A stretch of 38,563 bases of DNA, taken from positions 1 to 38,563 of the forward strand of contig JAQQAM010000293.1 of NCBI GenBank assembly GCA_028532905.1, given 5' to 3'. The notes beneath the pieces are model-generated. The model worked only from the letters and a program-made list of their open reading frames with translations. It had not been told where the DNA came from and ran no database searches. The position numbers and the translations under genes were made by a program. Positions 1 to 38,563 of this stretch are shown here, in pieces; positions within the stretch are counted from its first letter, which is position 1, and each line of letters opens with the position of its first letter. Source of the DNA: Spirochaetales bacterium (GTDB lineage Bacteria > Spirochaetota > Spirochaetia > DSM-2461).

Positions 1-340
1 GTGGACCAATCTCTTTTTTACTGTAGTCCCGGTTGTTCAAGCCGAATTCCACATTCGCCCGCACGGACAGGTGGGGGAAAATTGCATAATTCTGAAAAAC
101 CATGCCGATATTTCTTTTGCTCGGGTCCAGATCATTAATGATGTTTTCATCAAAATGAAACTCACCGCCCTCGATGGTGTTGAATCCGGCGATCATTCTC
201 AACAGAGTCGTTTTACCGCAGCCCGAGGGGCCCAATAATTTAAAGAACTCTCCGTCTTTAATACTCAGATTCAAGTCAGGAATAATGACATTATCCCCGT
301 ATTTTTTTAATGCATGATTTATATCTATCGCGACACTCAT
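1..340 (-). CDS. ABC transporter ATP-binding protein, 5' part only
   Basis: This is the N-terminal part of a PotA/FbpC-type ABC ATPase; the gene runs off the left edge of the window. The ATG is at 338-340. About 113 residues are visible, with a Walker A motif GPSGCGKTT near residues 43-51 and a Q-loop FQNYAIFPHLSV near residues 86-97. In this family the ATPase drives import through inner-membrane permeases that take substrate from a periplasmic binding protein. The binding protein is the gene immediately upstream on the same strand (413-1459), so the two should form one importer; the permease genes presumably lie beyond the window. A stem-loop with a T-rich tail separates the two genes and may lower ATPase expression. 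Substrate cannot be told from this part. Confidence in the family is high. Confidence 0.9.
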   Translation of the reverse strand, partial: MSVAIDINHALKKYGDNVIIPDLNLSIKDGEFFKLLGPSGCGKTTLLRMIAGFNTIEGGEFHFDENIINDLDPSKRNIGMVFQNYAIFPHLSVRANVEFGLNNRDYSKKEIGP

Positions 341-354
341 TACTGTTTTTCCCC

Positions 355-398
355 AAAAAATAAGCACCTGAAGAAAACCCGGGCTTCCTTCAGGTGCT
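355..398 (-). terminator. stem-loop terminator or attenuator between binding protein and ATPase genes
   Basis: On the minus strand an 11-bp perfect stem is formed by 388-398 and 363-373 (AGCACCTGAAG pairing with CTTCAGGTGCT) around a 14-base loop, followed at once by TTATTTTTT. It lies in the 72 bases between the binding-protein stop and the ATPase start. The form is that of a rho-independent terminator. Within an operon such elements commonly allow much more binding protein than ATPase or permease. Confidence 0.75.
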
Positions 399-412
399 GT
401 AAAGTTAATTTA

Positions 413-1459
413 TCAGTCTTCCAGACTTGTATACATCTCGATGTAGCGGTCAACAATGTTCTGCTTGTTGGCAGAAACATAGGCTGTGTCTTCCACTTTC
501 ACGTTGATCTGATCAAGAGGTTTCATGTAATCCGCTGTTTTCACACCTTCGTAAACGGGTCTGTTGGTCAGGGTCATGCCGTATACTTCCTGCACTTCTT
601 TAGATGTAATGAAGTCCATAAACAGTTTGGCCGCTTCAGGATGTTTGGCGTCCTTGATGATGGCACAGCCGGCGGGCAGGAATACAACACCTTCTTCCAT
701 GTAGATGACTTCTACATCGGCGCCGTCGTTGATCAGGGTCAGGCAGGGGTCTTCATAGGACAGACCGATGGTATACTCGCCGTCTCTTACACCCTTCCAG
801 ACACCGGAACTGGAACCCAGAACCTTCAGATTTTTGAAAATATCGGCAACCTTGTCCCAGGCCGCATCGCTTTCGTATCCGCCGAAGTCGATCAGCATAT
901 TGGTCAGATGAGCAAAGGAGCTGGATGATTTGGCGGGATCACCGGAAACGATCTGTCCTTCCAGCTGGGGTCCGTATTTGATGATATCTTCATAACCGGT
1001 GATGGTAACACCGGGAAGTTTTTCTGCCATTTTTGTCTTGTTGATTACAATAACGCTGCCGTCAAGGGTGTTTTTGGTAACATAACCGCTTTCATTCCGG
1101 AATGCTTCCACCAGATACGCATCGTTCTTGCTCACATAATCTGCCCACAGGTCTCTCTGAGCCAGGATTGTTGCATAGCTTCCGCCGTACATCACATCCC
1201 CCTGGGGATCATGTTTTTCTGCTTCAATACGTTTGAGACACTCACCGGTACCAGCGGAAATGAACTCCACTTCAATACCGTATTTTTCTTCAAAAGGTTT
1301 TTCCACCGCATTGAGCAGACCCTCTGAGTTGGGAGAGTACACAACCAGTTTCTTCTCTTCCGGAGCGCTTCCGGATTCTACGGACTCCTGGGAACCGGTG
1401 GCAAAGACATTGAAGCTGACCAGCATACAGACTGCTGCCATGACTAAGATTTTTTTCAT
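413..1459 (-). CDS. ABC transporter substrate-binding protein (AfuA/FbpA-like, family 1)
   Basis: This is a periplasmic solute-binding protein of 348 residues. The frame stays open to 1558, but the ATG at 1459 is chosen because AAGGAAGG lies just upstream and the protein then opens with a signal peptide (MKKILVMAAVCMLVSFNVFA), probably cut after VFA. The mature part begins with a low-complexity TGSQES segment and then KLVVYSPNSEGLL, followed by a family 1 binding-protein fold. The family includes iron(III), phosphonate and sugar-phosphate binders. No iron-type tyrosine pair is obvious. It follows a YesM/YesN-type two-component pair and precedes an ABC ATPase on the same strand, so the signal sensed upstream probably concerns the same nutrient. 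AfuA and staphylococcal HptA, of this general group, handle hexose phosphates, which makes sugar phosphate a candidate here; that is inference. Confidence 0.88.
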   Translation of the reverse strand: MKKILVMAAVCMLVSFNVFATGSQESVESGSAPEEKKLVVYSPNSEGLLNAVEKPFEEKYGIEVEFISAGTGECLKRIEAEKHDPQGDVMYGGSYATILAQRDLWADYVSKNDAYLVEAFRNESGYVTKNTLDGSVIVINKTKMAEKLPGVTITGYEDIIKYGPQLEGQIVSGDPAKSSSSFAHLTNMLIDFGGYESDAAWDKVADIFKNLKVLGSSSGVWKGVRDGEYTIGLSYEDPCLTLINDGADVEVIYMEEGVVFLPAGCAIIKDAKHPEAAKLFMDFITSKEVQEVYGMTLTNRPVYEGVKTADYMKPLDQINVKVEDTAYVSANKQNIVDRYIEMYTSLED

Positions 1460-1571
1460 TTCGACCTTCCTTATTAGTAAAGTGATGTATAATTTTAGCA
1501 CTGCTTTCAGCAGCCCGATATACCACGAAAAGGCAGACTTCGGATGAAAAAAAGCCAAAGGCCGGGGATCT

Positions 1572-2327
1572 TTATTTTTTTCGAATCAGTTCGGTAACCG
1601 AATGGCCGGTATATTTCTTGAAAATGGTACAGAAGTATTTGTAATCCTTAAAACCGACCATCCGGGCCACTTTGTACACGGGCAGCTCCCCCAGACGCAT
1701 CAGTTGAGTGGCCTTATAGATTCTGTAACGGTTCAATGTGGAATTGAATTTGAGACCATGCTCTTTCAATTTGTTTTTTATGGATGAAACACTGTAGTTC
1801 AATTCGCCGGATACATCGTCCAGAACAATCTTATGTGTGTAGTTCTCTTTGATAAAGGTGATAATCGCCTGGAGCAAAGGGTCTTCACTCTGAATATCCT
1901 GATAAACATCAGAAAAGTCTTTGATCTGGTATTTTGTGTTGTTCAGCAGGTTCTTATCATTCAGGTTTGCTATGGCCTTTTGCAGGGAGACTTCCAGAAT
2001 CTGGTGATTCAGAGGCTTAACAAGATATTCGGTCACCCCATAGCTGATCGCTTTTTTGGCATACTCGAAATCGCTGTGGCCGCTTAAGATGAGAAACTCA
2101 TACTTCTTCCTGTTCTCAATCTTTTCAATCATTTCCAGACCGCTCATAAGGGGCATTTTAATATCGGTAATGATGATATCCGCCGGATGTTCGGCCAGAT
2201 ATTCCAGACAGGAAACAGGGTTGTCAAAATCCGCAACCACCTTCAAGCCCAGGCTGTGAAAGTCAAAACTGAATATCAGTCCCTTGCGGATAATATCTTC
2301 ATCTTCGCAGATCACTACATTATACAC
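1572..2327 (-). CDS. AraC-family response regulator (YesN-like)
   Basis: A 251-residue response regulator. The N-terminal receiver domain (about 1-120) has the acidic cluster CEDED near residues 7-11, the phospho-acceptor Asp at about residue 55 (IIITDIKMP), Ser in LILSGHSDF and Lys in YLVKPLN. The C-terminal 100 residues form a double helix-turn-helix AraC domain, seen in FKDYKYFCTIFKKYTGHSV. In YesN-type systems the kinase phosphorylates the receiver and the AraC domain activates transport genes nearby. The reading frame overlaps the end of the kinase gene by 8 bases, so the two are translationally coupled. The binding protein begins 112 bases downstream and is the most likely target. That gap contains TGCTAAAAT, a possible extended -10, but no good -35. 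Confidence 0.92.
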   Translation of the reverse strand: MYNVVICEDEDIIRKGLIFSFDFHSLGLKVVADFDNPVSCLEYLAEHPADIIITDIKMPLMSGLEMIEKIENRKKYEFLILSGHSDFEYAKKAISYGVTEYLVKPLNHQILEVSLQKAIANLNDKNLLNNTKYQIKDFSDVYQDIQSEDPLLQAIITFIKENYTHKIVLDDVSGELNYSVSSIKNKLKEHGLKFNSTLNRYRIYKATQLMRLGELPVYKVARMVGFKDYKYFCTIFKKYTGHSVTELIRKK

Positions 2328-3969
2328 TGTGGGCCGTCCTGTTCTTAAACATCATTTCAAAGACCGTCCCGTCCCGGTCCCGCCGGACCTGCAGGACCGC
2401 ATCAGGATACAGAATCATAAACCGTCTAAGCACATTATGAATGCCGATATGATTGGTGGGGTTCTTTTTCTGTCTGCTGACCTCGTTGATCTCCCGGATC
2501 ACATCATCTGTAATGCTGACGCCGTTATCCCTCACTCTGATATGGCAAAGGCCGTCAGTCACTTCCGCAGTAATATCAATACAAACGGCCATGCTGCCGG
2601 CAAAACCGTATTTAATGCTGTTGCTCACAAGGGGCTGGAGAGCCAGTTTGGGGACAAGCACATCCTTTATTTCATCTGAGGTCTGGATGGAATATTTCAA
2701 CTTGTCCGAGAATCTGTATTTATGCAGTTCCAGATATTTCCTTAAATACGCCAGGTCGTGATCCAATGAAGAATACTCGATATCGTTGGAAATGGAGTAC
2801 CGCAGAATATCAGTCAAATCCAGAATATACTGCTCCGTCCCTTTCATATCAAACTGCATGGAATACCGAATGGTCTCCAGGGAATTATAGAGAAAATGGG
2901 GATTGAACTGGGCATCCAGCTTCCTTTTTTCAAAAAGGATGTTCGTTTCATTCAATTCCTGATTCAGTGTGATTTCATAATTCAGTTTGTCCAGCATCTC
3001 GTTTATATTCAGGGCCAGGCTGCTGAAGTCCTCATCCAGATTCTCATTGATTCTGTGCTCCAGATGCCCCATGGACACCGTGTTTGTATCGGCAATAATG
3101 GATTCCACACTCCGGGCATTTTCCTGTGCCAGTTTTCTGATAATCCTGTTGGTAAAGAAAACCACCCCTATCACCACTATAAATAAGAGGGAAAAGACAA
3201 TGACATAGGATCGGCTCAGGCTGATGTTTTTTTCAAGGGAATAAATGGAATAAAAATCCTTATTCACCCGAGTCACATGGTATTTAACTGAGTCGATGGT
3301 GTACTCGGAGGCATATTTGAAATCCAGGCTATCCTCCAGGAGTTTGAAATTATTGGTAGCTATAATGCCGCCGAACCGGTCGGTGATGACATAATCCCCG
3401 GTATTGGGTAACAACGCATACCCCAGATCACTGATTTCAATGGAATACATATCAAACCCGATGAGCTGGTCATCTCTGTATAAACCTCCGTAGCAGATCA
3501 GCACAGCGGTCTGGGTCTTGTAACTGGGATACAAAATGAACTGTATGGGTGACTCATCCCTGATTCTGTCTCTGATAATACCCAGATAGATCTTGTATTG
3601 GGGCAGCAGATGATAGGATTCCTGATATATAGGGTTCAGATCCAGATCATAGATATCATAGTTGTAGCGGACATTGATGGTCCGGGAAAAGGAATAGTCC
3701 GTGGCTGATACCAGCTTTCTGCTCACCTGCTTGTTCTGTATGGCACGGATGAAATCCTCATCCGAATTATGCAGATTGATCTGGGCGGCTATTTTGTCCG
3801 TCAGAGCCAGAAAGGATTCATTCACAAACTCGATGCTGTGGTTCTTGTTTATATTGGCATTTACTAAATTGACGATGACCGTTACGGATGTAAAAAGGAT
3901 GACAATAACGAATATGAGCTTTATGGAAAAAACCATAAATTCTTTTCGCAATTTAGTCTGAAAATTCAT
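2320..3969 (-). CDS. sensor histidine kinase (YesM/LytS type, His_kinase plus HATPase)
   Basis: A 549-residue membrane sensor kinase. A first membrane helix (about 12-37) and a second (about 255-274) enclose an extracytoplasmic sensor region of about 215 residues, probably dCache-like. A HAMP-like linker (275-330) leads to the His_kinase domain with QFNPHFLYNSLETIRY, whose phosphorylated His is at about 358. The C-terminal HATPase region contains the N-box VSNSIKYGF and a G-box region HIGIHNVLRRF. This is the classic YesM layout, paired here with the overlapping AraC-type regulator. ATG 3969 has no Shine-Dalgarno; a second ATG at 3936 would remove 11 residues. A weak promoter lies immediately upstream of 3969, so a short or absent leader is possible. 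Confidence 0.93.
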   Translation of the reverse strand: MNFQTKLRKEFMVFSIKLIFVIVILFTSVTVIVNLVNANINKNHSIEFVNESFLALTDKIAAQINLHNSDEDFIRAIQNKQVSRKLVSATDYSFSRTINVRYNYDIYDLDLNPIYQESYHLLPQYKIYLGIIRDRIRDESPIQFILYPSYKTQTAVLICYGGLYRDDQLIGFDMYSIEISDLGYALLPNTGDYVITDRFGGIIATNNFKLLEDSLDFKYASEYTIDSVKYHVTRVNKDFYSIYSLEKNISLSRSYVIVFSLLFIVVIGVVFFTNRIIRKLAQENARSVESIIADTNTVSMGHLEHRINENLDEDFSSLALNINEMLDKLNYEITLNQELNETNILFEKRKLDAQFNPHFLYNSLETIRYSMQFDMKGTEQYILDLTDILRYSISNDIEYSSLDHDLAYLRKYLELHKYRFSDKLKYSIQTSDEIKDVLVPKLALQPLVSNSIKYGFAGSMAVCIDITAEVTDGLCHIRVRDNGVSITDDVIREINEVSRQKKNPTNHIGIHNVLRRFMILYPDAVLQVRRDRDGTVFEMMFKNRTAHSV

Positions 3970-3975
3970 AAAATC

Positions 3976-4004
3976 AGTTAATCGTATATGTTTACTATTT
4001 GCAA
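3976..4004 (-). promoter_or_regulatory. weak candidate promoter of the kinase-regulator operon
   Basis: TTGCAA (3999-4004) and TTAACT (3976-3981) are 17 bases apart on the minus strand, and the -10 ends 6 bases before the ATG at 3969. Both boxes are imperfect. It is listed because the gene has no ribosome-binding site and the arrangement recurs elsewhere in the window. Confidence 0.35.
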
Positions 4005-4020
4005 GTGTTCCATTTAGGGC

Positions 4021-4728
4021 CTAACGCAGATAGTACTCCACCGTAGAGACAACACGGATTCGTTTTATATGGGGATTGTTCCGGTCACGGGGGGAGATAC
4101 TGAACTGCCCCTGTGAGGCTTTTTTAATCTTCCCCAGACTGCTTTCCGAATCATCGGCGAAGCGCTGAGCCACCTCTCGGGCATTTTTCGTTGCTTCCTC
4201 AATCATTTCCGGCTTGATCTCATTCAGGCGGTTGAACAGGTATTCGGTCTGGTAGGCGGTATCGGAAAAAACAATGCCCTGCCGCCCCAGTTCCGCCAGG
4301 GAACTCATGAGAGCTCTGACCGTATCAATACGGGAGGAATAGACCGTTATGGTTCTGATGGAGCTGTAGCGGAAAGGTGTTTCCTGACCGCCGTAACTGA
4401 AGGCAGACTTATCGGTCACAGCAGGGGGTGAGAGACTGATCTCATCCTCCCGGATTCCCTTTTCCATCAGAAAAGACCGGATGCTCTCGGTATCTTCTTC
4501 CACCGAGGCATACAGGGCCGCCGCGTCATTTCCCGTCCGGGTGAACTGTATGGGCCAGATCACCACATCCGCCGGATACTCCCGCTCCGAGAGTCCCTTG
4601 ACCACAACACTCCGTTCGAAAGATTTGACCCGTATGGTCGCCGTCGACACAATGAGTCCCAGACCCAACAGTCCGGCCATCAGAGAGAATCCCAGAATCA
4701 TGGCACTGCCCGTTCTATCTTCAGACAT
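4021..4728 (-). CDS. SIMPL domain-containing protein (DUF541, YggE-like)
   Basis: A 235-residue protein with one N-terminal membrane helix (about 8-30, SAMILGFSLMAGLLGLGLIV) followed by a SIMPL/DUF541 domain, recognised by VVVKGLSEREYPADVVIW at its start and by EATKNAREVAQRFADD in the second half. The family is anchored in the inner membrane with the domain outside; its role is poorly defined and has been linked to stress and to kinase signalling. The frame is open to 4785, but ATG 4728 has a near-ideal site (GGGAGGAACTCC) and overlaps the stop of the upstream ArsC-like gene by 8 bases, so the two are coupled. No functional link between the two partners is evident. Confidence 0.85.
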   Translation of the reverse strand: MSEDRTGSAMILGFSLMAGLLGLGLIVSTATIRVKSFERSVVVKGLSEREYPADVVIWPIQFTRTGNDAAALYASVEEDTESIRSFLMEKGIREDEISLSPPAVTDKSAFSYGGQETPFRYSSIRTITVYSSRIDTVRALMSSLAELGRQGIVFSDTAYQTEYLFNRLNEIKPEMIEEATKNAREVAQRFADDSESSLGKIKKASQGQFSISPRDRNNPHIKRIRVVSTVEYYLR

Positions 4729-5080
4729 GGAGTTCCTCCCATTGGGCTTCCCGAAAGCCGACGAGCACAGTATTCCCCTGCACATAAAGGGGCCGTTTGA
4801 TCAGCATCCCGTCACCGGCCAGGATCTCCGCCGCTTCTTCGGCGCTCATGGTCCCGACCCGGTCCTTCAGTCCCAGCTCCCGGTATCGTTTACCCGATGT
4901 GTTGAAAAAACGCTTCGGCGGCAGACCGCTCTTTTTCATAAGATTCAGAAGGGTTTCCGCATCGGGAGTCTCCTCCACAATATGCACAGCTTCGAAATCC
5001 ACACCTTTTAATTCAAGCCATTTCAGGGCTTTCCGGCAGGTGGAACATTTGGGATACTGGTACACACGGGCAGAGCTCAT
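4721..5080 (-). CDS. ArsC/Spx-family thioredoxin-fold protein
   Basis: A 119-residue protein of the ArsC/Spx superfamily. It opens with YQYPKCSTCRKALKWLE, so the redox site is CSTC at about residues 10-13. Later it has LMKKSGLPPKRFFNTSGKRYRELGLKD, and near the C-terminus MLIKRPLYVQGNTVLVGFREAQWEE, which carries the conserved LIKRP stretch. Length is normal. The CxxC makes it resemble YffB or Spx-type members more than classical arsenate reductases with a single N-terminal Cys, so an arsenate role should not be assumed. AGGAG lies 9 bases before ATG 5080. It leads a two-gene operon with the SIMPL protein and is divergent from the RimB-like gene. Confidence 0.88.
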   Translation of the reverse strand: MSSARVYQYPKCSTCRKALKWLELKGVDFEAVHIVEETPDAETLLNLMKKSGLPPKRFFNTSGKRYRELGLKDRVGTMSAEEAAEILAGDGMLIKRPLYVQGNTVLVGFREAQWEELHV

Positions 5081-5111
5081 AAAAATCTCCTACTAAACTT
5101 CACTTAAAAAA

Positions 5112-5141
5112 AGTATACTTAAAACAAATCTTGGTTTTCAA
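5112..5141 (-). promoter_or_regulatory. promoter of the ArsC-like/SIMPL operon
   Basis: TTGAAA (5136-5141) and TATACT (5112-5117) are 18 bases apart on the minus strand, about 30 bases upstream of the ArsC-like ATG, leaving room for its AGGAG site. The -10 lies in the palindrome AGTATACT (5112-5119), so a TATACT also reads on the plus strand toward the RimB-like gene. No matching plus-strand -35 is seen. Confidence 0.55.
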
Positions 5142-5152
5142 GGAAGAAGCGA

Positions 5153-5632
5153 TTGAAAAAGGATCTCCCTGAACCCACAGCCATCGGCTGGAGAGAATGG
5201 ATCTCATTTCCGGACTGGGGTATTGAATACACAAAAGTGAAAGTCGATACAGGTGCCAGATCGTCATCCCTCCATGTGGGGGATCTGGAATATTTCCAGG
5301 AGAAAGACGAGGAATGGGTCAGTTTTTTTGTCTATCCCTGGCAGGAATCTACCAAAGATAAAGTCCGCATCAAAGCAAAGGTACTTGACTATAAACAGGT
5401 AAAAAGCTCCTCAGGCTGCAAGGACAGACGCCCTGTCATTTCGGCAGACCTTGTGGTTGCCGGACGGAGAATCAGTACAGAACTGACTTTAAGCAACCGT
5501 TCGGAGATGGGTTTCCGCATGCTCCTGGGACGGGCCTCCATCCGTAAGGGCTTTATCATTTATCCGGGGCGGTCCTATCTGGGGGGTAAAGCTCCTGCAG
5601 ATATCAGAAAAAGAAACAGAGGCAATATCTGA
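5153..5632 (+). CDS. RimB-like retropepsin-type protease (PF05618, ATP-dependent zinc protease family)
   Basis: A 159-residue protein of the family named putative ATP-dependent zinc protease, whose fold is in fact retropepsin-like. The key motif KVDTGARSSSLHV places the catalytic Asp at about residue 32 (DTGA), and LLGRASI near residues 124-130 is the second typical retropepsin element. The start is TTG at 5153, eight bases after AAGGAAG; no ATG fits. In Pseudomonas, RimB is encoded with RimA and RimK and influences glutamylation of ribosomal protein S6. Here it is the first of three coupled genes: its TGA shares a base with the next ATG (TGATG). The product probably acts on a glutamate-modified protein or peptide made by the RimK-like ligase; that is inference. 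Confidence 0.87.
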   Translation: MKKDLPEPTAIGWREWISFPDWGIEYTKVKVDTGARSSSLHVGDLEYFQEKDEEWVSFFVYPWQESTKDKVRIKAKVLDYKQVKSSSGCKDRRPVISADLVVAGRRISTELTLSNRSEMGFRMLLGRASIRKGFIIYPGRSYLGGKAPADIRKRNRGNI

Positions 5633-6603
5633 TGGCCGGGTCGGAAAAGAACAGCACCTTTGAAATTGCCGGCATGAGCATCCGTCCCGGCAGCCGGTCC
5701 ACAGGTGAGTTTCCCCTTGCCAGACTGGTCACCGGAAATCAGATTTCCATGCCCCTGTCGGTCATAAACGGAAGGGAACCGGGACCGGTTATCTGGATCA
5801 GCGCCGCCATCCACGGAGATGAGGTGTCGGGAGTAGAGGTGATCAGGCAGGTAACGGAAAAGATCAACCCTAAAGAGTTCCGGGGCACTTTGATCACCGT
5901 TCCCATTGTCAATGTTCATGGTTTTCTGAACAGTGAGCGCTATCTGCCTGACCGGAGGGACCTGAACAGGTCTTTCCCCGGATCAGCCCAGGGCTCCCTG
6001 GCCGCACGAATTGCCCATCTGTTCATGTCGGAAATCGTCAGCAGATGCTCCCTGGGAATAGATCTCCACACCGGTTCAAACGACAGGTCTAACTATCCTC
6101 AGATCCGGTCCGATCTGGATGATCCGGAAACCAGACGCCTGTGCGGTGTATTCGGCGCTCCCGTTATGCTCCATTCCAAAACCAGAGACGGCTCCCTGCG
6201 GGAAGCTGCCAGCGTGCTGGGAAAAAAAGTGCTTCTCTACGAAGGGGGCGAGGCTAACCGTTTTGATTACAATGCCATCCGATACGCCGTGGAAGGAATC
6301 TTAAGAATACTCGCGGATCAGAATATGATAGACTATACAGCCGAGCAGGCGGACAAAAGCTGTTATGTCTGCCGCAGCAGCTTTTGGCTCAGGGCAAAAA
6401 AGAGCGGTATTGCCATCATGGGCAGCGATCTGGGAGATACTGTACAAAAAGGGCAGATCCTGGGGGTTATACACGACTCTCTGGGCAAAAGGCTCGGTAG
6501 AATTATTTCAAAAAGCAGCGGCATCATCATAGGAAGAACCATGCAGCCCCTGGTGAATCAGGGAGATGCGGTATTCCACATTGCGGAGGTAGAAGATAAA
6601 TGA
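5632..6603 (+). CDS. succinylglutamate desuccinylase/aspartoacylase family zinc hydrolase
   Basis: A 323-residue M14-like zinc amidohydrolase of the AstE/ASPA group. Zinc ligands are visible as AAIHGDEVSG (His 61, Glu 64) and GIDLHTGS (His 146). The substrate-binding motif DLNRSFPG starts at residue 110, and Glu 204 in LLYEGGEANRFD is the probable catalytic acid. The C-terminal 70 residues (MGSDLGDTVQKGQILGVI onward) form the beta-rich domain usual in long AstE-like proteins. It is encoded by the middle gene of the RimB-AstE-RimK set, with a 1-base overlap upstream and 4 bases downstream. In such clusters it is thought to cut an amide bond of an acyl-glutamate or glutamyl conjugate; the true substrate is not known. 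Confidence 0.88.
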   Translation: MAGSEKNSTFEIAGMSIRPGSRSTGEFPLARLVTGNQISMPLSVINGREPGPVIWISAAIHGDEVSGVEVIRQVTEKINPKEFRGTLITVPIVNVHGFLNSERYLPDRRDLNRSFPGSAQGSLAARIAHLFMSEIVSRCSLGIDLHTGSNDRSNYPQIRSDLDDPETRRLCGVFGAPVMLHSKTRDGSLREAASVLGKKVLLYEGGEANRFDYNAIRYAVEGILRILADQNMIDYTAEQADKSCYVCRSSFWLRAKKSGIAIMGSDLGDTVQKGQILGVIHDSLGKRLGRIISKSSGIIIGRTMQPLVNQGDAVFHIAEVEDK

Positions 6604-7790
6604 AACTGGCTATATTATCCCGGGCGCCCCGGTCGTACAGCACAAAAAGACTGAAAATGGCAGCCCTGGAAAGGGGTCACAACTGCAAGGTTCTGAATAC
6701 CCTCCGTTTTGCCATAGATTTATCCGGAAACTTCCCGGATCTTCAGTTCCAGGGGAAACAGCTGTCCGACTACGATGCCATCCTCCCCAGAATCGGAGCA
6801 TCCATTACCTATTTCGGAACCGCTGTGGTGCGGCAGTTTGAACAGATGGACGTCTACACCCCCAACACATCCAACGGCATTTCCAACTCAAGGGACAAAC
6901 TGAGGGCCACCCAGATTCTCTCCCGTCACGACATTGGCATACCGGCCACCACCTTTGTGAGAGATCAGAAAGACGTAAAATCGGCCATTGAACGGGTCGG
7001 CGGCGCTCCAGTGGTAATCAAGCTGTTGGAGGGAACTCAGGGAATAGGGGTGATTCTGGCTCCTGAGATGAAGGTGGCAGAAGCCATTATCGAAACCCTC
7101 CAGAGTACCCAGCAGAACGTCCTGATCCAGCAGTTTATTTCCGAAAGCAAGGGTAAGGACATCCGGGCCCTTGTGGTGGGAGACCGGGTTGTGGGAGCCA
7201 TGCGGAGAAGCGCCCAGGGTGACGAGTTCCGCTCCAATGTTCACCGGGGCGGCACCACAGAAGCAATCCAACTGGACCCGGTCTATGAACAGACCGCTGT
7301 GAGGGCAGCACAGATAATGGGCCTGAGAGTGGCCGGTGTGGATATGCTGGAAGGCCGGGACGGCCCTCTGGTGATGGAAGTGAACTCCTCACCGGGACTG
7401 GAAGGGATAGAAAAAGCCACCGGTCTGGATATTGCAGGGTCCATCATCGACTACATAGCCAACCAGGTCGACTTCCCGGAACTGGATGTAAGGCAGCGTC
7501 TGTCTGTGAGCACCGGCTATGGTGTGGCGGAACTGCTGGTGAAGGAAGACAGCCATCTGGTGGGCCAGACCCTGGGAGCCTCGGGTCTGAGGGATCAGGA
7601 TATAACAGTTCTCACCCTCCACAGAGAAACGGAGGTCATACCCAATCCCAGAGAGAGCAGGATTCTGGAATCCAATGACCGCCTCCTGTGCTTCGGTCGG
7701 CTGGAATCCATGCGGGAGATGATTCCCAAACGTAAAAAAAGGCGTATGAAAGTGAAAAAGCTGCCGGAGAAACTGGTGGGCGAACTGTAG
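6600..7790 (+). CDS. RimK-like ATP-grasp glutamate ligase fused to an RCK_C (TrkA_C) domain
   Basis: A 396-residue ATP-grasp ligase. Residues 1-295 match RimK: the N-terminal domain MKLAILSRAPRSYSTKRL, SNSRDKLRATQILSRHDIGI, ATP-binding Lys 141 with the GTQGIGV loop at 145-151, and metal ligands in VMEVNSSPGLEGIE (Glu 260, Asn 262). RimK enzymes add L-glutamate to a carboxyl terminus or side chain. Residues about 303-375 (GYGVAELLV, VGQTLGASGLRDQDITVLTL, LESNDRLLCFG) look like an RCK_C ligand-binding domain, as in potassium-channel regulators. After that comes a very basic tail (PKRKKRRMKVKK). Escherichia coli RimK, of about 300 residues, lacks this extension. The gene overlaps the AstE-like gene by ATGA. 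The RCK_C domain could let a nucleotide control the ligase; that is inference. Confidence 0.88.
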   Translation: MKLAILSRAPRSYSTKRLKMAALERGHNCKVLNTLRFAIDLSGNFPDLQFQGKQLSDYDAILPRIGASITYFGTAVVRQFEQMDVYTPNTSNGISNSRDKLRATQILSRHDIGIPATTFVRDQKDVKSAIERVGGAPVVIKLLEGTQGIGVILAPEMKVAEAIIETLQSTQQNVLIQQFISESKGKDIRALVVGDRVVGAMRRSAQGDEFRSNVHRGGTTEAIQLDPVYEQTAVRAAQIMGLRVAGVDMLEGRDGPLVMEVNSSPGLEGIEKATGLDIAGSIIDYIANQVDFPELDVRQRLSVSTGYGVAELLVKEDSHLVGQTLGASGLRDQDITVLTLHRETEVIPNPRESRILESNDRLLCFGRLESMREMIPKRKKRRMKVKKLPEKLVGEL

Positions 7791-7846
7791 GCCGCAAAAG
7801 CGGATCACGGGTCAGGTCTCCCGAAAAAATAAAAAAACGATAATTC

Positions 7847-7875
7847 TCTTGCATTCCAACTGATAAGATTATAAT
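7847..7875 (+). promoter_or_regulatory. probable promoter of the GH130 gene
   Basis: A perfect TATAAT lies at 7870-7875, 18 bases before ATG 7894. A -35 could be TCTTGC (7847-7852, spacing 17) or TTGCAT (7849-7854, spacing 15). CAGGAG lies between the -10 and the ATG. The preceding short hairpins (for example CCGC-AAAA-GCGG, 7792-7803) may close the RimK operon. Confidence 0.5.
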
Positions 7876-7893
7876 TAGTCTCAGGAGAAATTT

Positions 7894-9363
7894 ATGGGTA
7901 TACAAATCAACCGTTTCGATAACCGTTTTTATCCTGACCCCCAGAGGGTTATTGCCCGCTTTTTCGTTGCCGGAGGGGATGAAAGAAGCAGACTTCTGAT
8001 TCAAAAGATCTTAAAATTGAGTGAAGAAGACTGCCAATCCCAGCTGAACAGAATTCTGACAACCTATGCAAACCGGCACAGAAATATAACAGCTGTATTC
8101 GAAAAGCATTTTACCAACATCATCCATTTTTTAAGGGATATCGGAGTGGATGAAAACTCCCTCTCCAGAGAGAAAAAACTGTTGGTCGGCTCCTATTTCA
8201 CACATGAGTACTCCATTGAATCCGCCGCTTTTTTCAATCCCTGCATTATGGAGGACCCCAACCAGGATCATCTGGAATCAGGTCAGAAACGGGTGATTGT
8301 CAGCTTCCGGGCCACCGGTGAGGGTCATATTTCGTCCATAGTCTTCAGAAGCGGAATCATTGACAGCCACAACAAACTGACTTTCAGAAAGACAAACGGT
8401 CTGGTGGAAATGCCGGATGTGATAAAAATGAGAGAGTACGATAAAAAGAAGTACATTGCCAAACTGGATGAACTGGATATACACAAGGATATCGTCGATC
8501 AGATTATGGACCGTCTGAACGATTTTTTTACCTTCGGAGATCTTCAGCGGAGTATTCACGAAAGCGTTAAGGAAGTGAAACTTTCGGTATCCAAAAAAAA
8601 TGTCGTTCAATCCCTCGTCTGGCTGGCAGATGCCCATTACGACATCACATTTTCAGAGGATACAACAATATCCGAGCGCGTTATCTTCCCCGTTTCCAGC
8701 TCCGAGCGGAACGGTATTGAAGACGCCCGTTTTGTCCGCTTCACAGGTGATGACGGACAGATCACCTATTATGCGACTTTTACGGCCTATAACGGCTTTG
8801 CTATCCTCCCGAAGATGCTGGAAACAAAGGATTTCTACCATTTCACCATCAGGCCCCTCCACGGTAAGTCCGCCCAGAACAAAGGGATGGCCCTCTTTCC
8901 CAGGAAAATCAGAGGTCAGTATGTCATGGTTTCCAGAAACGACGGCTACTGCAATTATCTTATGTATTCGGACAATCTCCTGACCTGGCAGGAAAGCATC
9001 AGGATTGAAGAACCTGAATACCCCTGGGAGTTTGTACAGATAGGCAACTGCGGCTCTCCGATTGAAACAGAAAAAGGCTGGCTCCTGGTCACCCACGGCG
9101 TGGGGGCCATGCGGGAATACTGCCTCGGACTGACTCTGCTGGATCTGGAACATCCTGAAAAAATCATATGCCAGTATGAAGAACCCATACTCATCCCCAA
9201 TGATGAAGAGCGGGAGGGATATGTGCCCAATGTGGTTTATTCCTGCGGCTCAATGGTTCACAATAATGAGTTGATTATCCCCTATGGAATGTCGGACTCC
9301 GCCTCATCCTTCGCCTCCCTCCATCTGGATGAGATACTGGCAAAAATGACAACAGGCCGCTAG
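7894..9363 (+). CDS. glycoside hydrolase/phosphorylase family 130 protein
   Basis: A 489-residue GH130 enzyme. An alpha-helical N-terminal region (about 1-100) precedes the five-bladed propeller, marked by AAFFNPCIMEDPNQ, VSFRATGEGHISSIVFRSG, GIEDARFVRF, GKSAQNKGMALFPRKI and GNCGSPIETEKGWLLVTHGVG. The GIEDARF Asp is at the position of the family's general acid. GH130 contains mannoside phosphorylases that release mannose 1-phosphate and also beta-1,2-mannosidases; I cannot separate the two because the phosphate-binding residues need alignment. It has its own promoter and CAGGAG site. It converges on a glycosyltransferase gene, the two stops sharing CTAG at 9360-9363. This pairing suggests that one enzyme builds and the other breaks a manno-oligosaccharide or storage glycan. 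Confidence 0.88.
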   Translation: MGIQINRFDNRFYPDPQRVIARFFVAGGDERSRLLIQKILKLSEEDCQSQLNRILTTYANRHRNITAVFEKHFTNIIHFLRDIGVDENSLSREKKLLVGSYFTHEYSIESAAFFNPCIMEDPNQDHLESGQKRVIVSFRATGEGHISSIVFRSGIIDSHNKLTFRKTNGLVEMPDVIKMREYDKKKYIAKLDELDIHKDIVDQIMDRLNDFFTFGDLQRSIHESVKEVKLSVSKKNVVQSLVWLADAHYDITFSEDTTISERVIFPVSSSERNGIEDARFVRFTGDDGQITYYATFTAYNGFAILPKMLETKDFYHFTIRPLHGKSAQNKGMALFPRKIRGQYVMVSRNDGYCNYLMYSDNLLTWQESIRIEEPEYPWEFVQIGNCGSPIETEKGWLLVTHGVGAMREYCLGLTLLDLEHPEKIICQYEEPILIPNDEEREGYVPNVVYSCGSMVHNNELIIPYGMSDSASSFASLHLDEILAKMTTGR

Positions 9364-11594
9364 AGGGTTAACTCATAGCAGGAGAGCACGGTCAGATGAG
9401 AAATCAGGTAGGCGATGGTACTTTCAGCCCCCTGATTCCTATTTACACCGTGCATCTTCAAAGCATCGTTGCAGCCCTTGGTTTCAAAATCGTACAAAGG
9501 GATTCTCAAATCGTTCTCTCCGAGGAACCAGCGGTATGATCTGAACATTTTATCCAGGTACTCCCTCTCCCTGGTAACCATAAAGGCCTGGTGATACATA
9601 AGCACCACCGACATGGCATCCAGGGGCTGCTGGTCAAATTCAGAACGCTCAGCACCTTTTGTATACCAGTTCTCACTGCCCACCAGGGACAGAGTCCCCT
9701 CCTTAAAAACCACACTCTCCAGAAACTGAAGGCTTTCCATGGCAATATCCTGTGTCTCCCTGTCGGAAGTGATTTCACAGGACTGAAGCAGAGCATAGGG
9801 AATGATGCCGTTATCATAGGTCAGAGCCGGTTCAAACCAGTGCCAGTCCTCCTTGTTATGATCAGAGTAACGGGAGAGTATCTTTGCCGTCAGACCTTTG
9901 AGAGTTCTGGCCATGCCCTCATCCCCCGGATACCGGTGAAGCCAGTGACACACACCGATAATCGTGTTGGCAATGCCTCTGAGAGAACTGAGGGAATCAA
10001 ACAGACCATAGGACTTCAAAAACAGTTCCCTGGACAGTTCTGAAAATGAATCACTGGGTACAGAGCGGACTACAAACCCCAATGCCCACACAGACCGTCC
10101 GAAGGCATCTTCTGATCCTGCGTCATCAAGATACTGCCTGTCATATCCCAGAAAATTGCGGATACTCCCGTCTTCCTTCTGCATATACTGAAGGAAGCTC
10201 AGATAGAAGGACATGAGTCTGAACGCTTCAGCATCCTTGACCTGCTGATAGGCCAGAGCTGCCATCAGCAACGCCCGGGCGTTATCATCCACACAGTAAC
10301 CGTCGTTCCATTTGGGAATATTGTATTTGGCATGCTGAAAGATACCTGTGGAATCCGTCATACGGCTCACATGGTCCAGATTAAAGGGGGGCAGAAGCAG
10401 AGGATTGACCGCCCACTCTTTCTCCTTTCCAGAGCTGTCCCGGACATAGGACTTCCTCACCAGGTCAGCCTGTTCCAGATACCGGCGGCCGATCTGAGGC
10501 CAGCTGGTCTCCTTACCGTATTCAAAGGCATTTGCCCTCAGAGCCTGCAGCTTTTCGGGATGATCCAGAAGATCTATAAGGAGTTCCGAGAGTCCTTGGG
10601 AATCGTTGAAATCAAAAAGAAGCCCCCTGTTTTCGGACAGTAGCTCCCTGGCATGCAGATAGGGAGTGGACAGGACTGCGGCCCCCGCTCCTACGGCATA
10701 GGAGAGAGTCCCGCTGGTAATCTGGGCTTCATTCAGGTATGGGGTAACATACAGATCAGTGGCCGACAGATAACCGAGAAGCTCATCTGTATCAACAAAC
10801 CGGTCATCAAAATAGACATTATCCTGAAGATTATTGTCATTCACCAGAAGCTTGAGGTAGTTTCTGTATTCTTCTCCTGAATGCCTGACCACACCCGGAT
10901 GGGTTTTCCCGAGAATAATATAAAGAAGTTCGGGGTGTTTTCCGACGACAGCGGGAAGGGCCTTGATAACAGTCTCCAGCCCTTTATTCCGGCTGAGCAG
11001 ACCGAAGGTGATCAGTGTTTTCCGCCCCAGAACATTGAAGCGTTTCTTCTCTTCCTGATTGCGGGTAAAATCATACTCTGGCACCCCATGGGGGATGACG
11101 GCGATTTTCTCTGCCGGGATGCCGTAAACCTCCTCCAGAATGCCGATGGCCAGACTGTTCATGACGATGATTTTTGAGGCTTTCTTCCCTATTTCTATGA
11201 TTATATTTTTTTCATTGTAGGAGGGATTCCTGAGAACCGTATGGAATATGACCATCAGGGGTACAGTGAGCTTGTGAATTAGAGGCAGAACGTACACACC
11301 GCTGTTTCCGCCGTAAATACCGAACTCATGCTGAAGCACACACACATCCGCATTGCTGAAATTGATGTATTTAACAGCCTTCATATAGTCTTTTGGAATA
11401 TTCTGATTTATCTGAAACTCTACCAGGGGAGGATAATCATAGCTCTGTCCCTGATCATTCATAGCCACCACATAGGCTTCTATTTTTTCAGATCTGCCGT
11501 CATTGTTATCCAGAAGAGACTGGATAAAATCATTTGTAAATGTAGCTATTCCGCATTCTCTGGGAGGATAATTACCAATACATGCAACTTTCAT
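9360..11594 (-). CDS. GT4-type glycosyltransferase with C-terminal helical (toroid-like) domain
   Basis: A 744-residue protein. Residues 1-380 form a GT-B glycosyltransferase: the N-terminal MKVACIGNYPPRECGIATFT, VLQHEFGIYGGNSG, the sugar-nucleotide half with ITFGLLSRNKGLETVIKAL, and TSGTLSYAVGAGAAVLSTPY. The second Glu of the usual EX7E motif is absent (EAQITSGTL), as I recall also for close relatives of this group. Residues about 400-744 (CVDDNARALLMAALAYQQ onward) are almost all helical and resemble an alpha/alpha-toroid fold of glycosidases. There is no membrane segment or signal peptide, so it should act in the cytoplasm. AGAGGGGAA precedes ATG 11594. It converges on the GH130 gene. Acceptor and donor are unknown; mannose from GDP-mannose is a guess from the partner. 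Confidence 0.85.
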   Translation of the reverse strand: MKVACIGNYPPRECGIATFTNDFIQSLLDNNDGRSEKIEAYVVAMNDQGQSYDYPPLVEFQINQNIPKDYMKAVKYINFSNADVCVLQHEFGIYGGNSGVYVLPLIHKLTVPLMVIFHTVLRNPSYNEKNIIIEIGKKASKIIVMNSLAIGILEEVYGIPAEKIAVIPHGVPEYDFTRNQEEKKRFNVLGRKTLITFGLLSRNKGLETVIKALPAVVGKHPELLYIILGKTHPGVVRHSGEEYRNYLKLLVNDNNLQDNVYFDDRFVDTDELLGYLSATDLYVTPYLNEAQITSGTLSYAVGAGAAVLSTPYLHARELLSENRGLLFDFNDSQGLSELLIDLLDHPEKLQALRANAFEYGKETSWPQIGRRYLEQADLVRKSYVRDSSGKEKEWAVNPLLLPPFNLDHVSRMTDSTGIFQHAKYNIPKWNDGYCVDDNARALLMAALAYQQVKDAEAFRLMSFYLSFLQYMQKEDGSIRNFLGYDRQYLDDAGSEDAFGRSVWALGFVVRSVPSDSFSELSRELFLKSYGLFDSLSSLRGIANTIIGVCHWLHRYPGDEGMARTLKGLTAKILSRYSDHNKEDWHWFEPALTYDNGIIPYALLQSCEITSDRETQDIAMESLQFLESVVFKEGTLSLVGSENWYTKGAERSEFDQQPLDAMSVVLMYHQAFMVTREREYLDKMFRSYRWFLGENDLRIPLYDFETKGCNDALKMHGVNRNQGAESTIAYLISHLTVLSCYELTL

Positions 11595-11627
11595 TGATTG
11601 TTCCCCTCTTTTAAAAAAGTGATTCTA

Positions 11628-11656
11628 ATTATAGTTCATCAAGAGATGAAAATAAA
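11628..11656 (-). promoter_or_regulatory. possible promoter of the glycosyltransferase gene
   Basis: A perfect TATAAT reads on the minus strand at 11628-11633, 33 bases before ATG 11594. The -35 at spacing 17 is TTTATT (11651-11656), which is poor. The -10 is the supporting evidence. Confidence 0.4.
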
Positions 11657-11678
11657 AAAAACAAGTTCACTATAGAAC
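11654..11678 (-). terminator. weak terminator after the epimerase gene
   Basis: On the minus strand GTTC-TATAGT-GAAC (11678-11665) is followed by TTG and a run of eight T (11661-11654), just after the epimerase stop at 11688. The stem is only 4 bp, so efficiency is doubtful, but the T run is clear. Confidence 0.4.
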
Positions 11679-11687
11679 AGCCATTTA

Positions 11688-12746
11688 TCACAGTCCGGCC
11701 CAGCCGAATCCCGGCCCCGGTCCGGGATACAGATATCCCTTTTTCAGCCGTACAGTTCCCGCGGCAGGATCACCTGTCAAACCAAGATGGCCATCGAGAT
11801 CTGCATACTGAATATTAGGGCGGCTGAGGGCAAAATGGAGCCCTGCAGAGATTCCCAGAGCCGATTCATCCATACAGCCGATCATTACGTCCATGCCTGC
11901 CGCCCTGGCCAGAGCATCCACCTGTATAGCCTCTGTCAGTCCTCCCACTTTCATCAGTTTTATATTCATCAGGTCGACAAGTCCTCTTTTAACCAGATGG
12001 AAAGCATCTCTGAGAGAAATAAGGCTTTCATCCGCCATGACAGGAGTGCTGGAAGCCCTGGTGACGACCCCCAGCAGCTCGGGCTGGTTTTTTGCGGTGG
12101 GCTGTTCAAACAGTTCGATATTGAGATGTTCCGATTTCTTCAGGAACAGGAGAGCGTCTTCAACACAGTACCCCTGGTTGGCATCAAAGCGGATATGAAT
12201 CTCACGGGGAAGCTCCCGCCGCATAGTGTCAAGGCGCTCCAGATCTTCCAGGACATCCCGGCCCCCTTTGATTTTAAGAATGGAGATATCCGACCGAACC
12301 AGCTCTTCTGCCTGCTCCAGGGTTTCCTGGACACCGCAGATTCCGATAGTGACACTGGTTCTGATTCTGTCTCTGTAGCCTCCCAGAATTTTCCACAGGG
12401 GGAGTCCCGCTTTTTTACCGACCAGATCCCAGAGAGCCATATCAACAGCAGCCCACAAACTGAAGCAGCCGGGAGTCTCTTTTTTCAGCTGCTTCATTAT
12501 CAGAGCCTTCCTGAAGGGATCTTTTTTCACAAAAGAAGGAAGAACTGCCGATCCCAGGGACAAAAGGTCTTTGACATATTCTCCTGTGACATGAGGATCC
12601 GGAGCGGCGCATCCCCATCCGTTCAACCCGCCGGCCTCAATACGGACCAGCAGATTCTCCGCTTTGTCAAAACTGTCATAGGCTACCTGATAGGGTTCCT
12701 TCAGGCGCATATCAAGGGGAATGATTTCGATGGCGTCTATTTTCAT
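11688..12746 (-). CDS. enolase-superfamily dipeptide epimerase/N-acyl-amino-acid racemase (DgcA-like)
   Basis: A 352-residue member of the muconate lactonizing enzyme subgroup of the enolase superfamily. The capping domain (1-125) is followed by the barrel with the catalytic KxK (Lys 158, Lys 160 in ISILKIKGG). Metal ligands are Asp 188 (RFDANQGY), Glu 214 (LFEQP) and Asp 239 (ADES); the opposing Lys is about 263 (NIKLMKVGG). The DLDG near the C-terminus is typical of dipeptide epimerases. Such enzymes invert L-Ala-D/L-Glu or related amino-acid derivatives. The start overlaps the DUF1611 stop by ATGA. A pathway described for D-glutamate uses a DUF1611 acetyltransferase (DgcN) with a racemase of this family (DgcA). 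That context favours an N-acyl-glutamate racemase as strongly as a dipeptide epimerase. Confidence 0.88.
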   Translation of the reverse strand: MKIDAIEIIPLDMRLKEPYQVAYDSFDKAENLLVRIEAGGLNGWGCAAPDPHVTGEYVKDLLSLGSAVLPSFVKKDPFRKALIMKQLKKETPGCFSLWAAVDMALWDLVGKKAGLPLWKILGGYRDRIRTSVTIGICGVQETLEQAEELVRSDISILKIKGGRDVLEDLERLDTMRRELPREIHIRFDANQGYCVEDALLFLKKSEHLNIELFEQPTAKNQPELLGVVTRASSTPVMADESLISLRDAFHLVKRGLVDLMNIKLMKVGGLTEAIQVDALARAAGMDVMIGCMDESALGISAGLHFALSRPNIQYADLDGHLGLTGDPAAGTVRLKKGYLYPGPGPGFGWAGL

Positions 12747-13804
12747 TTTTTCAGCTTCATCAAGAGGGGGACAAGGGCATCGGCCCCATGATACAGAGGG
12801 TCCAGAACCGGTCGGGCACAGGACTGCTCCACCTCTTTACAGACAGCATCGATTTGATCCCTGGGAATCCCTTCATGATTTATGGTAACTGCCACAACCG
12901 GTTTGTGAGAGAGAAACTCGGCAATATGTATCTGATCATTCAAAGAGTCCAGAGGGTAGCCCGGAAAGCCGTCATACTCCTTCCGGGAAGGGGCATGCTG
13001 CATGATGATTCCGTGGGGCCTGCCAGCCGCCAGGATCTCAAAACCTCCCGGATATCCGGGGTTCATCAGACTCCCCTGCCCCTCTATGACGGCAAAGTCC
13101 ATTTTTTTGTCTTCCCAGGCGGAACAGACGGCATGTTCCAGCTCTCCGCTGATATAATCGTTGAGAAGGGAATCCAGAATGATGCCGTATTCGGCTCCCT
13201 GCATCCAGGCGGTTTGTCCGGTTCCGATCATCTCGGCGCTTTGTCCGGCTTTTCTCAGGGCATGAACCAGTATCCAGGCGGTTGTCCTTTTGCCAATGGC
13301 CGAGTCAGTCCCCATGGTGGCGATTCTGACAGAGCCGACAGATTCAATCTTTCCGGTAAAAGCATGCATCCGCCGGGAAGGGGGTTTCCGGATATCCCTG
13401 ATTTTTATATCTCCGGTTTCCAGATATTGACCGGCGGCAGGAAGATCGGAAATAAACTCATGCAGCCCGGAATCAACATTCAATCCGGCAGCCAGTGCAT
13501 CCAGGGCGGCTTTTTCCACAGCCTCATCCAGAAAGCCGCCGTCGGTGGCAATCCCCACAACGAAATGGGACAGTTGCAGTCCCTGTTCCCGGGACAGGGA
13601 AAGGGCTTCCGGCAGATCCCTGACAAGAGGAATGCCTCGGGCTTTGCCGTCCAGAACTTCGGCAGCATCCTGACCGGCCAGAGTGCTGTCGATTACGGAC
13701 AGCACATTATAGCGCTCAGTGAACCTCACCAGCCCGTGGGCGGTTTTTCCATAGGTCGAATCAAAGGCACCTTCACAATAAACCACAGCATTCACACGTT
13801 CCAT
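12743..13804 (-). CDS. DUF1611 protein (DgcN-like, P-loop)
   Basis: A 353-residue protein with the two-part DUF1611 layout. The N-terminal Rossmann-like domain (about 1-140) contains VVGIATDGGFLDEAVEKAAL and NVDSGLHEFISD. The C-terminal domain begins with a P-loop, GTDSAIGKRTT (165-175), and contains VIEGQGSLMNPGYPGGFEI, a stretch typical of the family. DgcN of marine bacteria, of this family, is reported to N-acetylate D-glutamate before racemisation. The racemase candidate follows with a 4-base overlap, and a PLP enzyme precedes by 2 bases, so all three are one transcript. AAGGAGAT precedes ATG 13804. The reaction is inferred from family and neighbours, not proven by residues seen here. Confidence 0.85.
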   Translation of the reverse strand: MERVNAVVYCEGAFDSTYGKTAHGLVRFTERYNVLSVIDSTLAGQDAAEVLDGKARGIPLVRDLPEALSLSREQGLQLSHFVVGIATDGGFLDEAVEKAALDALAAGLNVDSGLHEFISDLPAAGQYLETGDIKIRDIRKPPSRRMHAFTGKIESVGSVRIATMGTDSAIGKRTTAWILVHALRKAGQSAEMIGTGQTAWMQGAEYGIILDSLLNDYISGELEHAVCSAWEDKKMDFAVIEGQGSLMNPGYPGGFEILAAGRPHGIIMQHAPSRKEYDGFPGYPLDSLNDQIHIAEFLSHKPVVAVTINHEGIPRDQIDAVCKEVEQSCARPVLDPLYHGADALVPLLMKLKK

Positions 13805-13806
13805 TC

Positions 13807-14892
13807 TTATCTCCTTCCTGTGAGAACAACGACGTACCGGTCCCCGGGCAGTGCGTTTTTCTGATGATAATCTGTCAAAGCAATCAATCCAGCCGTGGAC
13901 GCCGGCAGAACAGAGAGGCCTTCATTTTTCTTAATAAAACTGGAAAAATAAATCATCTTCCTGTCGCTGCCTTCTCCGGCCCATCCCTTAGTGTCGAGAA
14001 TGGCATTGAGAGCCTGATCGCCATCAATGGAGTGCCAGTTGATTAAAGGTTCATTCACGGCAGATTCCCTGATTGCTGCCGGTTCAAGATCTTCACAGGA
14101 GACCAGTCCTTTTGTAAAAGATGAGATAATTGGATTTTTTTTACTGCTGGACCCCGCAATCATTTTGGGAATCCTTGAGGTTTTTCCCCTGCGGTACAGC
14201 TGCTGGAACCCTCTGTAAATACCTGCCAGACAGGTTCCGTTGGATACTGGAACAGCCACTGCCGCCGGTGCATCCCTGAGTTCATCATATATTTCAAATG
14301 CAATTTCTCCATAGGCTTTAAGCTGTAATACGGTGTTCATTCCCCCGGGATTCCCGTCATAAAGATTGTTATCCAGGGCAAACTGACTGGACAGAGAGAC
14401 TGATTCTTCATAATCCGTCCCCTCCCTGATGATCACTGCCCCCAGAGCTGTCATCTCCTTCTCTCTTGACGAATGATAGGTGGCAGGAATGTATATACTG
14501 CATTTCAGACCGGCCAGTCTGGCGGCAAAGGCTACAGCAACACCATAATTGCCGCATGTGGCTGTACAGATCGTGTCATACCCGCGTCTGAGGGCATCTT
14601 CCACCTGGGCGAAGGCAATCCGGTCCTTCTGAGTTCCCGAAGGATTGCCTCCCTCAAACTTGAAGTAGATTTGACGAAGTCCCGTTTCCCGCTCAATGTT
14701 CCGGGCTCTACTTAAAAGAGTATCCCCTACTTCAGAGGCAATAATGTCTTCATACAGCTCCAGCCTGGTATCAAGATCCAGGTTCAGATCTGATGCATAC
14801 TGCGTTCCTTCTGAAATATCATGTGCTACTGAATCAATCGATCCCTGAGCACTATCCATCATTTTATAAGGTCCATTATCATGGTATGTCAT
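13807..14892 (-). CDS. PLP-dependent enzyme, threonine synthase-like (fold type II)
   Basis: A 361-residue fold type II PLP enzyme. The cofactor Lys is at about 89 in KFEGGNPSGTQKDRIA, and the phosphate-binding or substrate loop follows as TATCGNYGVAVAFAARLAG. AVPVSNGTCLAGIYRGFQQL is the glycine-rich loop region. Related enzymes include threonine synthase and diaminopropionate ammonia-lyase; the exact reaction is not readable. It is encoded first in the operon with the DUF1611 and epimerase genes. The frame can be extended to a TTG at 14952, but that would lie upstream of the promoter at 14900-14928. ATG 14892 is exactly 7 bases after the -10 and has no ribosome-binding site, suggesting a leaderless mRNA; ATG 14862 is the alternative start. 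Confidence 0.85.
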   Translation of the reverse strand: MTYHDNGPYKMMDSAQGSIDSVAHDISEGTQYASDLNLDLDTRLELYEDIIASEVGDTLLSRARNIERETGLRQIYFKFEGGNPSGTQKDRIAFAQVEDALRRGYDTICTATCGNYGVAVAFAARLAGLKCSIYIPATYHSSREKEMTALGAVIIREGTDYEESVSLSSQFALDNNLYDGNPGGMNTVLQLKAYGEIAFEIYDELRDAPAAVAVPVSNGTCLAGIYRGFQQLYRRGKTSRIPKMIAGSSSKKNPIISSFTKGLVSCEDLEPAAIRESAVNEPLINWHSIDGDQALNAILDTKGWAGEGSDRKMIYFSSFIKKNEGLSVLPASTAGLIALTDYHQKNALPGDRYVVVLTGRR

Positions 14893-14899
14893 GAGGATC

Positions 14900-14928
14900 G
14901 TTATAGATCCGTATGACCCCTGAGTCAA
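14900..14928 (-). promoter_or_regulatory. promoter of the PLP/DUF1611/epimerase operon, abutting the ATG
   Basis: TTGACT (14923-14928) and TATAAC (14900-14905) are 17 bases apart on the minus strand, close to consensus. Only GATCCTC separates the -10 from ATG 14892, so transcription should begin at or within a base or two of the start codon. Confidence 0.7.
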
Positions 14929-15039
14929 GAATAAAAGTAAATATATTTGCAATTATTTTTATTTTTATTTTTTGACCCAAAGACCATATACACAGCCGCA
15001 GAAAAACACTATATTCTCTTCACTTTTATACCGAGGTCA

Positions 15040-15573
15040 ATGATGTTTGAAATTATGAAAATTGCAGGAATGATTCTGCTGCTGAGAATCGGGCAGGATA
15101 CACTTTTCCTAGCGAAAATCGATGCCTTCAACAGAGGGAATAAATACTACTCCCTGAGCATAAACTTTTTTGAAGCCATGTACGGCATAACCGTCATCAA
15201 AATAATCCTGGGTCTGATGCAGACAAACCCCTTTTATGTGGTGATTTACGGTGTCGGTTCGATTCTGGGAGGGCTTTTAAGCAGTGCGATAAAGAAGAAG
15301 CTGGATAAGAAACTCATCGGCCAAAGGCAGTACTATGCCAGGATTTCCCTTGAAAACGACCGGGACAGGTCCGAACTGATAAAAACTCTCTCGGACAATA
15401 ACTTTGATTTTACAATGTCCACCAGAGAATACCTGAACGGTAAAACCAGATTGATCATAGAAGGCTCTCTTGAAAACAGATCCAGAATGATCGAGCTGAA
15501 GGATATCCTCAGAGGACGTCCCGGAAAACATGTCACTTTTCTCCGTGCCGATGAAATTTATCTGCTGGAGTAG
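15040..15573 (+). CDS. UPF0316 family membrane protein (DUF5698 and DUF2179 domains)
   Basis: A protein of 177 residues with three hydrophobic segments in the first 90 residues (KIAGMILLLRIGQDTLFLAK, FFEAMYGITVIKIILGLMQ, FYVVIYGVGSILGGLLSSAI). A cytoplasmic DUF2179 ferredoxin-like domain follows (about 100-177). This is the layout of UPF0316 (YebE-like) proteins. Their role is unknown, though DUF2179 domains have been connected with nucleotide second-messenger binding. The frame is open from a TTG at 14947, but ATG 15040 (or 15043) follows CGAGGTCA and gives the normal length. It lies 68 bases before ktrB on the same strand and may be part of the potassium operon. Confidence 0.8.
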   Translation: MMFEIMKIAGMILLLRIGQDTLFLAKIDAFNRGNKYYSLSINFFEAMYGITVIKIILGLMQTNPFYVVIYGVGSILGGLLSSAIKKKLDKKLIGQRQYYARISLENDRDRSELIKTLSDNNFDFTMSTREYLNGKTRLIIEGSLENRSRMIELKDILRGRPGKHVTFLRADEIYLLE

Positions 15574-15641
15574 ATTATACTTCATAAGACCGTAGGAAAA
15601 GTCCGGCTTAAATAAATCGGACACTGTAAGGACAGGGGGCC

Positions 15642-17342
15642 ATGAGAAAAACACTGCTGAGCTTTTTTGTCATTCTGGGCGTGATCGGTCTGTTTCTGGA
15701 GCAATACAGAAACACCCCGGGGCTCTGGGGATGGATCGTTATCATCATCGACTATTCTCTGCTCTCCTACCTTCTGGGAGATTTCCTCTGGGGGCTTAAA
15801 ACCAGCCCCGGCCGTCTTCAGTACATAAGACGGAATCTCTTCTCCTTTCTGTTTCTCCTTCTCTATCTGTCCCTGTTTCTTTTCAACCTGTTTCTGGGAC
15901 AAAGAAGCACCGTACTCAGCCGGGACAACAACCTGGTCACCATTATCAGAAACATACTGCTGGTTCTGAAGATCTTCGGCAGATTCAGAAAGGTATCGAC
16001 CTTTGTCCAATCCATCATAACCAAGCCCGCACAGACGGTGGTTTTCAGTTTTATCATGGTCATCCTCATCGGCTCTCTGATTCTGATGATGCCGGTGATG
16101 AGTACCGGACCGGCACTGTCCCCCATAGATGCCCTTTTCACCGTCACATCCGCTGTATGCGTCACAGGACTCATCGTGGTTGATACGGCCACCCGCTTCA
16201 CCCCCCTGGGACAGCTGACCATTCTGCTCCTTATTCAGATAGGCGGACTGGGCATAATGCTGTTGTCCTTCTTTATGGTTTTTCTCTTCAGACAGAAACT
16301 GAGTATGAAGGACAAAAACCTGCTCTCCTATATGCTGAACAGCAAAAACACTCTGACCCTCAAGAAAAGCGTTCTCCGTATCATCGGTCTCACCTTTCTT
16401 ATTGAACTGACTGGCATGGTCTGTCTTCTGCCGGTTTTCAGACAAAGCGGTCTGTCCCCGGGAGCCGCCTCGTTCTACAGTCTGTTTCACTCTGTTTCCG
16501 CATTCTGCAATGCCGGGTTTGCCCTTTTCTCCGACAGTCTGATGTCATTCAATGACAATGTGATGCTGAACATTATCATCACAACCCTGATTATCGCCGG
16601 AGGCATCAGCTTTGCAGTGCTGACGGATATCTATTCCCTTATCTTCAACCGGTTCAAAAAAAGGAAAGTGGACCTGGCGATCAATACGAAAGTGGTTCTC
16701 ATTGTTTCAACCCTGCTTACCCTTTCGGGGACTCTTATCATCTACAAACTGGAACACCGTGAAAATCTCTTCCCGGCTCCCATCTGGAGTCAGTATCTCT
16801 CATCTTATTTCCAGACCGTTACTTTAAGAACAGCCGGATTCAACACCATGCCTTTTGAAAGACTGTCCAGCGGAACCCTGGTGATTATGATGGGACTGAT
16901 GTTTATCGGGGGAGCTTCGGGCAGTACGGCAGGGGGAATAAAGGTGAATACCCTGGGGGTTGTCTGGGCCTATATCCGATCCTTCCGAAAGGGAGAGCAG
17001 GAGATTCTACTCTACAAACACCAGATACCCAAGGATTACATCCTCCAGGCATTCACGGTCATTGCTTTTGCGGTGTTCTCCATTTTTGTCATTGCCTCCC
17101 TGATGATGATATCTGAAGAGGCTCCTCCCTTGAGCATTCTCTTTGAAACGGTATCCGCCTTTGCAACTGTCGGACTGAGCACAGGGATTACAGGAACTCT
17201 CAGTCCCCTGGGAAAGACAGGCATTATCCTTCTGATGTTTCTGGGGAGACTCGGTCCCCTCACATTACTGACGGCTTCATCGGGCAAGGAGAAATCCAGC
17301 CGCATCTCCTACCCCGAAGCATCGTCCATACTTATAGGTTGA
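15642..17342 (+). CDS. ktrB: KtrB/TrkH-family potassium transporter with extra N-terminal membrane domain
   Basis: A 566-residue cation transporter, about 115 residues longer than a usual KtrB. The core from about residue 130 has the four pore repeats with their filter stretches: TSAVCVTGLIV, HSVSAFCNAGFALF, TVTLRTAGFNTM and ETVSAFATVGLSTG. Each carries the conserved Gly that lines the potassium path. The N-terminal part has about four hydrophobic segments (about 5-20, 31-50, 66-85, 99-115). The fourth, IIRNILLVLKIFGRFRK (101-117), bears Arg and Lys like a voltage-sensor S4. ATG 15642 follows AGGGGG. KtrA follows 19 bases later and supplies the nucleotide-binding gating ring. The core assignment is secure; the sensor-like reading of the N-terminus is inference. 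Confidence 0.93.
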   Translation: MRKTLLSFFVILGVIGLFLEQYRNTPGLWGWIVIIIDYSLLSYLLGDFLWGLKTSPGRLQYIRRNLFSFLFLLLYLSLFLFNLFLGQRSTVLSRDNNLVTIIRNILLVLKIFGRFRKVSTFVQSIITKPAQTVVFSFIMVILIGSLILMMPVMSTGPALSPIDALFTVTSAVCVTGLIVVDTATRFTPLGQLTILLLIQIGGLGIMLLSFFMVFLFRQKLSMKDKNLLSYMLNSKNTLTLKKSVLRIIGLTFLIELTGMVCLLPVFRQSGLSPGAASFYSLFHSVSAFCNAGFALFSDSLMSFNDNVMLNIIITTLIIAGGISFAVLTDIYSLIFNRFKKRKVDLAINTKVVLIVSTLLTLSGTLIIYKLEHRENLFPAPIWSQYLSSYFQTVTLRTAGFNTMPFERLSSGTLVIMMGLMFIGGASGSTAGGIKVNTLGVVWAYIRSFRKGEQEILLYKHQIPKDYILQAFTVIAFAVFSIFVIASLMMISEEAPPLSILFETVSAFATVGLSTGITGTLSPLGKTGIILLMFLGRLGPLTLLTASSGKEKSSRISYPEASSILIG

Positions 17343-17361
17343 ACGAAGAGAGGAACTGATC

Positions 17362-18060
17362 ATGGAAAAAACATATGCAGTCATCGGTTTGGGAGTGTTC
17401 GGAAGAAAGGTCTGTGAGGTTCTTACAGCCAAGGGGGCAGATGTGATTGCCCTGGACAATACGGCGGAACAGGTCAACCGGGTAAAAGATATTGTCAGTC
17501 AGGCCATACTGCTGGATTCCACAGATGAGGAAGCTCTGGCAGAAGCCTCTCTGGATTCGGTGGATGCGGCCATTGTGGCCATCGGAGACAATATCGAAGC
17601 CGGAATTCTGACAACCGCCCTTCTGAAACAGTTGGGGATTCAGTATATCATCGCCCGGGCGGTCAACAAGATACACTATCAGGTGCTGAAGAAAATCGGG
17701 GCCGATGAAATCATCAATATTGAAGAAGATCAGGGGATGAGAACGGCTCTGAACCTGATTGCCCCGTCTGTGATGGAGAAGGTGCAGCTGTCCCGGGAAA
17801 TCATCCTGTCCGAACTCTACCTGCCCCAGCCCTATATAGGCAGCTCTGTGAAGGAGATTGATTTCGAGTCGAATTTTAAAATCAGACTGACAGCTCTGCG
17901 TAGAACGTTGAACCAGATGGATGCAGAAGGCCTGGGAGTGCGCAAAGAAGTTCTTCTCTTTCCCGGAGAGGAAGACAAACTGGAAGAAGGGGATATTCTG
18001 ATACTGGTGGGGGAAGAAGGCAATATTGACGCCTTTCAGAAAAGCGGGGTTCAGTCATGA
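17362..18060 (+). CDS. ktrA: KtrA/TrkA-family potassium uptake regulator
   Basis: A 232-residue cytoplasmic RCK protein. The RCK_N Rossmann domain has YAVIGLGVFGRKVCEVL with GxGxxG at about 7-12 and the acidic end of the second strand at IALDN. It continues through the ARAVNKIHYQVLKKIGADE segment usual in KtrA. RCK_C occupies about 145-230, including GSSVKEIDFESNFKIRL and LEEGDILILVGEEG. In Ktr systems an octameric ring of this protein binds ATP, ADP or NAD(H) and often c-di-AMP and gates KtrB. AGAGAGGAACTGATC precedes ATG 17362. The stop overlaps the next gene by ATGA, tying a third protein to the system. Confidence 0.94.
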   Translation: MEKTYAVIGLGVFGRKVCEVLTAKGADVIALDNTAEQVNRVKDIVSQAILLDSTDEEALAEASLDSVDAAIVAIGDNIEAGILTTALLKQLGIQYIIARAVNKIHYQVLKKIGADEIINIEEDQGMRTALNLIAPSVMEKVQLSREIILSELYLPQPYIGSSVKEIDFESNFKIRLTALRRTLNQMDAEGLGVRKEVLLFPGEEDKLEEGDILILVGEEGNIDAFQKSGVQS

Positions 18061-18815
18061 TTGTTGTCAGTGTGAAACGTCTGACTCTGTCCATTGTGCT
18101 GATTGCCCTTTCCTTTCTCCTGTTTCTGGCTGTCAGCATCGACTTGTACAGCGGCACAGCCCTGGCTGAGAGTCTAGAGAAACAGCAGATTCTGTTCTGG
18201 GGCATCGTCACCTTCCTCTTTCAGACAGTTGTATTTTTATCCCTGTTTATTGATCAGAGAAAACTGGTTTCCGACCTGAGAAAGATTGCCAGTTACAAGG
18301 ATCTCAATCATCCCCAGTCTGCGAAGATTCTGGATCAGCTGGGAGAAACAGGAACTCTTATCCACAGCATACTGAATGATTTCAACCGTCTTCTGGAGAT
18401 GAGGCTGAACCGCATCACCGCATTCAACAAGGTGTTGAAAATTGTCTGCGAAGAGTATCCCGAACCCCTCCTGATTACAGACACTCTGGGCAGTGTTCTG
18501 GGGATCAGTGATAAACTCTCAGGAGCCTTAAGTCTTACCATGACCAGCGACACAAAACTGAATGACATCTTTCCCGAAATGAAACTGGCCGAGATTCTGG
18601 GGTCCCTGGAAAAAAGCAGAGAGCCCTGGAAAGACCTGGAGGAAACAGGCCGGATCTGTACTCCTGTTTTTGATACAAGCGGGAACCTGAACCTTTGCAT
18701 CTGGGAGTTCGAGACCAGTCATTTTTCTCAGAAAATAGGCGGCAGTCCGGTCAACACAATATCCCGGCGGACAATCAATTCCTTCAGAGGACTTCTGAAA
18801 AGAAAACCGAAGTAG
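18057..18815 (+). CDS. membrane protein with degenerate PAS-like domain, coupled to KtrA
   Basis: A 252-residue protein I do not recognise as a named family. Two membrane helices are clear (about 10-32 and 44-65). A helical, HAMP-like or coiled-coil stretch (about 70-130) follows, then a region resembling PAS: VCEEYPEPLLITDTLGSVLGISDKLSG and on through IFPEMKLAEILGSLEKSREPWKDLEE. No kinase, GGDEF or other output domain follows; the protein ends in a basic tail (RGLLKRKPK). The start overlaps the ktrA stop by 4 bases, so the products are made together. It may be a membrane sensor or scaffold that influences the Ktr complex. That role is inference from position only. Confidence 0.75.
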   Translation: MIVVSVKRLTLSIVLIALSFLLFLAVSIDLYSGTALAESLEKQQILFWGIVTFLFQTVVFLSLFIDQRKLVSDLRKIASYKDLNHPQSAKILDQLGETGTLIHSILNDFNRLLEMRLNRITAFNKVLKIVCEEYPEPLLITDTLGSVLGISDKLSGALSLTMTSDTKLNDIFPEMKLAEILGSLEKSREPWKDLEETGRICTPVFDTSGNLNLCIWEFETSHFSQKIGGSPVNTISRRTINSFRGLLKRKPK

Positions 18816-18875
18816 AAATGTTCTGAAGTCAAAGGGAATCTTTACACCTGTATGCCCCTTGGCGTCCGATTGGCA

Positions 18876-21095
18876 TCATCCTGACTCTTCCGCCAGACTG
18901 ACAGGAAGCACCAGCTCGACACGGATTCCTTTACCGGGAGAGGAAGAAACACTGATTTTCCCTTTAAGCCGGCGGGTCACCAGATTGTAAACGATAAACA
19001 TTCCCAGCCCGCTGTTCCCCTTATTCCGCCGGGTCGTGTAAAAGGGTTCGAAAATGTTTTTCAGCACCTCTTCATCCATCCCTTTTCCATCATCCTCATA
19101 AGTCAGAATCACCGTCCCGGATTCCGCAGGAGTCACCCGCATTGTAATCTTTCCTTCCGATTCGGGAATCAGACCATGGGTCATGGAGTTCATAACCAGA
19201 TTGGTCAGAACCTGTGTCAGGATTCCCGGGAGACTTTCCAGAACAACATCTTCGGGACAGATGATACCAATTTCCATTTTATTTGTCCGAAAAAGAGGTT
19301 TCATATACAGTTCGATATCTTCCAGCAGAGATTTCAACTGGAACTTACCGACCGAATCGTTCATGTTATTGGATGATATATTTTTAAAATTACTGATCAA
19401 TTCACCGGCCCGTTCCAGATTCTTTAATATGATTTCCGAAGCCTCCTGAACATAATCCATTTGCTCCAGAAAGAATGTCTCTGTCAGTTCCCCCTGAAGC
19501 ATCTTATCTTTCAATGTATCTGCCACAGATTCCAGATGGGATGATGCTGTTATGCCGATTCCCAGGGGAGTGTTTATCTCATGGGCCACTCCGGAGACCA
19601 GTATGCCCATGGAGGAAAATTTTTCATCCTGAATGATCTGATCCTGAGCCGCCTTCAGCTTCTCCTTGAGAGACAGGGAATACAGAACGCTGCCGGTAAG
19701 ATCCCTCAGATCATCCAGGCAGCTGCACCACGCTCCGGTTATAGAAAAGGCAAGGAATCCCAGATGGATTCCTCCGTAATCAACAGATTCAAAAACAGGA
19801 ATAGTCTCATTTATCATAAGAGACTGCAGGTCTTCCAGGTTATACAGGGGATCATCATCCGTACCGATCCGTTGAGCCCCCCTCCACTTCAGGACCTCCC
19901 TGTATTTTCTTCTCTCATGATCTTCGGCAACAAAAAAAGAACAGACATCCAGATTCAGATAAAAGAGCAGCCGGCACAGAGTGTCCACAAGAGACTCTAA
20001 ATCCTCACAGTGGGACAGGAGCATCGATGCATTTCTGAATATGGAATTGGTCCGGCTGGCTTCAACAGCTTCCTTTCTCTTGGCATCAATAACCGAATAG
20101 TCTGAAGAGATCCGATGATAGATCTCCTGTTTCTCTTTCCCGGGAAGGGAGTCAAAATCCTCATCCAACAGGAAGTCAACAGCTTTGGGGCAGCCGCAGG
20201 AGCGGCGGATGATCAGTTCCGGCGGGATATTCATCCCCTGATGAGAAAACTCCTTCCTGTTTCTGAGCATGACCAGAGCCTGTTCTCCCAGCCCGGACCA
20301 GGGGATCGCCGATGTGGAGAGAGGGACCTCTGCGGTCTCTGACTCAGAAATATTGTCATGGGAAATGACTTTCAGATCTCTGGGAACGGCGATTCCTCTC
20401 TTTTTCAGGGAATCGATCACTTCCATAGCCATTCTGTCGTTAAAAATGACCAGAGAATCTATGTCCTTCCCGGGAATCAGTTTTCCGTCTCCAAAGAGGG
20501 TTTCCACCGCTTCATTACCCTGGTGCATGACTCCGGAGATGAGGCTGCCTGTGGAAAAGCTGCCTTTCTGGGAAATCAGTGTATTCTCGTCCGGAATGAT
20601 ATCGTACTCCAGCAGGGCCCTCATAAACCCTTTGTAGCGCTCATTCAATGCAAGAGAACTGGATGCAGAACCAATAAGATAAACCGGCTTCCGGCAGCCG
20701 TGTTCCTCTATCAGGTGTTTAACCGCATCATAGCTTCCCTGTTCATAGGGGACTGTAATTCCGGGACAGGAGGGATAGGACCGCAGCAGAGGCACAACAG
20801 GGCAGTTTATTTCGTTCAGGAGAACCGTTTCAAACCATTTCTCACTGTCCCAGAACTGAAGGGTCACAAGACCGTCGAGCCTGCAGGTTTTCAGGAGTTC
20901 CAGGACTTTCAGACGATTATTGCTGCTCATCTCTTCCCGGCTGTTCAAAGGGCCGGCAGGAAAAAGCAGCAGCTGATCCGATCCGAGAGAGGCTTTGAGT
21001 CCCTTTATGACTTCCATTGCCCGGGAGTCGGTAAAGTCATAAAAAAGAAAACCGTATCGTGCATTTTTATCTGAAGAGTCGGGGCGGCTGTTCAC
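18876..21095 (-). CDS. cytoplasmic histidine kinase with LacI-type ligand-binding domain
   Basis: A 739-residue protein. Residues 13-300 form a LacI/GalR-type periplasmic-binding fold (YGFLFYDFTDSRAMEVIKGL, VYLIGSASSSLALNERYKGF, VIFNDRMAMEVIDSLKKRGI, PPELIIRRSCGC) without the usual N-terminal helix-turn-helix. No signal peptide or membrane helix is seen, so it should sense a cytoplasmic ligand. A GAF-like region (about 340-470) precedes the kinase: phospho-acceptor His 505 (SGVAHEINTPLGIG), N-box TNLVMNSMTHG, and G-boxes YEDDGKGMDEEV and GNSGLGMFIV. No response regulator gene is adjacent. The start is GTG 21095 with AAGG upstream. It is divergent from the acyltransferase-transporter-kinase operon, whose substrate it may sense. 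Confidence 0.9.
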   Translation of the reverse strand: MNSRPDSSDKNARYGFLFYDFTDSRAMEVIKGLKASLGSDQLLLFPAGPLNSREEMSSNNRLKVLELLKTCRLDGLVTLQFWDSEKWFETVLLNEINCPVVPLLRSYPSCPGITVPYEQGSYDAVKHLIEEHGCRKPVYLIGSASSSLALNERYKGFMRALLEYDIIPDENTLISQKGSFSTGSLISGVMHQGNEAVETLFGDGKLIPGKDIDSLVIFNDRMAMEVIDSLKKRGIAVPRDLKVISHDNISESETAEVPLSTSAIPWSGLGEQALVMLRNRKEFSHQGMNIPPELIIRRSCGCPKAVDFLLDEDFDSLPGKEKQEIYHRISSDYSVIDAKRKEAVEASRTNSIFRNASMLLSHCEDLESLVDTLCRLLFYLNLDVCSFFVAEDHERRKYREVLKWRGAQRIGTDDDPLYNLEDLQSLMINETIPVFESVDYGGIHLGFLAFSITGAWCSCLDDLRDLTGSVLYSLSLKEKLKAAQDQIIQDEKFSSMGILVSGVAHEINTPLGIGITASSHLESVADTLKDKMLQGELTETFFLEQMDYVQEASEIILKNLERAGELISNFKNISSNNMNDSVGKFQLKSLLEDIELYMKPLFRTNKMEIGIICPEDVVLESLPGILTQVLTNLVMNSMTHGLIPESEGKITMRVTPAESGTVILTYEDDGKGMDEEVLKNIFEPFYTTRRNKGNSGLGMFIVYNLVTRRLKGKISVSSSPGKGIRVELVLPVSLAEESG

Positions 21096-21205
21096 AATAC
21101 CTTATAACATAACTTGACAGATGTAATCCTGCAAACCATTTTGATGACAGGGAACCGGTGATGTTTTCTACACATTGAAAAAAATGTCTAAAAAAAACAG
21201 CCGCA

Positions 21206-21219
21206 CTATGATATCATAG
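21206..21219. repeat. 14-base perfect palindrome upstream of the acyltransferase operon
   Basis: CTATGATATCATAG is a perfect palindrome in the 154-base divergent region between the LacI-sensor kinase and the acyltransferase gene. It contains TATGAT (21207-21212), a plausible -10 for the plus-strand operon whose TTG start is at 21250, so it could be an operator. No convincing -35 accompanies it. Confidence 0.4.
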
Positions 21220-21249
21220 CCCATCAAAAAGTAAAAAAAGGATTCTATA

Positions 21250-22359
21250 TTGTCGGGATTGTTTTCCAGAATGATCTGGAACCTGGGAGTTCCCATTGTC
21301 AGAAGAAAACTGAATAAGAAGTATACTTATTCTTTTCATGAGGAGAATCCCGAACCGGAAGAAGGATTTCTCCTTCTGGGAAACCATGTCCATCATGCCG
21401 ATGCGTTTCTCATGGCCCTGAATCTGAAACAGCCTGTCAGCTTTATGGCGGACAGAGAAGCCGCCTCTTTTTCCAGCTACATGGGAGGTCTGCTTACCGG
21501 AACAATATTCCGGAGTCTCGGCACTGAGGATATGAAAGCCATCAGAAAAGCCCATACCCTCATAAACCGGGGGCATTCGGTAGGAATTTTCCCCGAAGGG
21601 AGACGCTCCTGGGACGGAAGGGGCCGCTCCGATCTTCACAAAACAGCCAGACTGGCCAAGCTGTTTCATGCGCCCCTGCGTCTTGTCAGGGTGGAAGGAC
21701 TCTACCTGAATCAACCCCGATGGGCCGCACAGGCCCGGCAGGTTCCGGTTGATCTGTATTTCAAAACAATCACTCTGAATGAGCTGGATACCCTGAGTGT
21801 ATCAGAGCTCTCCGAAGTGTTGGCACCCTATCTCCTGCATGATGAAATCAAAGCTGCCGCTGGCCGCAGGGTTGAGGGAGATGCCTTTGCCGAAGGGGTG
21901 GAGAATCTTCTCTGGCTCTGCCCTGCCTGCCATTCCATGGACAGCCTCAAAGGAGAGGGGAACCGCATTGTCTGTCAGAATTGCGGTGCCGGTTCTCTGC
22001 TGAACGGAAATCTGCAGCTCTCCGGTTCTCCCTTTGCTGACTTGGGAGAGTGGAATGAGTGGCAGGGAAACCATAAGTTCGAAAAAAAGGAGATTCTTCT
22101 GTCTTTTGAAGCGGAACTGTCCTCCAAGAGGGAGCCTGCCCTCTCCACCGGCAAAGGAGAACTGATCCTGCAGGACGGAATGCTTCTGTTCCGCATTGAA
22201 AACCGGACTATGAGGTTTCCTCTTCATGAACTGCACTCCTACAATGTTCTGTTCAACAGTCAATTTTACTTTACCTACGGCACAAAGCGGTTCTGTCTCA
22301 GAACTGCTGATAAATCTCTATACAAACTGCTGCAGATCTGTGATGCTCTGCCCCGGTAG
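21250..22359 (+). CDS. PlsC-type acyltransferase with C-terminal zinc ribbon
   Basis: A 369-residue protein. Residues 1-180 are a lysophospholipid acyltransferase domain: the catalytic NHVHHAD (45-51, HX4D form) and the substrate motif FPEGRRSWDG (114-123). In this family it would acylate lysophosphatidic acid or a related acceptor at the membrane. Residues 222-250 hold a treble-clef-like zinc ribbon with CPAC (224-227) and CQNC (242-245), followed by a beta-rich tail of about 110 residues; this extension is not usual for PlsC. The start is TTG 21250 with AAGGA seven bases upstream. It leads an operon with a sugar transporter (13 bases downstream) and a sugar-acid kinase; the relation of a lipid enzyme to these is not obvious. 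Confidence 0.83.
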   Translation: MSGLFSRMIWNLGVPIVRRKLNKKYTYSFHEENPEPEEGFLLLGNHVHHADAFLMALNLKQPVSFMADREAASFSSYMGGLLTGTIFRSLGTEDMKAIRKAHTLINRGHSVGIFPEGRRSWDGRGRSDLHKTARLAKLFHAPLRLVRVEGLYLNQPRWAAQARQVPVDLYFKTITLNELDTLSVSELSEVLAPYLLHDEIKAAAGRRVEGDAFAEGVENLLWLCPACHSMDSLKGEGNRIVCQNCGAGSLLNGNLQLSGSPFADLGEWNEWQGNHKFEKKEILLSFEAELSSKREPALSTGKGELILQDGMLLFRIENRTMRFPLHELHSYNVLFNSQFYFTYGTKRFCLRTADKSLYKLLQICDALPR

Positions 22360-22372
22360 AAGGATAAATAAT

Positions 22373-23956
22373 ATGAAGAACACAGAAAAACAGCTGTCCA
22401 CCTTGAAAAAGGTCGTCTACGGCTCGGGAGAGTTTTTCGGCGGCACCGCAACGGTCATTGTTCTGAGCATTTTCCACAAATTTCTGGTGGAATACGCAGG
22501 ACTCACCCCCTTCCTGGCAGGAGTCGCCGTCTTTGCCGGGCGTTTCTGGGATGCCGTAACCGATCCCCTGATGGGGACCATCAGCGACAAAACCAGAACC
22601 CGCTTTGGAAGGAGACGCCCCTATTTCCTCATATTCTCGGTACCGGCGTCTCTCCTCTTTCTGCTGCTCTGGATACCTGTTGTTTTAAACGGAATGATCT
22701 ACAAAGTCATTTATTACTCAATGGCCTATATGCTTTTTTCCACCTTCTATACCATGCTCAATACTCCCTGGCTGGCTCTGGGACCGGAACTCACCAGCGA
22801 TTACAACGAAAGAACCAATATTGTAACGATCCGCATGGTATTCTCTCTATTGGGATCTCTATTTGCCGGCACAGTACCCAATATTCTGATTCAGAATTTT
22901 CCGGATTCCGGATATCTGATCATGTCGGGGATTCTGGGGCTTATCTACGTGGTCATATGGATGAGTATGTTCTTCTTTATGGAAGAAAAACCCGTTGACA
23001 GCACTCATCAGGAGATGCCTTTTCTGACATCCTTTAAAATGGCAATGAAGAACAAGAGCTTTCAGCGGCTTTTAGGGATGTATGTAGCCATATTCCTGGC
23101 CATCGACTTTGTGGTTGCCAGTCCCCGGTATCTGGCGGAGGAGCTTTTTCAGAGACCCTTTCTGGTGCAGCTGATGATGGGTATTCTCATTTTCGGTATG
23201 CTGGCCGGCCTCCCCCTGTTCACCTTTCTGACGAAAAAGATGGGAAGAAAGCATGCGTTGACGGCCGGAGCCCTGGTCTGGATGGCGATGCTTCTGTTCT
23301 TCTTCATCCTCCCTCGGGATATATCCCTGTTCCTTTTACTCCCCATTATCGCCGTTATGGGAATGGCCATGTCAGCGGCCTTTGTGGTTCCCTGGTCGGC
23401 CCTGCCGGAAACCATTGATGTGGACCGTCTGGTGAACGGACGAAACTCAGAAGGGATTTATGCCGGTATCATGACATTCACCAGGAAGCTCATCTCCTCC
23501 ACAGTGGTTCTTATCATCGGAGCCTCCCTCAGTCTGGCCGGGTATGTCTCCAATATTCCCGACTCTCTGAGAGCGGAAGACAGAGACCGTATTGTTTCCG
23601 TCCTCGGCACGGAGGCAGCGGATCCTGTGGAAGCAGCCTATCCTGATCGATCCGGCGGGGTGTATCCTAAGGATGAAAACCTAAGCAAAAACCAGAACAT
23701 CAATGCCCTCAATGCTCTGAAAAAAGCCGGATACATCACCCAGCCGGAAAATGTTCTGTTTGCCATCCGGGTGAATACGGCAGGTTATCCCATACTTCTT
23801 CTGATTCTGGCCATGATTTTTTCCATTACCTATCCTGTGAGAAAAAGGCATCATGATTTAATGAGACGGAAACTTGAGGGAACAGAAAAAGATCAGCTCA
23901 GTGAAGAGGAAGAAGAGGAACTGAAAGGTTTTCTCAGAAAGGCTTATTTAACATGA
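22373..23956 (+). CDS. GPH-family MFS sugar transporter (MelB-like)
   Basis: A 527-residue transporter of the glycoside-pentoside-hexuronide:cation symporter family. It has about 12 membrane helices. The family stretch GRFWDAVTDPLMGTISDKTRTRFGRRRPY (paraphrased by its key residues D-A-x-x-D-P and the RxGRRRPY loop) lies near 55-85, and GRKHALTAGALVWM near the middle. WSALPETIDVDRLVNGRNSEGIYAG is the usual cytoplasmic loop. A soluble insert of about 80 residues (LRAEDRDRIVSVLG to QPENVLF) separates the last helices and makes the protein longer than MelB. ATG 22373 follows AAGGA; the frame is open further upstream but overlaps the acyltransferase gene. Transcribed with a sugar-acid kinase gene, so it probably imports a sugar acid or its glycoside. 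Confidence 0.88.
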   Translation: MKNTEKQLSTLKKVVYGSGEFFGGTATVIVLSIFHKFLVEYAGLTPFLAGVAVFAGRFWDAVTDPLMGTISDKTRTRFGRRRPYFLIFSVPASLLFLLLWIPVVLNGMIYKVIYYSMAYMLFSTFYTMLNTPWLALGPELTSDYNERTNIVTIRMVFSLLGSLFAGTVPNILIQNFPDSGYLIMSGILGLIYVVIWMSMFFFMEEKPVDSTHQEMPFLTSFKMAMKNKSFQRLLGMYVAIFLAIDFVVASPRYLAEELFQRPFLVQLMMGILIFGMLAGLPLFTFLTKKMGRKHALTAGALVWMAMLLFFFILPRDISLFLLLPIIAVMGMAMSAAFVVPWSALPETIDVDRLVNGRNSEGIYAGIMTFTRKLISSTVVLIIGASLSLAGYVSNIPDSLRAEDRDRIVSVLGTEAADPVEAAYPDRSGGVYPKDENLSKNQNINALNALKKAGYITQPENVLFAIRVNTAGYPILLLILAMIFSITYPVRKRHHDLMRRKLEGTEKDQLSEEEEEELKGFLRKAYLT

Positions 23957-23971
23957 ATCAGGGAGTACAAT

Positions 23972-25411
23972 ATGATTAAAACTGACATTCTGAATCACCA
24001 GCCGTCCTTCAAAGATCCTGTTGAAGCAAGAGAGGCACAATGTAAAAAAGCCTGTTCAGACCTGGTAACAAGCTATGAAAAGATCATAGTTCTGGATGAT
24101 GACCCCACAGGCAGTCAGACTGTCTACGGCCTTCCTGTTTACACCGGGCTGGACAGGGAGTCCCTCAGAGGGGCTATGAATGACCCGTCCTCTGTCGTAT
24201 ATATTCTAACAAACTCCCGTTCCCTTAATCCGGAGGAAAGCACCCGGCTCCATACAAGCCTCCTCTCTGGACTGAAATCCTGCTGGACAAAAAAGAAAGC
24301 TTTTCTTGTGCTGTCCAGAAGCGATTCCACCCTCCGGGGCCACTATCCCCTGGAAACAGAAGTACTGAATCAGGAGATGAAGGACATAAAAGGAGCCGAT
24401 GGGGAGATTCTGATTCCCTTTTTCAAAGAGGGCGGGCGGTATACCCTTAATGATGTACACTATGTGCAGGAAGGAGAAGATCTGATACCGGCAGGTGAAA
24501 CAGAGTTTGCCCGGGACAGTTCATTCTCCTTTACCCGGTCTGATCTGAAAGAATATGTAGCGGAAAAAACAAAAGGCCGAGTTGCCGCCGAAGATGTCAT
24601 ATCCATCAGTCTGGAAGATCTGAGAAGGAATCCGCAGCAGGTTTTCGAAAAACTCACAAAGGCGGAAAACTATGCCCGGATCATTGTGAATGCCGTCTCC
24701 TATGGGGATCTGAAATCTTTTCTGGTTCAGTATGCGGCAGCCGTCTCGACAGGAAAACACTTTATCTTCCGCTGTGCGGCCAGTTTTGTAAAAGTCATTG
24801 CCGGTCTGGATGATCAGAATTACCTGACAGGGGCGGATCTCATTAGAAAGGATGATAAGAACCGCCCGGGACTGATCGTTGCAGGCTCCTATGTGGGAAA
24901 AACCAGCAGGCAGCTGAAAACTCTGAGTGACTCAGGCAGGGTAAAAGAAGTCCGGTTCAATATCCGCACAGCCCTCCATTCCGATCAGCTGGCAGCAGAA
25001 AGGAAGCGCTGCATCCGGAGGACAGAGGATCTCCTGTCCCGGGGGCAAACGGTCTGCCTGTTTACCGAAAACGCGGGGAGCAGGGAGTTTCTGTCTGCCC
25101 ATGAGGGGGAGGAAGGACTCACAGATCTGGAACTGTCCGCCCGTATTTCCGGAGCCCTGGTGAATATTGTATCAGAAATCAAGACCAGGCCGTCCTTTGT
25201 CATGACCAAGGGAGGCATCACCAGCCACGATATAGCCTGCAAAGCCCTGCATCTGATCAAAGCGGAAGTACTGGGTCAGATTGTCCCCGGCGTACCAGTC
25301 TGGCGCTGCGGCAAAGAGGCGAAATGGCCGGAGATTCCCCTGATTATTTTCCCGGGGAATGTGGGCAATGACAATACGGTATCCGAAGTGGTGGCACGAC
25401 TCAGTTCCTGA
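23972..25411 (+). CDS. four-carbon acid sugar kinase family protein (DUF1537, OtnK/DtnK-like)
   Basis: A 479-residue protein of the four-carbon acid sugar kinase family. The N-terminal domain has VLDDDPTGSQTVYG (Asp cluster at 42-44), ILTNSRSLNPEE and LSRSDSTLRGHYP, the sugar-acid binding elements. The C-terminal nucleotide-binding domain has AGSYVGKTSRQLK, TKGGITSHDIACKAL and FPGNVGNDNTV. The family phosphorylates D-threonate, D-erythronate or similar acids on the 4-hydroxyl with ATP. ATG 23972 follows AGGGAG, 15 bases after the transporter. A terminator closes the operon at 25462-25486. No aldolase or dehydrogenase partner is in the window, so the exact acid is not known. Confidence 0.88.
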   Translation: MIKTDILNHQPSFKDPVEAREAQCKKACSDLVTSYEKIIVLDDDPTGSQTVYGLPVYTGLDRESLRGAMNDPSSVVYILTNSRSLNPEESTRLHTSLLSGLKSCWTKKKAFLVLSRSDSTLRGHYPLETEVLNQEMKDIKGADGEILIPFFKEGGRYTLNDVHYVQEGEDLIPAGETEFARDSSFSFTRSDLKEYVAEKTKGRVAAEDVISISLEDLRRNPQQVFEKLTKAENYARIIVNAVSYGDLKSFLVQYAAAVSTGKHFIFRCAASFVKVIAGLDDQNYLTGADLIRKDDKNRPGLIVAGSYVGKTSRQLKTLSDSGRVKEVRFNIRTALHSDQLAAERKRCIRRTEDLLSRGQTVCLFTENAGSREFLSAHEGEEGLTDLELSARISGALVNIVSEIKTRPSFVMTKGGITSHDIACKALHLIKAEVLGQIVPGVPVWRCGKEAKWPEIPLIIFPGNVGNDNTVSEVVARLSS

Positions 25412-25461
25412 AACCGGCCCATTACTGATTTCCCGTAAGGGCAATCAGAAACGATACATCA

Positions 25462-25486
25462 GGCTGCCCGAAAGGGCGGCCCTTTT
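25462..25486 (+). terminator. rho-independent terminator of the transporter-kinase operon
   Basis: GGCTGCCC (25462-25469) pairs with GGGCGGCC (25474-25481) through eight base pairs including one G-U, around a GAAA tetraloop, and is followed by CTTTT. It stands 50 bases past the kinase stop. Confidence 0.85.
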
Positions 25487-25552
25487 GAGTATTAGTCTTT
25501 CTTCCTGAATTGATCTATTATATCAGCAGATTGTCATATTTGGGTTTCGAAA

Positions 25553-25566
25553 CTCTTTTTCAAGAG
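25553..25566 (-). terminator. short hairpin after the EAL gene
   Basis: On the minus strand CTCTT-GAAA-AAGAG (25566-25553) follows directly after the EAL gene stop at 25568, then TTTCG. The stem is short and the T run only three bases, so it is a weak terminator candidate. Confidence 0.35.
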
Positions 25567-25567
25567 C

Positions 25568-28500
25568 TTACATCTTATCCTTAATCCATTCCAGAATGTC
25601 TGTTTCCGGAAGGGGTCTGGAGTAATAATAGCCCTGTATCAGTTCACAGCCATGATCCGCAAGATACTCAATCTGACGGGACGTCTCAGCTCCCTCGGCC
25701 ACAATTTTCTTCTTCAGAGAATGGGCCAGAGAGATCATCGTATCCAGAACAGTCAGATGATTCTCATCCGCCAGGATCTGATCAATAAAGGATTTATCGA
25801 TCTTCATGGTGTCAAAAGGCAGATTCAGCAGGTACTGAAGGGAGGAATAACCGGTACCGAAATCATCAATCGAAATACTGAAACCATACTCCTGCAGCCG
25901 GGAGAGGCTCTCAATGGCATTATAGATTTTGCTGGCGGTAATGCTTTCAGTGACCTCCAGATCCAGAAACCGGGGCTCTATCTGCCTTGATTCCACTGTC
26001 TGAATGAAGTTTTCTATAAAGGAGTGGTTGGAAAACTGCTTGGCAGAGATATTAATTCCCACATGAAAGTCATCATATCCCTGTTCCTGAAGTTTCAGGA
26101 TAAAATCACAGGCTCTTCCCAGAACGAACTCTCCAATATCCATGATAAATCCGTTATCTTCAGAGATGGGAATGAACACATCAGGAGGTATCCATTCACT
26201 GTGATTCCGCTGCCATCTGACAAGGCCCTCAAACCCGGAAATCCGGTTGGTTCGGGGATTGATTTTGGGTTGATAAAACACATCCAGTTCATCCCGGAGA
26301 ATGGACTTCCGCAGATGCATTTCAAGTTCCGAGCGGAATAAAACGGCCTTGTCTTGCTCAGAGTTAAAGTAGCTGTAGGACCCCTTTCGGTTCGCTTTTG
26401 TCCGTTTCAGTGCCGTTTCGGCTTTAACAATCAGATCTTTTTCGCTTGTGCCGTCAAAGGGATAGAGAGAAACACCTATGCTGACAGACAGGTTTACAGA
26501 ATGATCCTTCAGGGCAATGGGCGTTGAAAACAGATCCAGTATCCGTTTAAGAACAATATCCACCTGATTTTTGTCTGTCAGACGGGGAGCCAGAACGGCA
26601 AAATCATCCCCGCCGAAACGGGAGACAAGATCCTCATCCCGGATTCCCGATGTCAGCCGTTCGCTGAACTTCCTTATCAGTTCATCCCCGGAGAGAAAAC
26701 CGTAGCTGTTGTTGATATGCTTCAAGCCGTCCAGATTCAGAATCATGACTGCACAGATTTCACCGCTCCGTTCGGAAGTCTTCAACTCAGACCCCAGAAT
26801 GTCCAGAAACAGGGTTCTGTTGGAAAAACCGGTCAGGGCATCGTATTTGGACATCCAGTTGAGCTCTTCCTCCTGCCTCTTCTTTTCACTGATATCCGTG
26901 AAAATCCCGATGGTTTTCCGATCTTCGGGAGTTTCTCCCATTAAATAGAAAAGATGCAGCCACAAGGAATAAACCTCACCCGACTTACGCCTGCTCAGCA
27001 ATTCTCCGGACCATTCCCCTTTTTCACGAATAGTTTCGGACATTTCCTGTAAAGTTTTCCGGGTAAAGAATTCAGAATAAAAAGTTGAAACATTCTGACC
27101 GACAATCTCTTCTCCGGAATAACCAGAGATTTTCTTATACGACTTGTTTACACGTTCTATCCTGCCATCTGCTCCCATAATAAAAATCGCTTCCAGAGAG
27201 TTCTCAAACATCCTGTCCCAGAGGGACTGGAGATCGGCAAACTCCTGCTCCGCCTTTTTCTTGTCCGATAGATCCCGAATGGCGGCAAAACGGTAGGGTT
27301 TCCCGTTTATATGAATGTTCCGGACCCTTATTTCTACCGGAATATGGATTCCGTCCTTTCGAAGCCCCAGGGCTTCATAGGGGGCTGTGTTTCCAGATGC
27401 TATCCTGTCCTGAACCCGATCCCTGAAGGAAGGAGCAATGATTTTTTCTACAAAATGAGATCCTTCCATTTCCTTGCGGGAAAAACCGAATATTTGTGTA
27501 AACATCCTGTTGGTCTGAACAGTGATTCCCTGGTTATGGATAATGATTCCCTCCCAGGTTGCATCGGAAAACTGCTTTAGTGTCTTCTCTGACTGTTTAC
27601 GCTGCTCCAGAATGATCAGTAGAATGACAGTAGCTGCAGAAAGGAACAGGATGATCAGTATGATCAGCCAGATTTCCAGGGTATAGGACTCATAGAGTGA
27701 AAAGGGACGGTTAATAATCACACTGTCTTCAGGCAGATCCTTCAGGGAGATGCCGAAGCGCTCCAGCTCGGGATAATTGAAAAGATACTGGTTAAACTCT
27801 TCATCCCCTACGGGGATATCTGCAGGAGACTCTCCGTCCAGAATACGCAGTCCGATCCGGGCAATTGTCTCTCCGTGGACAAAGCCGCTTACAACCTTAC
27901 CGCCTATAACCCCCTTCTGAACATTAAAGTCCACCAGTGTATAAAAGGGAACCCGGGAGGCTGATGCAATCTTTTCAGCCATATTCTCATAAGTTGTGAA
28001 AAACCCGTCACGGTCGGCAAAAAACGCCCCGGAGAGAATGAGGGACGTATCCGGAAGAGAGGCGATTTCCTGCTGTAGCTCTTCCAGTGAAAGATTCTCC
28101 GAATGGGTGATTTTTACAGGAAGATCCAGTTTATCCAGCCCGGTTTCAATCTGATTTTTCCAGGCCCGGCCGGTTACCAGATAGTCATTTATTACAAAGA
28201 TTTCTTCCGTACCGGGATGCAGAGACAGCATCAGATTCACCGTTTCCACAGCAGAAGAAACCTCCATAATACCGGTGAAGTCATCATACCCCTCAATCAT
28301 GGACTGATCAAAATCATTGATTCCGCAGAAAACAACGGGAACAGCGGGAAAGAGATCCTCTTGGGTTGCCTTCAGAAATTCCAGGGCATTGTTGTCGGAA
28401 CTGAGGATCAGGGAAAAATCATAACCTGCATATTTGACTCCCAGATAACGGGCAAATTCTTCAGAAAACTTGTCCACACTGAATTCTTTGGAGTCCAAAG

Positions 28501-28702
28501 CCTCATAATGCAGATTAAAGTGTCTGTCTTCTTCATCCAGAACTGACTCAATCCCCCGTAGAATGCTCTCCGGCCAGTTCATCCTGTAGTCATAGGAATT
28601 GAGATAGAGGATATGGGTTACATCTGTGTCATTGTCTGCTGCAACCGGTAAACAAGATACCAGGATCAGTAAGACCATGAGCCCGAGTTGACGGGAAGTC
28701 AT
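25568..28702 (-). CDS. sensor c-di-GMP enzyme: ABC_sub_bind-PAS-PAS-GGDEF-EAL
   Basis: A 1044-residue membrane sensor. A signal segment (1-22) and a periplasmic ABC substrate-binding-like domain (about 29-320, HILYLNSYDYRMNWPESILRG, YTLVDFNVQKGVIGGKVVSG) are followed by a membrane helix (about 344-366) and two PAS domains (about 375-485 and 490-610). The cyclase-like domain (about 617-775) has GGDDF (697-701) instead of GGDEF. The EAL-type domain (about 790-1040) reads EGL at 825-827 but keeps Asn 884, Glu 916, Asp 946 and 947 (DDFGTGYSS), Lys 970 and Glu 1003 (VAEGAE). The phosphodiesterase may therefore be active while the cyclase is doubtful. There is no ribosome-binding site, and the promoter -10 lies 7 bases before ATG 28702. 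Confidence 0.93.
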   Translation of the reverse strand: MTSRQLGLMVLLILVSCLPVAADNDTDVTHILYLNSYDYRMNWPESILRGIESVLDEEDRHFNLHYEALDSKEFSVDKFSEEFARYLGVKYAGYDFSLILSSDNNALEFLKATQEDLFPAVPVVFCGINDFDQSMIEGYDDFTGIMEVSSAVETVNLMLSLHPGTEEIFVINDYLVTGRAWKNQIETGLDKLDLPVKITHSENLSLEELQQEIASLPDTSLILSGAFFADRDGFFTTYENMAEKIASASRVPFYTLVDFNVQKGVIGGKVVSGFVHGETIARIGLRILDGESPADIPVGDEEFNQYLFNYPELERFGISLKDLPEDSVIINRPFSLYESYTLEIWLIILIILFLSAATVILLIILEQRKQSEKTLKQFSDATWEGIIIHNQGITVQTNRMFTQIFGFSRKEMEGSHFVEKIIAPSFRDRVQDRIASGNTAPYEALGLRKDGIHIPVEIRVRNIHINGKPYRFAAIRDLSDKKKAEQEFADLQSLWDRMFENSLEAIFIMGADGRIERVNKSYKKISGYSGEEIVGQNVSTFYSEFFTRKTLQEMSETIREKGEWSGELLSRRKSGEVYSLWLHLFYLMGETPEDRKTIGIFTDISEKKRQEEELNWMSKYDALTGFSNRTLFLDILGSELKTSERSGEICAVMILNLDGLKHINNSYGFLSGDELIRKFSERLTSGIRDEDLVSRFGGDDFAVLAPRLTDKNQVDIVLKRILDLFSTPIALKDHSVNLSVSIGVSLYPFDGTSEKDLIVKAETALKRTKANRKGSYSYFNSEQDKAVLFRSELEMHLRKSILRDELDVFYQPKINPRTNRISGFEGLVRWQRNHSEWIPPDVFIPISEDNGFIMDIGEFVLGRACDFILKLQEQGYDDFHVGINISAKQFSNHSFIENFIQTVESRQIEPRFLDLEVTESITASKIYNAIESLSRLQEYGFSISIDDFGTGYSSLQYLLNLPFDTMKIDKSFIDQILADENHLTVLDTMISLAHSLKKKIVAEGAETSRQIEYLADHGCELIQGYYYSRPLPETDILEWIKDKM

Positions 28703-28709
28703 GTATAAA

Positions 28710-28738
28710 AGTATAAATTAGGATCTTTTAATATACAA
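28710..28738 (-). promoter_or_regulatory. promoter of the EAL gene, abutting the ATG
   Basis: TTGTAT (28733-28738) and TATACT (28710-28715) are 17 bases apart on the minus strand. Seven bases (28703-28709) separate the -10 from ATG 28702, placing the expected transcription start at the A of the start codon. Confidence 0.65.
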
Positions 28739-28798
28739 TTCCGGAATCCTGGTCACTGAATAAAACGGAGAGCCCTGAAATCTCTGAAACAACAGAAC

Positions 28799-29257
28799 TT
28801 AAGAAGAAGATTTAACAACAAACAGACCTGTGAAAACAGCACAGCAACGGGACTCGCCTCTTCTGAACAATCCGGCCTCAACAGTGATCTTTCCCGTGTT
28901 CTTCTTTTCCAGAGAGTTCCGCAGAGATCCGAGACTCTCCGCCTCAGGAGGCAGGCAGCGGCTGATGAAATCCCCTGTAACCGGAAGCAAATAATCAACC
29001 GACTGACGGGCAACCACAATGGAGGCCTCAGGATCAATCTCTTTCATAAGCTCCCGGACCATGGCCCATCCGCTCAGAATAAGACTGACTGCGATACTGC
29101 CGCCGAACACCGTATTGTGATGGTTGCTGTTTTTTTCAAGAGTTCCGGAAATCTCTACCAGTTCCCGGCTGGAGGTTTCGACCTTGAAACCGGCGCAGCG
29201 GGCCAGAGGAATCTCCCCGGTCATCAGAGTCTGCAGTTCCTGTTCCGATTCACTCAT
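28799..29257 (-). CDS. hotdog-fold thioesterase (YiiD C-terminal type)
   Basis: A 152-residue hotdog-fold protein. The active-site region is KNSNHHNTVFGGSIAVSLILSGW (about 42-64), matching the HNTVFGGSL-type motif of the YiiD C-terminal thioesterase family. VARQSVDYLLPVTGDFIS is the following strand pair. Members hydrolyse acyl-CoA or acyl-ACP thioesters, substrate unknown. ATG 29255-29257 follows a strong GGGGGGGAGAT site. It is divergent from the ABC transporter operon and shares the intergenic region with its palindrome, so the two could be controlled together. No partner enzyme is adjacent. Confidence 0.8.
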   Translation of the reverse strand: MSESEQELQTLMTGEIPLARCAGFKVETSSRELVEISGTLEKNSNHHNTVFGGSIAVSLILSGWAMVRELMKEIDPEASIVVARQSVDYLLPVTGDFISRCLPPEAESLGSLRNSLEKKNTGKITVEAGLFRRGESRCCAVFTGLFVVKSSS

Positions 29258-29368
29258 ATCTCCCCCCCTCTACCAGCAGGATTCAGTATAACCGAGAGGG
29301 CCGGAATACTCTCCCCTTTCTGTAAAAAAGAAGAAATATCGGGAAAGTGAATAAAATAAGACTTTTCA

Positions 29369-29392
29369 ATTGTACTATAATAATAGTACAAT
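29369..29392. promoter_or_regulatory. perfect inverted repeat over the -10 of the ABC transporter operon
   Basis: ATTGTACTAT (29369-29378) and ATAGTACAAT (29383-29392) are a perfect 10-base inverted repeat around AATA. A consensus TATAAT (29376-29381) lies inside it, 34 bases before ATG 29415. The size, symmetry and place are those of a repressor operator (GntR, TetR or MarR type). No regulator gene is adjacent. A matching -35 is not clear. Confidence 0.7.
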
Positions 29393-29414
29393 AATACATA
29401 TCAGGGAGGAGCCC

Positions 29415-30098
29415 ATGATCCGGATTCAGAATGTATCAAAGACCTACAGGAGCGGTGATCTTGCCGTTCATGCTCTAAAGGATATCAGCCTTACAATAGA
29501 GAGCGGCGCCTTTCTGGCTGTTGCCGGACCCTCGGGTTCCGGAAAGACAACACTTCTAAACTGTGTGGGCTGTATAGATCAGGCCGACTCCGGTCTGATA
29601 AGCATCGGAGAAGATATGGTGTCTGAGATGGATAATACGGGCAGAACCCAGTTCCGCCGCAGAAACCTGGGCTTCATCTTTCAGAGCTACAATCTGATAC
29701 CGGTCCTCACGACCTATGAGAATATTGCCCTGGCTCTGCAGCTGAACTCTAACAATACAAAAGAAATTGACAGAAAAACCAGAGAGATTCTGAGAGAAGT
29801 GGGGCTCCAGGGGCTGGAAGACCGGCGTCCCAGCCGCCTGAGCGGGGGGCAGCAGCAGAGGGTAGCGGTGGCCAGAGCCCTGGTGGGCAATCCGAAACTG
29901 ATCCTGGCCGACGAACCCACGGCCAACCTGGACTCCCATACGGGTGAAGCCATTCTGGATCTGATGAAAGAGATGAACAGACGCCACGGCATAACCTTTA
30001 TTTTCTCCACCCACGACAAAATGGTTATGGAACGGGCGGACAGACTGATCCGTCTTCATGACGGTGAGATACAGTCGGATACAGGAGGGAAACAATGA
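29415..30098 (+). CDS. ABC transporter ATP-binding protein (LolD/MacB type)
   Basis: A 227-residue ATPase with Walker A GPSGSGKTT (38-46), a Q-loop in FIFQSYNLIPVLTTYENI, signature LSGGQQQRVAVARAL and Walker B LILADEPTANLD. The sequence is typical of the MacB/LolD/FtsE group, which works with FtsX-like permeases to move lipoproteins, peptides or drugs rather than to import nutrients. ATG 29415 follows GGGAGGAGCCC; the frame upstream runs through the operator and is not used. The next gene overlaps the stop by 4 bases (ATGA), and a second permease follows, so the three form one transporter. Confidence 0.93.
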   Translation: MIRIQNVSKTYRSGDLAVHALKDISLTIESGAFLAVAGPSGSGKTTLLNCVGCIDQADSGLISIGEDMVSEMDNTGRTQFRRRNLGFIFQSYNLIPVLTTYENIALALQLNSNNTKEIDRKTREILREVGLQGLEDRRPSRLSGGQQQRVAVARALVGNPKLILADEPTANLDSHTGEAILDLMKEMNRRHGITFIFSTHDKMVMERADRLIRLHDGEIQSDTGGKQ

Positions 30099-31321
30099 AG
30101 CTGCTGAAACTCTCATTTCTGAATCTGTTCCGCTACCATAAAAGGACCCTCATTACAGCCTCGGCACTGGCCTACGGGATTCTCATGTTTGTGTTTATCG
30201 ATTCATTCATGTCCGGAGCCAATGAGGAGAGCTTCCGGAACTACCGGATTCATGACACAGGAGACGGACAGATCCTGGCAGCCGGCTGGTGGGAGAACAA
30301 AGATGAGGTCTCTCTGGATTATCTGATTGAAGACAGAACCTCCCTGGAGGCGAAACTCACCGGATTGCAGGCCTATACCCCCCACCTGGATTTTCCGGCG
30401 GATTTTCTGTTCTACAAGGCCGACGGTTTTGTGGAGGACGGAGATTTACCTGTTGTGGTCAGGGCCATTGACCCGGCCACAGCCCCTCTGGTATTTGACC
30501 AGTATAAGCATATTGAAGACGGAACCATGGTGAGGGACAATCAGTACGGCATTCTCCTGGGCAGCTGGTTTGCCGGAAAACTGGGAGCCTCCGTGGGAGC
30601 GCCTGTCCTGCTTCAGGTAAAAACCCGCTACGGCTCTACCGATGTCATTGAACTGGAAGTGACGGGGATTATCCATACAGGGGACTCCTCCCTCAACAGA
30701 AAAGCGGTATACATACCTCTGACTATTGCAGATGAATATCTGGAGACCGACGGAGCCGTCACAGGGTATACCCTATTGGGTTCTGATAAAGATCTTGCAG
30801 CCCTGAAAGACAGTCTGGAGCAAGGGCTCCGGTATCTCAGTTTTTTCGATCTCACCTACGATTTTCAATCCATGGCGGCCATGTCAGACAGCTTTATTAT
30901 CATAATCATTTTCCTGATCTTCGTCATTGCCTCGGTGGGAGTCAGCAATACCATGATGATGGGAATTTATGAAAGACGGTATGAAGTGGGTATGATGCGC
31001 TCCCTGGGCATGACGAACAGGGAGATCATGAACAGCTTTATTCTGGAAGCCATGGGAATCGGTTTGATTGGCATAGGCATCGGTTTTGCCCTGGCCATCC
31101 CCCTGAATGTGTTTCTGGTTAATCACGGTATAGACTACGGCTTTATGCTCAAGGATTTTGATGTGGGTTACAGAACCACCGGTGTTCTCCATGGCAAATG
31201 GAAAGCCGGCTCCTTTCTCTACTCCGCAGTCACAGGACTGGTGGTTTCAGGGATTATGGCTGTCATACCGGCCCGCCGTATACTGACCAGACCCATAGCC
31301 GACAATCTGAGAATGAAATAG
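30095..31321 (+). CDS. ABC transporter permease, FtsX/MacB type (first)
   Basis: A 408-residue permease. One N-terminal membrane helix (about 20-38, ITASALAYGILMFVFIDSF) is followed by a large extracytoplasmic domain (about 40-265) and three C-terminal helices: IIIIFLIFVIASVGVSNTMMM, then ILEAMGIGLIGIGIGFALAIPL, then the last near SAVTGLVVSGIMAVIPA. YERRYEVGMMRSLGMTNREIM is the cytoplasmic coupling loop that contacts the ATPase. This is the usual MacB/LolC-like fold. The gene is coupled to the ATPase gene and followed 10 bases later by a second permease of the same type, with which it should dimerise. Substrate unknown; lipoprotein or peptide export is the family's normal range. Confidence 0.92.
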   Translation: MKLLKLSFLNLFRYHKRTLITASALAYGILMFVFIDSFMSGANEESFRNYRIHDTGDGQILAAGWWENKDEVSLDYLIEDRTSLEAKLTGLQAYTPHLDFPADFLFYKADGFVEDGDLPVVVRAIDPATAPLVFDQYKHIEDGTMVRDNQYGILLGSWFAGKLGASVGAPVLLQVKTRYGSTDVIELEVTGIIHTGDSSLNRKAVYIPLTIADEYLETDGAVTGYTLLGSDKDLAALKDSLEQGLRYLSFFDLTYDFQSMAAMSDSFIIIIIFLIFVIASVGVSNTMMMGIYERRYEVGMMRSLGMTNREIMNSFILEAMGIGLIGIGIGFALAIPLNVFLVNHGIDYGFMLKDFDVGYRTTGVLHGKWKAGSFLYSAVTGLVVSGIMAVIPARRILTRPIADNLRMK

Positions 31322-31331
31322 GAGGCCCCGG

Positions 31332-32546
31332 ATGAAACTCTTACCCATAGCCATAAGAAATGTGAAACGAAGCGGCCGGAGAAGTATTCTTTCAGGGTTT
31401 GCCATTGCCCTCTCCACACTGCTGTGCATCTTTATGATCTGTTTCATCCTGGGGGTGATGGATGATTATGATGCCATGCTCCTCAATTACTCCACCGGTA
31501 TGGTACAGGTCAGAGACAGACTCTACTATGAGTATGACTACCTGAACCCGGTCCAGTATTTTGTCCGGGATGAGGCGGCGGTCCGCCGGGAAACGATGAA
31601 AACGAAAGGGGCTGTGCAGGCGGTTTCCAGAATCCACATTCCCGGCAAATTGTACATTGAGGGAAAAGAGACAGGCGGATACGGACTGGCCGTAGACTTT
31701 GCCAATGAAGTCATGGATTTCCAGGGGATGCTCCAGGAGGGACGCTACCCTGAAGGATCAGACAGAGAGATGGTCATCGGGGCCCGTCTGGCTGAAAAAA
31801 ACGGACTGTCCACCGGGGACAAAATCACTGTTCTGACCTCCACGGCCTCCAGAGGCAGCAATGCCATGACCTTCAGGATAAGCGGGATCATCGCCTTTCC
31901 CAATACTGTGATGACCGAGTGGTATCTGATCCCCCTGGCACAGGGGCAGAAGCTGACGGGAATGGCCGGAGGGGCCTCTGAGGTGCTGCTGTATCTGGAG
32001 GAAATGAAAACAGCAGAAGCAGCTGTGGAAAGCCTGGAAACCCGTCTGGACTCCTATCTGGAGGCGAAGGCCTACTCCGACCTTAACCTGATGTTCAACT
32101 ACATGCGGCTGGGGAAGTTTGTCTACTTCGTGATGGCCGCCTTCTTCGTTCTCCTGGGCTGTACGGTCATTATCAACACAATGATGATGCTGGTCTATGA
32201 GAGGGTCCGGGAGATCGGGATTCTCAGCTCCATGGGTTTTACACCCGCCGAAGTGTCCAGGCTCTTTTTCCTGGAGGCCCTGATCATCAGTCTGGTCTCT
32301 GCTCTGATAGGCATGACCATAGGCGCCTGGCTGGTGTACAAGACGGGGCAGATCGGACTGGATATCGGAAGCATGGATCTCATGGACAATGTGGATATTG
32401 ACTATCCCATGGTATTCAGACCCGTTTTGAGTATCAGAGCTATACTCATTTCTGCCCTGATGGCCATGGGCATCACCTCATCGGTAGCCTTTATTCCCGC
32501 CCGGAAGGCGGCCAGAATGGAACCAGTGGAAGCTCTGAATGCCTGA
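31332..32546 (+). CDS. ABC transporter permease, FtsX/MacB type (second)
   Basis: A 404-residue permease with the same layout as its neighbour: an N-terminal helix (about 17-40, ILSGFAIALSTLLCIFMICFIL), an extracytoplasmic domain of about 220 residues, and three C-terminal helices starting at VYFVMAAFFVLLGCTVIINTMMM. The coupling loop is YERVREIGILSSMGFTPAEV. The two permeases differ widely in sequence outside the helices, so they are an old heterodimer rather than a recent duplication. ATG 31332 follows GGAGG. No periplasmic adaptor, LolA-like carrier or outer-membrane gene follows; instead a gene on the other strand converges with only one base between the stops. Confidence 0.92.
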   Translation: MKLLPIAIRNVKRSGRRSILSGFAIALSTLLCIFMICFILGVMDDYDAMLLNYSTGMVQVRDRLYYEYDYLNPVQYFVRDEAAVRRETMKTKGAVQAVSRIHIPGKLYIEGKETGGYGLAVDFANEVMDFQGMLQEGRYPEGSDREMVIGARLAEKNGLSTGDKITVLTSTASRGSNAMTFRISGIIAFPNTVMTEWYLIPLAQGQKLTGMAGGASEVLLYLEEMKTAEAAVESLETRLDSYLEAKAYSDLNLMFNYMRLGKFVYFVMAAFFVLLGCTVIINTMMMLVYERVREIGILSSMGFTPAEVSRLFFLEALIISLVSALIGMTIGAWLVYKTGQIGLDIGSMDLMDNVDIDYPMVFRPVLSIRAILISALMAMGITSSVAFIPARKAARMEPVEALNA

Positions 32547-32547
32547 A

Positions 32548-33411
32548 TCAGCTGAGAGCCAGGCTGTAGGAACAGCTGAACTCTTCATGCCCCTGCAGTC
32601 TGAGGAGTCCTTCTTTCTCTTCAAAATCCCGGGAGTCCCCCTCACTGGAATCAACCCCGAACCAGGGTTCCAGGCAGATATAGGGGGCATTCTTTCCGGC
32701 AATGGTCCAGATGCCGAAATCGGGAAATCCAGCAAAATTCATTCGCACGGAGGCACTGGCCGTATCGGATTTCAGTACCACAGAATCAGATTGCAGCCCT
32801 GACAGGATTATAGCACCCTTATCGAAAAGGCTGTGATCCAGTTCGATCCTCCGGCTGTCTGTCAGAACAGGATCTTTTTTACCAGTTAGAAAATCCTCTT
32901 TCCAGCGCCGGCTGATGGTTTCATCCTTCTCGAATTCCAGATAGTAATCCTCAAAACGGCTGCCCTGTACAAGAGGACAGTTGAAACCGGGGTGGGCTCC
33001 CAGAGAAAAGAGCATATCCCCCTCCTGTTTGTTTTCCACGCGGTAAGAGACGGAAAGCCCTCCGTCAGTCAGGGAATAGGCAATGTCCAGTATAAAAGGA
33101 AAAGGGTACTGTGCCAGGGATGCATCACTCTCTTCCAGCCTCAGCAGACAGTCTGTATTGCTGCTTTCCACCACAGAAAAAAGGCTCTTCCGGGCAAAAC
33201 CGTGGTTTTCCATAACCAGAGTGTTCCCTTCATACTGCCATCCCCCTTCAGGAGTCATTCCGATAACAGGAAAGAGCTGGGGAGACTGGCCGCTCCAGGA
33301 AGAGGGATCACCCTGCCACAGGTATTCCCGGCCTCCCAGTTTAAGACTTTTCAGTTCCGCTCCCACAGGATCAATAAGAGCGTCGGTATTATCATATTTC
33401 AAGTGGATCAT
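32548..33411 (-). CDS. aldose 1-epimerase family protein (LacX-like)
   Basis: A 287-residue galactose-mutarotase-like protein. It has LIDPVGAELKSLKLGGREYLWQG at the N-terminus, SPQLFPVIGM and MENHGFARKS (with the catalytic-type His), and LGAHPGFNCPL in the middle. The C-terminal APYICLEPWFGVDSSEG carries the probable catalytic Glu. These motifs match the LacX/YihR branch of aldose epimerases, which interconvert sugar anomers; the precise sugar is not known. ATG 33411 has no ribosome-binding site, and a promoter-like pair lies just upstream. It is followed by convergent ABC permease genes. Confidence 0.85.
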   Translation of the reverse strand: MIHLKYDNTDALIDPVGAELKSLKLGGREYLWQGDPSSWSGQSPQLFPVIGMTPEGGWQYEGNTLVMENHGFARKSLFSVVESSNTDCLLRLEESDASLAQYPFPFILDIAYSLTDGGLSVSYRVENKQEGDMLFSLGAHPGFNCPLVQGSRFEDYYLEFEKDETISRRWKEDFLTGKKDPVLTDSRRIELDHSLFDKGAIILSGLQSDSVVLKSDTASASVRMNFAGFPDFGIWTIAGKNAPYICLEPWFGVDSSEGDSRDFEEKEGLLRLQGHEEFSCSYSLALS

Positions 33412-33416
33412 GAGTA

Positions 33417-33445
33417 AAGATACAATCCGGAGTCTTTTGATGCAA
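33417..33445 (-). promoter_or_regulatory. weak candidate promoter of the aldose epimerase gene
   Basis: TTGCAT (33440-33445) and TATCTT (33417-33422) are 17 bases apart on the minus strand, and the -10 ends 5 bases before ATG 33411, which has no ribosome-binding site. The boxes are imperfect. Confidence 0.35.
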
Positions 33446-33461
33446 CTCCCGCAGCTATAGT

Positions 33462-34118
33462 TCAGGGGATGAAACAGAGGAATCCCAGAACCAGCAGAAA
33501 CTGTCCGGCCAGGTAGGTCGTCATGGTGTAGACCCGTTCATTGGGAATTTCAGAGGCAAAGCGGTTCCAGGCATTAAGGGTGTCTGAAATCATAAAGATA
33601 ACAGCACCGGCCAGAGCCGTCAGTGCCGCATTGAGAGGTTGTGTATAAATACAGGAGGTCACAGCAATCCCCATCAGGGCAATCACATCAATATAGGCCG
33701 TAATGGGAATAAAAAGCTTCCCCATAAAGGGTTTCAGTTTTATGAAAACGGCCCCGCAGTAAACTAGAATCAATACGGCTGCAGCCAGACTCAGAAGAGA
33801 ATCAAAACGGAAAGCCCCGCGGGAGACAAAGGCGGCGGCATAAAACAGATGTCCCAGCAGAAACGAGAGCAGGCCGAGTTTGAAGTAAAGTTTCCCCTCA
33901 GTTCTGTCAGGAAGCATCAGGAAAAGGTCCCCCAGCCACCCGCCGGCAATGGCGGCGATCAGCAGTCCCGAAGGAGCGCCTGTATTCAGAATATAAAACA
34001 GAGCCAGAGCCGGCATCAGAAAGGGTTTGCTCAGATAGCGGACAGGTCTGTAACGGAGTCCCTCCCCGGCAATATGAATGAGAGACAGGATCAGGAAAGG
34101 AGCAGCAGATACCAGCAT
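33462..34118 (-). CDS. lysoplasmalogenase (YhhN/TMEM86 family)
   Basis: A 218-residue protein that is almost wholly membrane, with about eight helices. Family marks are YLSKPFLMPALALFY, GGWLGDLFLMLP (the conserved Asp), FLLGHLFYAAAF and AVIFMISDTLNAWNRF. Members hydrolyse the vinyl-ether bond of lysoplasmalogens, or have lost this and serve unknown roles; plasmalogens occur in some anaerobes, so the activity is plausible here. GGAGGT precedes ATG 34118. A good promoter lies at 34153-34180. The gene ends 50 bases before the aldose epimerase start, and the two may be cotranscribed or separate. Confidence 0.85.
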   Translation of the reverse strand: MLVSAAPFLILSLIHIAGEGLRYRPVRYLSKPFLMPALALFYILNTGAPSGLLIAAIAGGWLGDLFLMLPDRTEGKLYFKLGLLSFLLGHLFYAAAFVSRGAFRFDSLLSLAAAVLILVYCGAVFIKLKPFMGKLFIPITAYIDVIALMGIAVTSCIYTQPLNAALTALAGAVIFMISDTLNAWNRFASEIPNERVYTMTTYLAGQFLLVLGFLCFIP

Positions 34119-34152
34119 AACAGAACCTCCGATTATCAGTCAGCCTCCGTAT

Positions 34153-34180
34153 ATTTTAATGCCTTGTTTCTGTGTGTCAA
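34153..34180 (-). promoter_or_regulatory. promoter of the lysoplasmalogenase gene
   Basis: TTGACA (34175-34180, perfect) and TAAAAT (34153-34158) are 16 bases apart on the minus strand, 35 bases before ATG 34118, with GGAGGT in between. CCGTAT and ATACGG half-sites flank it at about 34147 and 34191. Confidence 0.65.
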
Positions 34181-34304
34181 GTTTTATGAAATACGGATGG
34201 GAACCGTGTTACTGTTACAGATGATTTTACAATCAGCCAAAATGATTATACACTTATCTGCAGAAGTCCCGAACAGAACCGGACCAGGCAAGGGAGAATA
34301 AAGT

Positions 34305-34778
34305 ATGACAGAGACAATGCTTAACCAGTATCTTACTTTTACAGTAGAAAAGGAAATGTACGCACTGAATGTGGCCAATGTGAGAGAAGTTCTCGGATAC
34401 ACCACCGTGACGGTTGTCCCCCGGATGCCTGAGTATATGAAAGGTGTTATCAACCTGAGAGGCTCCGTCGTTCCTGTGCTGGACCTGAAGCGTAAATTCG
34501 GTCTGGGAGATATCGAGCAGGCAATGGACACATCAGTCATTGTAACGGAGGTCAGAATTGAGGACAAAGCCGTTGTCATAGGGCTCCTCTGTGATTCTGT
34601 AAGCGAAGTTATCGATTTCCATGAAGACGATATTGAGCCCGCCCCCAATATGGGGACACAGATTCAGGCCGATTTCATCCGGGGAATGGGCAAGAAAGAC
34701 GATCAGTTCATAATTATACTGGAGATTTCAAAGATTCTGACCCATCAGGATATACAGTCTGCATCAGCCCCGTCCTGA
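34305..34778 (+). CDS. cheW: CheW-family chemotaxis coupling protein
   Basis: A 157-residue single-domain CheW. Diagnostic segments are YLTFTVEKEMYALNVANVREVLGY, VPRMPEYMKGVINLRGSVVPVLDLKRKFGL and IGLLCDSVSEVIDFHEDDIEPAP. CheW couples chemoreceptors to the CheA kinase in the cytoplasmic receptor arrays. It stands alone here, without cheA or receptor genes, as is common for extra CheW copies. AGGGAG precedes ATG 34305. A cyclase gene starts 50 bases downstream on the same strand and may be on the same transcript. Confidence 0.93.
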   Translation: MTETMLNQYLTFTVEKEMYALNVANVREVLGYTTVTVVPRMPEYMKGVINLRGSVVPVLDLKRKFGLGDIEQAMDTSVIVTEVRIEDKAVVIGLLCDSVSEVIDFHEDDIEPAPNMGTQIQADFIRGMGKKDDQFIIILEISKILTHQDIQSASAPS

Positions 34779-34828
34779 TAACAGTAAAATAATTGTTCTT
34801 TTATGAGTTTAAGCTTAATCTTATAAGT

Positions 34829-36466
34829 ATGAACTCCGAGATAAAAGTCCTTCAGACCAAACAGCGCCTCAGTGAAGAATTTGATACAGTCATTGAGCAG
34901 TGTCTGCAGGACAAACTACCCATACGAAAAGCCCTTGCCCGGGTTATTCCTGTCATCTGCCGGATAATCGGCGCCCATGAAATGATGATCCGGACTATGG
35001 ATGAGAACCTAAAACTCATCTCCATGAAATCAAAGGGATTCCATGAAGAGTGGGCTTCTCTTGTTCCCCGGGAACTTCCGGAACTGGAATTCGAGCCCCG
35101 CAGCTTTCCCCTTGAAAATGAAGTTCTCGTTGTGGCCTCACTGGATGTGGTGGACAGGGTGATCGGGATCTGTGCCTTTGCCTTCCGGGGGGAACTGAGC
35201 CAGGAATCCATTGCCTTGAAAGCAGATCTTGTGGATACAGCAGCAGAACTTCTGGACAATTATCTGGAAGGGATTGCCTCAAACGCCCGGAAACAGAGCA
35301 TAACCATGTATTCCACCGAAGCTCTGAGAGACAGGATCTTCGAAAAAGGGGCGGATAAGGCGGTCGGCCACCTCTGTGACGAGTTGAAGCTTCACGAGTT
35401 CATACTGGTCTATGGAGATTCTGATACAGCCACAGGAGAAGACCTCCGCTACCGCTATTACTGCGAAGGGAAGATGATCCATAACTCCATAGACAATCCG
35501 GCAGCCGACTATCAGGAGATTCTTTCTGACAGAACCAGAGCTCTGGATCCGAAAGACCGGTCTTTCTCAGGGCTCCTTGTGGGGGAAGGCATACAGGAAA
35601 AGGCTCTGCAGAACGGTCTGAATCAGAGTCTCATCGGAAAACTGATAGTGAATCCCCGTGACGGCGGCCTTAATCCGGAAAGCCGGGATATTATCAGAAT
35701 CTTTGCCGAGTGCCTGTGTCAGAGACTCTTTGACTACAACCGGGAGAGGCGCTACCTGGCCAAATGTTTCTGTGCCCGGGATGTGCAGAGACTCCTCTCG
35801 GAACCCGATTTCTACAACAGATACCTGAGTCCCCGGGAAGAGGATATTGTAATCCTGTATTCGGATATTACTTCCTTTACAGCCATCTGTGAAAAAGTAC
35901 TGACCAGTGCCTCGGAAATTGGAGATCTTATCAACCGCTGGTCCGAAATGGTTCTGAAGATTCTGTACCGCCATGAAGGAGTTTTCGATAAAATGGTGGG
36001 AGACTGTGTGATCGGTCTCTTCGGACCTCCCTTTTTTGAATCCTCCATGGAAGCAAGAACCGAGAATGCCATAGCCGCCGCTGCCGCCATCGTCAGGGAA
36101 ACCATTGCCCTGGGCAAAGAGATGGGGCTGGAGGAAAGAATAACTGAGGCAGGAGTGCTGGACAGTCTCAACACGTCCAACGGCATTCACTGCGGTCCCA
36201 CTTCGGTGGGATTTTTCGGTCCCAATGAAGACTATACGGGCTTCTCATCGGCCATGAACCACTCCGCCCGGCTTCAGGGGCATGCCTCTGCCGGAGAAGT
36301 GCTGGTGAGTTCGGCTCTGCTGGAAAACCTGCCGGGAGGTCCCTTGGGAATTGCCCCGGGTGAAAACCTGACTGTGGATTTTGAAGGCCCCTGGGAGATT
36401 GCCGTCAAGAATGTCAGCCATCCCCTGGAATACTACCGCTGCTACTTTAACAGAGCACTGAAATAA
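34829..36466 (+). CDS. class III adenylate/guanylate cyclase with N-terminal sensory region
   Basis: A 545-residue cytoplasmic protein. Residues 1-310 are two GAF-like segments (about 30-150 and 160-305) without a recognisable ligand motif. The cyclase homology domain (about 335-530) has metal-binding Asp 346 (LYSDITSFTA) and Asp 392 (FDKMVGDCVIGLFGP). Lys 388 sits in the base-recognition area, and Asn 477 and Arg 481 in SAMNHSARL are the transition-state residues. Together these predict activity; cAMP is the likely product, but the second base-contact position is unusual (GFSSAMN), so GTP cannot be excluded. ATG 34829 has no clear ribosome-binding site. Ten bases later the Tag gene starts. 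The location next to CheW hints at a signalling role in motility. Confidence 0.88.
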   Translation: MNSEIKVLQTKQRLSEEFDTVIEQCLQDKLPIRKALARVIPVICRIIGAHEMMIRTMDENLKLISMKSKGFHEEWASLVPRELPELEFEPRSFPLENEVLVVASLDVVDRVIGICAFAFRGELSQESIALKADLVDTAAELLDNYLEGIASNARKQSITMYSTEALRDRIFEKGADKAVGHLCDELKLHEFILVYGDSDTATGEDLRYRYYCEGKMIHNSIDNPAADYQEILSDRTRALDPKDRSFSGLLVGEGIQEKALQNGLNQSLIGKLIVNPRDGGLNPESRDIIRIFAECLCQRLFDYNRERRYLAKCFCARDVQRLLSEPDFYNRYLSPREEDIVILYSDITSFTAICEKVLTSASEIGDLINRWSEMVLKILYRHEGVFDKMVGDCVIGLFGPPFFESSMEARTENAIAAAAAIVRETIALGKEMGLEERITEAGVLDSLNTSNGIHCGPTSVGFFGPNEDYTGFSSAMNHSARLQGHASAGEVLVSSALLENLPGGPLGIAPGENLTVDFEGPWEIAVKNVSHPLEYYRCYFNRALK

Positions 36467-36476
36467 AAGAGGAACA

Positions 36477-37049
36477 ATGGAAAAACAACGCTGCTGGTGG
36501 TGTGGGGATGATCCCCTGTACACATCCTATCACGATGAGGAATGGGGGGTACCCGTCTACGACAATGAAACCAAACATTTTGAGAATCTGGTTCTGGAGT
36601 CCGCCCAGGCGGGATTAAGCTGGATCACCATTTTAAAACGGAGAGAGACCTATCGGGCGGCCTATAAGGGCTTTCATCCCGAGGTTATTGCCTCCTGGAC
36701 GGAAGAGGATGTACAGCGCCTTCTTCAGGACCCGGGGGTAATCCGGAACAGACGGAAAATAGAATCATCCATCAACAATGCCCGTCGTTTCCTGGAGGTG
36801 AAGGAGGAGTTTGGAAGCTTCTCCGATTACTACTGGCATTTTCAGGATGGGATTCCCATTATCAATCACTGGAAAACTGCGGAGGAGGTGCCGGCCATTA
36901 CCCCTCTGGCTCAGACCATCTCCAAAGATATGAAAAAGCGGGGCTTCACCTTTCTGGGCCCCACCGTCACCTATGCCAATATGCAGTCAGTGGGTATGGT
37001 GAATGACCACCTTGTCAGCTGTTACCGGCACCGGGAGCTGGGGGGATGA
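36477..37049 (+). CDS. tag: DNA-3-methyladenine glycosylase I
   Basis: A 190-residue Tag protein of normal length. The N-terminal CWWCGDDPLYTSYHDEEWGVPVYD and C-terminal MVNDHLVSCYRH hold the four zinc ligands of the family (Cys near residue 5, His near 20, and the HLVSC pair). FENLVLESAQAGLSWITILKRRE carries the catalytic-pocket Glu and Trp. The enzyme removes 3-methyladenine from alkylated DNA. AGAGGAAC precedes ATG 36477. The downstream lipoprotein gene overlaps the stop by ATGA; the pairing has no evident biological logic. Confidence 0.95.
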   Translation: MEKQRCWWCGDDPLYTSYHDEEWGVPVYDNETKHFENLVLESAQAGLSWITILKRRETYRAAYKGFHPEVIASWTEEDVQRLLQDPGVIRNRRKIESSINNARRFLEVKEEFGSFSDYYWHFQDGIPIINHWKTAEEVPAITPLAQTISKDMKKRGFTFLGPTVTYANMQSVGMVNDHLVSCYRHRELGG

Positions 37050-37891
37050 AACCCGCAGCCGGGCTGATCCCGCTGCTGCTGATTCTGTTTTCCTGCTGCA
37101 GCATTGAGGAGGAACCGGTAAAGCCTGCCGGCAATGATTCGGCCATTGCTGTCTATATTCAGGCCTATCAGGAAAACTATGAGCCAGACTCCTTCTCCCT
37201 TATTATGAGTGAGGCGGAGAATGCCTATATTCTGATGGACCCCTTTGATGATGAGTTCCTGAGTGCAGCAGAAATGGAGACTTTACACACAAAAGGAAAT
37301 GATCTGTCTGCCTATATCAGTATTGGTACGGGAGAAGACTGGCGCTCCGACTTTGATGAACTGGAGCCCTATCTGGCAGAAAAGCAGTGGGGCGACTGGG
37401 CCGGTGAATACTATGTGAGCCGCATAGAACCCGGACTTGTTGTTATTATGAAAGCCCGCATTGACCGGGCGGCGAATCTGGGATTTGACTGGATTGAATT
37501 TGATAATATGGACTGGATTTTCAACGAAGAGACCCGGGAGGAATATAGTCTGGTCTCTGATGAGGCTGACGGTCTGGCCTATATTGAGGAGCTCCGGGTT
37601 TATGCGGTCAGTCGGGGTCTGAAATGTATGGCCAAGAACCGAAGAACCGGTGCTGAGAGCTTTGACGGCATCACCTTCGAATCCTATACAGATGATATCA
37701 GCTGGTGGGCAGCTGAAGATCTTAAAGTTTTTCTGGAGGAAGGAAAGCCGGGGTTGATTGTGCATTATGGGGAATGGGACAGAACCTCTGCCTTTGCCGC
37801 CTACGAAAGTTATATGGACAGCTACGGCAGAGCCCTCTCCTTCATCTGTGAAGTCCGGTCAGAGAAGGGTTATATTCACTTTAATGATTAA
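37046..37891 (+). CDS. GH114-type lipoprotein (endo-alpha-1,4-polygalactosaminidase family)
   Basis: A 281-residue protein with a lipoprotein signal: MKPAAGLIPLLLILFSC with the lipid-bearing Cys at about 17 (LFSC). The mature protein is a GH114-like TIM barrel: AVYIQAYQENYEPDSFSLI, then LSAYISIGTGEDWRSDF, then the key stretch RIDRAANLGFDWIEFDNMDWIF with the acidic DNxD-type site. CMAKNRRTGAESFDGITFES follows. Related enzymes cut galactosamine-containing polymers such as biofilm polysaccharides; this one would act on the cell surface or in the periplasm. The start overlaps the Tag stop by 4 bases. The stop shares TTAA with the convergent Nudix gene. Confidence 0.83.
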   Translation: MKPAAGLIPLLLILFSCCSIEEEPVKPAGNDSAIAVYIQAYQENYEPDSFSLIMSEAENAYILMDPFDDEFLSAAEMETLHTKGNDLSAYISIGTGEDWRSDFDELEPYLAEKQWGDWAGEYYVSRIEPGLVVIMKARIDRAANLGFDWIEFDNMDWIFNEETREEYSLVSDEADGLAYIEELRVYAVSRGLKCMAKNRRTGAESFDGITFESYTDDISWWAAEDLKVFLEEGKPGLIVHYGEWDRTSAFAAYESYMDSYGRALSFICEVRSEKGYIHFND

Positions 37892-38563
37892 AACATCATC
37901 TCGTGGCTTTCGGGAGTCCCGTAGCCTTCAATCTCTTCTGCTTTCAGCCCGCGGGTACTGAGGGCTGTCTCTACAATTTTCCTGTTGAAGGGGTGGGTAT
38001 CCGGATGGTTCAGATACTCATCCAGGGGCATCCAGAGGGCTTCGGCAATTTCCGTTGGATCCATGGTGATGTCATGGCTCAGGGGTTTCAGACGGCAGAC
38101 AAAGTAGATGTCCGATTTACCATAGCGATAGCCGTGCCAGTGCCGGAAACAGTTCAGTGAGACAAACTCGCTGTCTATGCCTGTTTCTTCCTTCACCTCT
38201 CTGACAACCGCATCGGCAATATGCTCATGGGGATCCAGCGCTCCGCCGGGGAGCTTGTAGTGCCTGCGGATATGGTGCTTTTCCTGAATGACCAGAATCC
38301 GGTCTTCATCATCCACCAGAACCCCTCCCGCACCGATATAATGGGTGGCATATCCGGGGATAAACGCATTTTCAATCAGAGGCAGTGTCAGCTGTATACC
38401 CGAAGCATCGGCATGATGATAGGAAAATCCGGCCTCCACCGTCAGGGGAACCAGATCGGCCCGATCCTGAGACAGAAAGAGCCAGACCAGTTTATATCCT
38501 TCCCTCTTCAGGCTGGTCACAGTCGCATCAAGGGCTCCTGCATTTTCAGAGAGGGGGGGCAGT
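37888..38563 (-). CDS. Nudix hydrolase with N-terminal pre-Nudix domain, 5' end outside the window
   Basis: At least 225 residues; the frame is open to the right edge, so the true start lies outside. An internal GTG at 38520 gives 210 residues, but the sequence before it (SENAGALDATVTSLKREGYKLVWLFL) continues the same domain, so it is not the start. Residues before the core (LVWLFLSQDRADLVPLTVEAGFSYHHADASG) match the pre-Nudix domain of the NUDT6-like group. The core has GGVLVDDEDRILVIQEK and the Nudix box GGALDPHEHIADAVVREVKEETG, with all acidic residues in place. Members hydrolyse a nucleoside diphosphate bond of unknown substrate. It converges on the GH114 gene, sharing TTAA for both stops. 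Confidence 0.88.
   Translation of the reverse strand, partial: LPPLSENAGALDATVTSLKREGYKLVWLFLSQDRADLVPLTVEAGFSYHHADASGIQLTLPLIENAFIPGYATHYIGAGGVLVDDEDRILVIQEKHHIRRHYKLPGGALDPHEHIADAVVREVKEETGIDSEFVSLNCFRHWHGYRYGKSDIYFVCRLKPLSHDITMDPTEIAEALWMPLDEYLNHPDTHPFNRKIVETALSTRGLKAEEIEGYGTPESHEMMF

Follow-up and report, generated by a model that had tools for sequence, protein, structure and literature searches.

How is a gene read and translated when its start codon lies only a few bases beyond a promoter-like sequence and no ribosome-binding site can be discerned? The question is raised by a gene for an EAL-domain protein on contig JAQQAM010000293.1 of a Spirochaetales bacterium. All 38,563 nt of the contig were analyzed, and this stretch is referred to here as the window. 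The initial annotation of the window described TTGTAT-17-TATACT ending 7 bases before ATG 28702, with no ribosome-binding site, and suggested that the organism has a class of leaderless genes. Here we examine the junction itself, its counterparts in relatives, and the evidence for such a class.

A -10-like hexamer lies close to the start codon of the EAL gene

Direct reading of the minus strand confirms the described arrangement: TTGTAT, a 17-base spacer, TATACT, TTTATAC and then ATG (Table 1). No substring of AAGGAGGTGA of at least 3 bases is found at the proper distance from this ATG, and hence no Shine-Dalgarno (SD) sequence is evident. Taken as sigma-70-type boxes, the -10 matches at 5/6 positions and the spacing is 17, with a -35 of only 3/6; the junction is not among the sites returned by a promoter scanner that demands at least 4/6 per box and at least 9/12 in total. 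The first T of TATACT lies 13 bases 5' of the A in ATG, in keeping with the distance of ~12 bases by which TA-led genes are recognized (see below).

ATG 28702 appears sound as the start codon. An in-frame stop lies 15 bases upstream with no start codon in between, and the protein opens with what we read as a signal-peptide-like segment.

Table 1. Features of the window relevant to the junctions discussed in the text.
Feature	Position	Strand	Remarks
-35-like hexamer TTGTAT	28733..28738	-	Direct reading; 3/6 versus TTGACA
-10-like hexamer TATACT	28710..28715	-	Direct reading; 5/6 match; 7 bases 5' of ATG
TTTATAC, between -10-like hexamer and ATG	28703..28709	-	Direct reading
ATG, proposed transcription start (+1 on A or within 1-2 bases)	28700..28702	-	Predicted from -10 geometry
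EAL gene, 1044 aa: signal-peptide-like start, ABC_sub_bind, two PAS, GGDEF, EAL	25568..28702	-	
YiiD_C thioesterase gene, 96 bases upstream of EAL gene, same strand	28799..29257	-	Own SD-like GGGGGGAG
TTGCAA-17-TTAACT, 6 bases before ATG 3969 of YesM-like kinase gene	3976..4004	-	Direct reading
TTGCAT-17-TATCTT, 5 bases before ATG 33411 of aldose epimerase gene	33417..33445	-	-10 of 4/6

We consider it very probable that the EAL gene is read from a sigma-70-type promoter in which 7 bases separate TATACT from the ATG, that the resulting mRNA is leaderless with its 5'-AUG recognized directly, and that the gene is one of a minority class of this kind. RNA polymerase carrying the housekeeping sigma factor would bind this promoter, and transcription would start on the A of ATG 28702 or 1-2 bases off. 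The 5'-terminal AUG would then be recognized directly, probably by 70S ribosomes together with initiator tRNA; 70S ribosomes have been described to bind an AUG located at the 5' end (PMC9031893).

A class of SD-less genes with a near -10

The initial annotation held that the same spacing in two unrelated genes was unlikely to be chance. This argument fails by itself, because a -10 at 5-10 bases arises in shuffled EAL upstream sequences with P ~0.12 and a loose form of the junction search also matches before many window ATGs that are not gene starts. A window search for an ATG at spacing 5-8 from boxes matching at 8/12 recognized no gene start besides 28702. The two or three sites of the window, none significant singly, were rejected as proof of a class, and the weight of evidence must come from a genome-scale excess and from conservation.

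The annotation had also proposed a scan for TATAAT-like hexamers near the ATG of SD-less genes, compared with shuffled sequence. We applied it to ~17% of the genome containing the window (4.98 Mb in 296 contigs), namely 60 stretches plus the window (61 sequences, 856,204 bases), using distances of 5-9 rather than 5-8 bases. A hexamer coding model called 648 genes, with the 5'-most acceptable ATG taken as the start and upstream signals ignored. Genes were deemed SD-less when no match of at least 4 bases to AAGGAGGTGA lay at the proper distance, and TATAAT-like hexamers were those with A at position 2, T at position 6 and a match of at least 5/6.

The scan was positive. Such a hexamer lies 5-9 bases before the ATG in 38/245 SD-less ATG genes, whereas 100 dinucleotide shuffles gave 8.7 ± 3.0, with 16 as the highest count. 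This count comes from the lenient start rule, the one that recovers the EAL start; across four start-choice rules, the count ranges from 31 to 38. A stricter set of 229 SD-less ATG genes has 39 near sites against 8.8 expected from distances 12-49, and the spacing peaks sharply, with 20 sites at exactly 6 bases before the ATG. With 6 bases between -10 and ATG, the canonical +1 falls on the A. SD-led genes show nothing of the kind: a near -10 is found in 0/246 genes with an SD of at least 5 bases, where 14.7 are expected, and the looser motif TAnnnT is not in excess among genes with a 4-base SD (14/144 versus 14.5). Among the SD-less genes, TAnnnT occurs in 65/245 versus 22.4. For GTG and TTG starts, 1/11 qualify versus 0.5 expected. 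We also considered whether in-frame stop codons, which start with TA, could generate the signal, and rejected this idea: 13/39 sites overlap one, and 26 remain without them, versus 7.2.

The excess amounts to ~29 of the 648 called genes for the strict hexamer and ~43 for TAnnnT. Genes with leaderless geometry would thus form a minority, about 4-7% of those sampled, beside ordinary SD-led genes. Chance alone would account for about a quarter of these 38 genes (~9). Moreover, 207/245 SD-less ATG genes have no near -10, meaning that absence of an SD does not imply a leaderless mRNA.

A -35 box and gene position provide independent support

The 38 sites were chosen by the -10 alone, yet the columns 17 bases upstream of them resemble TTGACA (T in 27, T in 18 and G in 16 of 38), such that both boxes are visible in the class average. 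A -35 of at least 4/6 accompanies the -10 at 23/39 near sites, compared to 8/70 distant sites of SD-less genes and 30/111 sites of SD genes.

Gene position was compared in the sample pooled with those of two relatives, one of the same genus (G003) and one of the same family (G008), after dropping genes without a called upstream neighbor (3/77 with leaderless geometry, 30/406 with an SD of at least 5 bases and 22/336 other SD-less genes). A same-strand upstream gene within 30 bases is found for only 5/74 near-type genes, versus 138/376 genes with an SD of at least 5 bases (P = 4e-8) and 86/314 other SD-less genes (P = 6e-5). Divergent upstream neighbors are correspondingly common (40/74 near-type versus 98/376 SD-led genes). 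Near-type genes are therefore rarely tight within operons, as expected for promoters of first genes. Together with the excess over shuffles, the spacing peak and the -35, this bias toward the first gene of a transcript supports the annotated suggestion of a leaderless class in this organism, as far as sequence can indicate.

Related genomes lean the same way

In E. coli K-12 (350 kb), no excess was seen, with 0/83 genes having a near -10 (shuffle mean 1.8) and 4/83 having TAnnnT (versus 8.9). Plasmid 2 of Deinococcus deserti (200 kb), a species known to use leaderless mRNAs and thus the positive control, gave 3/53 versus 0.1 for the strict hexamer and 10/53 versus 0.5 for TAnnnT. In the congener G003, 15/113 SD-less ATG genes have a near -10 compared to a shuffle mean of 4.0. 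For G008 and for genomes of other families, expected values were taken from distances 12-49. G008 has 24/55 versus 4.2; this AT-rich genome (33% GC; L129-L138) has the highest share among those sampled. Numbers are small in the other families: 6/52 in G051 (0.9 expected), 4/34 in G050 (0.9), 6/45 in G032 (0.4), 3/23 in G046 (0.4) and 5/39 in G049 (2.4), the last being weak alone. Pooled, these five give 24/193 versus about 5. Among genes with an SD of at least 5 bases, a near site occurs once each in G003, G051 and G049 and not at all in G008, G050, G032 and G046. All seven related genomes thus appear to lean toward the same class, some of them weakly.

FlaA (PF04620), which we take to be a marker of spirochaetes, is encoded in the genome under study and in 7/10 relatives, compared to 0/14 control genomes. 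The genome is thus apparently that of a spirochaete.

The EAL junction is conserved in relatives

The EAL protein has at least seven N-terminal matches besides itself. Five in relatives were read, as was a paralogue in the same genome; G029:C303 was left out. In all five relatives, a -10 of at least 5/6 lies 6-10 bases before the ATG: TATAAT-6-ATG in G014, TAGAAT-6-ATG in G008, TATACT-6-ATG in G002, TATACT-9-ATG in G005 and TATACT-10-ATG in G001. Spacings of 9-10 would be expected to yield a leader of 3-4 bases, rather than none. None of the five has an SD of at least 4 bases, although G002 has a 3-base match. A -35-like hexamer is seen in G014 and G005 as TTGATT (spacing 16) and in G008 as TTGTGT (spacing 17), with no good TTG-type -35 at spacing 16-18 in G001 or G002. 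An alignment of the six upstream regions with MAFFT was uninformative, the sequences being too diverged to align beyond the junction. The paralogue (L050), whose N-terminal sensor is related, relies on an SD.

That a single gene shares this geometry across five relatives suggests that selection maintains the leaderless state. The relatives differ in their output domains. G014 and G008 encode full GGDEF-EAL proteins; in G001, G002 and G005, the same sensor with one PAS has a histidine kinase output. Thus, an ABC-type sensor plus PAS is joined either to GGDEF-EAL (L009, L010) or to a histidine kinase (L011, L012 and L013, with a receiver in 2/3). It is conceivable, albeit unlikely, that certain sensory genes of this spirochaete lineage carry the leaderless junction as a heritable element under selection, one that remained with the same secreted ABC-type sensor as its output changed between c-di-GMP enzyme (GGDEF-EAL) and histidine kinase. 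Sensor synthesis would in that case need leaderless-competent ribosomes and perhaps a particular growth state.

Alternative explanations

Could the EAL mRNA have a leader after all? A distant promoter, or read-through from the thioesterase gene, would provide one, translation would proceed independently of an SD from an unstructured AU-rich leader, and TATACT would be incidental or a minor promoter. The neighborhood is compatible with this. The thioesterase gene is so close on the same strand that a longer transcript could also cover the EAL start, the one terminator-like site on that strand in this region is weak, and the EAL upstream region is AT-rich. The many SD-less genes without a near -10 (207/245) point in the same direction. 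On the other hand, a leader would not account for the retention of the -10 in 5/5 relatives whose upstream regions have otherwise diverged, nor for the class-wide spacing peak and -35, and we regard it as improbable. The junction could also be a product of chance, as TATAAT-like hexamers are frequent in AT-rich upstream DNA and TATACT would be one of them. The P of ~0.12 per shuffled upstream, the ~9/38 class members expected by chance and the loose matches at many window ATGs all lend weight to this idea. However, the six shuffle probabilities (EAL plus five relatives) multiply to 3e-7, a figure that assumes independence and a 5-10 range set after viewing the sites, and coincidence consequently seems very improbable.

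A further alternative is that the promoter is real and translation starts at a second in-frame ATG, codon 9, which lies 24 bases downstream of ATG 28702 and would leave a leader of ~24 bases. Folding of the 60 nt at the 5' AUG (28643-28702, minus strand) predicts a hairpin of -17 kcal/mol (z = -2.3) in which, if the mRNA is leaderless, the first AUG pairs with sequence around the codon-9 AUG. Such a structure could hinder initiation at the first AUG of a leaderless mRNA. Yet no SD is evident before the codon-9 ATG, its use would trim the beginning of the signal-peptide-like segment, and in the five relatives the -10 adjoins the gene's own 5'-most in-frame ATG. Initiation at codon 9 is, in our estimation, the least probable of these alternatives, and a leaderless mRNA starting at or next to ATG 28702 remains the preferred reading. 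None of the five relatives examined has such a fold at its 5' AUG. The predicted pairing between the first AUG and the codon-9 region represents a possible means of controlling initiation in its own right.

Two other candidate junctions in the window

The initial annotation listed weaker versions of the junction at the YesM-like kinase and aldose epimerase genes (Table 1). For the kinase, direct reading shows the described geometry. A search of 25 genomes at E 1e-40 yielded two relatives, and it recurs in both, as TTGCAA-17-TTAACT-6-ATG in G012 and TTGCAA-17-TTTACT-7-ATG in G004. What is missing is the usual A at position 2 of the -10, where all three have T, and hence the promoter may be weak or of another type. 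The aldose epimerase example did not survive comparison: at the 5/6 level, a near -10 precedes an ATG in none of seven relatives (0/7), and in four of them (G001, G005, G009 and G027) an ATG is preceded by an SD of at least 5 bases. Lowering the requirement to 4/6 yields a near hexamer at 5 bases in 2/7 (G001 and G003), accompanied in each case by an SD of 4-5 bases. The site is probably not a promoter of the leaderless class.

Relation to known leaderless genes

Zheng et al. (2011; PMC3160421) predicted TA-led leaderless genes from TANNNT ~12 bases before the start codon and found them to be a minority class; 6/18 Spirochaetes genomes were positive, with a mean of 3.9% (1.8-6.9%). The class described here is alike in having a -10-like signal near the start codon and in its minority status. 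Our analysis differs in that it follows an individual gene and its relatives and reveals a -35. G008, with 24 of 127 called genes (~4 expected) in a small sample, lies above the range reported there for spirochaetes.

In another spirochaete, Leptospira interrogans, dRNA-seq identified ~440 mRNAs with a 5' UTR of <10 nt and 170-184 genes whose start site equals the translational start, and no general promoter motif besides sigma-54 was reported (PMC5243855). RNA was mapped in that study, whereas our data consist of sequence; on the other hand, -10 and -35 are visible in the class of the present genome. In Deinococcus-Thermus, ~30% of ORFs have a -10 motif only a few bases upstream that gives rise to leaderless mRNA, and a well-placed -35 enhances the adjacent -10 (PMC12340547). 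The -10 likewise adjoins the ORF here, although the phylum differs, and promoters were tested with reporters there and computed here. In our search of the open-licence literature, Leptospira was the one spirochaete with a mapped leaderless set, and maps elsewhere may exist. We thus infer that the EAL junction is a new instance, with conservation at the level of the gene, of a leaderless class already known in bacteria, spirochaetes included.

One product of this work is a set of candidate leaderless genes from a spirochaete lineage that lends itself to testing. Calling start sites by SD alone could misplace starts with a near -10 or cast doubt on them. Selection for the leaderless state, suggested by the five relatives, could also be tested.

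Genes in the class

To assess content, Pfam families of 77 proteins with leaderless geometry (38 from the genome under study, 15 from G003 and 24 from G008) were compared with those of 77 proteins drawn at random from the 406 with an SD of at least 5 bases in the same genomes. The comparison covered the top 25 families by frequency in either set; there was no signalling bias, and the class is functionally mixed. HAD hydrolases number 4 in the leaderless-geometry set versus at most 1 in the SD set, as raw counts. Reciprocal best hits between samples gave 158 pairs, scored for a near -10 at 4-10 bases: 2 have it in both members, 9 in one only and 147 in neither (Fisher P = 0.02), numbers too small to carry weight. 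Orthologues were located for four class members, namely Rex, TrmB, QTMAN and DUF2779.

Several individual cases stand out. The genes for class I lysyl-tRNA synthetase (PF01921) in two species of the genus (L040:4921-6507(-) and L112:7969-9555(-); 89% identical) both have GTATAAT 8 bases before the ATG, and a near -10 is kept in both members of a HAD hydrolase pair (L039/L104). Leaderless geometry is also found on both sides of three divergent pairs, encoding a QTMAN glycosyltransferase and a HAD phosphatase (L049:13939(-)/14026(+)), an SDR and Rex (L067:10776(-)/10882(+)), and a histidine kinase and TrmB (L068:10812(-)/10993(+)).
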